In this document: piece after piece, positions 1 to 64,000 of the stretch
Layout: each line of letters starts with the position of its first letter
How positions within the stretch are numbered: the stretch's first letter is position 1
DNA from: Piscirickettsiaceae bacterium
GTDB lineage: Bacteria; Pseudomonadota; Gammaproteobacteria; Nitrosococcales; Methylophagaceae
NCBI GenBank assembly: GCA_013215805.1
Contig: JABSQM010000002.1
Location: 1-64,000, forward strand
Reading direction: 5' to 3'
Length of the DNA: 64,000 nucleotides
The notes under the pieces: model-generated
Database searches by the model: none
Told to the model about the DNA's origin: nothing
Seen by the model: only the letters and a program-made list of their open reading frames with translations
Program-made: the position numbers and the translations under genes

Positions 1-900
1 ACTAACTTTCTATCCTTCCATGTCCGAGCATTTTTAAATAATTTACGTAATTCGACCATATTGCTAAGGGGCGAAATCCCATCCGATAATAATCTTTCAT
101 CCCTCAATGCCTGCCGATTTTTAACTAATTTTTGCAATTCGACTATATTTTTTAAGGGCAGAATCTTATTCCATACTAACTTTCTATCCTTCGATGTCCG
201 AGCATTTTTAAATAATTTACATAATTCGACAATACTCTTGGGGGGCGAAATCTCATCCAATAATAACCTTCCCTCCCTAAGTGCCTGCCGATTTTTAAAT
301 AATTTCTGCAAGATGCCCATATATTTGATGGACACATCATCCCATAATAACTTTTCAGCCTTCCATGCCTGCGAATTTTTAAATAATTGCTGTAATTTGA
401 GCACAGTGATGCCCATATGTTTGAGGGACACATCATCCCATAATAACCTTCTACCCTTCAATGCCTGCTGATTTTTAAATAATTTCTGTAATTCTAACCC
501 AGCGCTGACGACAGAAATGTTATTCCATGCCAACCTTCCATACCTCAATTCATGCTTATTTTTAAATAATTTATGTAATTCAAGCACGGTGTCAAAGAGA
601 AAGATATTATTCCATGATAACTCTTCACCCTTCAATACCTGCTGATTTTTAAATAATTTACGTAATTCGAACTCATTGTTGAAGAGCAAAAGATGATTAA
701 ATGATAACTTCTTGTCCGTAGAAATATGCCAGTCAAAAGATTTCATAAACCTATCCCATAATAACTTTCTAGCCTCCCGTGCCTGCTCATCTTTAATTAA
801 TTTCCGTAATTCTAACTCATTGTTGAAGAGCGAAAGATGATTAAATGCCTTCCTCCTATCCTTCGGTCCCTGCAATTCAATAACCGTTTCTTGCAATTCG
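1..900 (-). repeat. Tandem 87-bp (29-aa) coding repeats inside bamA
   Basis: About nine recognisable copies plus degenerate ones lie head to tail in the bamA frame. The codons for the Asn of the KLFKN-type motif start at about 30, 117, 204, 291, 375, 471, 558 and 645, with a diverged copy near 789. The spacings are 87, 87, 87, 84, 96, 87, 87 and 144 bp. Every difference is a multiple of three. Each unit reads roughly ELxKLFKNxQAL, then a charged stretch, then LLWDDIS and a variable spacer. The composition (Leu, Lys, Arg, Glu) suggests amphipathic helices rather than beta-strands. The array continues past the window edge. Confidence 0.92.
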
Positions 901-3098
901 ACCATATTTTTGAAGGACCGAATACTATTCCATAATAAATTTCCATCATTAACCAACTTGAAGTCGTTTTTACGATAAGATTCGACAGGTCCCAAAGAAT
1001 TCTGTGGATAGCCTCTAACACTATTGATACCGCCAGCATAAAAACTTTCGAAAAATGGAACTGTATGAGCTCCAGCAGCACCCAAATATCCCAATCTCCC
1101 ACTTAAAGCCAATACAAACCTCTTTGACAGAGGTTTATACCAATTATATGCATATCCTAATTTATAATATGGTAATGGACCAAAAGGAATCAATTTTGCA
1201 GTTACTTTCTGAAGCATTCCTAGTGTGGGAAGAATAATATTATTACGACTATCATACGACCAAGTGAACGTAAAATTCACGATATTGAAACTGGCGCCCT
1301 CTGAAGACATAAATCTTTTATAACTTGTGATTTTCTTAGCAAACAGCTGTTTCACATCGACAAATCCACTGGGATATACAGAAGCATCATGGAATGATTC
1401 ACTATACGATTTATCATTCGATCTCTCATGCAATCCCTTATCCGGTTCCTTATTTATTTTATCTCTAACGCCAATTTGCACATTTACATAGCCTATTGCC
1501 AAGCTAACACGCTCATATGTTGCAATTGGGGCTCCGGCATTAACAGATCCTCCAATACTATTAGTCACATAGCTCGCTATATTGGCACCACTCAGATTTC
1601 CACCGCGATAAAAAATACCAAAACCATGACTAATGCCATATCTTTTCAAGATAGGATTAATATAACCAAAACTATAAAGTCTATTAACACGGCCATTATT
1701 AAAAGCAAATTTAATATGCTTACCACTTCCCAAAAAATTTTTATGCAGAACCTTTGTCTTAAGAATAATCCCAATATCTTTTTCCCAACCAAGATCAGCC
1801 TTGACATTCCCCGCGCGATGCTCAGCGATATTAAAATGAAGATTAATAAGATCATCTTCATCAGCGACGGCAATAGTGTCAATTTTCACCTTCTTGAAAT
1901 AACCTAATCGCTTAATATTGACAAGTGACCTATTCAATCGATCAAGTGATATCCAGTATGATTCTGCTTGACGCAGTTCTCGTCGCAATACCTCATCCCT
2001 AGTCGCAGTATGTCCAACTATACTGATACGTTGAACATAGACACGACGACCAAAATCAATGATAAATATTAATGATACTTGAAGAATATCGCGTTTAATT
2101 CTAGGCACTACATTAATCTTGGCAAATATATACCCATAAGAACTTAATGCATTAGTCAAAGACTTTAAACTTTTTTTTACCTCTCCACCAGAAAATACAG
2201 AACCACTTCTAATGGTGATGAGACGGAACAATTCATCTTCTGGTATGATAGAATCACCAATTAATTCAACCCCCATAATTTCATAGCATAAACCTTCAAA
2301 AATATTTATTGTAATAAAAATTTGTTGAAAATCAATAGAAACAGATATTTGGGTTGATTCAATAACAAAGTCAGCATAGCCTTGATCCAAATAAAATGCA
2401 CTCAATATTTTTAAGTCATTCAATAGTTTTGTACGAGAATAATTATGTTTATCAGATCTGCCAATAAATAATAACCTCATTAATAACCTACTCTTAATAT
2501 ATATTGATTTAAAACTATTCAATAATTTAGATTCCTTAAATATTTCATTACCTACTATATTAATCATAGTAAGTTTTGCCGTAACACCTTGAGTCACAGT
2601 AATACGAACAGAGGCACTGTTATCTTTTGAAGAAATAGTAACATCCGATTCAATGGTACAACCGTACATACCATGTTCGAAATACTGGCGTTGTATTTCT
2701 AATTGACCACTTTTAAGTGCAGAAGATACAAGAGGTTGCCCTGTGGTAGTACCATAATGAACTAACATTGCAATTAGATCCTTGCTCTTCACAGCCTTAT
2801 TTCCAACGAATTTGACAACTGAAACGATAGGATTCTCAACGACAGTAATGATCAAAACATCCCCTTTCCTTTTTATACGCACATTATTAAATAATTTTGA
2901 TGCATATAACGAACGAATGATATCTTTTTCACCTTTATCGCTTATCTCATCGCCAGTATCAATTGACAGAAAGTTAAGAGCTCTTCCAGATGAAATATGT
3001 TTTAAGCCATTAATTTCAATGGCTTTGATAGTAAAGTTATATGCCAATGCTCCATTTGTAACCAATAATAGAACAATGAAACTAAATAATTTTTTCAT
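1..3098 (-). CDS. bamA: BamA, outer-membrane protein assembly factor, with a tandem-repeat insertion in loop 6 (3' end outside the window)
   Basis: BamA is the central pore of the BAM complex and folds beta-barrel proteins into the outer membrane. I read the minus frame codon by codon from the ATG at 3098 to the window edge and found no stop, giving at least 1032 residues (E. coli BamA has 810 in total). Residues 1-20 are a signal peptide (MKKLFSFIVLLLVTNGALA). Five POTRA-like segments follow to about residue 430, then barrel strands. The loop-6 signature appears as VRGYPQNSLGP at about residues 693-704. In place of the short loop and last strands expected there, the frame enters a 29-residue tandem repeat that continues to position 1. 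The final barrel strands must lie outside the window if the protein works. Upstream, rseP is decayed but dxr, cdsA and uppS are intact. The identity is firm; whether the repeat-bearing protein functions is unknown. Confidence 0.93.
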   Translation of the reverse strand, partial: MKKLFSFIVLLLVTNGALAYNFTIKAIEINGLKHISSGRALNFLSIDTGDEISDKGEKDIIRSLYASKLFNNVRIKRKGDVLIITVVENPIVSVVKFVGNKAVKSKDLIAMLVHYGTTTGQPLVSSALKSGQLEIQRQYFEHGMYGCTIESDVTISSKDNSASVRITVTQGVTAKLTMINIVGNEIFKESKLLNSFKSIYIKSRLLMRLLFIGRSDKHNYSRTKLLNDLKILSAFYLDQGYADFVIESTQISVSIDFQQIFITINIFEGLCYEIMGVELIGDSIIPEDELFRLITIRSGSVFSGGEVKKSLKSLTNALSSYGYIFAKINVVPRIKRDILQVSLIFIIDFGRRVYVQRISIVGHTATRDEVLRRELRQAESYWISLDRLNRSLVNIKRLGYFKKVKIDTIAVADEDDLINLHFNIAEHRAGNVKADLGWEKDIGIILKTKVLHKNFLGSGKHIKFAFNNGRVNRLYSFGYINPILKRYGISHGFGIFYRGGNLSGANIASYVTNSIGGSVNAGAPIATYERVSLAIGYVNVQIGVRDKINKEPDKGLHERSNDKSYSESFHDASVYPSGFVDVKQLFAKKITSYKRFMSSEGASFNIVNFTFTWSYDSRNNIILPTLGMLQKVTAKLIPFGPLPYYKLGYAYNWYKPLSKRFVLALSGRLGYLGAAGAHTVPFFESFYAGGINSVRGYPQNSLGPVESYRKNDFKLVNDGNLLWNSIRSFKNMVELQETVIELQGPKDRRKAFNHLSLFNNELELRKLIKDEQAREARKLLWDRFMKSFDWHISTDKKLSFNHLLLFNNEFELRKLFKNQQVLKGEELSWNNIFLFDTVLELHKLFKNKHELRYGRLAWNNISVVSAGLELQKLFKNQQALKGRRLLWDDVSLKHMGITVLKLQQLFKNSQAWKAEKLLWDDVSIKYMGILQKLFKNRQALREGRLLLDEISPPKSIVELCKLFKNARTSKDRKLVWNKILPLKNIVELQKLVKNRQALRDERLLSDGISPLSNMVELRKLFKNARTWKDRKL

Positions 3099-3149
3099 TC
3101 ATATATCTATAATATATAATCCGCCAAAAAATATCATAAGTGTACCTGC

Positions 3150-4340
3150 CAGACACTTATTATCCGGATGGCCTCGATAAGGTATTTAAAAAACAATATT
3201 AATAAAATTACCAAGTTTATATATCATAATTTGAGTCTGACTTAATCGAAGTCACAACTCTATATTCATTCGACGAAGGCATGTTTAAATGCCATGATCG
3301 GGTGATAAGCCTATTATTTACAAGCTTACGTTAACCCCATAGCAATAATATAATTGACAATATGAACCCAACTCCAGAAAACACGCCCACAATCTGGACA
3401 ATACTAGATGGATCTATCAAAATTATCCTGTGATATTATCCTGGATAACATCCAGAACTAGCTTTTTACTGTATGTGCATTAACCTGCCAAGTGCTTCTA
3501 ATATTATTTTAGATACCAGAAAACAACAAATATACTGACTCCGCCTTTATACTAAAAGCAGGCATTGCAAAAAAATAAAAGGAATTGACGCCCATACCAT
3601 ATATCCAATATAATAACTCATATTTTCTGGTACAATTAATGGCCTAAAGTTATATCTAAAATAACTTACGATATATTAGGCTGGCATATCTATGATTAAT
3701 TTAACCCAAAAATTTACAACACATCCATAAAAGTGTGCGTTGCTATTTTTAAGTTTTACTCGTTCGGAGGTACTGCTGACTACATTAATCATATAAGTGT
3801 GGCAGAAATAATCGATAAATCATCACACTCACCTATCTGATAGGTTAGGCTAGACGTAACCGCCTATTCGTACTTCTGTACATCATATCTCATACTAACT
3901 ATTCAAAGTTTATATTCAAATTACATATATAAACTCAGATTATATACCCGGTAATTATTATGACTTACTCGATAGTCAATTAGGGAATATTTCGGAAGTA
4001 GAGTAGTAACTATAATTCTTCGAATGATGATAGAAACAAGCCAATAGAACATATATGAAAACAAAATTTACAATTAGGAACACATATACGGTACCTAAAA
4101 AGCCTACAGTAATTGCTCATTAAAGATCTAACTCAATGTATCTGAATACTTATAATATTCATTTTCATCTGACATCTGGAAATAATCATATATTCAATAC
4201 TAATTTTAAATTTAATAGACCAAAAAAATTACCAAATAATAACGAATTTAGATATTGCCAACCTAAAAGTAGTGCTACACCCACAATCGCTCCATCCCTA
4301 TGAAATGGGACCTATAATGATAATACGATGAGAAAGAGCA
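3150..4340 (-). pseudogene. rseP: Decayed rseP (site-2 protease) remnant
   Basis: The 1.25 kb between dxr and bamA is where rseP lies in the conserved dxr-rseP-bamA order, and it has no long open frame. On the minus strand, fragments resemble the RseP C-terminal half in the right order. A TWQV...T segment followed by MLSRIIS lies at about 3440-3500. DPSSIVQIVG lies near 3385-3413, like the GPxSIAQxAG motif. LIEAIR lies near 3165-3182, like the family YLIEAIRG. Frameshifts and stops separate them. Near 4270 a CG...FR piece could match the N-terminal CGVKVLRF region, which is weak. RseP is the intramembrane protease of the sigma-E envelope stress response. The call rests on synteny plus short matches. 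Confidence 0.6.
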
Positions 4341-4351
4341 AAAAATATATA

Positions 4352-5527
4352 TTATTTTATAAATCTTAAGGCAAGTCGACGTGATTGCTTATCATCTGAC
4401 AAAATTTGTTGCAAGGTATCACCATCACTCACTGTCATCGTTGACAAAACATGATCAATAACACGAGCGATATCAGTGAATCTAATCTGCAAGTGTAAAA
4501 ATGCGTCTACTGCTACCTCATTAGCTGCATTTAGTATCGCTGCACTTGTACCGCCAGCTTTCAAAGCTTGATATGCTAAAGACAAACAAGGAAAACGCGC
4601 ATGATCCACAGCTGAAAAATCTAACCTTGATATTGCCACCAGGTCTAATGGCTCAACACCCGAATCCATTCTGTCTGGCCACGCCAAGGCATTTGCAATC
4701 GGCGTACGTATATCCGGATTACCCATTTGAGATAATACAGAACCATCAATATAATCAACCATTGAATGGATAATACTCTGACGATGAATAATTACTTCCA
4801 TTCGTTCAATTTCTAGGCCAAACAAATAATGTGCTTCGATAACCTCTAAGCCTTTATTCATCATAGTAGCAGAATCAACTGAGATCTTCTCCCCCATCGA
4901 CCAATTTGGGTGGGCTACTGCTTGCTGAGGCGTTACACACTCAAGAGCAGATAAATTATAATCTATAAATGGCCCTCCAGATGCTGTTAGAATAATTTTC
5001 CTAATTCCCTTGCCATCATAATTAAATTGTTGAATATTACCAATAGGTAGGCACTGCCAAATAGCATTATGTTCACTATCCAACGGCAATAATATTGCAC
5101 CGTATTTTTTGACTTCAGCCATAAACAAAGAACCGCTCATTACTAGCGCTTCTTTGTTTGCTAATAAAACATATTTCCCTGCTCTCACTGCTGCTAAAGT
5201 TGGCAATAGCCCCGCAGCACCTACAATTGCAGCTACTACATAATCTGCCTTTATACTTGTAGCCACATGAGTCAAAGCTTCGCTACCCGATAATACCTGT
5301 GTGTTAACACCCGCCAATTTCAAACTTTTGGCTAATAACTCAGATGATTGCCCATCTAACATCACCACAATCTCTGGTTCAAATTGCTTGCACTGCTCTA
5401 GCATAATATCAAATGAACTATCTGCTGTTAAGGCATAAACCCTATATTTATCAGGATGTTGAGCTAATATATTAAGTGTATTCATACCTATAGAACCGGT
5501 TGATCCCAAAATTGTCACCACTTTCAC
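4352..5527 (-). CDS. dxr: 1-deoxy-D-xylulose 5-phosphate reductoisomerase
   Basis: Dxr converts 1-deoxy-D-xylulose 5-phosphate to 2-C-methyl-D-erythritol 4-phosphate with NADPH, the committed step of the non-mevalonate isoprenoid pathway in the cytosol. The 391-residue length is usual. The N-terminal Rossmann motif GSTGSIG is at residues 8-14. ANKEAL (near 125), the metal and substrate segment DSEHNAIWQCL (near 150) and ASGGPF (near 182) are all present. The start is GTG at 5527, whose G is the last base of the cdsA stop (TAGTG), so translation is probably coupled to cdsA. Its product feeds the undecaprenyl carrier made by the neighbouring uppS. Confidence 0.97.
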   Translation of the reverse strand: MKVVTILGSTGSIGMNTLNILAQHPDKYRVYALTADSSFDIMLEQCKQFEPEIVVMLDGQSSELLAKSLKLAGVNTQVLSGSEALTHVATSIKADYVVAAIVGAAGLLPTLAAVRAGKYVLLANKEALVMSGSLFMAEVKKYGAILLPLDSEHNAIWQCLPIGNIQQFNYDGKGIRKIILTASGGPFIDYNLSALECVTPQQAVAHPNWSMGEKISVDSATMMNKGLEVIEAHYLFGLEIERMEVIIHRQSIIHSMVDYIDGSVLSQMGNPDIRTPIANALAWPDRMDSGVEPLDLVAISRLDFSAVDHARFPCLSLAYQALKAGGTSAAILNAANEVAVDAFLHLQIRFTDIARVIDHVLSTMTVSDGDTLQQILSDDKQSRRLALRFIK

Positions 5528-6351
5528 TACAATGCTCCTAACACAGATAGCCCGACAGCAAAAACGGGGATGCCGGCTAGTAAACTATCAATCCTATCCA
5601 ATATCCCTCCATGACCAGGCAGCAAATTACCACTATCTCGTACCCGATAGATCCGTTTAAATAAACTCTCGAATAAATCACCTACAATCGATAAAATCAC
5701 AGTTAAAAGCGTAAGCGCAATCCACGTAAAAAGATTAAAAATACCATTCACACCGAACATATAAGAAAGAAAAGCCCATATCAAACCTAGAACTAATGCA
5801 CCATAGACACCTTCCAAACTTTTATTTGGACTAATAACACGTGCCAAGCACCTATTGCCCCAACATTTACCCGCAAAATACCCCCCCGAATCAGCAAGCC
5901 AAATAGTGGTTATGACATAAAGCAAATATTGCCGACCTAACGAGGATTGGTGCAATAGAACGATACTCAACCAGAATGAAATAAGTACTATTACTGCAAT
6001 AAAAAATCTAAAATATCTATTATGAAATAGTGTAAATATTGATGCAGGCAAGACGATATGAGCATAACTAATAATTGACAATGTAGCCACCCCCCATAAT
6101 ATTATCACTAATAATAACAAATCATTAGGATTCAAATATAACCACGCAAAAACTCCAAACATAATTAAGAGCATAAAACCAATACTTCGCTGTTTAATTG
6201 ACCTAATTTTAATAATAGAAAACCACTCCCATGCAGCGATAACCATAACTCCAACCGAAAGACATCCCACAATTTTTGTGGATAAATTAGAAATTGATAA
6301 TACTACTAATGGCATTAATATTAATGCAGTAATCAGACGATGCTTAAACAT
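5527..6351 (-). CDS. cdsA: Phosphatidate cytidylyltransferase (CDP-diglyceride synthase)
   Basis: CdsA is a polytopic inner-membrane enzyme that makes CDP-diacylglycerol from phosphatidate and CTP, the precursor of all phospholipids. I chose the ATG at 6351 (MFKHRLITALIL, 274 aa) because the first transmembrane segment follows directly. A longer frame to 6405 would only add residues overlapping uppS. Several hydrophobic segments cover residues 5-200. The family signature near the C-terminus is SLFKRIYRVRDSGNLLPGHG, then GILDR, with Arg where the pattern usually has Lys before the Asp. A run of seven C lies inside the gene at about 5880. It sits between uppS (4-bp gap) and dxr (1-bp overlap). 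Confidence 0.95.
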   Translation of the reverse strand: MFKHRLITALILMPLVVLSISNLSTKIVGCLSVGVMVIAAWEWFSIIKIRSIKQRSIGFMLLIMFGVFAWLYLNPNDLLLLVIILWGVATLSIISYAHIVLPASIFTLFHNRYFRFFIAVIVLISFWLSIVLLHQSSLGRQYLLYVITTIWLADSGGYFAGKCWGNRCLARVISPNKSLEGVYGALVLGLIWAFLSYMFGVNGIFNLFTWIALTLLTVILSIVGDLFESLFKRIYRVRDSGNLLPGHGGILDRIDSLLAGIPVFAVGLSVLGAL

Positions 6352-6355
6352 CGTG

Positions 6356-7093
6356 CTATTCCTGTTCCTGAAGTTGTTCAGAGGTTTTACCGAAACGTCG
6401 TTCACGTTCGGTGAATGATGCTATGGCCCGATTTAGAGAAGATACATTAAAATCAGGCCATAGAGTATCGGTAAAAAAAAACTCTGTATAAGCCATCTGC
6501 CATAGCAGAAAATTACTAACACGCTGCTCTCCTCCAGTTCGAATAAATAAGTCTGGCTCTGGTAAAACTGCAGTAGTTAGAGAATCCGAAATCATCTTCT
6601 CAGAGATCATATTTACACTGATCTTCCCCATTGTCGCCTTCCTAGCGATAGTTTGTACAGCCTGTACAATATCCCACCTACCTCCATAATTAGCTGCAAT
6701 ATTAAGTATTAAACCAGTATTACATTCTGTGAGTTGTTGCAATCGTCGAATTTGTCTTTGTAAGCTTGGTAAGAATTTATGTATATCACCAATAATTTGC
6801 AGGCGAATATTGTTTTTATGTATACGCTTTAGTTGCTGCTCCAAAGATAAGTGAAATAACTCCATCAATAGCCTAACTTCCTTACTGGGTCGTCGCCAAT
6901 TTTCACTGCTGAAAGCGAATAAACTTAATACTTTTATATTTAACTTGACACAATGCTGAACAATGTCTGTCACCGCTTTTACCCCCGCTCTGTGCCCTAT
7001 AAAACGTGGATAATGCCGTTTTTTTGCCCAACGTCCATTGCCATCCATAATAATTGCAATATGCTGTGGAATTAGGCAAGATTCTGCTGTCAT
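6356..7093 (-). CDS. uppS: Isoprenyl transferase (undecaprenyl diphosphate synthase)
   Basis: UppS condenses isopentenyl diphosphate onto farnesyl diphosphate in cis to give undecaprenyl diphosphate, the lipid carrier for peptidoglycan and O-antigen. The protein has 245 residues, the family length. The catalytic MDGNGRWAKKR lies at about 16-26, with the essential Asp and the Arg residues. RTGGEQRVSNFLLWQ (near 195) and the LWPDF motif (near 217) are present. The ATG start at 7093 is 27 bp downstream of the frr stop. It supplies the carrier used by MraY and MurG encoded at 53-58 kb. Confidence 0.97.
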   Translation of the reverse strand: MTAESCLIPQHIAIIMDGNGRWAKKRHYPRFIGHRAGVKAVTDIVQHCVKLNIKVLSLFAFSSENWRRPSKEVRLLMELFHLSLEQQLKRIHKNNIRLQIIGDIHKFLPSLQRQIRRLQQLTECNTGLILNIAANYGGRWDIVQAVQTIARKATMGKISVNMISEKMISDSLTTAVLPEPDLFIRTGGEQRVSNFLLWQMAYTEFFFTDTLWPDFNVSSLNRAIASFTERERRFGKTSEQLQEQE

Positions 7094-7120
7094 GAACTAT
7101 GCTAATTAATTAATTAAGAG

Positions 7121-7678
7121 CTAGACTTCCATTAAGTCAATTTCTTTTCCAGTAAAAACTGCTTCCACTTTATTGATTACTGAATTAGTTAGTTCTTGTA
7201 TGTCTGCCTCCGCACTACGATGCTCATCCTCCGAGATTTTTTTCTCCTTTAATGACAGTTTCAATGTGCTGTTAGCATCACGGCGAATATTACGCACGGC
7301 GACACGAGCACCTTCAGTTTCAGATCTAGCCACCCTAACCAAATCACGACGGCGTTCCTCTGTAAGTGGAGGAATTGAAATACGAATCGTCATACCAGCG
7401 CTATTTGGATTAACACCCAAATCAGATGTCATAATTACTTTCTCTATAACTGATAACATTGACCTCTCCCATGGCGTAACTGTTAAGGTTCGCGAATCCT
7501 CAATGCCCACACTAGATACCTCTCTTAGTGCCACCAAGGTGCCATAATAGGGAACAACCAAATGATCTAATAAATTAGTATGAGCCCTGCCTGCACGAAT
7601 TCTAGACATTGATATGCTTAAAGATGTGACACTTTTATGCATACGTTTTGATGCGTTTTCTATAATCTCTTCAATCAT
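7121..7678 (-). CDS. frr: Ribosome recycling factor
   Basis: RRF releases post-termination ribosomes together with EF-G. I take the ATG at 7678 (MIEEIIENASKRMHKSV), which gives 185 residues, exactly the usual length. The frame can be extended to a TTG at 7693, but that adds five residues not seen in the family. The conserved three-helix domain is clear: RAGRAHTNLLD near 28-38, and a SLSLKEKKISEDEHRSAE-type segment near 140-155. It lies in the classic rpsB-tsf-pyrH-frr order, 39 bp after the pyrH stop. Confidence 0.96.
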   Translation of the reverse strand: MIEEIIENASKRMHKSVTSLSISMSRIRAGRAHTNLLDHLVVPYYGTLVALREVSSVGIEDSRTLTVTPWERSMLSVIEKVIMTSDLGVNPNSAGMTIRISIPPLTEERRRDLVRVARSETEGARVAVRNIRRDANSTLKLSLKEKKISEDEHRSAEADIQELTNSVINKVEAVFTGKEIDLMEV

Positions 7679-7717
7679 TCCAATTCCATGCAAAGAGCCA
7701 TATATACAATTAATATT

Positions 7718-8434
7718 CTACGCCACTAGAGTTCCTATATTCTCACCGTAAATAATTTTAGTGATATTACCCTCTTTATGTACATTGAATACACGTAAAG
7801 GCATATTATGCTCCTGACACATAACCACTGCTGTTGTATCCATCACACCTAGACGCCTATTAATCAATTCATCATATTTCAATTGAGAATATAGGGTTGC
7901 ATTAGGATCTTTGCGTGGATCAGCACTGTATATACCATCCACCTGCGTTGCTTTTAACATTAAATCGGCACTAATTTCAGCAGCGCGTAAACTTGCTGCT
8001 GAATCCGTGGTGAAAAATGGATTGCCCGTGCCTGCAGATAAAATAACTACTCGACCCTTCTCCAAATGCCTAATTGCCCGACGACGTACATAACACTCAC
8101 ATACCTCATTAATACGAATTGCGGACATGACCCGACAAAGCGCTCCATATTGTTCCAATGCATTTTGAAATGCCAATGCGTTCATCACCGTGGCTAGCAT
8201 ACCCATATGATCGCCACTTACACGATCCATACCACTTGCTGCTAAATCTGCGCCACGAAATATATTGCCTCCACCAACAACAATTCCAATTTCAACACCT
8301 CGAGTGCTAAGATCAGAAATTTCTTTTGCAAGATGGGAAAATGCCTCTGGATGAATGCCAAAACTGGCATCACCCATAAACGCCTCACCACTTAATTTTA
8401 GTAAAATACGCTTATAAACCAGTTGTTTCTCCAT
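7718..8434 (-). CDS. pyrH: Uridylate kinase
   Basis: PyrH phosphorylates UMP to UDP and is a hexameric cytosolic enzyme of the amino-acid kinase fold. It has 238 residues, as expected. The nucleotide-binding [10 protein letters not shown] (12-21) and GGGNIFRG (54-61) motifs are present, as are [12 protein letters not shown] (near 135-146) and a conserved C-terminal [10 protein letters not shown] segment. The ATG at 8434 lies 9 bp after the tsf stop, so the two are probably co-transcribed and coupled. Nothing is unusual in the protein. Confidence 0.97.
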
Positions 8435-8443
8435 TTTCCATAC

Positions 8444-9331
8444 CTAATCGTTTCTGGCTTGAGACATAACCTCTGCAGCAAAACTGCCCTTTGTTATCTC
8501 AATACCATCGCCCAATTCGAAAAAATTAAATGCTTTAATAGAAGCATCGGCCTCATTAATAAGATCTTCAATGATTACATCTGAATTTTTTACGAATGGC
8601 TGGCCTAATAGGCTAATATTATTAACAATTTTTTGCATGCCACCTTCAATCATTTCGTTAATAATAGCTTTTGGCTTCCCGCTATTTATTGCCTGCGTAG
8701 CTAAGATATCACGCTCTTTCTCAAGAAACTCTGCCGATAGCTCTGTGCTTGATATAACTTGTGGACGACTAGCTACAATATGCATAGCAATATCTTTTGC
8801 TAAAACAGCATTGCTACCACCAGTTAGCGCAACTATCGCACCCATACGATCGCCATGAAGATATGAACCAATCACACCATCGTCGACAGACAAAACAACA
8901 AAACGACGAACTTGTACATTTTCACCAATCTTAGAAACTAATGCCCGACGAATAGTCTCAACGCTATCGCCCACATCATTGAAAGGTAATGCCATCAATG
9001 CCTCAAGATCTCTCGGTTGAGAACTTAAAACCCTCAAAGATAACTGATTAACAAAATCAACAAAAATATCAGTTTTTGCCACAAAATCAGTTTCAGAATT
9101 AATTTCTAACATTACCACAACTTTACCATTAGTACTAGTGTTAATTACTATTAATCCCTCAGACGTAATGCGATCTAATTTTTTATCTGCCTTTGCAATA
9201 CCAGACTTGCGCATTGCTTCAACCGCAGAATCAACATTACCACTAGATTTAACCAGGGCCTTCTTGCATTCCATCATCCCAGCTCCAGTACGATCACGTA
9301 ACAACTTAACTGATTTTGCTGTAATTACCAT
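8444..9331 (-). CDS. tsf: Elongation factor Ts
   Basis: EF-Ts recycles EF-Tu by catalysing GDP release. The chosen start is the ATG at 9331 (MVITAKSVKLLRDRTGAGMM), preceded by a TTGAGG ribosome-binding site about 9 bp upstream. The frame reaches 9346 but the added MRYIV is not in the family. The length is 295 aa. The N-terminal UBA-like domain with RTGAGMMECKKAL and the core TDFVAKTD motif (near residue 80) are present. It follows rpsB by 59 bp, the normal arrangement. Confidence 0.97.
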   Translation of the reverse strand: MVITAKSVKLLRDRTGAGMMECKKALVKSSGNVDSAVEAMRKSGIAKADKKLDRITSEGLIVINTSTNGKVVVMLEINSETDFVAKTDIFVDFVNQLSLRVLSSQPRDLEALMALPFNDVGDSVETIRRALVSKIGENVQVRRFVVLSVDDGVIGSYLHGDRMGAIVALTGGSNAVLAKDIAMHIVASRPQVISSTELSAEFLEKERDILATQAINSGKPKAIINEMIEGGMQKIVNNISLLGQPFVKNSDVIIEDLINEADASIKAFNFFELGDGIEITKGSFAAEVMSQARND

Positions 9332-9390
9332 TACTATATACCTCAAATTAAATTATAACTTACATAACAGCCTAATATTAATGATATGGA

Positions 9391-10143
9391 TTACTTAACA
9401 GTGGCTTCCGTGCCATCTATGCCAACCTCAATTAAATCTTCATTCTTATCTCCAATAAGAACTGATGCACGACCTTCAAGTATTGCATCAGCCATACCCG
9501 ATGTATAAAGTCTAATAGCACGCATAGAATCATCGTTACCTGGAATTACATAGTCAACTCCATCTGGATCACTATTAGAATCCACTACGGCGATTATAGG
9601 AATTCCTAGATTATTAGCTTCCTTAATGGCAATACTCTCATGATCAACGTCAATGACGAAGAGTGCATCAGGCAAGCTACCCATCTTCTTGATACCTCCT
9701 ATACCTTTTTCCAATTTTTCTTTTTCACGAGTCAGGGTCAAAACCTCCTTTTTTTTTAAACCAGCAAACTGACTAGTATCCATCATATTTTGAATAGTGT
9801 CTAAACGTTTAATTGATTGTCGAACGGTCTGATAATTTGTTAACATACCGCCTAACCAACGACGATTAACATAAGGCATGCCAGCACGTTCAGCATCCTC
9901 ACGAATTAAGTTTTGCGCTGCTCGTTTTGTACCCACAAATAAAACACGTTTTTTCTTAGACGCTAATGTACTAATAAAATTTAATGCATCCTTGAACATT
10001 GACAGGCTATGTTCTAAGTTGATGATATGTATATTATTACGGTTACCAAAAATAAATGGATCCATCTTAGGATTCCAGTAACGAGTTTGGTGACCAAAGT
10101 GAACTCCAGCCTCTAACATTTGGCGCATTGTTGTTTCTGCCAT
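9391..10143 (-). CDS. rpsB: 30S ribosomal protein S2
   Basis: S2 is a structural protein of the small subunit and helps S1 to bind. The 250-residue protein starts [20 protein letters not shown], with the typical RYWNPKM and [15 protein letters not shown] segments. [10 protein letters not shown] (near 93-102) and PDALFVIDV (near 153) are also conserved. It opens the minus-strand rpsB-tsf-pyrH-frr operon and is divergent from map, so its promoter must lie in 10144-10446. A TAGG sequence about 10 bp before the ATG is the likely ribosome-binding site. Confidence 0.98.
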
Positions 10144-10446
10144 TATTAATTACCTAAAATGAAATGGGGGTTAAATCCTCGCATTTATAACTAAATATCG
10201 ACTACATTATTAAGTTATCTCTGATAATCTTAAAACTAATACTATGAATATATATTATAGAACAATCCTAAAACTTTAATTATAAGGTTAACATTATTTC
10301 ATATCTTCATTATAAAAACAAAATTAGGGATTTCAATTTTAATATCATCCTAAAATTGACAGCTAAACTATTATTAATGATAAGTCACAGCGAATAATTT
10401 ATGGTACTATCACATCTTTTGTAATTGTTGAGGTCATAATATTATA
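10144..10446. promoter_or_regulatory. Divergent promoter region between rpsB and map
   Basis: This 303-bp AT-rich region must carry the promoters of two divergent genes. For map (plus strand) I see TTGACA at 10356-10361, then 17 bp, then GATAAG at 10379-10384, a good -35 with a fair -10. TGAGG near 10428-10432 could be a weakly placed ribosome-binding site. I could not pick a convincing promoter for rpsB. Confidence 0.45.
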
Positions 10447-11214
10447 ATGACAGTTAGCATTAAAATAGCGGATGAAATAGAAAAAATGCGTATTGTCGGC
10501 AAGCTAGCTGCGGCTGTACTAACCATGATTGAACCTCATATTACAGCTGGAATAACAACCGACGAACTTAATACTATATGCCACAATTATATCGTAGATA
10601 TTCAACGAGCTAAACCGGCACCGCTAAACTATCATGGTTTTCCAAAATCTATTTGTACTTCAGTAAATCATGTGATCTGTCACGGCATACCTAGTACAAA
10701 AAAGCTCAAAAATGGAGATATTATTAACATTGATATTACGGTCATAAAAAATGAATACCATGGTGATACCAGTAAAATGTTCCACGTAGGTAAAACATCT
10801 ATCCTCAGTAAGCGTTTATCTAATACCGCACGAAAAGCCATGCTGGCGGGCATCTCTATGGTTAAACCAGGTATTCGACTGGGTGATATCGGCCATGCTA
10901 TTCAAAAATGTGCCGAACGAGAAGATTTTTCTGTAGTTCGTGAATATTGTGGACACGGCATAGGTAAGGCATTCCATGAAGATCCTCATATTCTTCATTA
11001 CGGTGAACAAGGAACCGGGTTAACCCTCGAGACCGGAATGACTTTCACTATCGAACCCATGATTAATGCCGGCAATCGTCAAATCAAACAACTACCCGAT
11101 AACTGGACGGTTGTCACCAAAGATCGATCTCTATCAGCGCAATGGGAGCACACTATTCTAGTTACTGACACTAGTTATGAAATTTTGACTTTGCGTGAGG
11201 ACGAAGTAATTTAA
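10447..11214 (+). CDS. map: Methionine aminopeptidase, type I
   Basis: Map removes the initiator methionine from nascent proteins using a dinuclear metal site. It has 255 residues, the type I length. The metal ligands can be seen in family context: the His in YHGFPKSICTSVN (near 75), Asp in NIDITV (near 97), Asp in YHGDTSKMF (near 108), His in CGHGIGKAFHEDP (near 171), Glu in TIEPM (near 203) and Glu in QWEHTILV (near 235). It is divergent from rpsB, as in most Proteobacteria. The partner gene glnD that usually follows is missing. Confidence 0.97.
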   Translation: MTVSIKIADEIEKMRIVGKLAAAVLTMIEPHITAGITTDELNTICHNYIVDIQRAKPAPLNYHGFPKSICTSVNHVICHGIPSTKKLKNGDIINIDITVIKNEYHGDTSKMFHVGKTSILSKRLSNTARKAMLAGISMVKPGIRLGDIGHAIQKCAEREDFSVVREYCGHGIGKAFHEDPHILHYGEQGTGLTLETGMTFTIEPMINAGNRQIKQLPDNWTVVTKDRSLSAQWEHTILVTDTSYEILTLREDEVI

Positions 11215-14030
11215 CTAAATAAACTCCATCACTAATTGTAACTTCATCAGAAGTATATGTAAAACAGACCATTTTAAAGATAACAATAATTATTATTTTA
11301 GTAATTACTTAAAAAAATACATCAACCACGTCTGCAAGATCCATTTTTAGAAAATGCCAGATAATATTGATTCCAAGCAAGGACAAACTGTAATATATTC
11401 AATTATAAAATAATAATTTAGATAACGTCAATATACTAAAGTATTAAAATGGTTCAATTATGGCAAAGAAATTATAACTGAAAAATTACGCCATCCATTC
11501 ATAGTACAAACTTAAATTGTAAAACTCAATCCATCAGTTTAGCTGCGACCTCCATAAATCTCATCCAATTTCTTCGAATTGATCATGAAATATTGGTATA
11601 TAAATTAGTAAAGCACTTGAATTATGCAAGGGTGTGGGCAACTTATAAACCAGGATATTAATGATTTAAAACAATCCGCCTAAAATATATCATTATATGG
11701 CAGGCTATCTTTGATTATACAAATCAAGACAACTAACGGTCAATAATAGAAATTAGGATAATACATGTCTCACTGAAATCTACAAAGATGAAATAGATTG
11801 AAAATAAAAATATAACGATGATAACAATAATTTTCAAGCTTAATAAATTTAATAAATTTAATAAATTTAATAAATTTAATAAATTTAATAAATTTCCTGC
11901 TGAATTTAACAATATACAAAATTAATTAAGTAGCATAATGTTTGATTTCAACAAACCTTAAGAGAATAAAAGTAATGGTAAATTTATAGCTGGTAGTAAA
12001 TATAGGATATAAATAATGCACAACTATTATGCGCAAAGATAGGTCCCAGCCATACCTATTAGCCATTCAAAAAGGCAATGGATGATTGAACATTAACGTG
12101 AGCTAGCCACAAATTAACATGACTCAAAGTCAATATAGTATATGTGCCACTGAACATATGCAAAATGATTATTAATATATGTACCTAATAAAATACTTGA
12201 ATAGGATATTGTCACATATTGTGTGCAATGAAATAAATTAATATTATTGATAATAAATACTTCAGGAATTATAAATAAAAACATTGGATTTATAACCTCT
12301 GAAATAACATTATTAAAATTATTATTAATGATACAGCAACACCATAAAGATTAAAGACGTACAGATGACATACCATTGGTAATGATATATTAAATTACAT
12401 TATATTAACGATAACAAATTTGAAAAATTAATATTTGAAGGCACAACCTAACTCATGTACATTATAAATCAGCCAAAGTAACGTCACCCAAATAATCCCA
12501 TAATATAAATACATTTGGCATTTTAAAAGATTCATACACCGGAACCAGAATGAATCATTTTCTCACACACAATATGGATCCTATCCATAAAATACCATAA
12601 ATCAACATAACATTGTCCTTCATACGTAGCTTGCACTAATTTTCTATATATAATTTAAAGATTCATTCATACTTATTAGCTTAGTCCATTGTTCAATTAT
12701 TTTATCAGGCAGAATTATTTTGCATATCAGAATCTTATTTATGATATTAGGCAGAGGTCGAAATAACAATCATAGTATGTTAGGACTAAAGCATTCCAAG
12801 AATTTATAAAAATTACCATGATATTAGGCGCTATAATTTTAAGTATATTATTATCTTATATTTACACTGAAAGATATTAAAAGTTCCGGAAATCACAAAC
12901 AAAATTTACTGATTTTAGTAAAAAGCATCTATCTAATTAATTACGTAATAATGAAAAACAGCAAATAATAATTGAATCATGGTAATCACCCGATCAGATC
13001 TAGATACCCAATGAGACCCTGGATAAACAAATTCATCTATATATCACTACTTTATTATTAAAATAAAATAAAAATCATATGAATAAATTTATACGAATAC
13101 TTAAAATGCATGGATTTAACCATATTATAGTTAATATTAAATAATAAAGATGAATAGTGCACGACAAATATTCATGACAGCATTTTTCAGAGCATTATTA
13201 TGATTTACATAGGATTAATTCAATGCACACAACAACATAATAAGTACTAAATTAAAATAAATTTAATAGCCAACCGCTCCTATCAAATTTATATTCTAGC
13301 TATTATATCTCTAATGCTAGATCCACTAAATTTTATTTCTAGCCTCAATCATCATATTGAAAATACCTATTTTCACTGATTTAATCCAATTACTCATATT
13401 TAGGATAGTTTTCCTGATTTTACGACTTGGCAAACACACTATTAGATAACAGTGATATTAAAATATCAGTTCCAAAATGATTTCACATAATCCAATAAAT
13501 TTTTGTAAAAAATACGGTATTTATGATATCTAATAAATGTCTAATATATGTAAGTATAATTATCGCATAGACAACAGTCTCAAATATATTATCCATCATT
13601 ACACTCATCATCCTATCTTAATCTAATTAGACTCCAAGAATTGAAATATTTCATCTGCTTACGTATAACGTAATATATTAACTAATATCATAGCAAATTA
13701 GGAAGGTGCAAATGCCAAAATAAAAAGATCCCAGATCATACTAATTTGTATGTTAATTCCCAAATATTAGCTTCCTCCAGATTATCACATATATTTTACT
13801 GGCCTAAAATAGGTAATATATACTAATGTTTTATTAAAACAACAATGTTTACTTTCACTTGTTGACCAGAAGAAACAAAAATACTTAATAATTAAATAAA
13901 TTAATACATGTGTTCAATACGCTTTCATGTTCAGATAATAGTCCTTTGTCCATAAACTTTAAAAATATAACTATACTAAAGACGGTTGATTATCCCAAAT
14001 GGCCCACGCACGATTGATCTTCACTAATAT
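11215..14030. other. 2.8-kb gene-free AT-rich region
   Basis: There is no open frame of convincing length or composition on either strand here. In Betaproteobacteria map is commonly followed by glnD (about 2.6 kb), so the size fits an eroded glnD. I looked for GlnD motifs and found none, so this is only a positional guess. The one clear structure is the AATAAATTT array at 11842-11895. Confidence 0.7.
11842..11895. repeat. Six perfect tandem copies of AATAAATTT
   Basis: The 9-mer AATAAATTT repeats six times without a mismatch from 11842 to 11895, inside gene-free DNA. AAATTT makes each unit partly self-complementary. It is a short microsatellite-like array, probably from slippage. It has no iteron-type companions such as dnaA or DnaA boxes nearby, so I do not call it an origin. 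Confidence 0.9.
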
Positions 14031-15293
14031 CTACGATTCATCCTCACTAATTCGTACCGTTTGAATTGTATTGCCTAATGTTTGTACGATTTCTATAATA
14101 TAATCCTCAACTCGTAGACTTACACCAGGATCTGGAATTATTTCCAGTACTTCTAAAATTAAACCATTAATTGTTTTTGGATCTTTGGTAGGCAGATGCC
14201 AACGATTGCTACGATTAATATCCCTAATATTAGCCGTACCACTTATTAAATAGCTACCATCTTGTTGAGGATGAATATCTCTGTCTTCATCGAAGGAATC
14301 AGATGTGAATTCACCGACGATTTCTTGAAGGATATCTTCTAAGGTTACTAGCCCCACAACATCACCATATTCATTTACAACCAAACTCATTCGTCTTCTC
14401 TGTCTTTGAAACTGAATTAGTTGGATATTTAGCGGCGTTCCTTCTGGTACAAAATAACTATTTCTAATAATATTATTTAAAGTTTCCCTCGTTAGGTTAT
14501 CTTGGGCGAGCAAATACATAACTTTTCGAACATATAATATTCCAATGATATTATTTAAATTGTCATTATATACCGGTAAATTCGTATAAGAACAGTGAGA
14601 AAACTTCTTGCTTATTTCAATTATTGAAGCGTTAATATCTAAGCCCTCAATTTCAGTACGTAGCACCATGACATCATTTACAGTAACTTTTTCCAAGTCA
14701 AGAATGCCGACCAACATTTTCTTATGGCCTTTGGGGATTATACTACCAGCCTCGATTAAAGCCATACGCAATTCTTCCGAATTGATCGCTGAAGATGTAA
14801 CATCCCCAGGAGATACACCAAATACACTTAATATTCGATTGGTAATAGCATTTATAAACCATACTGCTGGATATAGCAATACAAATAATGGCTTAAGTAT
14901 AAAGCTGGCAGAAAAAGCAACCCGTTCAGGGTTTAGAGCAGCTAATGTTTTAGGCGTAACCTCAGCAAACAACAAAACTATTACGGTTAAGGTAACTGTC
15001 GAAATAACGATACCATTTTCACCGAATAATTTAATTCCAATGATCGTTGCTATAGCTGAAGCAAAAATATTAGTGAAATTATTGCCAAGTAAAATTAGAC
15101 CAATTAGTCGGTCAGGACGAGTGAGCAATTGGCTGGCTAAAATAGCACCGGTGTGTCCCTCATGTTCTAGGTGACGTAATCGATAACGATTGAGTGACAT
15201 CAAGGCCGTTTCTGAGCCAGAAAAAAAGGCCGAAAATAATAACAAAATAAATAAAATTACAAATAGTAATAATAACGATGTTCCTTCAAGCAT
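14031..15293 (-). CDS. HlyC/CorC-family (CNNM/CorB-like) membrane protein with CBS domains
   Basis: This is a CNNM-type protein of the family often annotated CorB/YtfL, linked to Mg2+ or Co2+ efflux and resistance. The order is a DUF21 membrane domain with about four hydrophobic segments (residues 5-180, including FFSGSETALMSLN), a CBS pair (about 200-330, with VVNEYGDVVGLVTLEDILQE) and a C-terminal CorC/HlyC transporter-associated domain (about 345-415). At 420 residues it is full length. It lies 2 bp after the ypjD-like gene, so they form an operon. The ypjD-corB pair beside ffh is a common arrangement. Substrate and direction are not shown by the sequence. Confidence 0.9.
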   Translation of the reverse strand: MLEGTSLLLLFVILFILLLFSAFFSGSETALMSLNRYRLRHLEHEGHTGAILASQLLTRPDRLIGLILLGNNFTNIFASAIATIIGIKLFGENGIVISTVTLTVIVLLFAEVTPKTLAALNPERVAFSASFILKPLFVLLYPAVWFINAITNRILSVFGVSPGDVTSSAINSEELRMALIEAGSIIPKGHKKMLVGILDLEKVTVNDVMVLRTEIEGLDINASIIEISKKFSHCSYTNLPVYNDNLNNIIGILYVRKVMYLLAQDNLTRETLNNIIRNSYFVPEGTPLNIQLIQFQRQRRRMSLVVNEYGDVVGLVTLEDILQEIVGEFTSDSFDEDRDIHPQQDGSYLISGTANIRDINRSNRWHLPTKDPKTINGLILEVLEIIPDPGVSLRVEDYIIEIVQTLGNTIQTVRISEDES

Positions 15294-15295
15294 AA

Positions 15296-16108
15296 TTAGC
15301 CAAAATGATGATCTAATAAAAATTCTAAGATAAATTTACTACCTATGAAGGCTAAGGCTAAAAAGATAAATCCCACCAAGGTCCATTTTATTGCTGTTCT
15401 ACCACGCCATCCATGGCGCCAACGACCAAATAAGAGTATGGCAAATAAACACCATGAAATTATAGAAAGAAAAGTTTTGTGGGCTACACCCTGAGATAAA
15501 ATATCATTAAGGAACATAAAACCCGTGATCAATCCAATGGTGAGAAGTAAGAAGCCTAATATTAATAATTGAAACAGGATGGCCTCCATTGACTGCAATG
15601 GCGGTAGCTTACGAATTAATTCAACAATTTGCATTCGACGCAACTGTTGATCTTTAATGGCCAAAATAATCGCTTGTAACGCCGCTAAAGTACATACACT
15701 ATAAGCGGTGATGGATAGTATAATGTGCCATTTTAATTCTGGGTTAGGTATAGGTACACTTAATTGAGTGTGAGGTACCTTTATTTGTAGAATCAGGCTG
15801 AATGCAACCAGAGGATAGATGATAATTCCTGGATGTGCAGTAGATACTCTTGTTCCTGATAAGAGAGCAAGAAAAGCCATTAACCATGCGGCAATAGTAA
15901 CAGTAGAGAATAAACTAACATCCCATCCACCAGAATACTGCATAGTAAAAAAAATGCCTGCACCATGTAACAATAGCGCAGATATTGCTAAAATTTCTGT
16001 TAAGATGCTAATTGTAATAGGTTCTTTACTCCGTTGAATAAATCGGCAAATCAGTATTCCACCACAACTAAGGTAAAGCAAAACGGCTAACAAGTTGGAT
16101 ATGACCAT
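15296..16108 (-). CDS. ypjD: YpjD-like inner-membrane protein of the CcsA/cytochrome c assembly fold
   Basis: The 270-residue protein is almost entirely hydrophobic, with about eight transmembrane segments. The His residues in WHIILSITAYS (near 127) and VAHKTFLSIISW (near 210) match positions conserved in the CcsA/CorE-like family. The role of YpjD is not settled: it is related to heme-handling CcsA but is usually found next to corB and ffh, as here. The start is ATG at 16108. It is divergent from ffh and shares a 170-bp intergenic region with it. Confidence 0.85.
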   Translation of the reverse strand: MVISNLLAVLLYLSCGGILICRFIQRSKEPITISILTEILAISALLLHGAGIFFTMQYSGGWDVSLFSTVTIAAWLMAFLALLSGTRVSTAHPGIIIYPLVAFSLILQIKVPHTQLSVPIPNPELKWHIILSITAYSVCTLAALQAIILAIKDQQLRRMQIVELIRKLPPLQSMEAILFQLLILGFLLLTIGLITGFMFLNDILSQGVAHKTFLSIISWCLFAILLFGRWRHGWRGRTAIKWTLVGFIFLALAFIGSKFILEFLLDHHFG

Positions 16109-16278
16109 ACTTTAAGAGTTCATCCTCCCTGGTACAGAAATATATTTTGATGCATTATCAAATGATAAACGATATATTGATAATTGGAATATATTTTTAG
16201 TTATGGGTAAACCTAGATTAGTTTTCATATGGTGGAAATAACTCATAAATAGTTATAAACTTTTATTTATGGTGACTC

Positions 16279-17658
16279 ATGTTTGATAGTTTAGGTGAAA
16301 GACTTAGTCGTACGATGAAAAATATCCGTGGTCAGGACAGAATAACGGAGGACAACGTAAACAATACATTACGAGAAATTCGTATTGCCTTGCTAGAATC
16401 TGATGTAGCTCTAGATGTTGTACGCGAATTCATTGAAAGAGTAAAACAAAAGGCGATGGGAGGAGATGTTATGCATAGCATAACACCCGGTCAGGCCTTG
16501 GTTAAAATGGTAAATGATCAACTCATTGCCATCATGGGGGGGGTGAATGAATCTCTAAACCTGAATACCCAACCCCCTGCCATTATATTAATAGCCGGCT
16601 TACAAGGAGCTGGTAAAACTACTACTGTAGCTAAATTAGCAAAATGGCTGAGAGAGAAAAAACAAAAATCAGTTATGTTAGCCAGTTCTGATATTTATAG
16701 ACCTGCAGCAATTGAACAATTGCGAATATTATCAAATGAAGTTAATGCTAAATTCTTTACTAACCGTTTAGATAAAAGCCCGGTTGAAATCGCCAGGTCT
16801 GCAGTAGTAGAAGCCAAATTGCAATGCACTGATGTCATCATTATTGACACCGCCGGTCGCCTGCACGTTGACAATAGAATGATGGCTGAAATTAAAAAAA
16901 TTTATACTGCAATTCATCCAATAGAAACTCTATTCACTGTAGACAGTATGACCGGACAAGATGCAGCAAATACTGCACAAGCATTTAACGATGTTCTACC
17001 ACTAACGGGTGTAATATTGACCAAGATGGATGGTGATGCCCGTGCTGGAGCAGCATTATCTATCCGTTACATTACTGGCAAGCCCATTAAATTTATCGGG
17101 GTAGGTGAAAGAATGGATGCATTAGAACCTTTTTACCCAGATCGAGTGGTATCTAGAATCCTAGGCATGGGTGATGTTGTATCACTAGTTGAGAATGCAC
17201 AACAAAAAATTGATAAAGATGCTGCCGAACAATTAGCTTCTAAACTTAAACAAGGAAAAAATTTTGATTTAGAAGATTTTCGTACACAATTACGGCAAAT
17301 GGAAAAAATGGGTGGCATGTCGTCCATTCTGGAAAAGATACCCCGCTTAAACAATTTTTCAAATACACCAAAAAAGCAAATACAAGCAAATAATAAAGAA
17401 CTAAACAAATTAGAGGCTATTATCGACTCCATGACCCAAAAAGAACGTAAAAGACCAAATATTATTAAAGGCTCTCGCAAAAAACGTATTGCAAGTGGCT
17501 CTGGCATGAAAATACAAGATGTAAATCGATTATTAAAACAATTTAATCAAATGCAAAAAATGATGAAAAAAATATCAAAAAGAGGGGGGATGGCTAGGAT
17601 GTTGCAAGGATTAAAAAGCCATCGTCCTATGGACGATGGCTCACCCTTTCAATATTAA
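16279..17658 (+). CDS. ffh: Signal recognition particle protein Ffh
   Basis: Ffh is the SRP54 GTPase that, with 4.5S RNA, targets membrane proteins to FtsY and SecYEG. The 459-residue protein has an N-domain helical bundle (1-90) and a GTPase with GLQGAGKTTT (near 106), DTAGRLHVD (near 190) and TKMDGDARAG (near 249). A methionine-rich M domain (about 330-440, with MQKMMKKISKRGGMARML) follows. The last codons (tail SHRPMDDGSPFQY) contain a perfect hairpin. A G8 run lies at 16536-16543 inside the gene. No 4.5S RNA gene was seen in this window. Confidence 0.97.
   Translation: MFDSLGERLSRTMKNIRGQDRITEDNVNNTLREIRIALLESDVALDVVREFIERVKQKAMGGDVMHSITPGQALVKMVNDQLIAIMGGVNESLNLNTQPPAIILIAGLQGAGKTTTVAKLAKWLREKKQKSVMLASSDIYRPAAIEQLRILSNEVNAKFFTNRLDKSPVEIARSAVVEAKLQCTDVIIIDTAGRLHVDNRMMAEIKKIYTAIHPIETLFTVDSMTGQDAANTAQAFNDVLPLTGVILTKMDGDARAGAALSIRYITGKPIKFIGVGERMDALEPFYPDRVVSRILGMGDVVSLVENAQQKIDKDAAEQLASKLKQGKNFDLEDFRTQLRQMEKMGGMSSILEKIPRLNNFSNTPKKQIQANNKELNKLEAIIDSMTQKERKRPNIIKGSRKKRIASGSGMKIQDVNRLLKQFNQMQKMMKKISKRGGMARMLQGLKSHRPMDDGSPFQY
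17618..17640 (+). terminator. Perfect hairpin overlapping the 3' end of ffh
   Basis: The left arm GCCATCGTCC (17618-17627), a TAT loop and the right arm GGACGATGGC (17631-17640) pair perfectly over 10 bp. The stem is GC-rich in a strongly AT-rich region and lies inside the coding sequence, 18 bp before its end. Five A precede it and there is no clean T-run after it, so on the plus strand it is not a standard intrinsic terminator. It may limit read-through or stabilise the ffh mRNA end ahead of rpsP. Confidence 0.6.
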
Positions 17659-17740
17659 AAATAATTTTAATCCTTTTCAAAAGTTATAAATATACGTACA
17701 ATATGTAAAATAAAAGGCTTTATTTTTATGGACAAAATGC

Positions 17741-17989
17741 ATGGTAACAATTAGATTAGCTCGTCGTGGTACAAAAAAACGTCCATTTTATAGCGTTGTA
17801 GTGACTAATTCACGCAACAAGCGCGATGGTCGTTGCATTGATCGCTTAGGTTTCTTTAACCCCCTAGCTAAGAGTCAAGAGGAGAAGCTAAATTTAGATC
17901 TGAAGCGCATTTCACAATGGATTGATCAGGGCGCACAACCCAGCGATCGGGTTAGGAGGCTGATCAAACAAGCCCAAAAACCCAATTAA
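17741..17989 (+). CDS. rpsP: 30S ribosomal protein S16
   Basis: S16 is a small-subunit assembly protein. The 82-residue protein starts [20 protein letters not shown] and has the conserved [14 protein letters not shown] segment (near 29-42) and a C-terminal [14 protein letters not shown] motif. It follows ffh by 82 bp and starts the rpsP-rimM-trmD-rplS unit, an order conserved across Proteobacteria. Confidence 0.97.
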
Positions 17990-18013
17990 TTGTTCTGCTC
18001 AATATTTTAGTAT

Positions 18014-18538
18014 ATGGCTATAATCAATAAGGAAGAGCTTGTTACAGTAGGAAAGATATTAGGCACCTTTGGCATTAAGGGTTATCTAAAAATATTATCT
18101 TTTACTGATCCTCGAAGTAATATATTAAGTTATTCACCAATCTATATATCATGCAAGGATGAATGGATTGAAGCACGAATATCTAAAGGGCGACTCCAAG
18201 GTAAAAGTGTGGTGATAAAGTTAGATGATTTTACTAGCAAAAGCCACGCATTACCTTTGATAGGTGCAGAATTAGCCATTAAAAGTAAGCAATTAAAGCC
18301 GGTCAAAAAAGGCGAATTTTATTGGTCCAATTTAATTGGATTAACCGTTATTAATTCTCAAGAACAAATATTAGGACAGGTTAATTACTTAATTGAGACT
18401 GAGGCACATGATGTGCTGGTGGTAAAAGAGGATGGCCAATGTAGAGAGAGATTGATTCCATTCGTAATGGGTGAAACCATTGAGATAGTTGATTTCGATG
18501 ATAGGGTCATCCGAGTTAACTGGGGAACAGATTATTGA
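18014..18538 (+). CDS. rimM: Ribosome maturation factor RimM
   Basis: RimM helps 30S head assembly by binding S19. The 174-residue protein has the N-terminal barrel with VGKILGTFGIKGYLKI (near 12-27) and the C-terminal PRC-barrel with GEFYWSNLIGL (near 100-110), where the family has EFYWxDLIG. The C-terminal LIPFVMGETIEIVD segment matches the family LIPFV. It lies between rpsP (24 bp) and trmD (13 bp) in the usual operon. Confidence 0.96.
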   Translation: MAIINKEELVTVGKILGTFGIKGYLKILSFTDPRSNILSYSPIYISCKDEWIEARISKGRLQGKSVVIKLDDFTSKSHALPLIGAELAIKSKQLKPVKKGEFYWSNLIGLTVINSQEQILGQVNYLIETEAHDVLVVKEDGQCRERLIPFVMGETIEIVDFDDRVIRVNWGTDY

Positions 18539-18551
18539 TGAATAAAATATC

Positions 18552-19301
18552 ATGAAATTAGGCATAGTGTCCCTATTTCCTCAAATGTTTAACGCGGTAA
18601 CACAGCATGGTGTTACAGGCAGAGCGGTAAAACAAGGTAAGTTAAGAATTTATTATTGGAATCCTCATAATTTTATTAAGGATAAGCACAACACAGCGGA
18701 TGACCGACCCTATGGCGGTGGCCCAGGTATGGTAATGAAAGTTGAACCCTTACGTAATGCTATTCTCGCAGCTAAGAAACAACTAGGATGGCATCATAAG
18801 GTAGTATATTTATCGCCACAAGGTCAATTATTAAATCAACAAAAATTAATAGAGTTGTCGACAAGGCATTCCATAATATTTGTCGCAGGACGTTATACGG
18901 GCGTTGATGAACGCTTAATAGAACAAGAGATTGACGAAGAATACTCTATTGGAGATTATGTCATCAGCGGCGGTGAATTAGCTGCAATGATCCTCATTGA
19001 TGGAATAGCAAGATTAATGCCTGGTGTATTAGGTGATGATCAATCTGCGAAGCAAGATTCATTTATGAATAATTTATTAGGCCATCCGCATTACACAAGA
19101 CCTAAAAAGTCATCCGATAAGTATGTACCTGAGGTATTACTGAGTGGAAATCATGACACGATAAGAAAGTGGCGCATCAAAAAATCTCTGGGGAAAACAT
19201 GGTTGCAGCGACCTGATTTATTGACAATTGATACACTAACTGACGAGCAAAAGGTTCTCCTAGAACAATTTATTACAGAACATAGGCAACATAATGGTTG
19301 A
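18552..19301 (+). CDS. trmD: tRNA (guanine-N1-)-methyltransferase
   Basis: TrmD methylates G37 of tRNAs reading CNN codons, including tRNA-Pro, which prevents frameshifting. The 249-residue protein is a SPOUT trefoil-knot enzyme. [14 protein letters not shown] (near 50-63), [10 protein letters not shown] (near 113-122) and [15 protein letters not shown] (near 132-146) carry the SAM and tRNA binding residues. The start is ATG at 18552, 13 bp after rimM. A tRNA-Pro(TGG), a natural substrate, is encoded in this window at 25915. Confidence 0.97.
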
Positions 19302-19307
19302 TGACAT

Positions 19308-19655
19308 ATGAGTAATATTATAGATCAAATTAATAATGAACAATTAAAACATGATATTCCTTCATTCTCTTCGGGTGACACTGTTGTAGTGAAAGTGAAA
19401 ATCAAAGAAGGTGAGCGTGAGAGATTACAGGCCTTTGAAGGTATTGTCATTGCGAAACGTAACCGTAATTTAAATTCTGCATTTACTGTTCGCAAAATCT
19501 CTAATGGTGTTGGCGTAGAACGTGTTTTCCAAACGCACAGTCTATCCATTTCAGAAATTAAAGTCAAAAGGCGTGGCGATGTACGCCGCGCTAAACTCTA
19601 CTACCTACGTAACCTTACTGGTAAGGCTGCACGTATCAAAGAAAAATTACGTTAA
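19308..19655 (+). CDS. rplS: 50S ribosomal protein L19
   Basis: L19 sits at the interface between subunits. The 115-residue protein shows the typical [20 protein letters not shown] (near 20-39), [11 protein letters not shown] and the C-terminal [20 protein letters not shown]. It starts 6 bp after trmD and closes the operon. A 142-bp spacer follows before dsbC. Confidence 0.98.
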
Positions 19656-19797
19656 CAAACATTTATGGATATAAGATTAGATATCAAGCTACTAATATCC
19701 TAAGAATTTAGTCAAATGCAGATGATATATTGAAATAATATAAGCTGATAAAAAATATTTGATAAGCCGATAATAATTTTAGGACTCAATCAACATC

Positions 19798-20514
19798 ATG
19801 TTGATAAAACGCTTCTTATTGATGATACTTTTGATATGTTGTGAAATTGCGACGGCTAAAGATAGCTCCGATATAAGAAAAAAATTAAAAAATATCATGC
19901 CGGATGTTATTATTAATGATATTGTGGAATTACATGATAATAGCTTATATGAAACAATAATTAATGGTGAAATTATATATTTCACTGCAGATCTAAATTA
20001 TGTAATTCAGGGTGATGTTTTCTCACTAAAGACTTGGCAAAACATTACAGAAAATAAACGTGCTCATCTGCGAAAGCAAGCTCTAGCCAACTTAGACGAA
20101 GCTGATATGATTGTCTATGAATCAACTGATAGAAAATCAGAATACACAATAACAATATTTACCGATATTGATTGCAGTTACTGCCAAAAATTGCATCAAC
20201 AGATGACAGAATACAACGATCTAGGTATCCGCATTCGCTACCTAGCTTTCCCAAGAGCAGGTATCAATTCGAAGGCCTTTGATAAATCAGAAGCCGTATG
20301 GTGTTCTAAAAATCGTACACAATCTATGACCGACGCACAGGCTGGTATCAATTTGGAGGTAAATAGCTGTGAAAGCCCCGTAAAGGAACAGTATGAATTA
20401 GGCCGTAAAATCGGTGTACAGGGTACGCCAGCACTGTTGTTGGCTAATGGACGAATATTACCAGGTTATATACCACCTATAAGACTCAAGCAAATTCTGG
20501 AAAAGAAAGATTAA
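19798..20514 (+). CDS. dsbC: Periplasmic thiol:disulfide isomerase DsbC-like
   Basis: DsbC corrects wrong disulfides in periplasmic proteins. The 238-residue protein has a signal peptide (MLIKRFLLMILLICCEIATA) and a short N-terminal dimerisation-type domain. Its thioredoxin-fold domain has the active site DCSYCQKLH at about 124-132, and the cis-Pro loop is GTPALLL near 209. A second pair of cysteines (WCSK, NSCES) matches the structural disulfide of DsbC. The gene ends convergently with lpxH, sharing 4 bp of stop codons at 20511-20514. No dsbD or dsbA is in this window. Confidence 0.9.
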   Translation: MLIKRFLLMILLICCEIATAKDSSDIRKKLKNIMPDVIINDIVELHDNSLYETIINGEIIYFTADLNYVIQGDVFSLKTWQNITENKRAHLRKQALANLDEADMIVYESTDRKSEYTITIFTDIDCSYCQKLHQQMTEYNDLGIRIRYLAFPRAGINSKAFDKSEAVWCSKNRTQSMTDAQAGINLEVNSCESPVKEQYELGRKIGVQGTPALLLANGRILPGYIPPIRLKQILEKKD

Positions 20515-21263
20515 TGAAATTTTAAAATTTGTTGATCATCGCCTACACCACAGGCAATAAGATTGAATTCATAACTATTGCATTTCAGGTAACTAACTTT
20601 GATATCCCAATCACCTAATACAATTCGATAGGCAGATTCATTATCAATGGTTAAATTATGTATAGCAGGACGATGAGTATGACCATGAATCAAATATTTA
20701 ACTTCATGTAGACGTAAGGCCTTGTTAACTTCAAGATAATTTACATCCATAATCATAGTGGATTTGTGTTGTTTTTGCTCATAATTTTTTTGTTTTATCT
20801 TGTCTGAAATATTTTGACGGTGCCGCATAGGTAAGCATAGAAAACATCTCTGTAAAAATTTATTCCGAATCCAATAACGATATCGTTGATATGCAATATC
20901 ATTGGTACATAAGCTGTCTCCATGCATGAGCAATACCTGTTCACCATATAAATTTACGATAGTGGGATCTGGTAACATAAAACATCCACAATAATATGCA
21001 AAGTCTCGCCACAACATGAAATCACGATTTCCTGCCATCAAATAAGTTTTTACACCGCATTGTTTCAACTGACGTAATTGTCTAATGAGAGGTGAAAATG
21101 CACTATCTATAATGTCATCACCTATCCAGATATCAAATAGATCACCCAAAATATAGAGCGTAGTCATCTCTAGCATGTTGTTGTACAAAAAATCTATTGC
21201 TAATTCTATAAATTCTGGCCTGTTGGGACTGAGATGCAGGTCAGATATTAGAAATATGGACAT
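20511..21263 (-). CDS. lpxH: UDP-2,3-diacylglucosamine diphosphatase
   Basis: LpxH hydrolyses UDP-2,3-diacylglucosamine to lipid X, the fourth step of lipid A synthesis, at the inner face of the membrane. It is a dinuclear-metal phosphoesterase. DLHL (near 8), GDLFDIWIGDD (near 40), GNRD (near 78), MHGDSLC (near 113) and HGHTHRP (near 198) carry the metal ligands. The ATG at 21263 (MSIFLISDLHLS) fits the family; a longer frame to 21281 adds six residues. With lpxC at 45 kb it shows that lipid A is still made. It overlaps the dsbC stop convergently. Confidence 0.95.
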   Translation of the reverse strand: MSIFLISDLHLSPNRPEFIELAIDFLYNNMLEMTTLYILGDLFDIWIGDDIIDSAFSPLIRQLRQLKQCGVKTYLMAGNRDFMLWRDFAYYCGCFMLPDPTIVNLYGEQVLLMHGDSLCTNDIAYQRYRYWIRNKFLQRCFLCLPMRHRQNISDKIKQKNYEQKQHKSTMIMDVNYLEVNKALRLHEVKYLIHGHTHRPAIHNLTIDNESAYRIVLGDWDIKVSYLKCNSYEFNLIACGVGDDQQILKFH

Positions 21264-21309
21264 AAATACAAAAGTATACACTTATTAAAGTGTAAGCAAG
21301 TATAATAGA

Positions 21310-21909
21310 TTATTTCAAGTTAATAGTAGCTGCATATTTTATAACAATATCGTCCGTAGGTACATCCTGATGAATACCCCTACGGCCTGTACTGACCTCA
21401 CTAATACCATCTACTACCTCCATTCCCTTGATAACCCTAGCAAATACAGCATAACCCCATCCAGAACCTTGCTGATTACGAAAATTAAGAAATTCATTAT
21501 CAACCACATTGATAAAAAACTGAGAGGTAGCAGAATGTGGCTCACTAGCACGCGCCATAGAAACAGAACCGCGAACATTATCTAAGCCATTATCAGCTTC
21601 GTTCTTAATTGATTTTTTTGGTAATTTTTGAATAAAATGTTCAGTAAAACCACCTCCTTGAATCATAAAATCCTTAATAACCCTATGAAAAATGGTGTCA
21701 TCATAAAAACCGTCTTCTACATAACTAATAAAATTGGCAACCGTATTAGGTGCTTTTTCGGTATTTAATTCGATAATGATGTCACCATGAGATGTTTCTA
21801 ATTTAATGTGTGGCAAAACAGTTCCTCCTTTGGAATGAACTAAAGGTAATAACACTGCTAACAATAATGTTGCCAAATAGCAAAAGGATGTTTTCATACG
21901 CAGGCTCAA
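21310..21909 (-). CDS. Cyclophilin-type peptidyl-prolyl cis-trans isomerase, exported
   Basis: Cyclophilins speed prolyl bond isomerisation during folding. The N-terminal hydrophobic stretch (from MKTSFCYLATLLLAVLLPLV at 21897 or the ATG at 21909) is a signal peptide, so the enzyme acts in the periplasm like PpiA. The catalytic core is intact: FHRVIKDFMIQGGGF (near 75-89), MARASEPHSATSQFFIN (near 119-135) and the aromatic and His positions at the end. It lies between lpxH and the divergent gltX, an order often seen near cysS in Betaproteobacteria. Confidence 0.93.
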   Translation of the reverse strand: MSLRMKTSFCYLATLLLAVLLPLVHSKGGTVLPHIKLETSHGDIIIELNTEKAPNTVANFISYVEDGFYDDTIFHRVIKDFMIQGGGFTEHFIQKLPKKSIKNEADNGLDNVRGSVSMARASEPHSATSQFFINVVDNEFLNFRNQQGSGWGYAVFARVIKGMEVVDGISEVSTGRRGIHQDVPTDDIVIKYAATINLK

Positions 21910-22011
21910 TTAAGATTACTCGAGATATCAAATACATACTAAATATAAATAATAATTTAGAAAAATGTTTAAACTACTTTTCACGATAGACATACAGTAA
22001 AATACACAATT

Positions 22012-23421
22012 ATGAATACAAAAACAAGATTTGCTCCCAGCCCTACAGGTTTGATTCACTTAGGAAATGCTAGAACCGCATTATTTAATGCACTATTGGC
22101 AATACGTGATCATGGTGAATTTGTATTACGTATTGAAGACACTGATAGAAAACGCAGCAAAAATAAGTTTTTATATAATATAATAACGGATTTACGCTGG
22201 CTTGGCATTAATTGGCATGAAGGACCAGAGGTAGGTGGTAAGCATGCGCCATATATACAGTCTAAGCGTAAAAGGATTTACCAATCTTATTATCATGAGC
22301 TAGAGAAACAAGGAAAAATTTACCCTTGCTTTTGCTCGGAAAAATCATTGAGACTAGTACGTAAAGGCCAGGTATTATCAGGTCAACCACCACGATATAC
22401 AGGTACCTGCACCAATTTGACTGAAAAACAAGTAAAAGCAAAAATAGATAAAGAGAATAAATATGCATTACGATTTCGTGTTCCAAAAACCCAAATCATT
22501 AGATTTAACGATCTCATCCGACGCGAGCAAAAATTTGCTTCGCGAGATATTGGAGATTTTATCATTAGCCGCCGAGATGGCTCGCCGGCCTTTCTCTTTA
22601 GCAATGCTGTTGACGATGCATTAATGGGCATCACATATGTATTGCGTGGTGATGATCATCTGAGTAATACACCCCGTCAAATAATGATTATGGAGGCATT
22701 GCATCTACCATGTCCAATCTACGGCCATATATCTATGGTAGTCGACGGAATAAATAATTCGCCACTATCAAAACGATACGGTAGCAATAGTGTGAACAAA
22801 ATGCGTGAATTAGGCTACTTAGCTGGTGCAGTGACAAATTATTTAGCAAGATTAGGTCATCATTTCGACAATAATAGATATCAATCAGTTGAAGAATTAG
22901 CCACTGCCTTCGACATAGATAGATTAGGACATTCTCCGACTAGTTTTGATATAGATCAGTTAGATTTTTGGCAAAAAAAAGCATTGAGTACACTCAGTGA
23001 TAATAAGTTATGGCAATGGATGGGAGAGCAGGTTCATCAGTTAGTACCTCCCCATAAACAACAACTTTTTGTAAAAACCATTCGACCCAACATTTTATTC
23101 CCAAATGAAGCATTGGTTTGGGCAAAAATATTATTCGCAGTACATCTGAATCTTAATGATAATGCAAAAGCTACAGCCAGGTGTGCAGGAGCCAGATTTT
23201 ACCAACATACATTAACAGCTTTAGATAATCATAACGATGATTATCAGGCCTTGATTGCGGAGTTAAGGCAACTAAGTGGGGCAAAGGGTAAGAGCATGTT
23301 TATACCTCTACGTGTTGCATTGACTGGCCAATATAGCGGACCCGAATTAGATAAAATCTTGATATTATTAGGACAAAATTGTGCCCGAAGTCGCTTTAAA
23401 TCCTGCTTACAAGCTGATTAA
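22012..23421 (+). CDS. gltX: Glutamyl-tRNA synthetase
   Basis: GltX charges tRNA-Glu. At 469 residues it is full length. The class I HIGH-type motif is [20 protein letters not shown] (residues 7-26). The KMSKS-type loop reads [11 protein letters not shown] (near 250), with Pro where the common form has Lys. PLSKR is, from memory, normal in one of the two proteobacterial GluRS lineages, so I do not regard it as damage. A zinc-like Cys pattern CFCS is near 105. It is followed 44 bp later by cysS on the same strand. Confidence 0.95.
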
Positions 23422-23465
23422 CTAAGATTATTAAGCATTCCATAGAATTAAATATTGAGAATAAT

Positions 23466-24860
23466 ATGTTACATATCCATAACAGTATGACCAAGAAAAA
23501 AGAACTATTCACCCCCATTGAAGCTGGAAAGGTTAAGCTGTATGTTTGTGGAATGACAGTTTATGATTTATGTCATGTAGGTCACGCTCGAGTAATGGTT
23601 ATATTTGATGTGGTGACACACTATTTGCGTGCTAATGGATATGAAGTTACTTATATTCGTAATATTACGGATATCGATGATAAAATAATTGCTAGAGCCC
23701 ATAAGAATGGCGAGAATATTAAAGAATTAACCGAACGATTCATTGCTGAAATGCACCATGATGCCGATGCTTTAGGCGTGCTAAGACCTGATAAAGAACC
23801 TCAGGTGACGGAATCCATAGTGGAAATTATCAGGATGATTGAGACTTTGATTGATCGTGGTTATGCCTATACTTCGAAGAATGGTGATATTTATTACGAT
23901 GTAAGTGCATTTGAATCATATGGAAAATTATCAGGGCGTAATATAGATGAATTACGTAAAAATAAATTTACCACCACTCTTGATCAAACTAAGGATGATC
24001 CTTTAGATTTTGTACTGTGGAAAGCCGCTAAACCCGAAGAACCTGCATGGAACTCACCCTGGATCAGAGGGAGACCCGGATGGCACATTGAATGCTCGGC
24101 TATGTCAACAAAATCGTTAGGTCAGCGTTTCGATATTCACGGTGGAGGTCAAGATTTACAGTTTCCTCACCATGAAAATGAAATTGCCCAATCGGAAGGC
24201 GCTCATGGCTGCCAACCAGTAAATTATTGGATGCATAACGGTTTTGTGCGCATTAACAATGAGAAAATGTCTAAATCACTAGGTAATTCCTTTACTGTAC
24301 GTGAAATTTTAAAAAAATATGATCCAGAGATAATACGTTATTTCATATTAAACAGTCGCTACCGTAGTCCACTTAATTACTCCAATCAACAATTAGATCA
24401 AGCTAAAAATGCATTAACGCGCTATTACACAGCGTTGCGTGATATTGAGATAGCTCCAAATATCGACTGGAAAAATGATATATATTTCGGAACACGTTTT
24501 AAAATGGCAATGGATGATGATTTTAATACAGCATTAGCATTATCGGTTATGGCGGAGATAAGGCTGGAACTAAATAAAGCACAAAGAAATAAAACTCAAG
24601 CACGAATCATTTACCTTGCTAGCTTACTGCGTTCTGCTGGTAAAATTTTGGGTCTTCTTCAGCAATCTGCCAAAAATTTTCTTATGGGTAACATCATAAA
24701 CAATAATAAAAGAACTAAAATTAAAACTTTGATTGAAACTAGAAATATAGCTAGAAAACAAAGAGACTGGGTAAAAGCAGACCAAATGCGTGATGAATTA
24801 ATAGAGATGGGTGTAGTGTTGGAAGATACTAATAAACAAACTAATTGGCGCAATGTGTAA
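23466..24860 (+). CDS. cysS: Cysteinyl-tRNA synthetase
   Basis: CysS charges tRNA-Cys. The 464-residue protein has the zinc and active-site segment [18 protein letters not shown] (27-44), the zinc ligands CSAM near 214 and [20 protein letters not shown] near 236, and KMSKSLGN near 270. The C-terminal domain is complete ([18 protein letters not shown]). It lies in an operon-like arrangement with gltX and is convergent with folD, 55 bp away. Confidence 0.97.
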
Positions 24861-24915
24861 GTTAAGTTATTGAACCCACCATGTCAGATAGTGAAATTTA
24901 TTATCATTAATAATT

Positions 24916-25773
24916 TCATATTTTATGCAGTCTTTCAGCGGCATAAAAAGTATTTTCTAGCAAAGACACCACCGTCATCGGTCCGACACCACCAGGCACA
25001 GGAGTTATCCATGCTGCTTTCTCCTTAGCAACATCATACTCAATATCACCAGTCAATATGCCATTTTTAAGACGGTTAATACCTACATCAATAATAATTG
25101 AACCATCTTTAATCCAATTACCTGGTATCAAATTAGCCCTGCCCACAGCAACAATTAAGATATCAGCACGACGCACATGTGCTTCAAGATCTCTTGTCAT
25201 ACGATGACATACCGTTATAGTACAAGCTGTTAATAACAACTCCAGAGCCATTGGTCTACCTACTATATTAGAGGCACCCACAACTACTGCCTCTTGACCC
25301 CTAAGATCTACGCTAGTATGTTGTAATAGAGTGATAATTCCTTTGGAAGTGCAGGGCTGAATATGGGGCCTACGTAGTGCAAGGCGACCTATATTATAAG
25401 GATGAAACCCGTCAACATCCTTACGTGGGATAATATGCTCAATAATAATATTGGCATTAATATGCTTTGGTAAAGGTAATTGAACTAATATACCATCAAT
25501 ATTATCATCCGCATTAAGATTATCAATAAGCTCCAATAATGCTAATTCGTTAGTGTTTTCCGGCAAGTCGTAAGAATCGGATCTAAAACCTACTTCCCTA
25601 CAACCACGACGTTTACTACTGACGTATACTTGGGATGCGGGATCACTGCCAAGAATAATCACTGCTAAACCAGGTTGGCGTTTACCTGCATCCACACGAT
25701 GCTGTGTGGCTACCTTCAAATTATATTTAAGTTCGTTTGCGATAGCTTTGCCATCAATAATTTTGGCAATCAT
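24916..25773 (-). CDS. folD: Methylenetetrahydrofolate dehydrogenase/cyclohydrolase
   Basis: FolD interconverts 5,10-methylene- and 10-formyl-tetrahydrofolate, supplying one-carbon units for purines and formyl-Met. The length of 285 aa is normal. [15 protein letters not shown] (near 50-64) holds the catalytic Lys. VQLPLPKHI is near 98, the NADP-binding [15 protein letters not shown] is near 164, and [12 protein letters not shown] is near 262. The start is ATG at 25773. A short AT-rich inverted repeat (TGAAATT/AATTTCA, 24892-24918) lies at the cysS/folD convergence, too weak to call a terminator. Confidence 0.97.
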
Positions 25774-25914
25774 TCAAAATTTCCGGCTAATTAACATTGA
25801 CATGTTCTCACGTTTATAAAAAAACGTCAAAATATTAAAAACAGCAATTGACTCTTGAAAGTCATCCATGTATCATTTTATTAGAATAATCTATAGTAGC
25901 AGTGATTCAAATAT

Positions 25915-25991
<77 letters not shown>

Positions 25992-26033
25992 TCTCAAATA
26001 ATCATCATCCATCTAATAATTTTTCTTAAAAAT

Positions 26034-26110
26034 GCGCCCGTAGCTCATGTGGATAGAGCATCGGCCTTCTAAGCCGAGGGTAGCAGGTTCGAATCCTGCC
26101 GGGCGTGCCA
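26034..26110 (+). tRNA. tRNA-Arg (anticodon TCT)
   Basis: A 77-nt cloverleaf with the encoded CCA end. The acceptor GCGCCCG pairs with CGGGCGT, with a G-U at the first pair. The anticodon stem is TCGGC/GCCGA with loop CTTCTAA and anticodon TCT at 26068-26070. The T arm is GCAGGTTCGAATCCTGC. It starts 42 bp after tRNA-Pro, so the two are probably one transcript. Confidence 0.97.
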
Positions 26111-27172
26111 TTGCAATCATGATAAAGCCAAATTTTATATACGACCACTCGTCTTTTTAATATTCTCACTGATAATCGGCACCCGAATTTTCTCAAAATA
26201 AAGTGTTTCTAAAGAAAGATATTGCAAATATAATAATATGTTTATGGATAGTACCTATCATATATTAAGTAAAATTATTCAATTTGAAGAATAATCAATA
26301 ATAATATATTTAAGTCTCATAGACTAGCTATTATTAAAGCAACAAAATAGACCTTTGATCCGAAAATCTTAAATAATGATTAAAGTAGTTTAAAAATTTA
26401 TATACCTTAAAATATTGAAGATAACTCTGTGTATTTAAGTCATTTAATTACATTATATTAACATTTTCTTAAAATCAACTATCAACTTAGAGACAATAAT
26501 GGCATAGGCAGTAAGATCAATACCATCCATAAATCTATGTATTTAATACCGTCTATATTCCTGCAAATAAACAAATTATTAGAAATCATCTAAGTAAAAT
26601 TTAATTTTATACTGGGCTAATATTTATATTATGATGCGAATAAATACTATTGTTACCACCTATCATTAATGAAAAGTGAGTTTCACACGAACATGATATA
26701 ATAAATTTGCACATAAAATATTAATATATAAGTATTTTTATAATTATAGTAAACACTCATTAATAGATAGTTAGATAATTATAAATATACTGAAATACAA
26801 ATCTCTGCGACATATTATAGTCCACCGCCCTAATTAAAGTGTCCAATTAAGATTAATCTACGCTCTACTATAAAATTTAAATAATAACAATATAAGCAAT
26901 GCTTCACAAATTAGGAAAATATTTTATTGAAGCTCTAAATTTTAGAAGTTGATAAACATGAATCCAACCTTTTAATGGGATTATTTGCAATACTCCCCTA
27001 TGTAAAGGCATCTAAAATATAAACATACAAAGAGTTAGTTGAGTAATAATTAAATATAGAGTGATATAGCATATTATTTACCATGATTTATAATCTAAAT
27101 TGGAGCAACCATAACTGTATAACGTGTAATACGGTATAAAATTGGCAATAATGTTTGTAATAGGATTTGTGA
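26111..27172. other. Gene-free AT-rich region before glmS
   Basis: This 1.06 kb has no credible open frame and I recognised no gene remnant on either strand. In related genomes glmU often precedes glmS, but nothing here could be matched to it. The glmS promoter is presumably in the last 100-200 bp. An AGGA about 8 bp before the glmS ATG is its likely ribosome-binding site. Confidence 0.65.
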
Positions 27173-29044
27173 ATGTGTGGCATAGTCGGGGGAATAGCGG
27201 AGCGTAATGTAACGCCTATTTTGCTTGAAGGATTGAAACGATTAGAATATCGAGGGTACGATTCATCTGGCATAGCCGTTATAGATGGAAATAGGAAATT
27301 AAGACGTATTCGCTCTTTGGGAAAGATAAAAAAATTACAAAGAAAAATTGAATTGACAGATAAGGAATTAACAGGTAGATTGGCCATTGCACACACTAGA
27401 TGGGCGACGCATGGTGTGCCATCAGAAGATAATGCTCATCCTCATATTAGTCGTGATACTGTTGCTGTGGTTCATAATGGAATCATCGAAAATTATCAAG
27501 ATTTAAAAATGCGTCAGCAGGAACAAGGCTACTCATTCGAATCAGAAACGGATACTGAGGTAGTAGCTCATGAAATCCATTCTCATTTAATAGTTACTAC
27601 TAATATTTTAAAGGCTGTTAAGTTAACTATATCAGAACTCAGAGGCACCTATGCATTTGGCGTTATCTGTAAAAATGATCCTAATACTTTAATTGCCGCT
27701 TGCAAAGGAAGTTCATTAGTTATTGGTATTGGCATTCGTGAATATTTTATTGCATCAGATGCATCTGCATTGCTGCCAGTTACTCAGAGATTCATTTTTT
27801 TAGAGGATGGAGATGTAGCTTATATAACACAGGAAAAATTGACAATATGTAATGCTCGAGGAAATACAGTCGATCGAAAAATAAAGCAATTAGGTTTATC
27901 AACTACAGCTAATGAGCTGGGTGATCATAAACATTATATGCATAAGGAAGTATTTGATCAGCCCCAAGCCGTCATTGATACCCTAGAAGGTCGTATCAGC
28001 CAAAATCATAATGTTATAATCTCAAGCTTTGGCCATCAAGCTGAACAAATATTCCAATCAATACAGCAGATACAAATCATTGCATGCGGTACTAGCTTTC
28101 ATGCCGGACTAGTAGCTAAATACTGGTTTGAAGATATTATCAATCTTCCTTGTCAAGTAGAAGTAGCCAGTGAATATAGATACCGTAATCCAGCAATGAT
28201 CAGCAATACATTATTTCTCACTATTAGCCAATCTGGAGAAACAGCTGATACGTTGGCAGCTTTGCAACACGTCAAGTCAGCAAGGAGGATTAAAAACAAA
28301 AGACAATTAAATATCCCCACATTGAGCATCTGCAATGTTGCTGAATCCAGCCTTACTAGAGAATCAGATCATACCTGCCTTACCAATGCAGGGCCTGAAA
28401 TTGGTGTTGCCTCAACAAAAGCATTCACAACCCAATTAGTTATTTTAGCACTTTTAATGACATGCATTGGCAAAGTAAAAGAACAACTACCCAAGTACCA
28501 AGAACAACTTATTATTCAAGAATTACAGACATTACCAAGGCTGATTAACGGAACCTTAAAATATGAAAAAATGATTAAAAACATTGCGAGATTATTTGCC
28601 AATAAACAACACACTCTCTTCATTGGACGAGGTACTATGTATCCAATAGCGTTGGAAGGCGCGTTAAAGCTGAAGGAAATTAGTTATATCCATGCTGAAG
28701 CCTATCCCGCAGGTGAACTAAAACACGGACCTTTAGCGTTGATAGATGAAGAAATGCCGGTAATTGCCATTGCGCCACACAATGATTTACTTGTAAAGTT
28801 AAGATCAAATCTTCAAGAAGTCAAGGCACGCGGTGGTCAAATAATAATATTTGAGGATGAGCAATCTAACATTAGCTCTAATGCTGATTTTAAGGTTCTT
28901 AAAATTACCAAAAATGTAGGCAATATTACTGCTCCAATCATTTTTAATATTGCTTTGCAATTATTAAGCTACCATGTAGCTCTGATCAAAGGAACCGATG
29001 TAGATCAACCAAGAAGCCTAGCAAAATCGGTAACAGTGGAATAA
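27173..29044 (+). CDS. glmS: Glutamine-fructose-6-phosphate aminotransferase (isomerizing)
   Basis: GlmS makes glucosamine 6-phosphate from fructose 6-phosphate and glutamine, the entry to UDP-GlcNAc and so to peptidoglycan and lipid A. The 623-residue protein begins MCGIVGGI, so the catalytic Cys2 follows the removed Met. The glutaminase domain runs to about 230, with EYRGYDSSGIAV (24-35) and HTRWATHG (near 80). Two SIS sugar-binding domains follow. The C-terminus AKSVTVE is the conserved substrate loop. It supplies the mur and lpx genes elsewhere in the window and stands alone in eroded DNA. Confidence 0.97.
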   Translation: MCGIVGGIAERNVTPILLEGLKRLEYRGYDSSGIAVIDGNRKLRRIRSLGKIKKLQRKIELTDKELTGRLAIAHTRWATHGVPSEDNAHPHISRDTVAVVHNGIIENYQDLKMRQQEQGYSFESETDTEVVAHEIHSHLIVTTNILKAVKLTISELRGTYAFGVICKNDPNTLIAACKGSSLVIGIGIREYFIASDASALLPVTQRFIFLEDGDVAYITQEKLTICNARGNTVDRKIKQLGLSTTANELGDHKHYMHKEVFDQPQAVIDTLEGRISQNHNVIISSFGHQAEQIFQSIQQIQIIACGTSFHAGLVAKYWFEDIINLPCQVEVASEYRYRNPAMISNTLFLTISQSGETADTLAALQHVKSARRIKNKRQLNIPTLSICNVAESSLTRESDHTCLTNAGPEIGVASTKAFTTQLVILALLMTCIGKVKEQLPKYQEQLIIQELQTLPRLINGTLKYEKMIKNIARLFANKQHTLFIGRGTMYPIALEGALKLKEISYIHAEAYPAGELKHGPLALIDEEMPVIAIAPHNDLLVKLRSNLQEVKARGGQIIIFEDEQSNISSNADFKVLKITKNVGNITAPIIFNIALQLLSYHVALIKGTDVDQPRSLAKSVTVE

Positions 29045-30258
29045 GTGATATAGATAATTAAAGACAAATTGTCAGTTAATAAATATGACAAAGTTTAAAA
29101 GTCTAGTTAAATATTTAATATGAAAAAAACAGCAAGTGAACAAATATTATATGAAATATTTAAACAACTTCAAAGTTTCAACCTTATATATTTATTTAAA
29201 AATATTTCTTGCTAATATAACGTTAAGGATAATTATGAATATACAGATCCATATTATATTGTACTCTCGATTGTTGGGAGTATATAAGTTTGGTAAGCCA
29301 CATACTTTATGTACACAACCATATACAATACCATTGTGATACTTTGTTCCTCCAGGCATAACAACAAGTTATGCAAATAAAACAATCTTCTTGCCCTAAT
29401 GTACTTCCCTTACCCAAAATATGGAATGCCGCACAGTAACTTCAAAAGTTCAGAACCTATCGATGCTATATTTTTTAAAATATGTTAGATAATTTAGAGA
29501 TTAGGCATTAAATTTTAGCGTAATATGTATCTTAGTCAACATAAGTGCGAATTGATGTTCATCCCATATGCAATCATCCCCTGATCTAGATTTTAACGCA
29601 GGCAATCATATTATTGTAATTATTAGGAAATCTAATCATAGCCGTTGAGAATACAAGCGTAGAATGAGCTTGCTCTATTACACAAATAAATAATAAAGCG
29701 CACGCAAATCAATATTTATAAGTATTAAGTATTCGGAGAATATATTATTTAATGATCAATTTTAAACGGTGCTTAATTAATTGATATGCGACTATTTCAT
29801 ATCAGGATTAATACTAATATGAAATATGACAGCATGTTTATTAATATTAAAAATATTAATAACTTTTACACTAACACAGGTCTAATCAATTACAGCGCTG
29901 ATAACCCATACAACATAGATATTAGCACAATTTATTGTATGATTCTGAAAAATAATTAACTGATTTTAGATAGCTGATAGTTAAACTATAAATTAAATGA
30001 CTCATAATCAATATTACACTCATTTACTATCAAGCCTATAAACCTAGAAGGTATGGCATCAAATAATAATATCAAAATCAAGCATTCATATCTGGATCAA
30101 TAAAATGGTAATTTGGATAGAGATTAACGTAATGTAATCTTCATCATAAAGTATTTTATACAGGCTTCATTTGAAGTTGTATTTTTACAAGGCACAAAAG
30201 TAATTATGATTATATATTTAAAAAATTTTAGAATTTTAGGTTCTACATCGATGAAATT
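29045..30258. other. Gene-free region between glmS and the broken peptidase
   Basis: A frame of 67 codons at 29136-29339 is the only one of any length. Its composition (Ile, Tyr, Leu, Lys) is that of random AT-rich DNA and it has no family match I know. I see no tRNA, no strong hairpin and no recognisable remnant in the rest. Confidence 0.6.
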
Positions 30259-33090
30259 ATGACTATAAACCAATTGATATTATTAATATTCAAAATCGTA
30301 TTCTTCGGAATAATAAATACCGTGAACGCTATTGAGAGGAATCAGATAGTCCAAGATCCACTCATTTTTTCTAGTACGTTGAAGAACGGCATGAGTTATT
30401 CAATAATGAAAAATGCAGTTCCTAAAAATACCGCATCCATTCGACTATATTTTCGAGTTAGGTCTTTGGATGAAAACGATGGAGAGCAAGGCTACGCACA
30501 CTTCGTTGAACATATGGCCTTCAATGGTTCATTGAATATACCTGAAGGCGAACTTATTAAAATCCTACAGCGTCAAGGACTAGAATTTGGTTTCGATGCA
30601 AACGCTAGCACATATTCTGATAAAACAATCTATATGCTGGAACTACCTCATATGGACGGGGAAACACTTAATACCGCCTTAATGCTGTTGAGCGAAATCG
30701 CAAAAAACTTGAGTTTTGATGAAATGGCGGTTCGTAAGGAAAGGGGCGTGATACTCTCCGAGTATGACGTGGATGATAGCGACAGCCTCGATGTCTACCA
30801 CCAACAACTCGAGCACTGGCTGCCAGGATCTCGTACAAACGAGCATTTTCCTATCGACACTAAAAACACCATATCCATGGCGACAGGGAAAGCCTTGCGA
30901 ACCTTCTATGAAGCATTCTATCGACCGGAAAATGCCTTTTTAGTAATTGTCGGGGATGTGAAAATAGCCGATATTGAGAACAGTATATTAGAACATTTCG
31001 AAGGATGGCTAAATAAAACAAAGACAAGGAATAACAACTATGATCAACCACACCTCTGGCAGACATCCGATAAAGTGGCTACCTATACAGCCATACATAA
31101 GGACAGATATCCTGCGAATACTCAACTAGGGATAATTAAACCCTGCAAAGAATGGTCTAACTCATGGGAGGAAATCGGAAATTATTATAAAATTTCGCTT
31201 GCCAACCATATATTTAAGCAGCGTATTAATAAAATTGCCCGCACAGGTGAAGCGCCTTTCACTAACATTTACGTAAGCTATGAAAATCTCTACGATGAAG
31301 CCATGCTTGCTATGTTGAGTTTAAATACCTCTAATGAAGATGCCATCGACGCAACAGCTGTAGCAGAACAAGAACTTCGTAAAATGCTGATTCATGGATT
31401 TACCATTAACGAAATTAAGGAACATATTGCAAATTTTTTGGTAGGTTTCAAATATGACGTTAATAATGCAAATAAAAGGCATAACAGGGAATTAGCGAAT
31501 GCTATTTTGAACGGCCATCATAATGGATATAAGATCCTGCATCCTGAAAACGAATTAGCTATTTTCGAATCTGCCGTAAAAAATATGACAGCGAACGATC
31601 TAACAAAAGTGTTCAGAGAAGTATGGTTCGGCGAAAACAAGTATCTTATAATTACAGGTGATCATATAAAGGATGCTGAAACTAAGCTGAAGAAAGCTAT
31701 TATAAAATCAATGAAAATATCAGTAACAGCCCCTATAAACCATCATACGCCACATGAATTTGCCTATAATAATTTCGGCCCATCTGGAGAAATTGATGTC
31801 GAAGAAACAATACTAGATCCTGAAGTTACAAAGGTAAGATATAAGAATAATGTATTGCTCAATATCAAGAAAACTACTAACGAGGATGTCACAGCTCGCA
31901 TGATCGTACGATTTGGAAGAGGAATAGTATCTTTTCCCAAGGAATTAGCCGGCATCGAGATGCCTTGCCCAATTGTGCTTTACTGATGGCGGATTGAAAA
32001 AACATAAAGTAGAAGATATTGAAAGTCTCATTGCAGGCACCTCAGTTTCAGCAGATCTAAAAATTTATCATGATACTTTTTCCATGAGCGCTATCATTCG
32101 GTCCCAAGACGTGCTGTTACAGTTGCAACTGGGCGGCTTATATTAGTGATCCAGCATTTCGCTCTGAAACATATAAATTTTACAAACGTATTATTACAGA
32201 AGAATACGATACACTCAAAGATTCTCCACAGCAAGCCATCAACCTCGAAATTGGTAGATATATTTACGGTGGGGATCCTCGTTTCTATCTACCTCCACTC
32301 GAGCATCTGATGAAACTTGATATTGAAGATCTCAAAACTACGATGATTCCAGACCTACTTAAAAGCCCCATCTAAATTACGGTCGTAGGAGACATAAATA
32401 TAGAAAAAGTTAAGGCTGATGTCGCTAATACATTTGGTACATTCCCCCCACGCGAACAATCAACAACCAATAAAGAACAACTTGCTAGAGATAAAATTTC
32501 GTCCTAATAATAGTTCTATAGTTCTCCGCCATAACGGCACAGTAAACCAAAGTCTATTACAAATATATTGGCCAACAGATGATAACAGCAATATTAAATT
32601 AAGCACACAAATGTCACTTTTAGCAAGGATTATCAAGATTAAACTGATTGAATTGGTGCGTGAAAAAAAAGGCATTTCTTATTCACCAGATGTAACAAGT
32701 TTAATGTCTTCCACAATTCCCAATTATGGGTATTTCATGATAGAGACCGACTTATCGCAAGATGAGTTTGATGCTGTGGAGGAACTATTTGCAGATATTA
32801 TCAAAGATATACGCAACAATCTAATTGATGATGATCTCCTCAAAAGAGCTAGAAACCCAATCATGGAGGCAATTAGGAATAGTAAAAACTATAATAGCTA
32901 CTGGCTACAAGCGCTTCAACGCATTCAGACTGCACCTAAAACTATTAAGAGAATCAAAAAGAAGGTAATAATTGACATACTCGAGCAAGCAACGGCGGAT
33001 AGCATGCGATATATTGCATATAGATACCTCAGACCAGAAACACTTTTCAAAGTTCGTGTTATTTATGAAGGTTCTGAACAACTACATTAA
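30259..33090 (+). pseudogene. M16-family zinc metallopeptidase (PqqL-like), broken by frameshifts and a stop
   Basis: The first 575 codons read as an exported M16 peptidase: a signal-like N-terminus (LILLIFKIVFFGIINTVNA), then HFVEHMAFNG with the HxxEH zinc motif at about residues 82-86, and a downstream glutamate region. The frame stops at 31986, but homologous-looking sequence continues in other frames. One runs to a TAG at 32144. Another covers the SDPAF...FYLPPLEHLM region to an in-frame TAA at 32373. A third frame covers the C-terminal domain to 33090 (SYSPDVTSLMSSTIPNYGYF and onward). So there are at least three frameshifts and one stop. The total fits a roughly 930-residue two-lobed peptidase. 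Decay looks recent because long parts are still clean. Confidence 0.88.
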
Positions 33091-33281
33091 TATAAAGAGA
33101 TAGATATTTACTCGGACAAATAAACATATCTCTATCTCTATGAAAATAGATTCAACAGATTAAAGTATCTAACTTCTATTAATATTTCTCGCATCGCATG
33201 CCAACACTTGCCACAATTTGCTCTTAATTTTGGACTGAAATTACCCCCTATTATCAAAACTGAAATGCGTGTTTAACCTAT

Positions 33282-34382
33282 TTACTTTATCCCCCCCCGA
33301 ATAAAGTCATTAGTCTTAATATAAGCTTCATCATCAGAAAACTGTTTAGGTGGATGTTTACAAAAATAGGCTGATGGCCCCATAATAATTCCACCTTGTC
33401 CCCGATTCAATGCAAGCTTGGCACAACGAATAGTATCAATAGCCACTCCAGCTGAATTAGGAGAATCTTCCACCGATAAACGCAATTCAAGATTCATTGG
33501 CACATCACCAAATAATTTTCCCTCCATACGAATGAAGGCAACCTTATTGTCTTTCTGCCAAGCCACATAATCGCTGGGTCCGACATGAATATTCTCGTCT
33601 TCCAACCGCGTTTCTAATACCGATTGTACAGCCTCAGTCTTAGATTCTTTCTTAAAGGCTAAGCGGGCACTATTTTTCATATTAAGAAAGTCTGTATTGC
33701 CACCAGTATTCAATTGATAGGTACGCATCAATTTTACCCCCCGTTTTTTAAATAAATCGGTTAAGGTACGATGCGTAATCGTTGCGCCTAGTTGTGCCTT
33801 AATGTCATCACCTATAATAGGTATGTTTTTATCCCTGAAGCGCCTTGCCCATTCTGGATTACTAGCGATGAATACAGGAATATTATTAACAAAAGCAACA
33901 CCTGCTGCTAATGAACATTCGGCATAAAATTTTGACGCATCCTCTGAGCCCACAGGCAAATAATTCATCAATACTTCAGCTTTCGAATTCCTCAATACAT
34001 TAATAACATCTTCCTTCTTAGGTTCCTCCTCATCTGCAAGAAGGAACGTATTGTCATCTGCATAGTCCTTCATATGCTCTGAAAAACCATCGAGAATTTG
34101 ACCCATATGTACTTTTACTCCCGATGATGGAATGTCTGAATAAAATTTGGTAGTACAATTAGGACTAGAAAAAATAGCTTTATTAACATCTAATCCAATC
34201 TTACGTTGATCAATATCAAACGCAGCAACAATGTTGATGTCTCCAGGAGCATAACCACCTATATCCCAGTGCATTAAACCAATAGCATTACATTCTGTTT
34301 TATTACGATAGTAATAAATACCCTGAATCAATGAACTAGCACAATTTCCAACACCAACAATTGCTACTTTAATATTACTCAT
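33282..34382 (-). CDS. ino1: Inositol-3-phosphate synthase (bacterial/actinobacterial-type Ino1)
   Basis: Ino1 cyclises glucose 6-phosphate to 1D-myo-inositol 3-phosphate with NAD+. The 366-residue protein closely resembles the short bacterial form known from Mycobacterium: NAD-binding VAIVGVGNCASSLIQG (6-21), LPVGSEDASKFYAECS (near 137-152), GDDIKAQLGATITHR (near 184-198), NTGGNTDFLNM (near 220-230) and VEDSPNSAGVAIDTIR (near 306-321). The C-terminus contains a run of eight G on the coding strand (33291-33298). The gene has no neighbours that use inositol in this window. Its product could go to a phospholipid, a solute or the host. The start is ATG at 34382. Confidence 0.93.
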   Translation of the reverse strand: MSNIKVAIVGVGNCASSLIQGIYYYRNKTECNAIGLMHWDIGGYAPGDINIVAAFDIDQRKIGLDVNKAIFSSPNCTTKFYSDIPSSGVKVHMGQILDGFSEHMKDYADDNTFLLADEEEPKKEDVINVLRNSKAEVLMNYLPVGSEDASKFYAECSLAAGVAFVNNIPVFIASNPEWARRFRDKNIPIIGDDIKAQLGATITHRTLTDLFKKRGVKLMRTYQLNTGGNTDFLNMKNSARLAFKKESKTEAVQSVLETRLEDENIHVGPSDYVAWQKDNKVAFIRMEGKLFGDVPMNLELRLSVEDSPNSAGVAIDTIRCAKLALNRGQGGIIMGPSAYFCKHPPKQFSDDEAYIKTNDFIRGGIK

Positions 34383-35977
34383 AAAGTTTTATTATCTCCC
34401 AGTTATTAATAACTTAATTTATAACAGTTTATATTAAATTGAGCCATAAACATTTATCTCTTCAAAATAATCTATAAGAATAGAAACTATATCGCTTTCC
34501 TAAATATAACTACATATCATTTGCAGGTTGACTTTAGCTTTCGAGCCAAAATATTTATTTATTCTTAATAATTCAACCCTTACTTAACTAATTTACTTTT
34601 CTACATACGCTAAAGCTCTAGTTGTACCATGGCTGACAAATATAATACTGATATTAGTGTCATAAAGCTGCGATCATAAAGCCTATCTATTTTTGATATT
34701 ACTCATTCTACATAATAAGTTATGTCAGCAAATTTCATCTGGGGTGACTTAATATCACTTGCAAAAATAGAATAACTTCTCTTTGCTTTGCTCAAGATGA
34801 AGAAGCCCATCATAAATTAAATAAAACTACCAATGATATATGAAAATAGTTTAATTCATTTTTCTCCCTCCTTATACTATGAACATACCACTTCTATATC
34901 TATGATTTTTACCCTATCTGCAAATATGTAGTATAAACAAAGACGCTAAATTTAGGTAAATATATATACCTTCTACCCATCTAATCATGTAAAATATTTT
35001 AGGGTAGTCCTATTATGATGTCTACTAATTTTGGTATCATGAATAGTTGAATATACACAATTGTAAAAAATTACTGCAGATAATAGGAAAAATTTATTAA
35101 ATAACATTTATGGACGGTAGATATTGAAAATATTTAACTTAAACAACAAGTTGATAAGTAATGAGAGCAAATGTATACTACATCCATGTCCCTTGGATGT
35201 GATGATACTCTCTACCAATCAAAATGACCAAATTAAATCTTTTCTTACAATTTAAAATATGCAATTGTTTGTTATGACCTCGCCATCCTTAGCAGCAAAA
35301 CATGACATCTGTATTTTATATAACATCACCGATCAGTTTAAACTAATTTTTTTGATATACACATAATAGGACATAATTTAATTTTAATATCACCTACCAC
35401 CAATTGATATCTAGGCACCTAGTAAGTATTATACTTTTAAGCTGTAATTATGAAACATAACACTATTATATTTGAACATCTTGGATATAGTAATATTATG
35501 ATCGAAATCCAATTTAAGTTATAAGATAATCTATGATGAAGCATAAGGTTTTAATATTTTTATTATTTAATCCCTAGAGGGGCACAAATCATAATTATAC
35601 CTTATTTGATGTGCAATATAAGAACCCTAATAATAAGTCAATATATATGAAGCTTACCAGAGTGTTACTCATAATAACCTAGAATATCGGTATTTGATGA
35701 GTCATAACAACGCAAGTACAAACAGGATGACATCATAAATAAAAATACTCCATTTGTATTATATTAATTATAAGTTTTTAACCATAGTTGTTATATATTA
35801 GTGGGAAATACTGTTTCTAGGATTACTTGGAATAGATGAAAGCAAAAACTATTATTCCACCTAAATATATGACGCTGTTATATATTTGAACGGCATATAT
35901 GATTATTACGATAAACTATAATTACGACCATCTATTTTAGATTTATTTAGATCCAATATAGATAATATTTTCCAAAA
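34383..35977. other. 1.6-kb gene-free AT-rich region
   Basis: No open frame of credible length is present between ino1 and hemH. A stretch near 34628 reads MADKYNTDISVIKL on the plus strand, loosely like the start of ParE/GyrB, but nothing after it supports that. A short inverted match (CATCCATGTCCCTTGGATG) lies near 35182-35200. I cannot assign either. Confidence 0.6.
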
Positions 35978-36985
35978 TCATATATTCCGACACCACAGGG
36001 CCAGCGTACTTACCCACTTTGGATCATAATTAAGGCACGGAATCAATATTAATGACTTACCGCCATATTGGAAAAATATTTTTCGTCCTCGTATAGCTAT
36101 CTCTTCTAAAGTTTCGAGACAATCAATCACAAAAGCAGGGCAAATTACTAATATATTTTTCACTCCACTGTTTGCAAGTTCGATAAGCCGAGCTTCAGTA
36201 TTTGGATCTAACCATCTGGATAGTCCTAAATGTGACTGGAATGCAATGGAATATTTATGTGAATTTAAACAAGCCTTATCAGCAAAAAGTTGAGTAGTCC
36301 TAAAAATTTGATGGCGGTAGCACTGAGAATGACATTCGTGCACCATCTGACAACAATCCTGCAATCTCAAGCAATGAGACCCTGATATATCTAATTTACG
36401 TATATGCGATTCTGGCAAACCATGATAACTGAATAATATATGATCATAATCTTCTACTAGATAGGGCTGAGCGCTACTTACCAAAGATCTAATATAATTG
36501 TTATTATCATAAAATGGCTGAATTATTGATAGCTTAATTGTAAGATTATACTTTTTTATTATTCTCTTCGCTTCTTCGATTGAGGTAGTTACAGTACTAG
36601 ATGAAAAGTGAGGATATAAAGGAATGAAAACTATTTCTATGATTTTCAGCCTACTAAATCTTAATAATTCAGCTTCGATACTAGGATCTCCATATCGCAT
36701 TGATAATCCAACTGGTAGTGCAAGTTCAGATTGAAGGGCAACTTTTAACTTTCTAGATAATACTATTAGCGGAGAACCATTTAGCCAAATTTTCTGAAAA
36801 GCTCTGACCGAAACTTTGGATCTAATAGGTAAAATGAACAAACTAACTAATAATCGTCTGAATATCCAGGGCAATTGCATAACATATGGATCCATCAAAA
36901 ATTGATTTAAATAGCTGCGTACAGACTTAAGATCAGCTACATTAGGTGAGCCCAAATTAGTTAATAATACTGCCCTTCTTGTCAT
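35978..36985 (-). CDS. hemH: Ferrochelatase
   Basis: HemH inserts Fe2+ into protoporphyrin IX, the last step of heme synthesis. The 335-residue protein has the N-terminal LLTNLGSPNVADLKSVRSYL (7-26), DPYVMQLPW, PLYPHFSSSTVTT (near 125), the catalytic His in FSYHGLPESH (near 185) and the Glu in DCLETLEEI (near 282). After the His motif comes a Cys/His-rich stretch (HCLRLQDCCQMVHECHSQC, about 202-220). It resembles the cysteine-bearing ferrochelatases of some Proteobacteria, where cysteines can bind a [2Fe-2S] cluster. Its presence implies respiration is kept. Confidence 0.94.
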   Translation of the reverse strand: MTRRAVLLTNLGSPNVADLKSVRSYLNQFLMDPYVMQLPWIFRRLLVSLFILPIRSKVSVRAFQKIWLNGSPLIVLSRKLKVALQSELALPVGLSMRYGDPSIEAELLRFSRLKIIEIVFIPLYPHFSSSTVTTSIEEAKRIIKKYNLTIKLSIIQPFYDNNNYIRSLVSSAQPYLVEDYDHILFSYHGLPESHIRKLDISGSHCLRLQDCCQMVHECHSQCYRHQIFRTTQLFADKACLNSHKYSIAFQSHLGLSRWLDPNTEARLIELANSGVKNILVICPAFVIDCLETLEEIAIRGRKIFFQYGGKSLILIPCLNYDPKWVSTLALWCRNI

Positions 36986-38068
36986 ATATAAATCTCAGAC
37001 CTACGTTATAAATTAAATATCAGCTAAATCAAAAAATACTTGGAGTATAACTGAATTCAAAGGTCCTATTACTCATTAATATCAAATCCGCATATCAATA
37101 ATGATACGTTATGCTATAGAATATGATATTATATACGTGTTTTGATATGGATCAGATTATAAATCTGCTAAAATAGTGCATAAACGACTATTGGACTAAA
37201 CAAAATTTTAGCTAAGTCATTATTAATAATTGAAGATATAAAACAGATATTAGTAATATTTTAGATTGAGCCATAAACAACAATAACATCATCATTTGTA
37301 ATATTATTACCAGAGATCTTTATACATATTAAAGTATATTACTTATAAGAGAGGACTGCTAAAAACACCTCATAGTTACCAGACTAATCATATTATTACC
37401 TATTTTAAAAATACACCTTAAGTTTATAAATAGAAATCATCATAGCTATTGAGATACAGTGCATTGTATATTCCATAGTATTGACGATATATTCAAAAAT
37501 ACACCCCCCCCCAATTTCATTTAGATTAAAGATACTATGAAATAGTAGATTAAGTTACTTACAAAAGGTAAGGCATAAAACATAAGGTGATTCATATCAG
37601 TGATATTAAAAATGAAAGACAAGATGACTTACTACTTTTAAAATTCACATCATTGCAAATAACAAACAATTGAGGTAATCTTATTTTTTGTTCTGTTTTT
37701 AATAAAAAGGACATCTAGATATAAATACCATAATAGCATATTTTGCATCTTAAATAAGCCTTAATGTCATCTCGTAGATATGCAGTTATAGTATATCAAA
37801 ATTTTATTATTATTTATACATATTGCCAAAAATATTATTAGTTAATATATTTGTTATATGTACAACTTAGTAAGTATATAAAAATAAATTGCATGAAATA
37901 CATTTAGGCTATTGCAATACCACCATCTTCATATCACAATATATTAAGATAAATTATCTAATTTGCTAAATTATTAATTATACATCCACATACAATGCAT
38001 ATGTACCAAGCATTTATCAAACCAAAGATCAGTATAAATAGTTAGTTAATATTGAAGAGGCAATTATA
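36986..38068. other. Gene-free AT-rich region with a C9 run
   Basis: No credible frame was found in this 1.08 kb. A run of nine C at 37504-37512 stands out against the AT-rich background. No remnant was recognised on either strand. The yggX ribosome-binding site may be the GAAGAGG near 38052-38058. Confidence 0.6.
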
Positions 38069-38323
38069 GTGCGTACAGTTCGGTGTGTAAAACTTAATAA
38101 GGAAGCGGAAGGTCTTGATTTTCCTCTCTATCCAGGTGAACTAGGCAAAAAAATTTATAAATACATCTCAAAAGAAGCCTGGCAAATGTGGATGAATAAG
38201 CAAACCATATTGATAAATGAAAATCATCTGTCTCTAGCAAATCCGAAATCTCAAAAATTTTTAAAACTAGAACTGGATGAATTTCTCTTTGGCGAAAGCG
38301 AAGCGATAGAAGAACTATTCTAA
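38069..38323 (+). CDS. yggX: Probable Fe(2+)-trafficking protein YggX
   Basis: YggX is a small protein that protects Fe-S enzymes from oxidative damage and takes part in iron trafficking. The 84-residue protein starts with GTG at 38069 and reads [20 protein letters not shown]. It keeps the conserved Cys near the N-terminus, [18 protein letters not shown] (22-39) and [13 protein letters not shown] (46-58), and a slightly short acidic tail. It stands alone in gene-free DNA. Confidence 0.93.
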
Positions 38324-38647
38324 TATAATTATTTATTCAATTGACATATTAATTATTAGAAAAATATTTTTGGAAAAGTATTTGCTATTTACCATTTATC
38401 TTATTAGAATGGTAACCTTAATTATTAAGGAACATAGCATCAATATTGTTCAGCTTATTTTTAGATATGAAAAATAAAATTCTTCTAAATATTAAGGATT
38501 GTAAAAGATATTGTTCCTTTTATAACTAGAAAAGTACTCTCTACAATTTAATAAGTATAATTCATAAAACACTTAAATTGTAAAAGTGGAAAACAAGCCT
38601 TCTGATAGATATCCGTCGGCAAAAGATTAAGTAAATTTGAGGTTAAT
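38324..38647 (+). promoter_or_regulatory. Leader and promoter region of the cold-shock gene
   Basis: A perfect TATAAT lies at 38556-38561 with no clear -35, which would give an mRNA leader of about 80 nt. A second candidate is TTGACA at 38341-38346 followed after 17-18 bp by an AT-rich -10, which would give a long leader of about 270 nt. Long leaders are known for cspA-type mRNAs, but I see no defined cold-box sequence. TTGAGG at 38637-38642 is the likely ribosome-binding site. Confidence 0.4.
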
Positions 38648-38860
38648 ATGGCAGAACAAGTAACAGGAACCGTTAAATGGTTTAATGACGCAAAAGGATT
38701 CGGGTTTATTGAACAAACTGATGGTCCAGACGTATTCGTACATCACAGCGCAATTCAAGCTGATGGTTTTAAAACATTAAAAGAAGGTCAGTCCGTAACA
38801 ATGGAAGTGAGTCAAGGTCAAAAAGGTCCACAAGCGGAGAATGTTATTCCTAGCCGATAA
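38648..38860 (+). CDS. Cold-shock protein (CspA family)
   Basis: This is a 70-residue single-domain RNA chaperone. It carries [15 protein letters not shown] (7-21, RNP1) and DVFVHHSAI (29-37, RNP2), the two nucleic-acid binding motifs. The ATG at 38648 follows a TTGAGG ribosome-binding site at about 5 bp. Such proteins melt mRNA structure and may be kept for general RNA handling rather than cold stress. A strong hairpin follows the stop. Confidence 0.97.
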
Positions 38861-38889
38861 TGGCGTCGCTCTTAATTAAGGTATCCCGA

Positions 38890-38927
38890 TTAATAAGGTC
38901 GGTAGCACTACTCATCGACCTTATTAA
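38890..38927 (+). terminator. 12-bp inverted repeat downstream of the cold-shock gene
   Basis: The arms TTAATAAGGTCG (38890-38901) and CGACCTTATTAA (38916-38927) pair perfectly around a 14-nt loop, 30 bp after the cold-shock stop. No T-run follows, so it may act as a 3' mRNA stabiliser or a factor-dependent terminator rather than a textbook intrinsic one. Confidence 0.6.
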
Positions 38928-39119
38928 CATAGTGATTATCAAGTCAATTTCCAATAGATTAAAAAAATTATGAGCACGTAAAATTGTAAACTTATATTTT
39001 ATCTGAATGATGACTATCGTCAACCTAACATTCTTTAATCTATAAATCAGTAAAAAATAATAAGATATATATTTCTACTTACTATCTAAAATATTAAAAG
39101 ACTCGTCTTAAATTATTCT

Positions 39120-39807
39120 TGAAATGTCGACATTCATACAGTGGAAATATTTCCTTTGCAATGTACCGAATACCGATGAAATATCTTTGGAAATGATTCA
39201 ACCTATTAATAGCTTCATTATTAATTTACATCACTTATGTAATGCTATATCTCATTTTGCAAAAAGCGTGCCATTGAGATACGTACATCTAAACTATATT
39301 CACACATTCAGCAAGTGCCACTAACACAATAGGGTTTTCCATAAAAGATATCGCCTCAACATCGAAACTCATCAGATGATTATCCCATAATCACCTATGG
39401 TATTATTTTATAGATGAGTCGATAAATTAGCAAGATTGGTTATATCAGAAGTCATATTTACAACCGAACATAACTTATAAAATCCACATCATAAATTTGA
39501 AAAGGCAATAGCTGTTGTCGCCACTGCCATATTGAGATAGCCACATCGATGACCACCACCCCTCCCGAAGCTCATCCATTAACAAGGTGGTTTCTACAAG
39601 TCATTGGAAAATATTTCAAGCATATACTAATAAACCCTTAGCGATCACAATCAGAAAATAGAGACCTCCCAAAGCGCTCAAATAATGACATAGTACTTTC
39701 ACTTTCAAGCTGCTTGATCTGCATTGAAACTACTGGTTGAATAGATAAAGTAATCTAATGCACGAGTATACTTAAATGCTCCGCAACAGATTCAAAAAAT
39801 TTGTAAT
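39120..39807 (-). pseudogene. Decayed LysR-type regulator, CbbR-like
   Basis: On the minus strand, pieces of a LysR regulator appear in order across several frames. FFESVAEHLS and YTRALDYF lie near 39750-39800. A clean HTH stretch QPVVSMQIKQLESESTMS with LFERFGRSL follows at about 39663-39737. An AVATTAIAFSN piece (like AVVSTAKYFAP) is near 39500-39520. DVEAISFMENPIVLVAL is near 39315-39365, similar to the CbbR segment with FMDNPLVV. Stops and frameshifts separate the pieces. CbbR normally controls Calvin-cycle genes. The LysR identity is firm, the CbbR subtype is moderate. The plus-strand frame at 39124-39324 is a shadow of it. Confidence 0.78.
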
Positions 39808-40572
39808 CGGCATATAGTTATATTCATGACAATTTTTCATGAATAAATAAAATGTGTAATTATAATTCCGAAATAAGATTCAAGGAAAGAAGATGTAAAT
39901 TGCATTAATAAATGCATATCAATATTACTGCAATTAATATAGGCACACTAGACATATAATTGGTATGCCATTGATAAAAAATTAATTACTTTAAAGATTG
40001 TGACTAAAATCTATCTATTATTGCAAAATTGGTAAATAAGAACTATAATATAAAAATAAGTTTCTCAAATTTTAATGAATGTACAAAAACATCCCATCTA
40101 ATAGGTAAGAAAATATTATATGTATCTTTCCTATCAGGTGAGATAAATACGTCATGCATTAATTTTGATATATCCACAAAACTCCATTACCCATCAAAAC
40201 AATCGTAAACACAAATGAAATAAAGCATAAGACAAGATTATTACTCAATAAGTGATATAAATACCATAAATATGGTATCAACCATTTTAAAGTCTTAAAA
40301 TACAATCTATATGGTACTTATCAATAATCTCAGCACCGTTAATACATGATACGTTACCTAACGAAAGATTTTTAACAAAAATTTATACTAACTAGACAAA
40401 ACGATAAAAAATTAATGATAAGCTATAACATTTGAAAGCAAAAATTAATATTCTCATGTAGACCGTACAAAGATATACATTATTCATGATATTATACATG
40501 AAATTAATGATATTATTTTTTTGTTACATGTTATTATTTTATGCCATAAAAGACATAAGGTTTGCAATACTG
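39808..40572. other. Gene-free AT-rich region upstream of the TauE/SafE-like gene
   Basis: Apart from the optional 29-codon extension of the next gene (from 40486) there is no credible frame here. I recognised no remnant beyond the LysR one ending at 39807. Confidence 0.6.
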
Positions 40573-41298
40573 ATGGAAGCCATAACTGGTTACTATATCA
40601 CGGCATTTCTCCTGGGACTTTTCAGCACAGTGCATTGCATATCTATGTGTGGATCAATCATTGGAGCATTAACCCTGAGTTTGCCCGTACAAATAAGGAG
40701 AAGTCGACGAAGAATGCTGCCATATGTATTCTATTATAATTTAGGTCGATTATTAAGTTACAGTCTTGCTGGTATAATTGTTGGACTGTTTAGCTTTACA
40801 CTAACTACCCAAACTAACGGTCATATAATTATAAAATACACATCCATGATCATCATGATCGCAATGGGATTTTACTTAGCAGGATGGTTCCCTAGATTCG
40901 CTAAAATAGAACAAGTAGGTGCGCATATTTGGAAAAAACTTCAACCACTAGGAAAAAAATTAATTCCTGTACAGACATTATCACAAGCATGCTTATTAGG
41001 AATGATTTGGGGATGGCTACCATGTGGTCTAGTATATGCGGCTTTAGCGGTGGCAGCAACATCTAGTCAGCCCATAGATGCTTCAATGGTGATGTTAGCC
41101 TTCGGTGCTGGAACCCTACCTGGAGTAATGAGCATTGGCCTCTTTACCGAATTTTTGACTTCAATGGCAAGAATGAAGCCCTTACGACGGATAGCTGGTA
41201 TATCAATTATAGCAATCTCTATATCAACCTCACTCTTACCAATCTATCATAATGACAATTATGACAATCACTTTCACTACGAATATAATACATTATAG
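40573..41298 (+). CDS. TauE/SafE-like (UreH-like transmembrane domain) membrane protein
   Basis: This is a polytopic inner-membrane protein with about six transmembrane segments. The start ATG at 40573 (MEAITGYYITAFLLGLFSTV) puts the HCISMCG motif near residue 22, as in the proteobacterial family often found near cytochrome cbb3 oxidase genes. A frame start at 40486 would add 29 hydrophobic residues. The Cys in HCxxMCG and in WGWLPCGLVYAAL suggest metal or thiol chemistry. A role in copper or heme supply to an oxidase is likely from family context, but no oxidase gene is in the window. It ends 5 bp from the secA stop, convergent. Confidence 0.8.
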   Translation: MEAITGYYITAFLLGLFSTVHCISMCGSIIGALTLSLPVQIRRSRRRMLPYVFYYNLGRLLSYSLAGIIVGLFSFTLTTQTNGHIIIKYTSMIIMIAMGFYLAGWFPRFAKIEQVGAHIWKKLQPLGKKLIPVQTLSQACLLGMIWGWLPCGLVYAALAVAATSSQPIDASMVMLAFGAGTLPGVMSIGLFTEFLTSMARMKPLRRIAGISIIAISISTSLLPIYHNDNYDNHFHYEYNTL

Positions 41299-41303
41299 CA
41301 TTA

Positions 41304-44021
41304 TTAGGCAAAAGATCCATGGCATTGTTTAAACTTTTTACCCGAACCACAAGGACAGATCTCATTGCGACCCACCTTACGACCATTACGAATATACGGA
41401 GAATGAGCACCCAATATAGACTTTTTCTTAGTTTTGTCAGCAAATATTTTTAATTGATCATGTCGATGTTTAACTTCCACAGTTTGTCGACACCGCTCTT
41501 CAACAGCTGCCATGTCTTCAAAGTCCGGAACTTGAACTCTAGAAATATATATAATTACATCATACTTTATAGCACTTAACATATTAGTGAATAATTGAAA
41601 AGCCTCACGTTTAAATTCCTGCTTAGGATCTTTTTGAGCATAGCCACGTAAATTAATACCTTGACGCAAATAATCCATCTGCGCCAGATGTTCTTTCCAT
41701 TTCACGTCTAAAATTTGCAACATTGTTGCCTTTTCAAAATGGCGCATTAACTCACTACCCACCATTTGCTCTTTATTCTCATACCTCATCTCATCACTTT
41801 CGATAATGCGCTGACGCAACATCCCTTCATTCATTGCTGCATCTTGAACCAACCAATTTACAATACCTAATTTTAGGAAAAAATCATCTTGCAGAGTACC
41901 TTCAAGGCCTGAAATATTCCACTGATCACGCATACTTTTTGGAAAAACATACATGCTGATAACATCATTCAAAACAGTATTACGCATTGAAATGATAGTC
42001 TCGGATACGTTATCTGTAGCTATTAATTCATTTCGTTGTTCATAAACTACCCTACGTTGGTCATTTGCCACATCATCAAATTCTAGTAGCTGTTTACGAA
42101 TGTCAAAGTTATGGCCTTCAACTTTACGTTGAGCATTTTCTATCGCCCGCGAAACCCATGGATGTTCGATAGATTCACCCCTTTCCATGCCTAATTTTTG
42201 CATAAAGATAGCCATACGCTCTGAAGAAAAAATACGCATTAAATCATCTTCTAAAGATAAATAAAAACGACTAGACCCAACATCACCCTGGCGACCAGAT
42301 CTACCTCTTAATTGATTATCAATTCGACGAGATTCGTGCCGTTCTGAACCGATAATATGTAAACCACCAGCGGACAACACTTCATCATGACGCTTCCGCC
42401 ATACCTTGGTAACCCTTCTTTTGTCAATATCTCTAACCTGCTCGCCCAAATTTTCCAATTCAGCATTTAAGCTACCACCTAACACAATATCAGTGCCACG
42501 TCCTGCCATGTTAGTAGCAACGGTAACTGCTCCAGGACGCCCAGCATGAGTAATAATTTGAGCTTCTTTTTTATGGAACTTTGCATTTAATACCTCATGT
42601 GGAACATTGTCCTCCTCTAATAAGGCATGCAAATATTCAGAGCTTTCTATCGATGATGTACCTACCAATACCGGCTTTTTATGATCTATGCATCCCTTGA
42701 TATCGGTAATAATAGCTTCATATTTTTCCTTAGTTGTTAAATATATTTTATCGGCCTCATCTTTACGCCTCATGGGTCTATGCGTCGGAATTACGATAAC
42801 CTCCAAACCATAAATTGCCTGTAATTCAAAAGCCTCCGTATCAGCAGTACCAGTCATACCGGATAGTTTTTCATATAAGCGAAAATAATTCTGGAAAGTG
42901 ATAGAAGCTAAAGTTTGATTTTCCTTTTGAATTGCCACACCTTCTTTCGCTTCCACTGCTTGGTGCAATCCTTCTGACCAGCGACGTCCTAGCATAGTAC
43001 GACCCGTAAATTCATCCACAATAATCACCTGATCATTTTGAATAATATAATCAACATCACACTTGAATAACACATGAGCTCGCAAGGCAGCGGTAATATA
43101 ATGCATCAAACTAATATTGGCAGAATCGTAAAGGCTACTATCTTTATCGAGCAGATCATCCTTCATTAGCAAAACCTCAATTTTCTCATGACCATCCTCA
43201 GTAAGATGCACTTGTTTCCTTTTTTCATCTACAATATAATCTCCGGTAATATCAATCTTTTTTCCTTCACCAATTTGTTTGCTCAAATTAGGAATTAATG
43301 TGTTAATTCGTTGATACATTTTCGAGCTATCTTCTACTGAACCCGAAATAATAAGTGGAGTGCGTGCCTCATCAATTAGAATTGAATCCACCTCATCTAT
43401 AACTGCAAAATATAATTCTCGTTGAACTTTCTCATCTAAACTAAAGGCCATATTATCACGCAGATAATCAAAGCCAAATTCGTTATTAGTACCATAAGTA
43501 ATATCTGCAGCGTAAGCAGCACGGCGCTGATCTGATGCTAAGCCAGAAAAAATCACACCTATAGTCAAACCAAGAAAACTGTAGAGTTTACTCATCCAGG
43601 CAGAATCTCGTTGTGCTAAATAATCATTCACAGTAACCACATGGACACCTCTGCCCACCAAAGCATTCAGATACACAGTCAAAGTTGCAACTAATGTTTT
43701 ACCCTCACCAGTGCGCATTTCGGCGATTCGACCTTGATTTAAAACCATACCACCTATCATTTGTACGTCAAAATGACGCATATGTAATACACGTTTACCC
43801 CCCTCCCGTACTACAGCAAAGGCTTCAGGCAAGATGTCACCCAGACTTTCACCGTCAGATAATCGCTGACGGAATTCAATTATTTTATTTTGTATTGCAA
43901 CATCACTAAGTGTCTCCATATTTGATTCAAATTCTGTTATTTGCTCCGCGACTATGCGCATATTTCTTAATACACGGTCATTTCGACTGCCAAATATTTT
44001 ACTGAAGAAATTAATTGCCAT
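41304..44021 (-). CDS. secA: Protein translocase ATPase SecA
   Basis: SecA drives preproteins through SecYEG. The 905-residue protein has Walker [12 protein letters not shown] (near 102-112), the DEVDS box (near 209), the preprotein cross-linking domain, the second nucleotide-binding domain with [13 protein letters not shown] (near 508) and RGRSGRQGD (near 573), and a C-terminal zinc tail [16 protein letters not shown] for SecB/ribosome contact. It is full length. It lies after lpxC and the M23 peptidase, the usual end of the betaproteobacterial division cluster. Confidence 0.98.
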
Positions 44022-44175
44022 TAATTATTACCACCTATTTATAATTAAAATCATTCTCTCAGATCTTAATTTCTGATGAAAAAATACTCTTTATAAAATA
44101 TAGCTCTCACCAAATTGTAAAGCTGAAACTCATCAACATGTATGTTAATGAATGTTATAAATGGCAAATTTAAAT

Positions 44176-45081
44176 TTAACGTTTGACAAATATATATGGA
44201 TTGACATTTTTACCATCTTGTATAATCTCAAAATGCACATGCGGTCCGGTAGAACGACCGGTAGACCCCATCAATGCTAGCACTTGACCTTTACAGACCT
44301 TATCACCTACCTTTACTATTATGATTTTATTATGTGCATAGCGAGTAATATATCCATTACCATGCTCAACTTCTACTAAACCGCCATAACCACCCTGCCT
44401 ACTTGTCCAAGTAACAATCCCGTGCGCAACAGCATGAATACTACTTCCGCTCTTTCCAGCCAGGTCCAACCCATCATGAAAGGCTCGTTTGCCGGTAAAT
44501 GGATCAATTCTATTACCATAATAAGAAGAGACCCAGCCACCCTCTATAGGTCTACCCTTTGGTATTGCCGATTTAATATTATCTTGTATAATGAGAAGTT
44601 CTTGTAAAAAAATTAATTGTTGATGATGCAGCTTAAATACTAAGGATAATCGCTGCGTTTTACTATTAAACTTATCAATTGGTAGATACTGCTTCTTATT
44701 CATGCTATCTTGGATAGGAGTATTACTTAGTAAAATCTCGGGAATATCAATACCTGACATACTAACTAACTTTTCAGTTAGTGATTTTAAGCGAATCGCC
44801 TCAGATTGTAAATTACCTAGTTGCTTAACATAAAAGTCATCTACTATTATGGAGTTACGTTGGGACAACGTGTGCCGATTGAACTCTTGAAGCATTGTTC
44901 TTGATTGAGAATAGCAGGAATATATTGGAGTATTGAAGGACGATTCCCAACAGTACATCACTAATAATACATACATACCTAATAAAACAACTGCTGATCC
45001 ACTTAATATTATTAGCTGAGTAAAACCTAGGTATAAATACTTATGAGTTTTATTGTTGGGCGATATTATAATAATTTGCAT
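44176..45081 (-). CDS. M23 (LytM-type) murein metallopeptidase, membrane anchored
   Basis: The 301-residue protein has one transmembrane segment at about 20-45 and a Leu/Gln-rich region that may form a coiled coil to about 165. Its C-terminal M23 domain has FHDGLDLAGKSG (near 202) and GPHVHFEI (near 280), the HxxxD and HxH zinc ligands. Such enzymes cut peptidoglycan cross-links or activate amidases. All ligands are present so it should be active. A gene of this type between lpxC and secA is common in Betaproteobacteria. Confidence 0.92.
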   Translation of the reverse strand: MQIIIISPNNKTHKYLYLGFTQLIILSGSAVVLLGMYVLLVMYCWESSFNTPIYSCYSQSRTMLQEFNRHTLSQRNSIIVDDFYVKQLGNLQSEAIRLKSLTEKLVSMSGIDIPEILLSNTPIQDSMNKKQYLPIDKFNSKTQRLSLVFKLHHQQLIFLQELLIIQDNIKSAIPKGRPIEGGWVSSYYGNRIDPFTGKRAFHDGLDLAGKSGSSIHAVAHGIVTWTSRQGGYGGLVEVEHGNGYITRYAHNKIIIVKVGDKVCKGQVLALMGSTGRSTGPHVHFEIIQDGKNVNPYIFVKR

Positions 45082-45554
45082 TATTGTAATTGAAAAATAT
45101 ATTCAGGTTTTTCACATATAAATTTGGCCAAGACTAATCGCACACAAACATCCAATTATAGGTTGTTTGAATGAAATTAATGATCAGCCAAATTTGATAT
45201 ATTGTGAAGTCACACAACCTCAATGCATAGCATTGGCATGTATCTATCCCTAGACAAGGAAAGGCATAATGCTAATTATGATCTTATATTACGCATTAGG
45301 GCTGCCTAATTATGAAAATAATATATGAATATTCACATTATTCCATTAATAACATTTAGGTTAAAACCAGATAAATATAATCTAATTATCAGCTATTGAT
45401 ATCGTTCGATAAAATTATTGATACATGTTTCGTTGGAATAGATAGATCCTTGCAAAGAAAAAGAGCACATTGACTCAATAAAGCGGGGGATTAAAAATTA
45501 AGACCAAGTTAAATTAGCTACGTTAGAATAATATACAAATATAAATCACAATTT
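45082..45554. other. Gene-free spacer between the M23 peptidase and lpxC
   Basis: In related bacteria a DUF721 (DciA-like) gene may lie here. The 473 bp hold no frame and I could not match any remnant to it. No strong hairpin was seen. Confidence 0.55.
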
Positions 45555-46472
45555 TTAGATTACAGCAGATGCGGTAGAATGACTAAATATAATCGGTGCA
45601 TCTTTTCCATCTTTGAAGCTTACTAATTCCCAAGAATTTTTATCCGCTAATAATTTTCTCAACAACCTATTATTTACTTCATGGCCAGATTTATAACCAC
45701 TAAATGCTCCAATTAAGCTATATCCTAATAGATAAAGATCTCCAATAGCATCCAAGACCTTATGGCGAACAAACTCATCTTCATAACGTAACCCATCCTC
45801 ATTAACAACACGATAGTCATCTAGCGCTATTGTATTATTGACACTGGCACCTAAAGCAAGGTTATTTTCACGCAGATTTTCGATATCCTTAATAAATCCG
45901 AAGGTGCGAGCACGGCTAATTTCACGAACAAATGATGTAGAAGAAAAATCTACATTAACTTGTTGGGGTCTGCTAGAAAACGCCGGATGCTCAAAATCAA
46001 TGGTAAAGCTAACTTTAAAACCATCAAACGGCTCAAGAGTTCCCCATTTATCACCATCCTTAACCAATAAGCTATTCTTAATACGAATGAATTTCTTAGC
46101 AACAGATTGTTCTTTGATACCGGCTGATTGAATCAAAAATACGAATGGGCTGGCACTGCCATCCATTATAGGTACTTCAGGCCCATTTAAATCAATATAA
46201 GCATTATCTATGCCCAAACCAGCAAATGCTGACAATAAATGCTCGGCAGTAGAAACGCGCTGACCATGCTGAACCAAAGTCGTAGATAAAGATGTTTCAC
46301 CAACATTTTCAGCTTTGGCTTTTATTTCAACCACTGGATCTAAATCTACACGACGAAATATTATACCCGTATTAGATACGGCAGGACGTAAAGTTAAATA
46401 AATAGTATTACCACTATGTAATCCGACACCAGTCGCACGAATTACATTTTTCAATGTTCGTTGCCTTATCAC
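45555..46472 (-). CDS. lpxC: UDP-3-O-acyl-N-acetylglucosamine deacetylase
   Basis: LpxC catalyses the committed, zinc-dependent step of lipid A synthesis. I chose the GTG at 46472 (reads [11 protein letters not shown]), because GGAGG lies 10 bp upstream and the 305-residue length equals the E. coli enzyme. The open frame to 46526 adds 18 non-family residues. [15 protein letters not shown] (near 77-91) carries the first zinc His. [17 protein letters not shown] (near 234-250) carries the others. The SGHE motif near 263 holds the catalytic His. It follows ftsZ, as is usual. Confidence 0.96.
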
Positions 46473-46567
46473 GGTGCGTCGACCTCCCTGACTAAATCTT
46501 ATACAATAAAATATAGTATAACCCATAATATATAGTAAATACTATCCCGCGAAAATAGCTAATAAGA

Positions 46568-47713
46568 TTATTTGCGTAAAAATGCCGGAATATCTAGATA
46601 GTCCATATTTATCTCACCTGTGGACTGGTTTTGAGCTTGTGGTCTTCCCTGGCGCGCCACAGTAGGTTTGTAATGATCAATATCAATTGACTTTTGTACA
46701 ATCTCAATTTGTGGTAGAGCTGATTCTGGAGGCATATCTACCTGAGCCAATTTATCACCGCCCAAACCTGTCGCTACTACAGTTACACGCAATTCGTCTG
46801 TCATTTCGGAATCAATTACTGTTCCAACTACAACTGTAGCATCCTCAGAGGCGAATTTTTTTACCATATTGCCTATCTCTTCGAATTCTCCTATAGTCAT
46901 GTCAAAACCAGCAGTAATGTTCACCAACACGCCACGTGCACCAGACAAATCTACGTCTTCCAATAATGGACTAGAAACAGCCGTCATCGCAGCCTTAGTT
47001 GCACGACCCTCACCTGATGCATAGCCTGTCCCCATCATCGCCATACCCATCTCAGACATTACCGTGCGTACATCAGCAAAATCAACATTGATCATTCCTT
47101 CACGGGTGATCAATTCGGCAATACCTTGCACTGCACCCAATAACACATCGTTGGCTGCCTTAAATGCATCCAACAAGCTCATCTCTTTGCCCAAAACAAC
47201 TAATAATTTTTCATTAGGAATTGTAATTAAGGAATCTACATGCTGACTTAACTCCTCTACTCCTTTGTTGGCAATTTTTAAGCGTTTAGCTCCTTCAAAT
47301 AAGAAAGGTTTAGTAACAATTGCTACAGTCAGAATGCCCATTTCTTTAGAAATTTGAGCAACTACAGGAGCTGCACCAGTACCAGTGCCACCACCCATAC
47401 CGGCAGTGATAAATACCATGTCTGCACCACTAATTACTTCCATAATGCGTTCACGATCTTCTAGCGCCGCCTGACGCCCTACATCTGGTTCAGCGCCAGC
47501 GCCCAAACCTTTGGTAATATCCGTACCTAATTGCAATTGTATAGTTGCCGAACTCTTACGTAATGCCTGCGCATCAGTATTAGCACAAATAAAATCTACT
47601 CCTTCAATTTTATTGCTGACCATGTGTTTTAACGCATTGCCACCACCACCACCGACACCAACAACCTTGATTACCGCATTCTGCGTATATGTATCAATCA
47701 GCTCAAATGTCAT
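46568..47713 (-). CDS. ftsZ: Cell division protein FtsZ
   Basis: FtsZ is the tubulin-like GTPase that forms the division ring. The 381-residue protein has GVGGGGGNALKHM (18-30), the signature GGGTGTGAAPVVAQ (near 106-119), the T7 loop NVDFADVR (near 207) and a short linker ending in the conserved tail DYLDIPAFLRK that binds FtsA. It starts with ATG at 47713, 56 bp after ftsA. A functioning divisome is implied by the intact ftsA, ftsQ, ftsW, ftsI and ftsL nearby. Confidence 0.98.
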   Translation of the reverse strand: MTFELIDTYTQNAVIKVVGVGGGGGNALKHMVSNKIEGVDFICANTDAQALRKSSATIQLQLGTDITKGLGAGAEPDVGRQAALEDRERIMEVISGADMVFITAGMGGGTGTGAAPVVAQISKEMGILTVAIVTKPFLFEGAKRLKIANKGVEELSQHVDSLITIPNEKLLVVLGKEMSLLDAFKAANDVLLGAVQGIAELITREGMINVDFADVRTVMSEMGMAMMGTGYASGEGRATKAAMTAVSSPLLEDVDLSGARGVLVNITAGFDMTIGEFEEIGNMVKKFASEDATVVVGTVIDSEMTDELRVTVVATGLGGDKLAQVDMPPESALPQIEIVQKSIDIDHYKPTVARQGRPQAQNQSTGEINMDYLDIPAFLRK

Positions 47714-47769
47714 TTCTACCCTCTCCTCAATTTTATTTTTTATGTTTCATTAAATAATCATTAAATAAT

Positions 47770-49023
47770 TCAAAAATTACCTTGAAACCAACCTTTCATG
47801 CGTACTAACATACTCTTGAATCCCTCGCTCATTCCTAAATCATTGTGTCCATCAATGACTTCCTTATTACCAAATAATAATAGACCAACACCTGTTGCAT
47901 GAATTGGATTGCGTACCACCTCTGTCAATCCACCTACATGCTGAGGTATACCCAATCTCACAGGTAAGCGAAATACTTCCTCTGCTAATTCGATCACACC
48001 TTCCATCTTGGAACTACCTCCTGTGAGAACAACCCCAGCTGCCAATAAGTCATCAAAGCCACTTTTTCGAAGTTCTCCTTGTACTAATATTAATAATTCC
48101 TCATAACGTGGTTCAACTACTTTTGCTAACGTTTGCCTCGTCAATTGACGTGGCAAACGATCTCCGATGCTAGGCACTTCAATATTTTTGTTTTCACTAG
48201 CTAATTGTTGTAAGGCACAAGCATATTTAATTTTAATTTCATCGGCATATTGGGTTGGCGTCCTAAGTGCCACTGCAATATCATTCGTTACCTGATCACC
48301 TGCTATTGGAATAACTGCTGTATGACGAATAGCACCATCCATAAATACGGCAATATCGGTAGTTCCCCCACCAATATCAACAAGGCAAACACCTAATTCC
48401 TTTTCATCATGCTCAAGTACCGAATAGCTAGAGGCCATTTGTTCTAAAATAACCCCATCTACTGACAAACCACAACGCTCAATACATTTCGTAATATTTT
48501 GAGCCGCACTCACTGCTCCAGTGATTAAATGTACTTTCGCTTCTAGACGCACACCGGACATACCTATAGGTTCACGTATGCCCTCCTGGTTATCAATAAT
48601 ATATTCCTGAGGCATAACATGCAATAATTGCTGATCACCAGGAAAATGAACTGCCTTCGCAGCATCCCATACACGATCAATATCACCTTGAATGACTTCC
48701 TTATCCTTTATTGCTACTGTTCCATGAGAATTAAAGCTACGAATATGACTACCGGCTATACCTGAAAAAACTGAATGTATCTGACAACCAGCCATTAATT
48801 CTGCTTCTTCAACCGCACGCTGGATAGACTGAACGGTAGATTCAATATTCACAATAACCCCCTTTTTCATACCACGTGCGGGATAAGAACCAATGCCTAT
48901 TATTTCTAATGCGTTATCCTTGGGCCCGGCATCAAGATTAGGAGCTGCAACAATTGCTGCCACCTTTGATGTACCAATATCCAGGCCAACTATAAGCTCC
49001 CTCTCATTTTTTTTCGACATCAT
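47770..49023 (-). CDS. ftsA: Cell division protein FtsA
   Basis: FtsA is the actin-like membrane tether of FtsZ. The 417-residue protein has VGLDIGTSKVAAIVA (13-27, phosphate 1), VDIGGGTTDIAVF (near 210, phosphate 2) and VVLTGGSSKMEG (near 335, adenosine motif). The C-terminal amphipathic tail (SMLVRMKGWFQGNF) is the membrane anchor. The ATG at 49023 overlaps the ftsQ stop in ATGATG, so translation is coupled. Confidence 0.98.
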   Translation of the reverse strand: MMSKKNERELIVGLDIGTSKVAAIVAAPNLDAGPKDNALEIIGIGSYPARGMKKGVIVNIESTVQSIQRAVEEAELMAGCQIHSVFSGIAGSHIRSFNSHGTVAIKDKEVIQGDIDRVWDAAKAVHFPGDQQLLHVMPQEYIIDNQEGIREPIGMSGVRLEAKVHLITGAVSAAQNITKCIERCGLSVDGVILEQMASSYSVLEHDEKELGVCLVDIGGGTTDIAVFMDGAIRHTAVIPIAGDQVTNDIAVALRTPTQYADEIKIKYACALQQLASENKNIEVPSIGDRLPRQLTRQTLAKVVEPRYEELLILVQGELRKSGFDDLLAAGVVLTGGSSKMEGVIELAEEVFRLPVRLGIPQHVGGLTEVVRNPIHATGVGLLLFGNKEVIDGHNDLGMSEGFKSMLVRMKGWFQGNF

Positions 49024-49799
49024 GATGTTCCATTGAGATCAAAATTCTGATCATATTTCCAAATAACTGACATTCCACTGGTATAACGCATATCAACAGC
49101 CGCAATATATTCTATATAATGATGTAAAACCACCTTAAATATTTCCACAAAATTCTGCAAGCGCTGCTTATTATTGGCTCTACCAAGTATCACCTTAATA
49201 CTACCATTAAAATATATTGTCCATGATCGTCGCTGATCCATAGTAACCCGTTTTATTATCAATCCTAGCTCTGATACATATTGTTGAATCACTAATAACT
49301 GCTTTGACATCACTTTACTAGATCCCTCCAAACCATGCAATATTACCAAATTTGTAGGAAACATTTTTCCAGATGGTTGAAAAACCTCCCCATACTCATT
49401 CACAAGAGCCTGGTCTTTCCATTGAGCGATAGCCGTATGTTCATCGACTATTATATACAAAGTATCAGGCCATACACGCATTACATGCACCTTTTTTATC
49501 CAGGAAAATGCTTCGACAACTTGACAAATATTGGATATATTCACACTCATAAAGCCGCATGTTAAATAAGAACTAATAGCTGTGACTAATTCATTTTTAT
49601 TTGAGTAAATGAGATTGCCTTCAACAATAACATGTGAAACAGGTAAAACATTGTACTGATTTAAATAGATCATGACAAATACCGTAGCACATAACATTGA
49701 AAACATTATTGAGCAGCGGAGCCATTGTCGCGAAAGTAATGGATGATGCCATTTGTAAACAAAATTATGAAATATACTATGTTTATCTATGGCAACCAT
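49020..49799 (-). CDS. ftsQ: Cell division protein FtsQ
   Basis: FtsQ is a bitopic divisome protein that binds FtsL and FtsB in the periplasm. It has a short cytoplasmic N-terminus, one transmembrane segment (about 26-47) and a POTRA domain (VSHVIVEGNLIYSNKNELV, near 53-71). A beta domain follows with MRVWPDTLYIIVDEHTAIA (near 104-122), matching the family RRxWPxxLxVxVxExxPxA pattern. The 259-residue length is normal. It overlaps the ddl stop by one base (TAATG). Confidence 0.94.
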   Translation of the reverse strand: MVAIDKHSIFHNFVYKWHHPLLSRQWLRCSIMFSMLCATVFVMIYLNQYNVLPVSHVIVEGNLIYSNKNELVTAISSYLTCGFMSVNISNICQVVEAFSWIKKVHVMRVWPDTLYIIVDEHTAIAQWKDQALVNEYGEVFQPSGKMFPTNLVILHGLEGSSKVMSKQLLVIQQYVSELGLIIKRVTMDQRRSWTIYFNGSIKVILGRANNKQRLQNFVEIFKVVLHHYIEYIAAVDMRYTSGMSVIWKYDQNFDLNGTS

Positions 49800-50737
49800 T
49801 ATTTATTAACCTCAACGCTTATTTCTAATATTTTCCAAATTAATTCATTAAAAACCAGTCCAAATTCTTTTGCAGCTATCGGCACTAAACTATGATCCGT
49901 CATTCCAGGAACACTATTAGCCTCTAGTAAATAAAAATTATGATTTTGATCTCGCATAAGATCTATTCGTCCCCATCCTCTCATTCTTAATCCATTAAAT
50001 GCTTTTAAAGCTAATTGCCGACAATACAACTGCTCTTGTTCGGATAAATAACATGGGCATAGATATTCCGTAGTATCTGTCTTATATTTAGCTTCAAAAT
50101 CATAAAATTCATGCGATGTTCTCAGCATTACCATAGGTAATGCTATTTGATCTAACACCGCTACAGTATATTCATCTCCATTAATCCAACTCTCAGCAAT
50201 TACCTCAGTATCAAATTGTACAGCTAAGGCGATTGCTACTAATAACTCATCAGCAGAATTAACTTTTGTTATACCGATGCTAGAACCCTCGTTTACAGGT
50301 TTAATAATCAAAGGCAAACCTAAATTATGTACTACGCTATCGATATTGGATTCCATAGTAACGCGTTCAAATATTGCTGTTGGCAATCCTTGTTGCATCC
50401 ATAATTGTTTACTAACCATTTTATTCATTGATAAAACAGCACCAACTACATCACTGCCAGTGAACGGAATATTCATTGACTGCAGAAGCCCCTGAATTTG
50501 ACCATCTTCACCGCCACGCCCATGCAAAATTATAAATGCCCGATCAAATTTACCATTACGTAACTGATCTGCAATATCAAAACTAACATCCAATGTATGT
50601 GCATCAACTCCCTCTGCCCTCAGTGCTGTTAAAACAGTTCTACCACTAATTAAGGAAATTTCACGCTCAGCCGAATCTCCACCCATCAATATAGCAACAC
50701 GACCGAATTCAGAAGCAGCAATGGCTTTCATTATCAT
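49799..50737 (-). CDS. ddl: D-alanine-D-alanine ligase
   Basis: Ddl joins two D-Ala in an ATP-dependent reaction for the peptidoglycan stem peptide. The 312-residue ATP-grasp protein has VAILMGGDSAEREISLISG (14-32), HGRGGEDGQIQGLL (near 74-87), KPVNEGSSIGI (near 147-157) and the C-terminal EANSVPGMTDHSL (near 275-287). The ATG at 50737 shares a base with the murB stop. An alternative ATG is at 50731. Confidence 0.97.
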   Translation of the reverse strand: MIMKAIAASEFGRVAILMGGDSAEREISLISGRTVLTALRAEGVDAHTLDVSFDIADQLRNGKFDRAFIILHGRGGEDGQIQGLLQSMNIPFTGSDVVGAVLSMNKMVSKQLWMQQGLPTAIFERVTMESNIDSVVHNLGLPLIIKPVNEGSSIGITKVNSADELLVAIALAVQFDTEVIAESWINGDEYTVAVLDQIALPMVMLRTSHEFYDFEAKYKTDTTEYLCPCYLSEQEQLYCRQLALKAFNGLRMRGWGRIDLMRDQNHNFYLLEANSVPGMTDHSLVPIAAKEFGLVFNELIWKILEISVEVNK

Positions 50738-51624
50738 TAATATTCTCCTACCACACGTACCTCTGGCACCAAATGCACACCTTGAGTAGATTCCACTGTT
50801 TGCTGCACCAACAAAATTAATGACTCAATATCAAAAGCAGTTGCTGTTCTATTATTAACTATAAAATTGGCATGTTTATGTGAAACACTGGCACCACCAA
50901 TGGTTAAACCTTTGAGTTTAGCTACTTCAATTAAACGTCCTGCAAAATCACCTTTAGGATTACGAAAAACTGAACCTGCACAAAACTTATTTATCGGCTG
51001 GGTAATATTACGAAGCTTTAAAAAATTTTTGATTAAATTCTGTTCAAAATTAGTATCACCCTCATCAAATTTCAATCTTACTGAAATGAACCATTCTCCA
51101 TCAGGAAACTCCACATTACGATAACTCACCCTAAATTTTTCTGGTGTATTGATACGTAATGTTCCATGACGATCTACGGTTGTTACATTTAGTACGAATT
51201 GCCAAATTTCGGATTGATAAGCTCCTGCATTCATTGCTAAGGCACCGCCAAGTGTACCAGGAATGCCTACTAAAAAGGCTGCCCCTGTCAAAGAAGATTT
51301 TGCCACCCATTTCGCTAACTTCCCACAATAAACACCCGCTTCCGCTGTCACGACACCATCGTCAACATCTAATTGCTGCAATGTTCCCGCTATAGAAATA
51401 ACTGTACCAGCAAAACCACCATCTCTAATAAGAATATTACTACCTAATCCTAGCCATAAAATAGGCTCAGTTTTAGGTAGCAATGATAGAAATAGAGTTA
51501 AATCTCGCATACTGATCGGACGATAGAGCTGCTGTGCATAGCCTCCTACTTTCCATGAAGTACGTTTTGATAGGAGTTCTCTGATACGTAATCCATTCAG
51601 CAAATATTGGTAATAGTTATTCAT
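50737..51624 (-). CDS. murB: UDP-N-acetylenolpyruvoylglucosamine reductase
   Basis: MurB reduces UDP-GlcNAc-enolpyruvate to UDP-MurNAc with FAD and NADPH. The 295-residue protein is of the short type IIb-like length. RTSWKVGGYAQ (near 21-31), LGLGSNILIRDGGFAG (near 58-73), GIPGTLGGALAMNAGAY (near 120-136) and the catalytic Ser in CAGSVFRNPKGDFAG (near 219-233) are present, with a conserved Glu near the end (LVPEVRVVG). murA, which acts before it, is not in the window. Confidence 0.96.
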   Translation of the reverse strand: MNNYYQYLLNGLRIRELLSKRTSWKVGGYAQQLYRPISMRDLTLFLSLLPKTEPILWLGLGSNILIRDGGFAGTVISIAGTLQQLDVDDGVVTAEAGVYCGKLAKWVAKSSLTGAAFLVGIPGTLGGALAMNAGAYQSEIWQFVLNVTTVDRHGTLRINTPEKFRVSYRNVEFPDGEWFISVRLKFDEGDTNFEQNLIKNFLKLRNITQPINKFCAGSVFRNPKGDFAGRLIEVAKLKGLTIGGASVSHKHANFIVNNRTATAFDIESLILLVQQTVESTQGVHLVPEVRVVGEY

Positions 51625-51629
51625 TACGA

Positions 51630-53042
51630 TTAAACTCCCAACTGTTGGGGTAACTCACGCGCCATTGCGCCAATATCACCGGCTCCCAATGTAATTACTA
51701 AATCACCATCTTGAACAAGAGATGATAGTAATGTGAATAATTTATGCTTACTTTCTGCAAATATAGGTTCAATGTGACCCAATAAATAAATTGCGTGACA
51801 TAAACTACGAGCATCAGCACCTACTATTCTATTTTCACCAGCAGAATAAACCTCTAAAATAATTAACACATCTACACTAGATAAGATTTGGGCAAAGTCC
51901 TCAAATAAATCTCGAGTACGCCCATAACGATGTGGTTGAAATACAGCCACCAGCCTTTTGTCGGGCCAACCTAATTTAATAGCGGATATTGTTGCCGCGA
52001 TTTCAGTTGGATGATGACCATAATCATCAACTAATAAAAATTGGCCACTATTAGTTTTAATATTACCAATGATATCAAAGCGACGTTTTATCCCTGCAAA
52101 CTGCACCAAGGCACGCTGACATGATTCTATGGAAACGCCTAAACTTCTGGCAACAGCAAGACCGGCTACTGCATTCAATGCATTATGCAAACCTGGCATG
52201 TTTAGAGTTACATCGAAATGATAACCTGCCTTTTTATCTTCCATTATTAAATAACTCTTCCCCCGTTCCTGTCTCAGTGCTATAAGCTGGAAATCAGCTT
52301 TGTCATCAGTCCCATACGTCATTAATGGCCGGTTTATTTCAGTAAGTAATTCACGTACCACAGGATCATCGATGCACACCACAGCTAACCCATAAAAGGG
52401 CAGATGATGTAAGAATTCAACAAATACTGTCTTCAGATTATTAAAATTGTCCCCATAAGTAGACATATGATCTTCATCAATATTAGTTACAATGGCCATC
52501 ATCGGATGTAAGTGTAAAAATGAGGCATCACTTTCATCACCTTCGACAACTAAATAACGCCCACTACCTAAGCTGGAATTGCCACCAACACTATTTATGA
52601 GTCCTCCTATAACGAAAGTTGGATCTAATTTACCTTCACTTAATAAAGCTACAATTAAACTTGCGGTCGTCGTCTTGCCATGTGTACCAACGACAGCAAT
52701 ACCATAACTAAATCGCATTAATTCAGCCAACATCTCAGCTCTGGGTATAACCGAAATTTGCCGCTCACGAGCAGCGAGTACCTCAGGGTTATCATCGCTT
52801 ACTGCTGTTGTTACAACTACAACATCAACGCCACTTAAATGTTTTGGATCATGGCCAATCATTACATTCGCACCTAGACTGCGTAAGTGTTCAATTAAAC
52901 CATTATCATATAAATCTGAACCTGATACTTGATAGCCAAGATTAATCAGAACTTCGGCAATACCCACCATACCGATACCTCCAATACCCACAAAATGGAT
53001 ATGCTTAACTCTACCTTGCATAACTGAAGATAATTCATGCAT
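51630..53042 (-). CDS. murC: UDP-N-acetylmuramate-L-alanine ligase
   Basis: MurC adds L-Ala to UDP-MurNAc. The ATG at 53042 (MHELSSVMQGRVKHIHFVG) overlaps the end of murG by 8 bp, a pattern repeated in this cluster; another ATG at 53021 would also fit, and the frame runs to 53087. The glycine-rich IHFVGIGGIGMVGIAE, the P-loop GTHGKTTT (near 118), HNALNAVAG and a C-terminal DVLIILEVYSAGE segment identify it. Length is about 470 aa. Confidence 0.96.
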   Translation of the reverse strand: MHELSSVMQGRVKHIHFVGIGGIGMVGIAEVLINLGYQVSGSDLYDNGLIEHLRSLGANVMIGHDPKHLSGVDVVVVTTAVSDDNPEVLAARERQISVIPRAEMLAELMRFSYGIAVVGTHGKTTTASLIVALLSEGKLDPTFVIGGLINSVGGNSSLGSGRYLVVEGDESDASFLHLHPMMAIVTNIDEDHMSTYGDNFNNLKTVFVEFLHHLPFYGLAVVCIDDPVVRELLTEINRPLMTYGTDDKADFQLIALRQERGKSYLIMEDKKAGYHFDVTLNMPGLHNALNAVAGLAVARSLGVSIESCQRALVQFAGIKRRFDIIGNIKTNSGQFLLVDDYGHHPTEIAATISAIKLGWPDKRLVAVFQPHRYGRTRDLFEDFAQILSSVDVLIILEVYSAGENRIVGADARSLCHAIYLLGHIEPIFAESKHKLFTLLSSLVQDGDLVITLGAGDIGAMARELPQQLGV

Positions 53043-54117
53043 TAGACAAACCCATACATGTATTACTAACATATTTAGCTGCACCAAATCTAGCTTGTAA
53101 CCGTGCAGCTTGAGCCATAGTTAATAACCGATTTCGATTGCAGATCAAATGTTTCATCTTTTCAGCAAGAAGGATAGGTGTGAATGATCTTTCTTGAATT
53201 AACTGGGCAGCCCCAACCTTCACTAAAACAGAAGCATTATGAGTTTGATGATCATCAACTGCATATGGATATGGTATTAATATAGACGCAACACCTATTG
53301 CAGATAACTCGGCAATTGTTAATGCACCTGCACGACATATAACTAAATCCGCCCAAGAATAACTAGCTGCCATGTCATCAATAAATTCTACAATATCAGC
53401 GCTGATATTAACTTCAGCATAAGATCGTTGGCAGTCTCCTATATGTTTTTCGCCACATTGATGCTTAATATACGGACGCTGAGATTCATCCAATAATGAT
53501 AAGGATACAGGCATGAAGGTATTCAAAAAACTTGATCCCAAGCTACCACCTAGAACCAAAATTCTTAATGGACCAGTTCGATCTTTAAGACGTTGCCGTG
53601 GCTCAACAACATTTTCCATGCTTAATCGTACCGGATTACCCACCCAATCAGCATCTATATTTTTAGGAAAACTTTGAAAGAATGCTTCCATCACCTTTTG
53701 AGATAAATGAGATAAAAGTCTATTGGTTAACCCGGGGACCGCATTCTGTTCGTGTATAGCCAAAGGTCTCGAACATAGTTTTATTGCGACTCCACCTGGA
53801 CCTGAGGTGAATCCTCCTAAGCCAAACGCTACATCTGGTTTAACTATATCCATTATTTTAAGTGCTTCAAAAACTGCTTTTACTACTTTCAATGGCGCAA
53901 ACAACCACCCTAACACTCCATTCCCACGTAATCCATAAACTGTGATATAATTGATAGGAAAACCAGCATTAACTACTAACTGCGACTCAATTCCTTTCTT
54001 CGTACCCATCCAAAATACATCTACTGATCGATTTCTTAATTCTTCAGCTACTGCAAGTCCAGGAAGAACATGACCTCCAGTTCCACCAGCCATAATTAAA
54101 ACACGTCTTATCATCAT
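53035..54117 (-). CDS. murG: UDP-GlcNAc:lipid I N-acetylglucosaminyltransferase
   Basis: MurG converts lipid I to lipid II at the inner face of the membrane. The 360-residue GT-B protein starts MMIRRVLIMAGGTGGHVLPGLA, with the GGTGGH loop at 11-16. VLGGSLGSSFLN (near 186) and VICRAGALTIAELSAIG (near 262) bind the sugar nucleotide, and PYPYAVDDHQTHNA (near 286) is conserved. It overlaps the ftsW stop (ATGA). Confidence 0.97.
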   Translation of the reverse strand: MMIRRVLIMAGGTGGHVLPGLAVAEELRNRSVDVFWMGTKKGIESQLVVNAGFPINYITVYGLRGNGVLGWLFAPLKVVKAVFEALKIMDIVKPDVAFGLGGFTSGPGGVAIKLCSRPLAIHEQNAVPGLTNRLLSHLSQKVMEAFFQSFPKNIDADWVGNPVRLSMENVVEPRQRLKDRTGPLRILVLGGSLGSSFLNTFMPVSLSLLDESQRPYIKHQCGEKHIGDCQRSYAEVNISADIVEFIDDMAASYSWADLVICRAGALTIAELSAIGVASILIPYPYAVDDHQTHNASVLVKVGAAQLIQERSFTPILLAEKMKHLICNRNRLLTMAQAARLQARFGAAKYVSNTCMGLSNA

Positions 54118-55250
54118 TTTACGATCGCTGACACTTCTTCTGAGAAGCGGGTTTCCTGATCAATACGGAATAATAATGCAACCGCCACACCAACAATAAC
54201 CAAGCTACTCCCACCATAACTCATTAAGGGTAATGTTAGACCTTTCGTTGGCAATACTCCCATATTTACACCCATATTAATATATGCCTGTAAACCCAAC
54301 CAAATACCGATGCCATAGGCAACTTGAGCAGCGAAAATCTGACCCGATATTTCTGCTGCACGACCAATTACCAAGGCACGCCAAATAAATAAAAAAAATA
54401 ATATCATCACCGATATAGCACCCACTAAGCCTAATTCTTCAGCCAATATCGAATATAAAAAATCTGTATGTGCTTCGGGCAAATAAAAGAGCTTTTGCAT
54501 GCTACCACCCAAACCTACTCCCAGCCAACCACCCCTACCAAATGCAATTAGAGCTTGTGTCAATTGAAATCCACTACCGAATGGATCTGCCCATGGATCG
54601 ATAAAACTTTGCAGACGTTGTAATCTATATGGTTCCAACCAAATTAATAATACAAACGACGAACCTATCACACCGATTAAAGTAGCCAATACATCAAGTC
54701 GTATGCCTCCAAGGAACAACATACCTAACACCGTCAAGAGTATAACGACCATCGAACCCATATCAGATTGCATCAATAATAATAATGCAGCAAAACTTAA
54801 CAACAATAGGGGTGCTAAAACTTTGAAGAATGAGCAATTTAAATGACCATGGTGACGCTGCAGAAAATCAGCAATATAAACAATCGAAAACAGTTTCATT
54901 ATTTCGGCCACTTGAAAGTTAATGGGTCCTAAAGGTAACCAACGAGAACTGCCATTTACTTCACGACCGATGCCAGGAATTAGGACCAATATAAGCAGAC
55001 TGAATCCCATGATTAATAACTTCGGAGTATAACGTTGCCAGAAAGACAATCGAATTACAACGGCTCCACTAGCCAAAACTAAACTTACTATAGCAAATAT
55101 TACTTGACGATAAAAATAATATAGTGGTTGCGACATTCTACTGTCAGCTATTGTTATAGAAGCGGAAGCTACCATTACCAGACCAAGCATTAATAATGAC
55201 ATAATGACAAATAGCAAAATACGATCAAAAGTTAGAGTTGACCTAGTCAC
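54114..55250 (-). CDS. ftsW: Lipid II polymerase/cell division protein FtsW
   Basis: FtsW is the SEDS-family glycosyltransferase that polymerises lipid II at the septum with FtsI. The 378-residue protein has about ten transmembrane segments. The conserved AEELGLVGA loop (near 268) with the catalytic-region residues, GREVNGSSRWLPLG (near 93-106) and LPLMSYGGSSLV (near 339) are visible. The GTG start at 55250 overlaps the murD stop by 8 bp (GTGACTAG). Confidence 0.97.
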   Translation of the reverse strand: MTRSTLTFDRILLFVIMSLLMLGLVMVASASITIADSRMSQPLYYFYRQVIFAIVSLVLASGAVVIRLSFWQRYTPKLLIMGFSLLILVLIPGIGREVNGSSRWLPLGPINFQVAEIMKLFSIVYIADFLQRHHGHLNCSFFKVLAPLLLLSFAALLLLMQSDMGSMVVILLTVLGMLFLGGIRLDVLATLIGVIGSSFVLLIWLEPYRLQRLQSFIDPWADPFGSGFQLTQALIAFGRGGWLGVGLGGSMQKLFYLPEAHTDFLYSILAEELGLVGAISVMILFFLFIWRALVIGRAAEISGQIFAAQVAYGIGIWLGLQAYINMGVNMGVLPTKGLTLPLMSYGGSSLVIVGVAVALLFRIDQETRFSEEVSAIVK

Positions 55251-56604
55251 ACGACAACTCCTTTACCTTCAGTTCAAACACTTCACCACGCTCTTCGTAG
55301 CCGCCAAACATATCGAAACTTGCACAAGCGGGGGATAACAATACATTATCACCCGCTTGTGCAAGTTTCGATGCCTTGCCAACAGCATCTTCCATACTAT
55401 ATGCATAAATTATTAATACTGTTCTAGGAACAACCTCAGAAATTACAAATTTGCCCTGACCTAATAAAACAACAACCTTAACTGAACACTCCAATGCTGC
55501 TGTTAATGATGAAAAATCTTGCTTTTTTGAAATACCGCCAGCAATTAATATTAATTTACCTAAATTTAATAAAACTTCTATTGCTACTAAGGTTGCGCCA
55601 ACATTGGTTGACTTGGAATCATTATACCATTTTACTGTTGAAACCTCATTAACATAGCAACAACGATGAGGCAGACCTGTATATTCAACCAATACTCTTA
55701 ACATTAATGACATTGGTAAGGACATTGCTGAACCTAAAGCTATAGCAGATAAAGCATTATATATATTATGTTTACCAATAATTTTCATTTCGGCAACCGC
55801 AATAAGGGGTTGCCCATCCTTCGCTAACCACAGATGGCCTCCCCTTTTCAACAGACCAAGATCAAAATACTTTTCTTCATGAAAACTGAAGCTAATTTGA
55901 CTTCGTCCGGACCGCGCCAGATGATTGGTTGCATCATCATCACAGTTTATCACCATTACACCATCACCATTAAATATCCGTGACTTAACTATTTTATATG
56001 CTTCCATACTATCATATCTATCTAGATGATCTTGGCTAATATTCAATATTACAGAAGCAAATGCATTAAGAGATGTTACAGTTTCTAACTGAAAACTAGA
56101 TAATTCTACAATATAAAAATCAGGAGCGGGCTTAGTAATAAGATCTAATGCTGGAGTGCCCAAATTACCACCCACTCCAATGTTTTTTCCTGATAATTTA
56201 GCCATTTTAGCTAGCAATGTCACAACTGTACTTTTCCCATTTGATCCAGTAATAGCTACAATGGGAGCATTCGCATAGCGAGCAAATAATTCTATATCAC
56301 CAACTATCTCAATACCCAAATTCCTCGCAGCCATAATTTCAGATATACGTGGATCAACACCAGGACTTAATATAATCATGTCCGTCTGTTTCATAAGATC
56401 AAAATCTAATCCTCCAGTCTTAATAAAAACCTCGGGGTTATTGTTTCTAAATACAGATAGAAATGGTGGGAATTCACGTGTATCCATAACTACAATATCA
56501 AGATCATAATTTAATAAAAATTTCACACACGACAATCCTGTAAATCCAAGACCTATAACTACACAATGGCTTAGTTCCGACATGCAATTAGCATTCTTAC
56601 TCAC
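55243..56604 (-). CDS. murD: UDP-N-acetylmuramoylalanine-D-glutamate ligase
   Basis: MurD adds D-Glu to UDP-MurNAc-L-Ala. The 453-residue protein has an N-terminal Rossmann-like VIGLGFTGLSCVKFLL (16-31), the P-loop AITGSNGKSTVVTLLA (near 115), SSFQLET (near 164), the HxxIYNALSA-type KHNIYNALSA segment and VLLSPACASFDMF (near 416). The GTG at 56604 overlaps the mraY stop (TAGTG). Confidence 0.96.
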   Translation of the reverse strand: MSKNANCMSELSHCVVIGLGFTGLSCVKFLLNYDLDIVVMDTREFPPFLSVFRNNNPEVFIKTGGLDFDLMKQTDMIILSPGVDPRISEIMAARNLGIEIVGDIELFARYANAPIVAITGSNGKSTVVTLLAKMAKLSGKNIGVGGNLGTPALDLITKPAPDFYIVELSSFQLETVTSLNAFASVILNISQDHLDRYDSMEAYKIVKSRIFNGDGVMVINCDDDATNHLARSGRSQISFSFHEEKYFDLGLLKRGGHLWLAKDGQPLIAVAEMKIIGKHNIYNALSAIALGSAMSLPMSLMLRVLVEYTGLPHRCCYVNEVSTVKWYNDSKSTNVGATLVAIEVLLNLGKLILIAGGISKKQDFSSLTAALECSVKVVVLLGQGKFVISEVVPRTVLIIYAYSMEDAVGKASKLAQAGDNVLLSPACASFDMFGGYEERGEVFELKVKELSCD

Positions 56605-57680
56605 TATATTCTCAAACTAGATAAACCTACTAACACTAAAAGTACCGTAATGATCCAAAAACGGACCATAATCCTAGGCTCAGGGCACCCCATTAATTCA
56701 TAGTGATGATGAATAGGCGCCATTAAGAACACGCGTTTATAAAAAACTTTATATAGAACTACTTGTAAAATTACAGATAACGCTTCAATGACAAATACCC
56801 CACCCATAATCATGAAAACTAATTCTTGACGTACGAAGATAGCGACTGAACCTAGGGCCGCACCCAATGCCAAAGCGCCAACATCACCCATAAATACACG
56901 TGCTGGATATGTATTAAACCAGAGAAAACCTAAGCTAGCACCAACCACAGAGGCACAAAATACCGTTATTTCACCTGCACCAGGTATAAACGGCACAATA
57001 AGATAATTGGAAAATTCATAATGACCAGTAGTATAACTAAATAACCCTAAAGCTGATGTCACCATCACAATTGGCATTATAGATAAGCCATCTAAACCAT
57101 CAGTTAAATTAACGGCATTACTGCTACCCACGACAACCAGATATACCAGTATCATATGCCAATTACCCAAAGGAATAATTATGTCCTTAAAAAACGGAAT
57201 CATGAACTGAGTTTCTGCTGGTACGAGAGATGTCTGATATATAAAAATAGCTAAGATAGCTCCAATTAATGATTGCCACATATATTTATATCTACCTAAT
57301 AATCCCCCTGAATTTTGACTGACTAGCTTTATGTAATCATCTACAAACCCAATAACACCAAATAACAAAGTTACTGATATCAATAACCAAACATATCGAT
57401 TCAATATATCAGCCCACGACAGGGTGCTAACAACAATGGACACTATAATTGGCACTCCACCCATCGTTGGAGTGCCTAATTTATTCAAATGTGATTTAGG
57501 ACCATCATCTCTAACTACCTGACTTATTCGTTTGAAAACAAGTCTGCGGATCACGATCGGCCCTAAAAGCAATATAATTACTAAGGACATAATAAAGCTG
57601 AAAACAACTCTTATATTCAGATATTGGAATGCAATCAAACCACTATTAACTTGATTTAAACATTCAATGACGTTGATCAC
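56604..57680 (-). CDS. mraY: Phospho-N-acetylmuramoyl-pentapeptide transferase
   Basis: MraY moves phospho-MurNAc-pentapeptide to undecaprenyl phosphate, forming lipid I. I chose the GTG at 57680, which shares a base with the murF stop (TAGTG) and has AAAGG about 7 bp upstream. This gives 358 residues against 360 in E. coli. A TTG at 57701 extends the frame without family support. About ten membrane segments are seen. DDGPKSHLNKLGTPTMGG, the Asp-rich VDDYIKL, NLTDGLDGLS and a HHHYELMG motif mark the active site. Confidence 0.97.
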   Translation of the reverse strand: MINVIECLNQVNSGLIAFQYLNIRVVFSFIMSLVIILLLGPIVIRRLVFKRISQVVRDDGPKSHLNKLGTPTMGGVPIIVSIVVSTLSWADILNRYVWLLISVTLLFGVIGFVDDYIKLVSQNSGGLLGRYKYMWQSLIGAILAIFIYQTSLVPAETQFMIPFFKDIIIPLGNWHMILVYLVVVGSSNAVNLTDGLDGLSIMPIVMVTSALGLFSYTTGHYEFSNYLIVPFIPGAGEITVFCASVVGASLGFLWFNTYPARVFMGDVGALALGAALGSVAIFVRQELVFMIMGGVFVIEALSVILQVVLYKVFYKRVFLMAPIHHHYELMGCPEPRIMVRFWIITVLLVLVGLSSLRI

Positions 57681-59074
57681 TATGTCGCCTTTCTCACACA
57701 AACCAACATATCAACTAGCTTATCCAGCTTCATAGAACGAGAACCTTTAATCAAACAAGTTATTTCATATGTTAGTTCTTGATGTAAATGATGGTACAAT
57801 AAATTCATATCCTCATAATGGGTAGCGCCCTCACCAAATGTATCAACTGCAAATCGACTATTAGTACCAATCACAAATAATTTTTCTATTCCTGAATATT
57901 TAGCATCAATACCAATTTTTTGGTGTAATAATCTACTTCCATTACCTGACTCACTAAAATCTCCCAATACCAACCAATGATTACCAGGGAAGAACTTTAA
58001 AACAGACAATGCCTGCTTGTATGATTCTAGATCTGCATTATAGGTATCATCGACAATCTGAGATCTATTAGGACCGGCTCTTATCTGAAAACGATGTGGC
58101 ACACATTTAATCGCAGCTAAACCTGTAATAATAGATACAGGTTTAATTTGTAACACATAACAGATAGCTGTGGCCGCCAATGCATTTGCAACATTATGAA
58201 TGCCAGAAAGATGCAAATTAATGTGATAACATTCTCCATATAAACTGACTATAAAATTACTAGAAGTCGCATATAACTGTATATTTTGAGCAGTAATATC
58301 TGCCGCATAGTCCAAGCCAAATAATAGAGACTGTTTATCATCTAGCAACTGCTTCCACATTGACATGAAGGGTAGGTTAATATTGATAATTCCTATTCCA
58401 TCCTTAGTTAAACACGAAAAGATCTCACTTTTAGCCTCGGCGACACCTTCAATACTACCAAAGCCTTCCAAATGTGCAGGTGACACATTGTTAATGATGG
58501 CAATATCAGGTTTCACCATCTCAACCAAATTAGCAATCTCGCCATAATGGTTAGCACCCATTTCAATAATGGCAAAATCGTCGCTTTTATCCAATCTAGA
58601 TAGTGTGAGAGGAACTCCTATCTCATTATTGAGATTTCCATGCGTAGATAAAACGGAGCCACAGCGACCTAATACCGATGAAACCATATCTTTTACAGTG
58701 GTTTTACCATTACTACCGGTGATTCCAATAACTTTAGCATCGCATTGCTGACGCCAATAGGCCGCAATTAGTCCAAATGCAGTCACAACATCATCTACTA
58801 ATATTTGCAGCAAGTCGTCATCTTGAAGTTCTGAAACTAATGCAGCACTAGCTCCCGAAATTCGTGCCTGAGCCAAATAATTATGACCATTAACATATTT
58901 ACCTTCTAGAGCGACAAAAAGATTCCCAACTTTCACTCTGCGACTATCAATAACAACGCCATTTATAATGATATCAGATTTAGGAGATATACAAGAAAGG
59001 ATATTAACTATTTCAGAAAGAAGTATATACATACTAATTTTTACTACTCTGACCTTATAATAATTGTCATCCAT
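57680..59074 (-). CDS. murF: UDP-N-acetylmuramoyl-tripeptide-D-alanyl-D-alanine ligase
   Basis: MurF adds D-Ala-D-Ala, the Ddl product, to the UDP-MurNAc tripeptide. DSRRVKVGNLFVALEG (near 45-60), the P-loop GITGSNGKTTVKDM (near 115), EMGANHYGEI (near 170), HNVANALAA and VDDTYNADLESYK are typical. The ATG at 59074 overlaps murE by 8 bp (ATGGATGA). An internal ATG at 59032 (MYILLSEIVNIL) fits the family N-terminus better, so the first 14 residues are uncertain. Confidence 0.95.
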   Translation of the reverse strand: MDDNYYKVRVVKISMYILLSEIVNILSCISPKSDIIINGVVIDSRRVKVGNLFVALEGKYVNGHNYLAQARISGASAALVSELQDDDLLQILVDDVVTAFGLIAAYWRQQCDAKVIGITGSNGKTTVKDMVSSVLGRCGSVLSTHGNLNNEIGVPLTLSRLDKSDDFAIIEMGANHYGEIANLVEMVKPDIAIINNVSPAHLEGFGSIEGVAEAKSEIFSCLTKDGIGIININLPFMSMWKQLLDDKQSLLFGLDYAADITAQNIQLYATSSNFIVSLYGECYHINLHLSGIHNVANALAATAICYVLQIKPVSIITGLAAIKCVPHRFQIRAGPNRSQIVDDTYNADLESYKQALSVLKFFPGNHWLVLGDFSESGNGSRLLHQKIGIDAKYSGIEKLFVIGTNSRFAVDTFGEGATHYEDMNLLYHHLHQELTYEITCLIKGSRSMKLDKLVDMLVCVRKAT

Positions 59075-60593
59075 CAAATGACATAAGCGCTTCCATTACA
59101 ACCTGTGCATCACTGAATGGATATTTAATACCCCTAATTTCTTGATATTTTTCATCCCCTTTTCCAGCCACTAAGATGATATCAGCAATTGCAGCTGCAT
59201 TGATTGCGTAGACAATAGCTTGTTGTCTGTCATGTTCAATATAAACAATACTTGTATTTTTAATACCAACCAGAATATCCTCAACTATTGCCTTATTAGA
59301 TTCACTACGAGGATTATCAGTAGTAATTACTAATCTATCCGCATTATTTTCCGCACTAGAACCCATTAATGCACGCTTGCCCTTATCCCGATCACCACCA
59401 CAACCGAATATACACCACAACTTACCTTGAGCAGATAAATGCATCCGTAGAGAAGTTATAGCTTGCGATAAAGCATCTGGAGTATGAGCAAAATCTATAG
59501 CGACATATACTCGCCCATTACCTCCATAAATTTCCATTCGCCCCCTAATTGAATGACAGTGAGAAATAGCTTCAGACGCATCTCCGAAAGGAATTCCGAT
59601 AGCCAGTAATACCTGAGTAGCCGCTAGAAGATTATCTACATTAAATCTCCCCATTAATGCAGCACTTATTTCAGCAGTTTTAAATTGACTTCGTAATTTA
59701 AAGCTGATACCTTCAGGTTTCACCATGATATCTACAGCTTGAATATGTAAATTGGAATTATCCTGTAAGGAAGTATTCCTGCTATACGTCAGTAACTGTG
59801 TATCGGTACAATCTAATTCTGTAGCTAAAATTTTGCCAAATGCATCATTCGTATTAATTATCGCATGTTTGATACTTCTAAACTGAAACAAGTGCTGTTT
59901 TGCAGCAACATAATTTTCCATGCTCTTATGATAATCGAGGTGCTCGCGACTCAAATTTGTGAATACTCCAATATCAATGTGCACTCCATTTAGACGCCCT
60001 TGATCCAATCCATGAGAAGAAGCTTCAATGACGACATGGCCAATTCCTTGTTTTCTAAAATTTGCAAATGTTGATTGTAATACCACGGAATTAGGGGTCG
60101 TCATACCATTGAATATTAATTGATTAACCCTACCAACGCCCGACGTACCAATTATCCCACAAGGGATATATAGAAATTCAAGCGCCTGGGCAACAAAATG
60201 ACTAACTGATGTCTTACCGTTTGTGCCAGTTATTCCAATAATTGATAGATTATCAGATGGATATCTATAAAATTTTGCCGCAATATCACCAATAATATAT
60301 TGTAAATTATCCACAGAATATGTGCTTACAGTATGTTGATAACAGACCGTTTTTTCTTTACATAGCAACGGCTGCATACTATCATAAACTACAGCTACAG
60401 CTCCATTGTTGATAGCTTGGCTTAAATAAGATAAACGTCGTTTTCCTTCTTTTTCTAAAGACAGAAATAGACTGCCAACGGATATATCTCGACTATCCAA
60501 TGTTATATCAGTCAAACTAATATTATTTAATGGAATTGGTTGAGATGACATTCCAAGTAACAACTCATGTACATCCATACCTACATCGCTCAT
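59067..60593 (-). CDS. murE: UDP-N-acetylmuramoyl-L-alanyl-D-glutamate-2,6-diaminopimelate ligase
   Basis: MurE adds the third amino acid of the stem peptide. The 508-residue protein has DSRDISVGSLFLSLE (near 33), the P-loop GITGTNGKTSVSHF (near 118-131), a SHGLDQGRLNG segment and the DNPRSE motif (near 416). DNPR is the hallmark of enzymes specific for meso-diaminopimelate, so the wall is of the usual Gram-negative type. It starts with ATG at 60593, overlapping the ftsI stop (ATGA). Confidence 0.97.
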   Translation of the reverse strand: MSDVGMDVHELLLGMSSQPIPLNNISLTDITLDSRDISVGSLFLSLEKEGKRRLSYLSQAINNGAVAVVYDSMQPLLCKEKTVCYQHTVSTYSVDNLQYIIGDIAAKFYRYPSDNLSIIGITGTNGKTSVSHFVAQALEFLYIPCGIIGTSGVGRVNQLIFNGMTTPNSVVLQSTFANFRKQGIGHVVIEASSHGLDQGRLNGVHIDIGVFTNLSREHLDYHKSMENYVAAKQHLFQFRSIKHAIINTNDAFGKILATELDCTDTQLLTYSRNTSLQDNSNLHIQAVDIMVKPEGISFKLRSQFKTAEISAALMGRFNVDNLLAATQVLLAIGIPFGDASEAISHCHSIRGRMEIYGGNGRVYVAIDFAHTPDALSQAITSLRMHLSAQGKLWCIFGCGGDRDKGKRALMGSSAENNADRLVITTDNPRSESNKAIVEDILVGIKNTSIVYIEHDRQQAIVYAINAAAIADIILVAGKGDEKYQEIRGIKYPFSDAQVVMEALMSFDG

Positions 60594-62299
60594 TTTCGCA
60601 TTAACTTGATATCTGCAATAGGGAAATTATCTGGAGCAATATCCAATAGTCGCATAGCTATGGTCATCACCTCTGAAAACACTGGTGCAGCAACTAAACC
60701 ACCGTAATACCTATTTCCCCGAGGAGAATCTACCGTAATCACCATTGAAAGACGTGGGTTTTTAGCAGGAATTACCCCTGCAAACGATGATATATACTGA
60801 TCATCCGAGTAGCCACCAGATGTAGCTTTTTTGATCGTGCCAGTCTTTCCTGCGACAGTATAATTTGTAACTGCAGCCTTTTGAGCTGTGCCACCTACTT
60901 GAACGACCTTTTCCATCATAGTTAATACTTGTTTCATAACATTTGTAGAATATACGCGACGCCCCATGGACGACAACTCATCAGTTTTAAGAAAACTAAC
61001 AGGACGTAATATACCTCCATTCGCCAGCACACTATATGCCCGCGCTAATTGTAATGAGGTCGTAGTGACACCATAACCATATGCTAAGGCTGCTCTATCA
61101 AGTCTTTGCCATGTTTGAGGATCTGGCATATTGCCTATTGCTTCACCAGGAAAGTATGCACCAGTAGCCTCAGTCAAGCCAAATGCTGAAAAACTTTGCC
61201 ATAACTCTTCTGGTTCAAGTGCTAAGGCAATTTTACTAGCAGCCACATTGCTCGACTTTTGAATTAAAGTAGAAAGATTAATTTCACCATAATTTCTGGA
61301 GTCCTTGATAATATGGCCACCAACTTTGAACGCACCAGGTCGAGTATCAATCTTAGAAGTCAAATTAAATTTACCAGATTCCAAGCTTCCAGCGACAATG
61401 AAAGGCTTTACCGTTGAACCCGGCTCAAACACATCAGTCACAGCACGATTCCTGAAATTGCTGATTTTACTGCTATGACTATTATTAGGGTTAAATGATG
61501 GCTGATTCACCATCGCAAGTACCTCGCCAGTATTAATATCAAGAATGACAGCCGTTCCAGAATGTGCATGAAACTTAATCACAGCTGATTTTAGGGCTTG
61601 ATATGTTAGATACTGCAATCGTAAGTCTATACTTAAAATAATATTTTGACCAATTTTTGCAGCTCTTAATTGTTCACCGCCACCAACATAACTACCATGG
61701 CTATCACGAATCATACGTTTCAAACCAGGTAAACCTCCTAATACATGATTATGAACCAACTCCAATCCTTCTTGTCCTACATCATCAACATTCGTGAACC
61801 CAATCAAATGAGAAGTAACTTCCCCTGTAGGGTAATAGCGTTTATATTCACGTTGCAACCCCACACCTGCAATATTAAGATGTCTCACTTTAGCCGATAG
61901 TTCCGGCATAAGTAGTCTCTTTATATAAATAAATTTTCTTTTATCATATCTAGCTATTCTCTTCCGAATTCCGCTAACTCTAATCCCTATAATTTCTGCT
62001 AAATGCTTCAAATCCTGATCATTGGGATCTACCTCTTGAGGATTCAACCAGACTGAATATACAGGTGTGCTAATTGCTAATGGCTCACCATATCTATCTA
62101 ATATCATACCTCTATGAACAGCTATAGGAACTTTACGTATATGACGAGCAACGCCCTGGTCTCGCAAAAAATCAATATCTAAAATCTGAATATAAACTAA
62201 TCTACACCCTAACCCTGACACTAATACTATCAAGATAAAACGAACCAAATGTAATCGCCAAACACTTACATAACCCAGAGTTTTTTTCTGTTCCTTCAT
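60590..62299 (-). CDS. ftsI: Peptidoglycan D,D-transpeptidase FtsI (PBP3)
   Basis: FtsI cross-links septal peptidoglycan with FtsW. The 569-residue protein has one transmembrane anchor (about 15-35), a dimerisation-type domain (about 55-215) and a transpeptidase domain with the catalytic EPGSTVKPF (near 293, SxxK), SSN (near 347) and KTGT (near 485). All three penicillin-binding motifs are intact. The start overlaps ftsL by 4 bp. Confidence 0.97.
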   Translation of the reverse strand: MKEQKKTLGYVSVWRLHLVRFILIVLVSGLGCRLVYIQILDIDFLRDQGVARHIRKVPIAVHRGMILDRYGEPLAISTPVYSVWLNPQEVDPNDQDLKHLAEIIGIRVSGIRKRIARYDKRKFIYIKRLLMPELSAKVRHLNIAGVGLQREYKRYYPTGEVTSHLIGFTNVDDVGQEGLELVHNHVLGGLPGLKRMIRDSHGSYVGGGEQLRAAKIGQNIILSIDLRLQYLTYQALKSAVIKFHAHSGTAVILDINTGEVLAMVNQPSFNPNNSHSSKISNFRNRAVTDVFEPGSTVKPFIVAGSLESGKFNLTSKIDTRPGAFKVGGHIIKDSRNYGEINLSTLIQKSSNVAASKIALALEPEELWQSFSAFGLTEATGAYFPGEAIGNMPDPQTWQRLDRAALAYGYGVTTTSLQLARAYSVLANGGILRPVSFLKTDELSSMGRRVYSTNVMKQVLTMMEKVVQVGGTAQKAAVTNYTVAGKTGTIKKATSGGYSDDQYISSFAGVIPAKNPRLSMVITVDSPRGNRYYGGLVAAPVFSEVMTIAMRLLDIAPDNFPIADIKLMRK

Positions 62300-62556
62300 G
62301 GCCTGATTACTACGACTATAACTTTTATAGGTCTAAACATCATCAAGCTAATTTCCGCTTGCTGCTTAACTCGTCCAAGGCCAGCCCAAGTACTTTGTTC
62401 CAACAGTAAACGCTCCCATTCCTCATTAAGTTCATCGCGCTGCTTTTCTAATTCCTGCAACTCAATAAATATACCCCGACTACTATGCTTGATATAAACT
62501 ACCGATATCGCCGATGCCAATACAACTGTCACCATAAATATAACTGACATATTCAC
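62296..62556 (-). CDS. ftsL: Cell division protein FtsL
   Basis: FtsL is a small bitopic protein that activates FtsWI with FtsB and FtsQ. The 86-residue protein has one transmembrane segment (about 4-24) and a coiled-coil (ELQELEKQRDELNEEWERLL, about 32-51). Its C-terminal part matches the family pattern of a conserved Glu and short hydrophobic end. The frame starts with GTG at 62556, with an ATG two codons on at 62550. It lies between rsmH and ftsI. Confidence 0.92.
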   Translation of the reverse strand: MNMSVIFMVTVVLASAISVVYIKHSSRGIFIELQELEKQRDELNEEWERLLLEQSTWAGLGRVKQQAEISLMMFRPIKVIVVVIRP

Positions 62557-62585
62557 ACGAACACACTCAAATAAAAAAGAGGTTT

Positions 62586-63524
62586 TTATACTAATTTCTC
62601 AATTACCCTCAATATTGCACTGCGTGCTCGTGAATTTAAGGCTAGCTCTAAATCATTTGATTTAATTGTCCTACCAACAAGTCTCACACGTGGATTTAGT
62701 TGATCAATAGTGATGGGGAAATTAGAAGGTAAGTCATCACCTCTAGACTCATTTCTAAAAAATCGTTTTATAATTCTATCCTCTAAGGAATGAAAAGAAA
62801 TAACCGCTAAGCGACCACCAAATGCTAAGACATCTAATGCTTGCTCTAAAGCGATCTTCAGATCCTCCAATTCATTATTAATATAGATACGAATAGCTTG
62901 AAAAGTTCGTGTTGCTGGATGCTTATTTTGTTCTCTCGATGGGCTAGCCTTATAGATTAATGCAGCTAATTGAAGTGTAGTAACAATAGGCAATATCTCA
63001 CGAGTTTCAATAATCGCACGAGCAATACGTCTTCCATAACGCTCTTCACCAAATGTTTTAATCACCGTAACTATATCATCCATCGTAGCCCTAGCCAACC
63101 ATTCTGCAGCACTAATACCAACATTTGGATTCATACGCATATCAAGAAACCCATCTTTTTGGAAACTAAAGCCACGTTCAGCCACATCCAACTGAGGTGA
63201 AGATACTCCAATATCCAATATAATGCCATTCACTTGACCCTTCCATAAACGGCTATTTACCACCTCCGCTAAATTTCCAAACGAGCATTGATTTATTGAA
63301 AAACGACTATCCTCCAAGGCTAATTTTCGCGCTTTTTCTATTGAAGAAGGATCCTTATCTAGGCCTACTAAATTACCTTTATTTGATAATTTAGCTAATA
63401 AAGCACGAGTATGGCCACCACAACCAAATGTACCATCAATATAAATACCATCAGGCTTCACAGCCAATGCAAAAACTGTTTCATCTAACAATACTGGTAG
63501 ATGCTTTAATTGAATATTAATCAT
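62586..63524 (-). CDS. rsmH: 16S rRNA (cytosine(1402)-N4)-methyltransferase
   Basis: RsmH (MraW) methylates N4 of C1402 in the 16S decoding centre. The 312-residue protein has LKHLPVLLDETVFAL (6-20), the SAM-binding DGTFGCGGHTRALL (near 30-43), DLGVSS-like LDIGVSSPQLD (near 104-114), FQAIRIYINNELEDL (near 206-220) and ISFHSLEDRIIKRFF (near 243-257). It is the first intact gene of the minus-strand division cluster because mraZ in front of it is decayed. Confidence 0.97.
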   Translation of the reverse strand: MINIQLKHLPVLLDETVFALAVKPDGIYIDGTFGCGGHTRALLAKLSNKGNLVGLDKDPSSIEKARKLALEDSRFSINQCSFGNLAEVVNSRLWKGQVNGIILDIGVSSPQLDVAERGFSFQKDGFLDMRMNPNVGISAAEWLARATMDDIVTVIKTFGEERYGRRIARAIIETREILPIVTTLQLAALIYKASPSREQNKHPATRTFQAIRIYINNELEDLKIALEQALDVLAFGGRLAVISFHSLEDRIIKRFFRNESRGDDLPSNFPITIDQLNPRVRLVGRTIKSNDLELALNSRARSAILRVIEKLV

Positions 63525-63578
63525 AGAACAACCTAAGCTGGAAATATATTGAAAAAAAGTTAATAAATCACAATCCTC

Positions 63579-63793
63579 TTATAAACGCGCATATATCAAT
63601 CCGTTCCAACTATGCTCATCCCATAGTGCAAATTTATCATCCTGACTAACTATCAACATACCCTTTCTAAAAACTGGCAAATTTAGTAATCTATAAGAAA
63701 TATAATTATATTATTACCATATATCTTAATCACCGCGTAACCTGATAACATGCGCTTCCACCTACGCACATCGGAATCCATAATTGGCAGTTC
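63579..63793 (-). pseudogene. mraZ: Decayed mraZ remnant
   Basis: MraZ is a small DNA-binding regulator normally encoded just upstream of rsmH. Here only pieces remain on the minus strand. LPIMDSDVRRWKRMLSGYA at about 63734-63790 resembles the family LPSxxPxxRRxxRxLxGxA segment. Then RKGMLIVSQDDKFALWDEHS and WNGLIYARL to a TAA at 63579 resemble the C-terminal RxVMLVGQGNKFELWDE region. The middle is lost or frameshifted and I found no N-terminus. Both pieces are in the right order and place, so the identity is good. Confidence 0.82.
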
Positions 63794-64000
63794 TGATGAT
63801 TGCGCTCAACCATACCGGCCCTAGCATGTTGATGATTGTATTTAATTATCAACATGATCGATAGTAATGAATAATATGAACATCACAATAAAAATTAGAG
63901 TACTTAAAGAATGCAAATGAAATAATGACGTTTACATTAAAATGAAAAGTTTATATACCAAGTCACAACCTACTACTTCTAAATGGTAAGGGCACAACAA
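63794..64000. other. Right-edge region upstream of the mraZ remnant
   Basis: AT-rich, with no intact gene. A minus-strand LGPVWLSA piece near 63800-63825 could be more of mraZ (family PRPxW). No convincing promoter for the division cluster was identified, though one is needed here or closer to rsmH. Confidence 0.5.

Follow-up and report, generated by a model that had tools for sequence, protein, structure and literature searches.

BamA is among the most constrained of outer-membrane proteins, and its loop 6 is central to function: in BamA structures the VRGF/Y hairpin of this loop reaches into the barrel, from where the polypeptide returns outside. The nearest described case of a BamA with enlarged loops is found in the Bacteroidota BAM. 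The BamA of F. johnsoniae has 76 extra residues in loop 5 and 16 in loop 6 and carries an extracellular canopy, and such loop extensions are retained throughout the phylum or within Flavobacteria and bind partner lipoproteins (PMC12611786). BamA also serves as the receptor for CdiA-EC93, and its extracellular loops, which vary dramatically between species, determine recognition (PMC5371414). In-frame tandem repeats of variable sequence are reported on the exposed portion of MSP1a, an outer-membrane protein of Anaplasma marginale (PMC3679145).

Here we describe a BamA whose loop 6 holds at least 786 residues of tandem repeats, an array that roughly doubles the protein. It spans about 27 unit lengths, with 24 scored units and more in an assembly gap. 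The gene lies at the edge of the window, that is, the whole 64,000-nucleotide stretch analysed (G000:C12:1-64000), and belongs to a Methylophagaceae genome of 1.15 Mb that is rated 100% complete. All features tested assign this giant BamA to the BamA family, in which its loop is of a new kind. With canonical BamA (TIGR03303; E. coli 5D0O, N. gonorrhoeae 4K3B; Methylophaga) it shares the signal peptide, five POTRA domains, the Omp85 barrel, the VRGF/Y motif of loop 6, the C-terminal phenylalanine and the gene order dxr-(rseP)-bamA-skp-lpxD-fabZ-lpxA, but its loop 6 is longer by at least 786 residues, inserted in the return limb, and its loop 4 by about 42. The Bacteroidota proteins offer a likeness in that their enlarged loops, loop 6 included, form a structure outside the membrane. 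In contrast to them, the giant BamA has an array that is at least ten times longer, sits in loop 6 and occurs in a single species within a family of Gammaproteobacteria, and its enlargements fall in loops 4 and 6 rather than in loop 5, the platform on which the Bacteroidota canopy is built with BamG, BamH and BamM. The repeats of MSP1a are reported to lie at the N-terminus of a dedicated surface protein, whereas those of the giant BamA lie between strands of an essential barrel; and the variation known from the CdiA-EC93 receptor concerns short loops, not large insertions. Searches of the open-access literature yielded neither a description of a BamA with a large loop 6 array, in agreement with the sequence-only reading from which this analysis started, nor a paper on a reduced Methylophagaceae symbiont.

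Table 1. Features of the giant bamA locus; coordinates refer to the window, except where prefixed L006 (piece at the start of contig C1)
Feature	Position	Strand	Remarks
Contig C12 end	1..2	.	Unbridged assembly gap inside the array; overlap of 0 with the C1 start
bamA 5' part	3..3098	-	Signal peptide, 5 POTRA, barrel to loop 6, 326 repeat codons; from ORF, Pfam, TIGR03303
29-residue repeat array, window half	3..980	-	aa 707-1032, 326 codons, 9 scored units
VRGY motif of loop 6	1008..1019	-	aa 694-697 = E. coli V660-F663
Loop 4 insertion, about 42 aa, lineage-specific	1335..1463	-	aa ~546-588; gap in all relatives
POTRA domains 1-5	1827..3035	-	aa 22-424, boundaries approximate; Pfam and domain table
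Ruined rseP	3099..4351	-	Between dxr and bamA; remnants 3407-3553 and 4035-4193
dxr	4352..5527	-	Conserved neighbour, rate control
29-residue repeat array, C1 half	L006:2-1381	+	460 codons, 15 scored units

The bamA frame runs for 1,032 aa without a stop and is still open at the window edge, which is also a contig edge, the window starting at base 1 of contig C12. Five stretches in its N-terminal part matched POTRA in Pfam, and TIGR03303, the NCBIfam model of BamA, was covered over positions 1-642 of 741 with 544 bits against a cut-off of 297. In a fold search with the AF2 model of this part, BamA barrels ranked first (E = 4.5e-10), with low TM-scores because the array makes up more than half of the model. 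The remainder of the gene was located at the start of contig C1, as a 553-aa frame on the plus strand (L006:2-1663) that leads through 460 repeat codons into SMSFLGTAAIILPFPF, then DAGNVY, LRYSIGIGATWISPVGG and finally FSLGSTF, a C-terminal beta-signal with its terminal aromatic residue. This piece matched TIGR03303 over positions 625-741 with 80 bits, a score in line with its being a fragment, and the Omp85 profile was divided between the two pieces (positions 1-220 of 325 in the window, 208-325 on C1). The halves have diverged to a similar degree from their relatives (46-49% identity for the N-terminal part, about 43-52% for the C-terminal part), and the same unique array stands at both contig ends. 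Downstream of bamA on C1 follow skp, lpxD, fabZ and lpxA; the order dxr-bamA-skp-lpxD-fabZ is intact in two genomes of the same genus, one of which, 42_25_T18, has rseP between dxr and bamA. Given the complementary profile matches, the like divergence, the shared array and the synteny, we infer that the two pieces are one bamA of at least 1,585 codons, joined across the gap. Suffix-prefix comparison of the contig ends gave an overlap of 0, so that the array must be lacking some of its repeats; except for this unbridged gap, the anatomy of the giant BamA is secure. The profiles, the VRGY motif and the uninterrupted frame thus uphold what the sequence-only reading had proposed, namely a BamA with an in-frame array in loop 6. 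Its estimate of about 320 open repeat codons up to the window edge is close to the 326 found, and the frame does rejoin the last barrel strands, on C1, as that reading had asked to be checked.

Where exactly the array enters the loop bears on whether such a barrel could work. The motif VRGYPQNSLGP occupies aa 694-704 of the frame; its G703-P704 correspond to E. coli G669-P670, at which point the alignment to E. coli stops. Alignment with relatives placed the insert between NSLGPVE and IGGSMSF, a site at which the Methylophagaceae relatives have 8-13 residues and one genome of the same class (G030) has an insert of 44. The array is thus placed in the loop's return limb, beyond E. coli residue ~670, and leaves the lumenal VRGY hairpin untouched. 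The insertion had been read as directly following the RGY motif; the loop was right, but the position is in a length-variable limb and not against the hairpin. Because the hairpin points inward and the chain then runs outward, the topology of BamA predicts an extracellular array and a free hairpin. With that hairpin and all barrel strands kept, the barrel should still work. The insertion in loop 4 falls between the positions equivalent to residues ~536 and 560 of E. coli BamA.

The array begins after VRGYPQNSLGPVE, from where the frame runs on through an 87-bp repeat (980-3) for which Tandem Repeats Finder reported a period of 87, locally 96. The units share the 29-residue consensus LQKLvKNqQaLkdkRLlWnnispfdtglE, in which L1, L4, L16 and W18 are retained in 15-20 of the 24 units. 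All 24 scored 28-62 with a 29-residue profile, compared to 12.6 for the best of 200 residue shuffles; the profile was made from the units themselves, so that these scores measure repetitiveness and are no independent test. No stop occurred in the 786 codons of both halves, where 200 dinucleotide-Markov sequences led us to expect a mean of 55.8 and a minimum of 41. The GC content of the array (35%) is like that of the window. The two halves share one stretch of 106 bp at 92% identity, and identical aligned residues of different units share their codon in 84% of pairs versus 51% expected, which indicates that the copies are young or homogenised. Elsewhere in the window, and in the first 15 kb of C1, we found no comparable array, arguing that repeats are not expanding generally.

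Nor did we find the array in any of 56 other Methylophagaceae genomes. A class-wide survey of 369 genomes contained BamA frames longer than 900 aa (936-1356 aa) among the matches listed, but each of these matched the barrel query in one piece, meaning that loop 6 is uninterrupted. Relatives of the array were absent from the phages, plasmids and viral contigs searched, and a mobile or phage origin was accordingly not seen.

AF2 recovered the barrel strands in the model of the N-terminal part, and it drew the array as helices with a pLDDT mostly of 27-50 and local peaks up to about 83. The helical hydrophobic moment of the units was 0.17, compared to 0.22 for the shuffled consensus, so that they are not amphipathic. 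Pfam revealed no repeat family (TPR, HEAT, ankyrin, LRR or others) above the cut-off in either half of the array (E up to 5), and the array matched PDB entries only at chance level. The pore-capping helical array initially envisaged is not supported by these results, and the claim of an amphipathic helix capping the pore was dropped: pLDDT is mostly below 50 and the units are not amphipathic.

The differences between units gave an indication of the forces acting on the array. Across all 24 units they amounted to 0.46, 0.46 and 0.40 at the three codon positions, the third being the lowest. On 16 clean units, codon models estimated omega at 4.86 (lnL -1003.1 vs -1028.4 with omega fixed at 1). 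The underlying tree joins repeats between which segments are exchanged, a process that tree models cannot accommodate. Other settings gave 4.2-7.2 with fitted kappa and 2.7 without kappa, and a column bootstrap gave 4.0-12.7. For the same 16 units the relative variability of third positions was only marginally reduced (ratio 0.82, bootstrap 0.61-1.03, P = 0.043). Counted on the tree, dN/dS was 0.87 at nine core positions, picked post hoc after their conservation had been seen, and 1.80 elsewhere.

Amino-acid-changing differences that outpace silent ones suggest that the array may be a surface-exposed, diversifying domain for contact or shielding, and a role in surface interaction fits this excess. 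We envisage that repeated in-frame tandem duplication of the 87-bp unit enlarged the length-variable return limb of loop 6, and that the downstream barrel strands, being indispensable, would hold the array in frame. Outside the cell it could then face the host, phages or bacteriocins, any of which is a putative partner. The giant BamA, encountered in one genome only, is presumably expressed. That the array is real, translated, surface-exposed and diversifying within an essential barrel is the reading we favour over the others, although we give it only even odds. More tentative, and a claim we would not yet favour, is that it has been positively selected as an interface with hosts or attackers and that BAM assembles a barrel with a loop about the size of the remaining protein. 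If tolerated, such an insertion would show what load of polypeptide one loop of a BAM-assembled barrel can carry, and if the array is truly diversifying, an essential assembly machine would at the same time be a variable surface antigen or a receptor shield.

The main rival of a diversifying array is neutral in-frame expansion, in which slippage and unequal recombination lengthen a tolerant loop, selection only purges stops and frameshifts, and the array is functionless. The condition of the genome speaks for it. The closest relatives of the giant BamA are those of Methylophaga sp. 42_25_T18 and 41_12_T18, which places the genome in a genus whose other examined members measure 2.1-2.4 Mb, about twice its size. 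Its rseP is ruined: tblastn with RseP of 42_25_T18 recovered two remnants (E = 1e-5 and 0.012), and no Peptidase_M50 (site-2 protease) was detected in the source genome, compared to 14 of 14 controls. An M16 peptidase gene is split as well. RseP is essential in E. coli, and its ruin therefore implies that the envelope stress pathway has probably been rewired here.

Neutral expansion is also in keeping with the divergence of the protein as a whole. In trees built for 40 species, the giant BamA had a terminal branch of 1.25, compared to at most 0.19 in the 39 relatives, and all domains were accelerated, the periplasmic POTRA domains being as diverged as the barrel. The terminal branches of cdsA, dxr, skp, lpxD, fabZ and lpxA were within the longest of the respective family or at most about 1.6-fold beyond it. 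That of LptD, which needs BAM for its assembly, was the longest in its set (0.94 vs at most 0.56), in a protein of normal length (735; L149, G000:C23:256257-257354). A fast LptD and diverged POTRA domains mean that the acceleration reaches beyond BamA and beyond surface loops, which points to a lineage-wide change and not to a surface arms race alone. Likewise, an array with only sub-threshold Pfam matches and no PDB match, not amphipathic and mostly devoid of a confident fold, is what a functionless sequence might look like. However, drift with a filter against stops predicts an omega of about 1, and 12 neutral simulations indeed returned 0.80-1.20, far from the observed estimate; the retained leucines and tryptophan of the unit and the lack of comparable arrays in the window and on C1 are further points against it. 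On balance, we consider neutral expansion rather unlikely.

Alternatively, the array could act as an extracellular canopy or folding aid that overhangs the BamA seam and assists the assembly of outer-membrane proteins. The loop extensions of F. johnsoniae BamA serve in this way (PMC12611786), loop 4 is enlarged here too, and outer-membrane quality control appears altered, with rseP ruined and TamA, the second Omp85 protein, not detected in the source genome, where no Omp85 match besides BamA was obtained. Several relatives encode a TamA, but two (G004 and G006) do not, and these, with one Omp85 match each, have a BamA of ordinary length. BamB, BamD (YfiO), BamE and Skp, as well as LptD, are all encoded. 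Moreover, purifying selection would be expected between the copies of a chaperone-like domain, and none was seen. We thus regard a canopy as improbable. The idea that the array substitutes for lost accessory factors is weak: BamB, BamD, BamE and Skp are in place, and only the loss of rseP and the undetected TamA are in line with it. Still, a hyper-diverged BamA together with a ruined rseP and an undetected TamA amounts to a natural experiment in the remodelling of outer-membrane biogenesis.

That unrelated contig ends were brought together, or that repeats interrupt a pseudogene, as a single assembly with contigs ending inside a repeat without overlap might suggest, is very improbable in view of the stop-free frame, the complementary halves with matching divergence, the conserved operon on both sides, an array GC content that matches the window, the standing of this BamA as the only Omp85 match in a genome rated complete, and the normal length of LptD.

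Besides the bamA locus, the window contains three minor features. A perfect 9-bp tandem repeat, TTAATAAAT, is present in 6.2 copies at 11840-11895, and no listed ORF of at least 150 aa covers it. The M16 peptidase gene at 30259-33090 on the plus strand, split into two frames of 575 and 223 aa, is probably decaying. Close by, at 33282-34382 on the minus strand, lies a gene for a myo-inositol-1-phosphate synthase (PF01658), which seems unusual for a gammaproteobacterium and may have been acquired.
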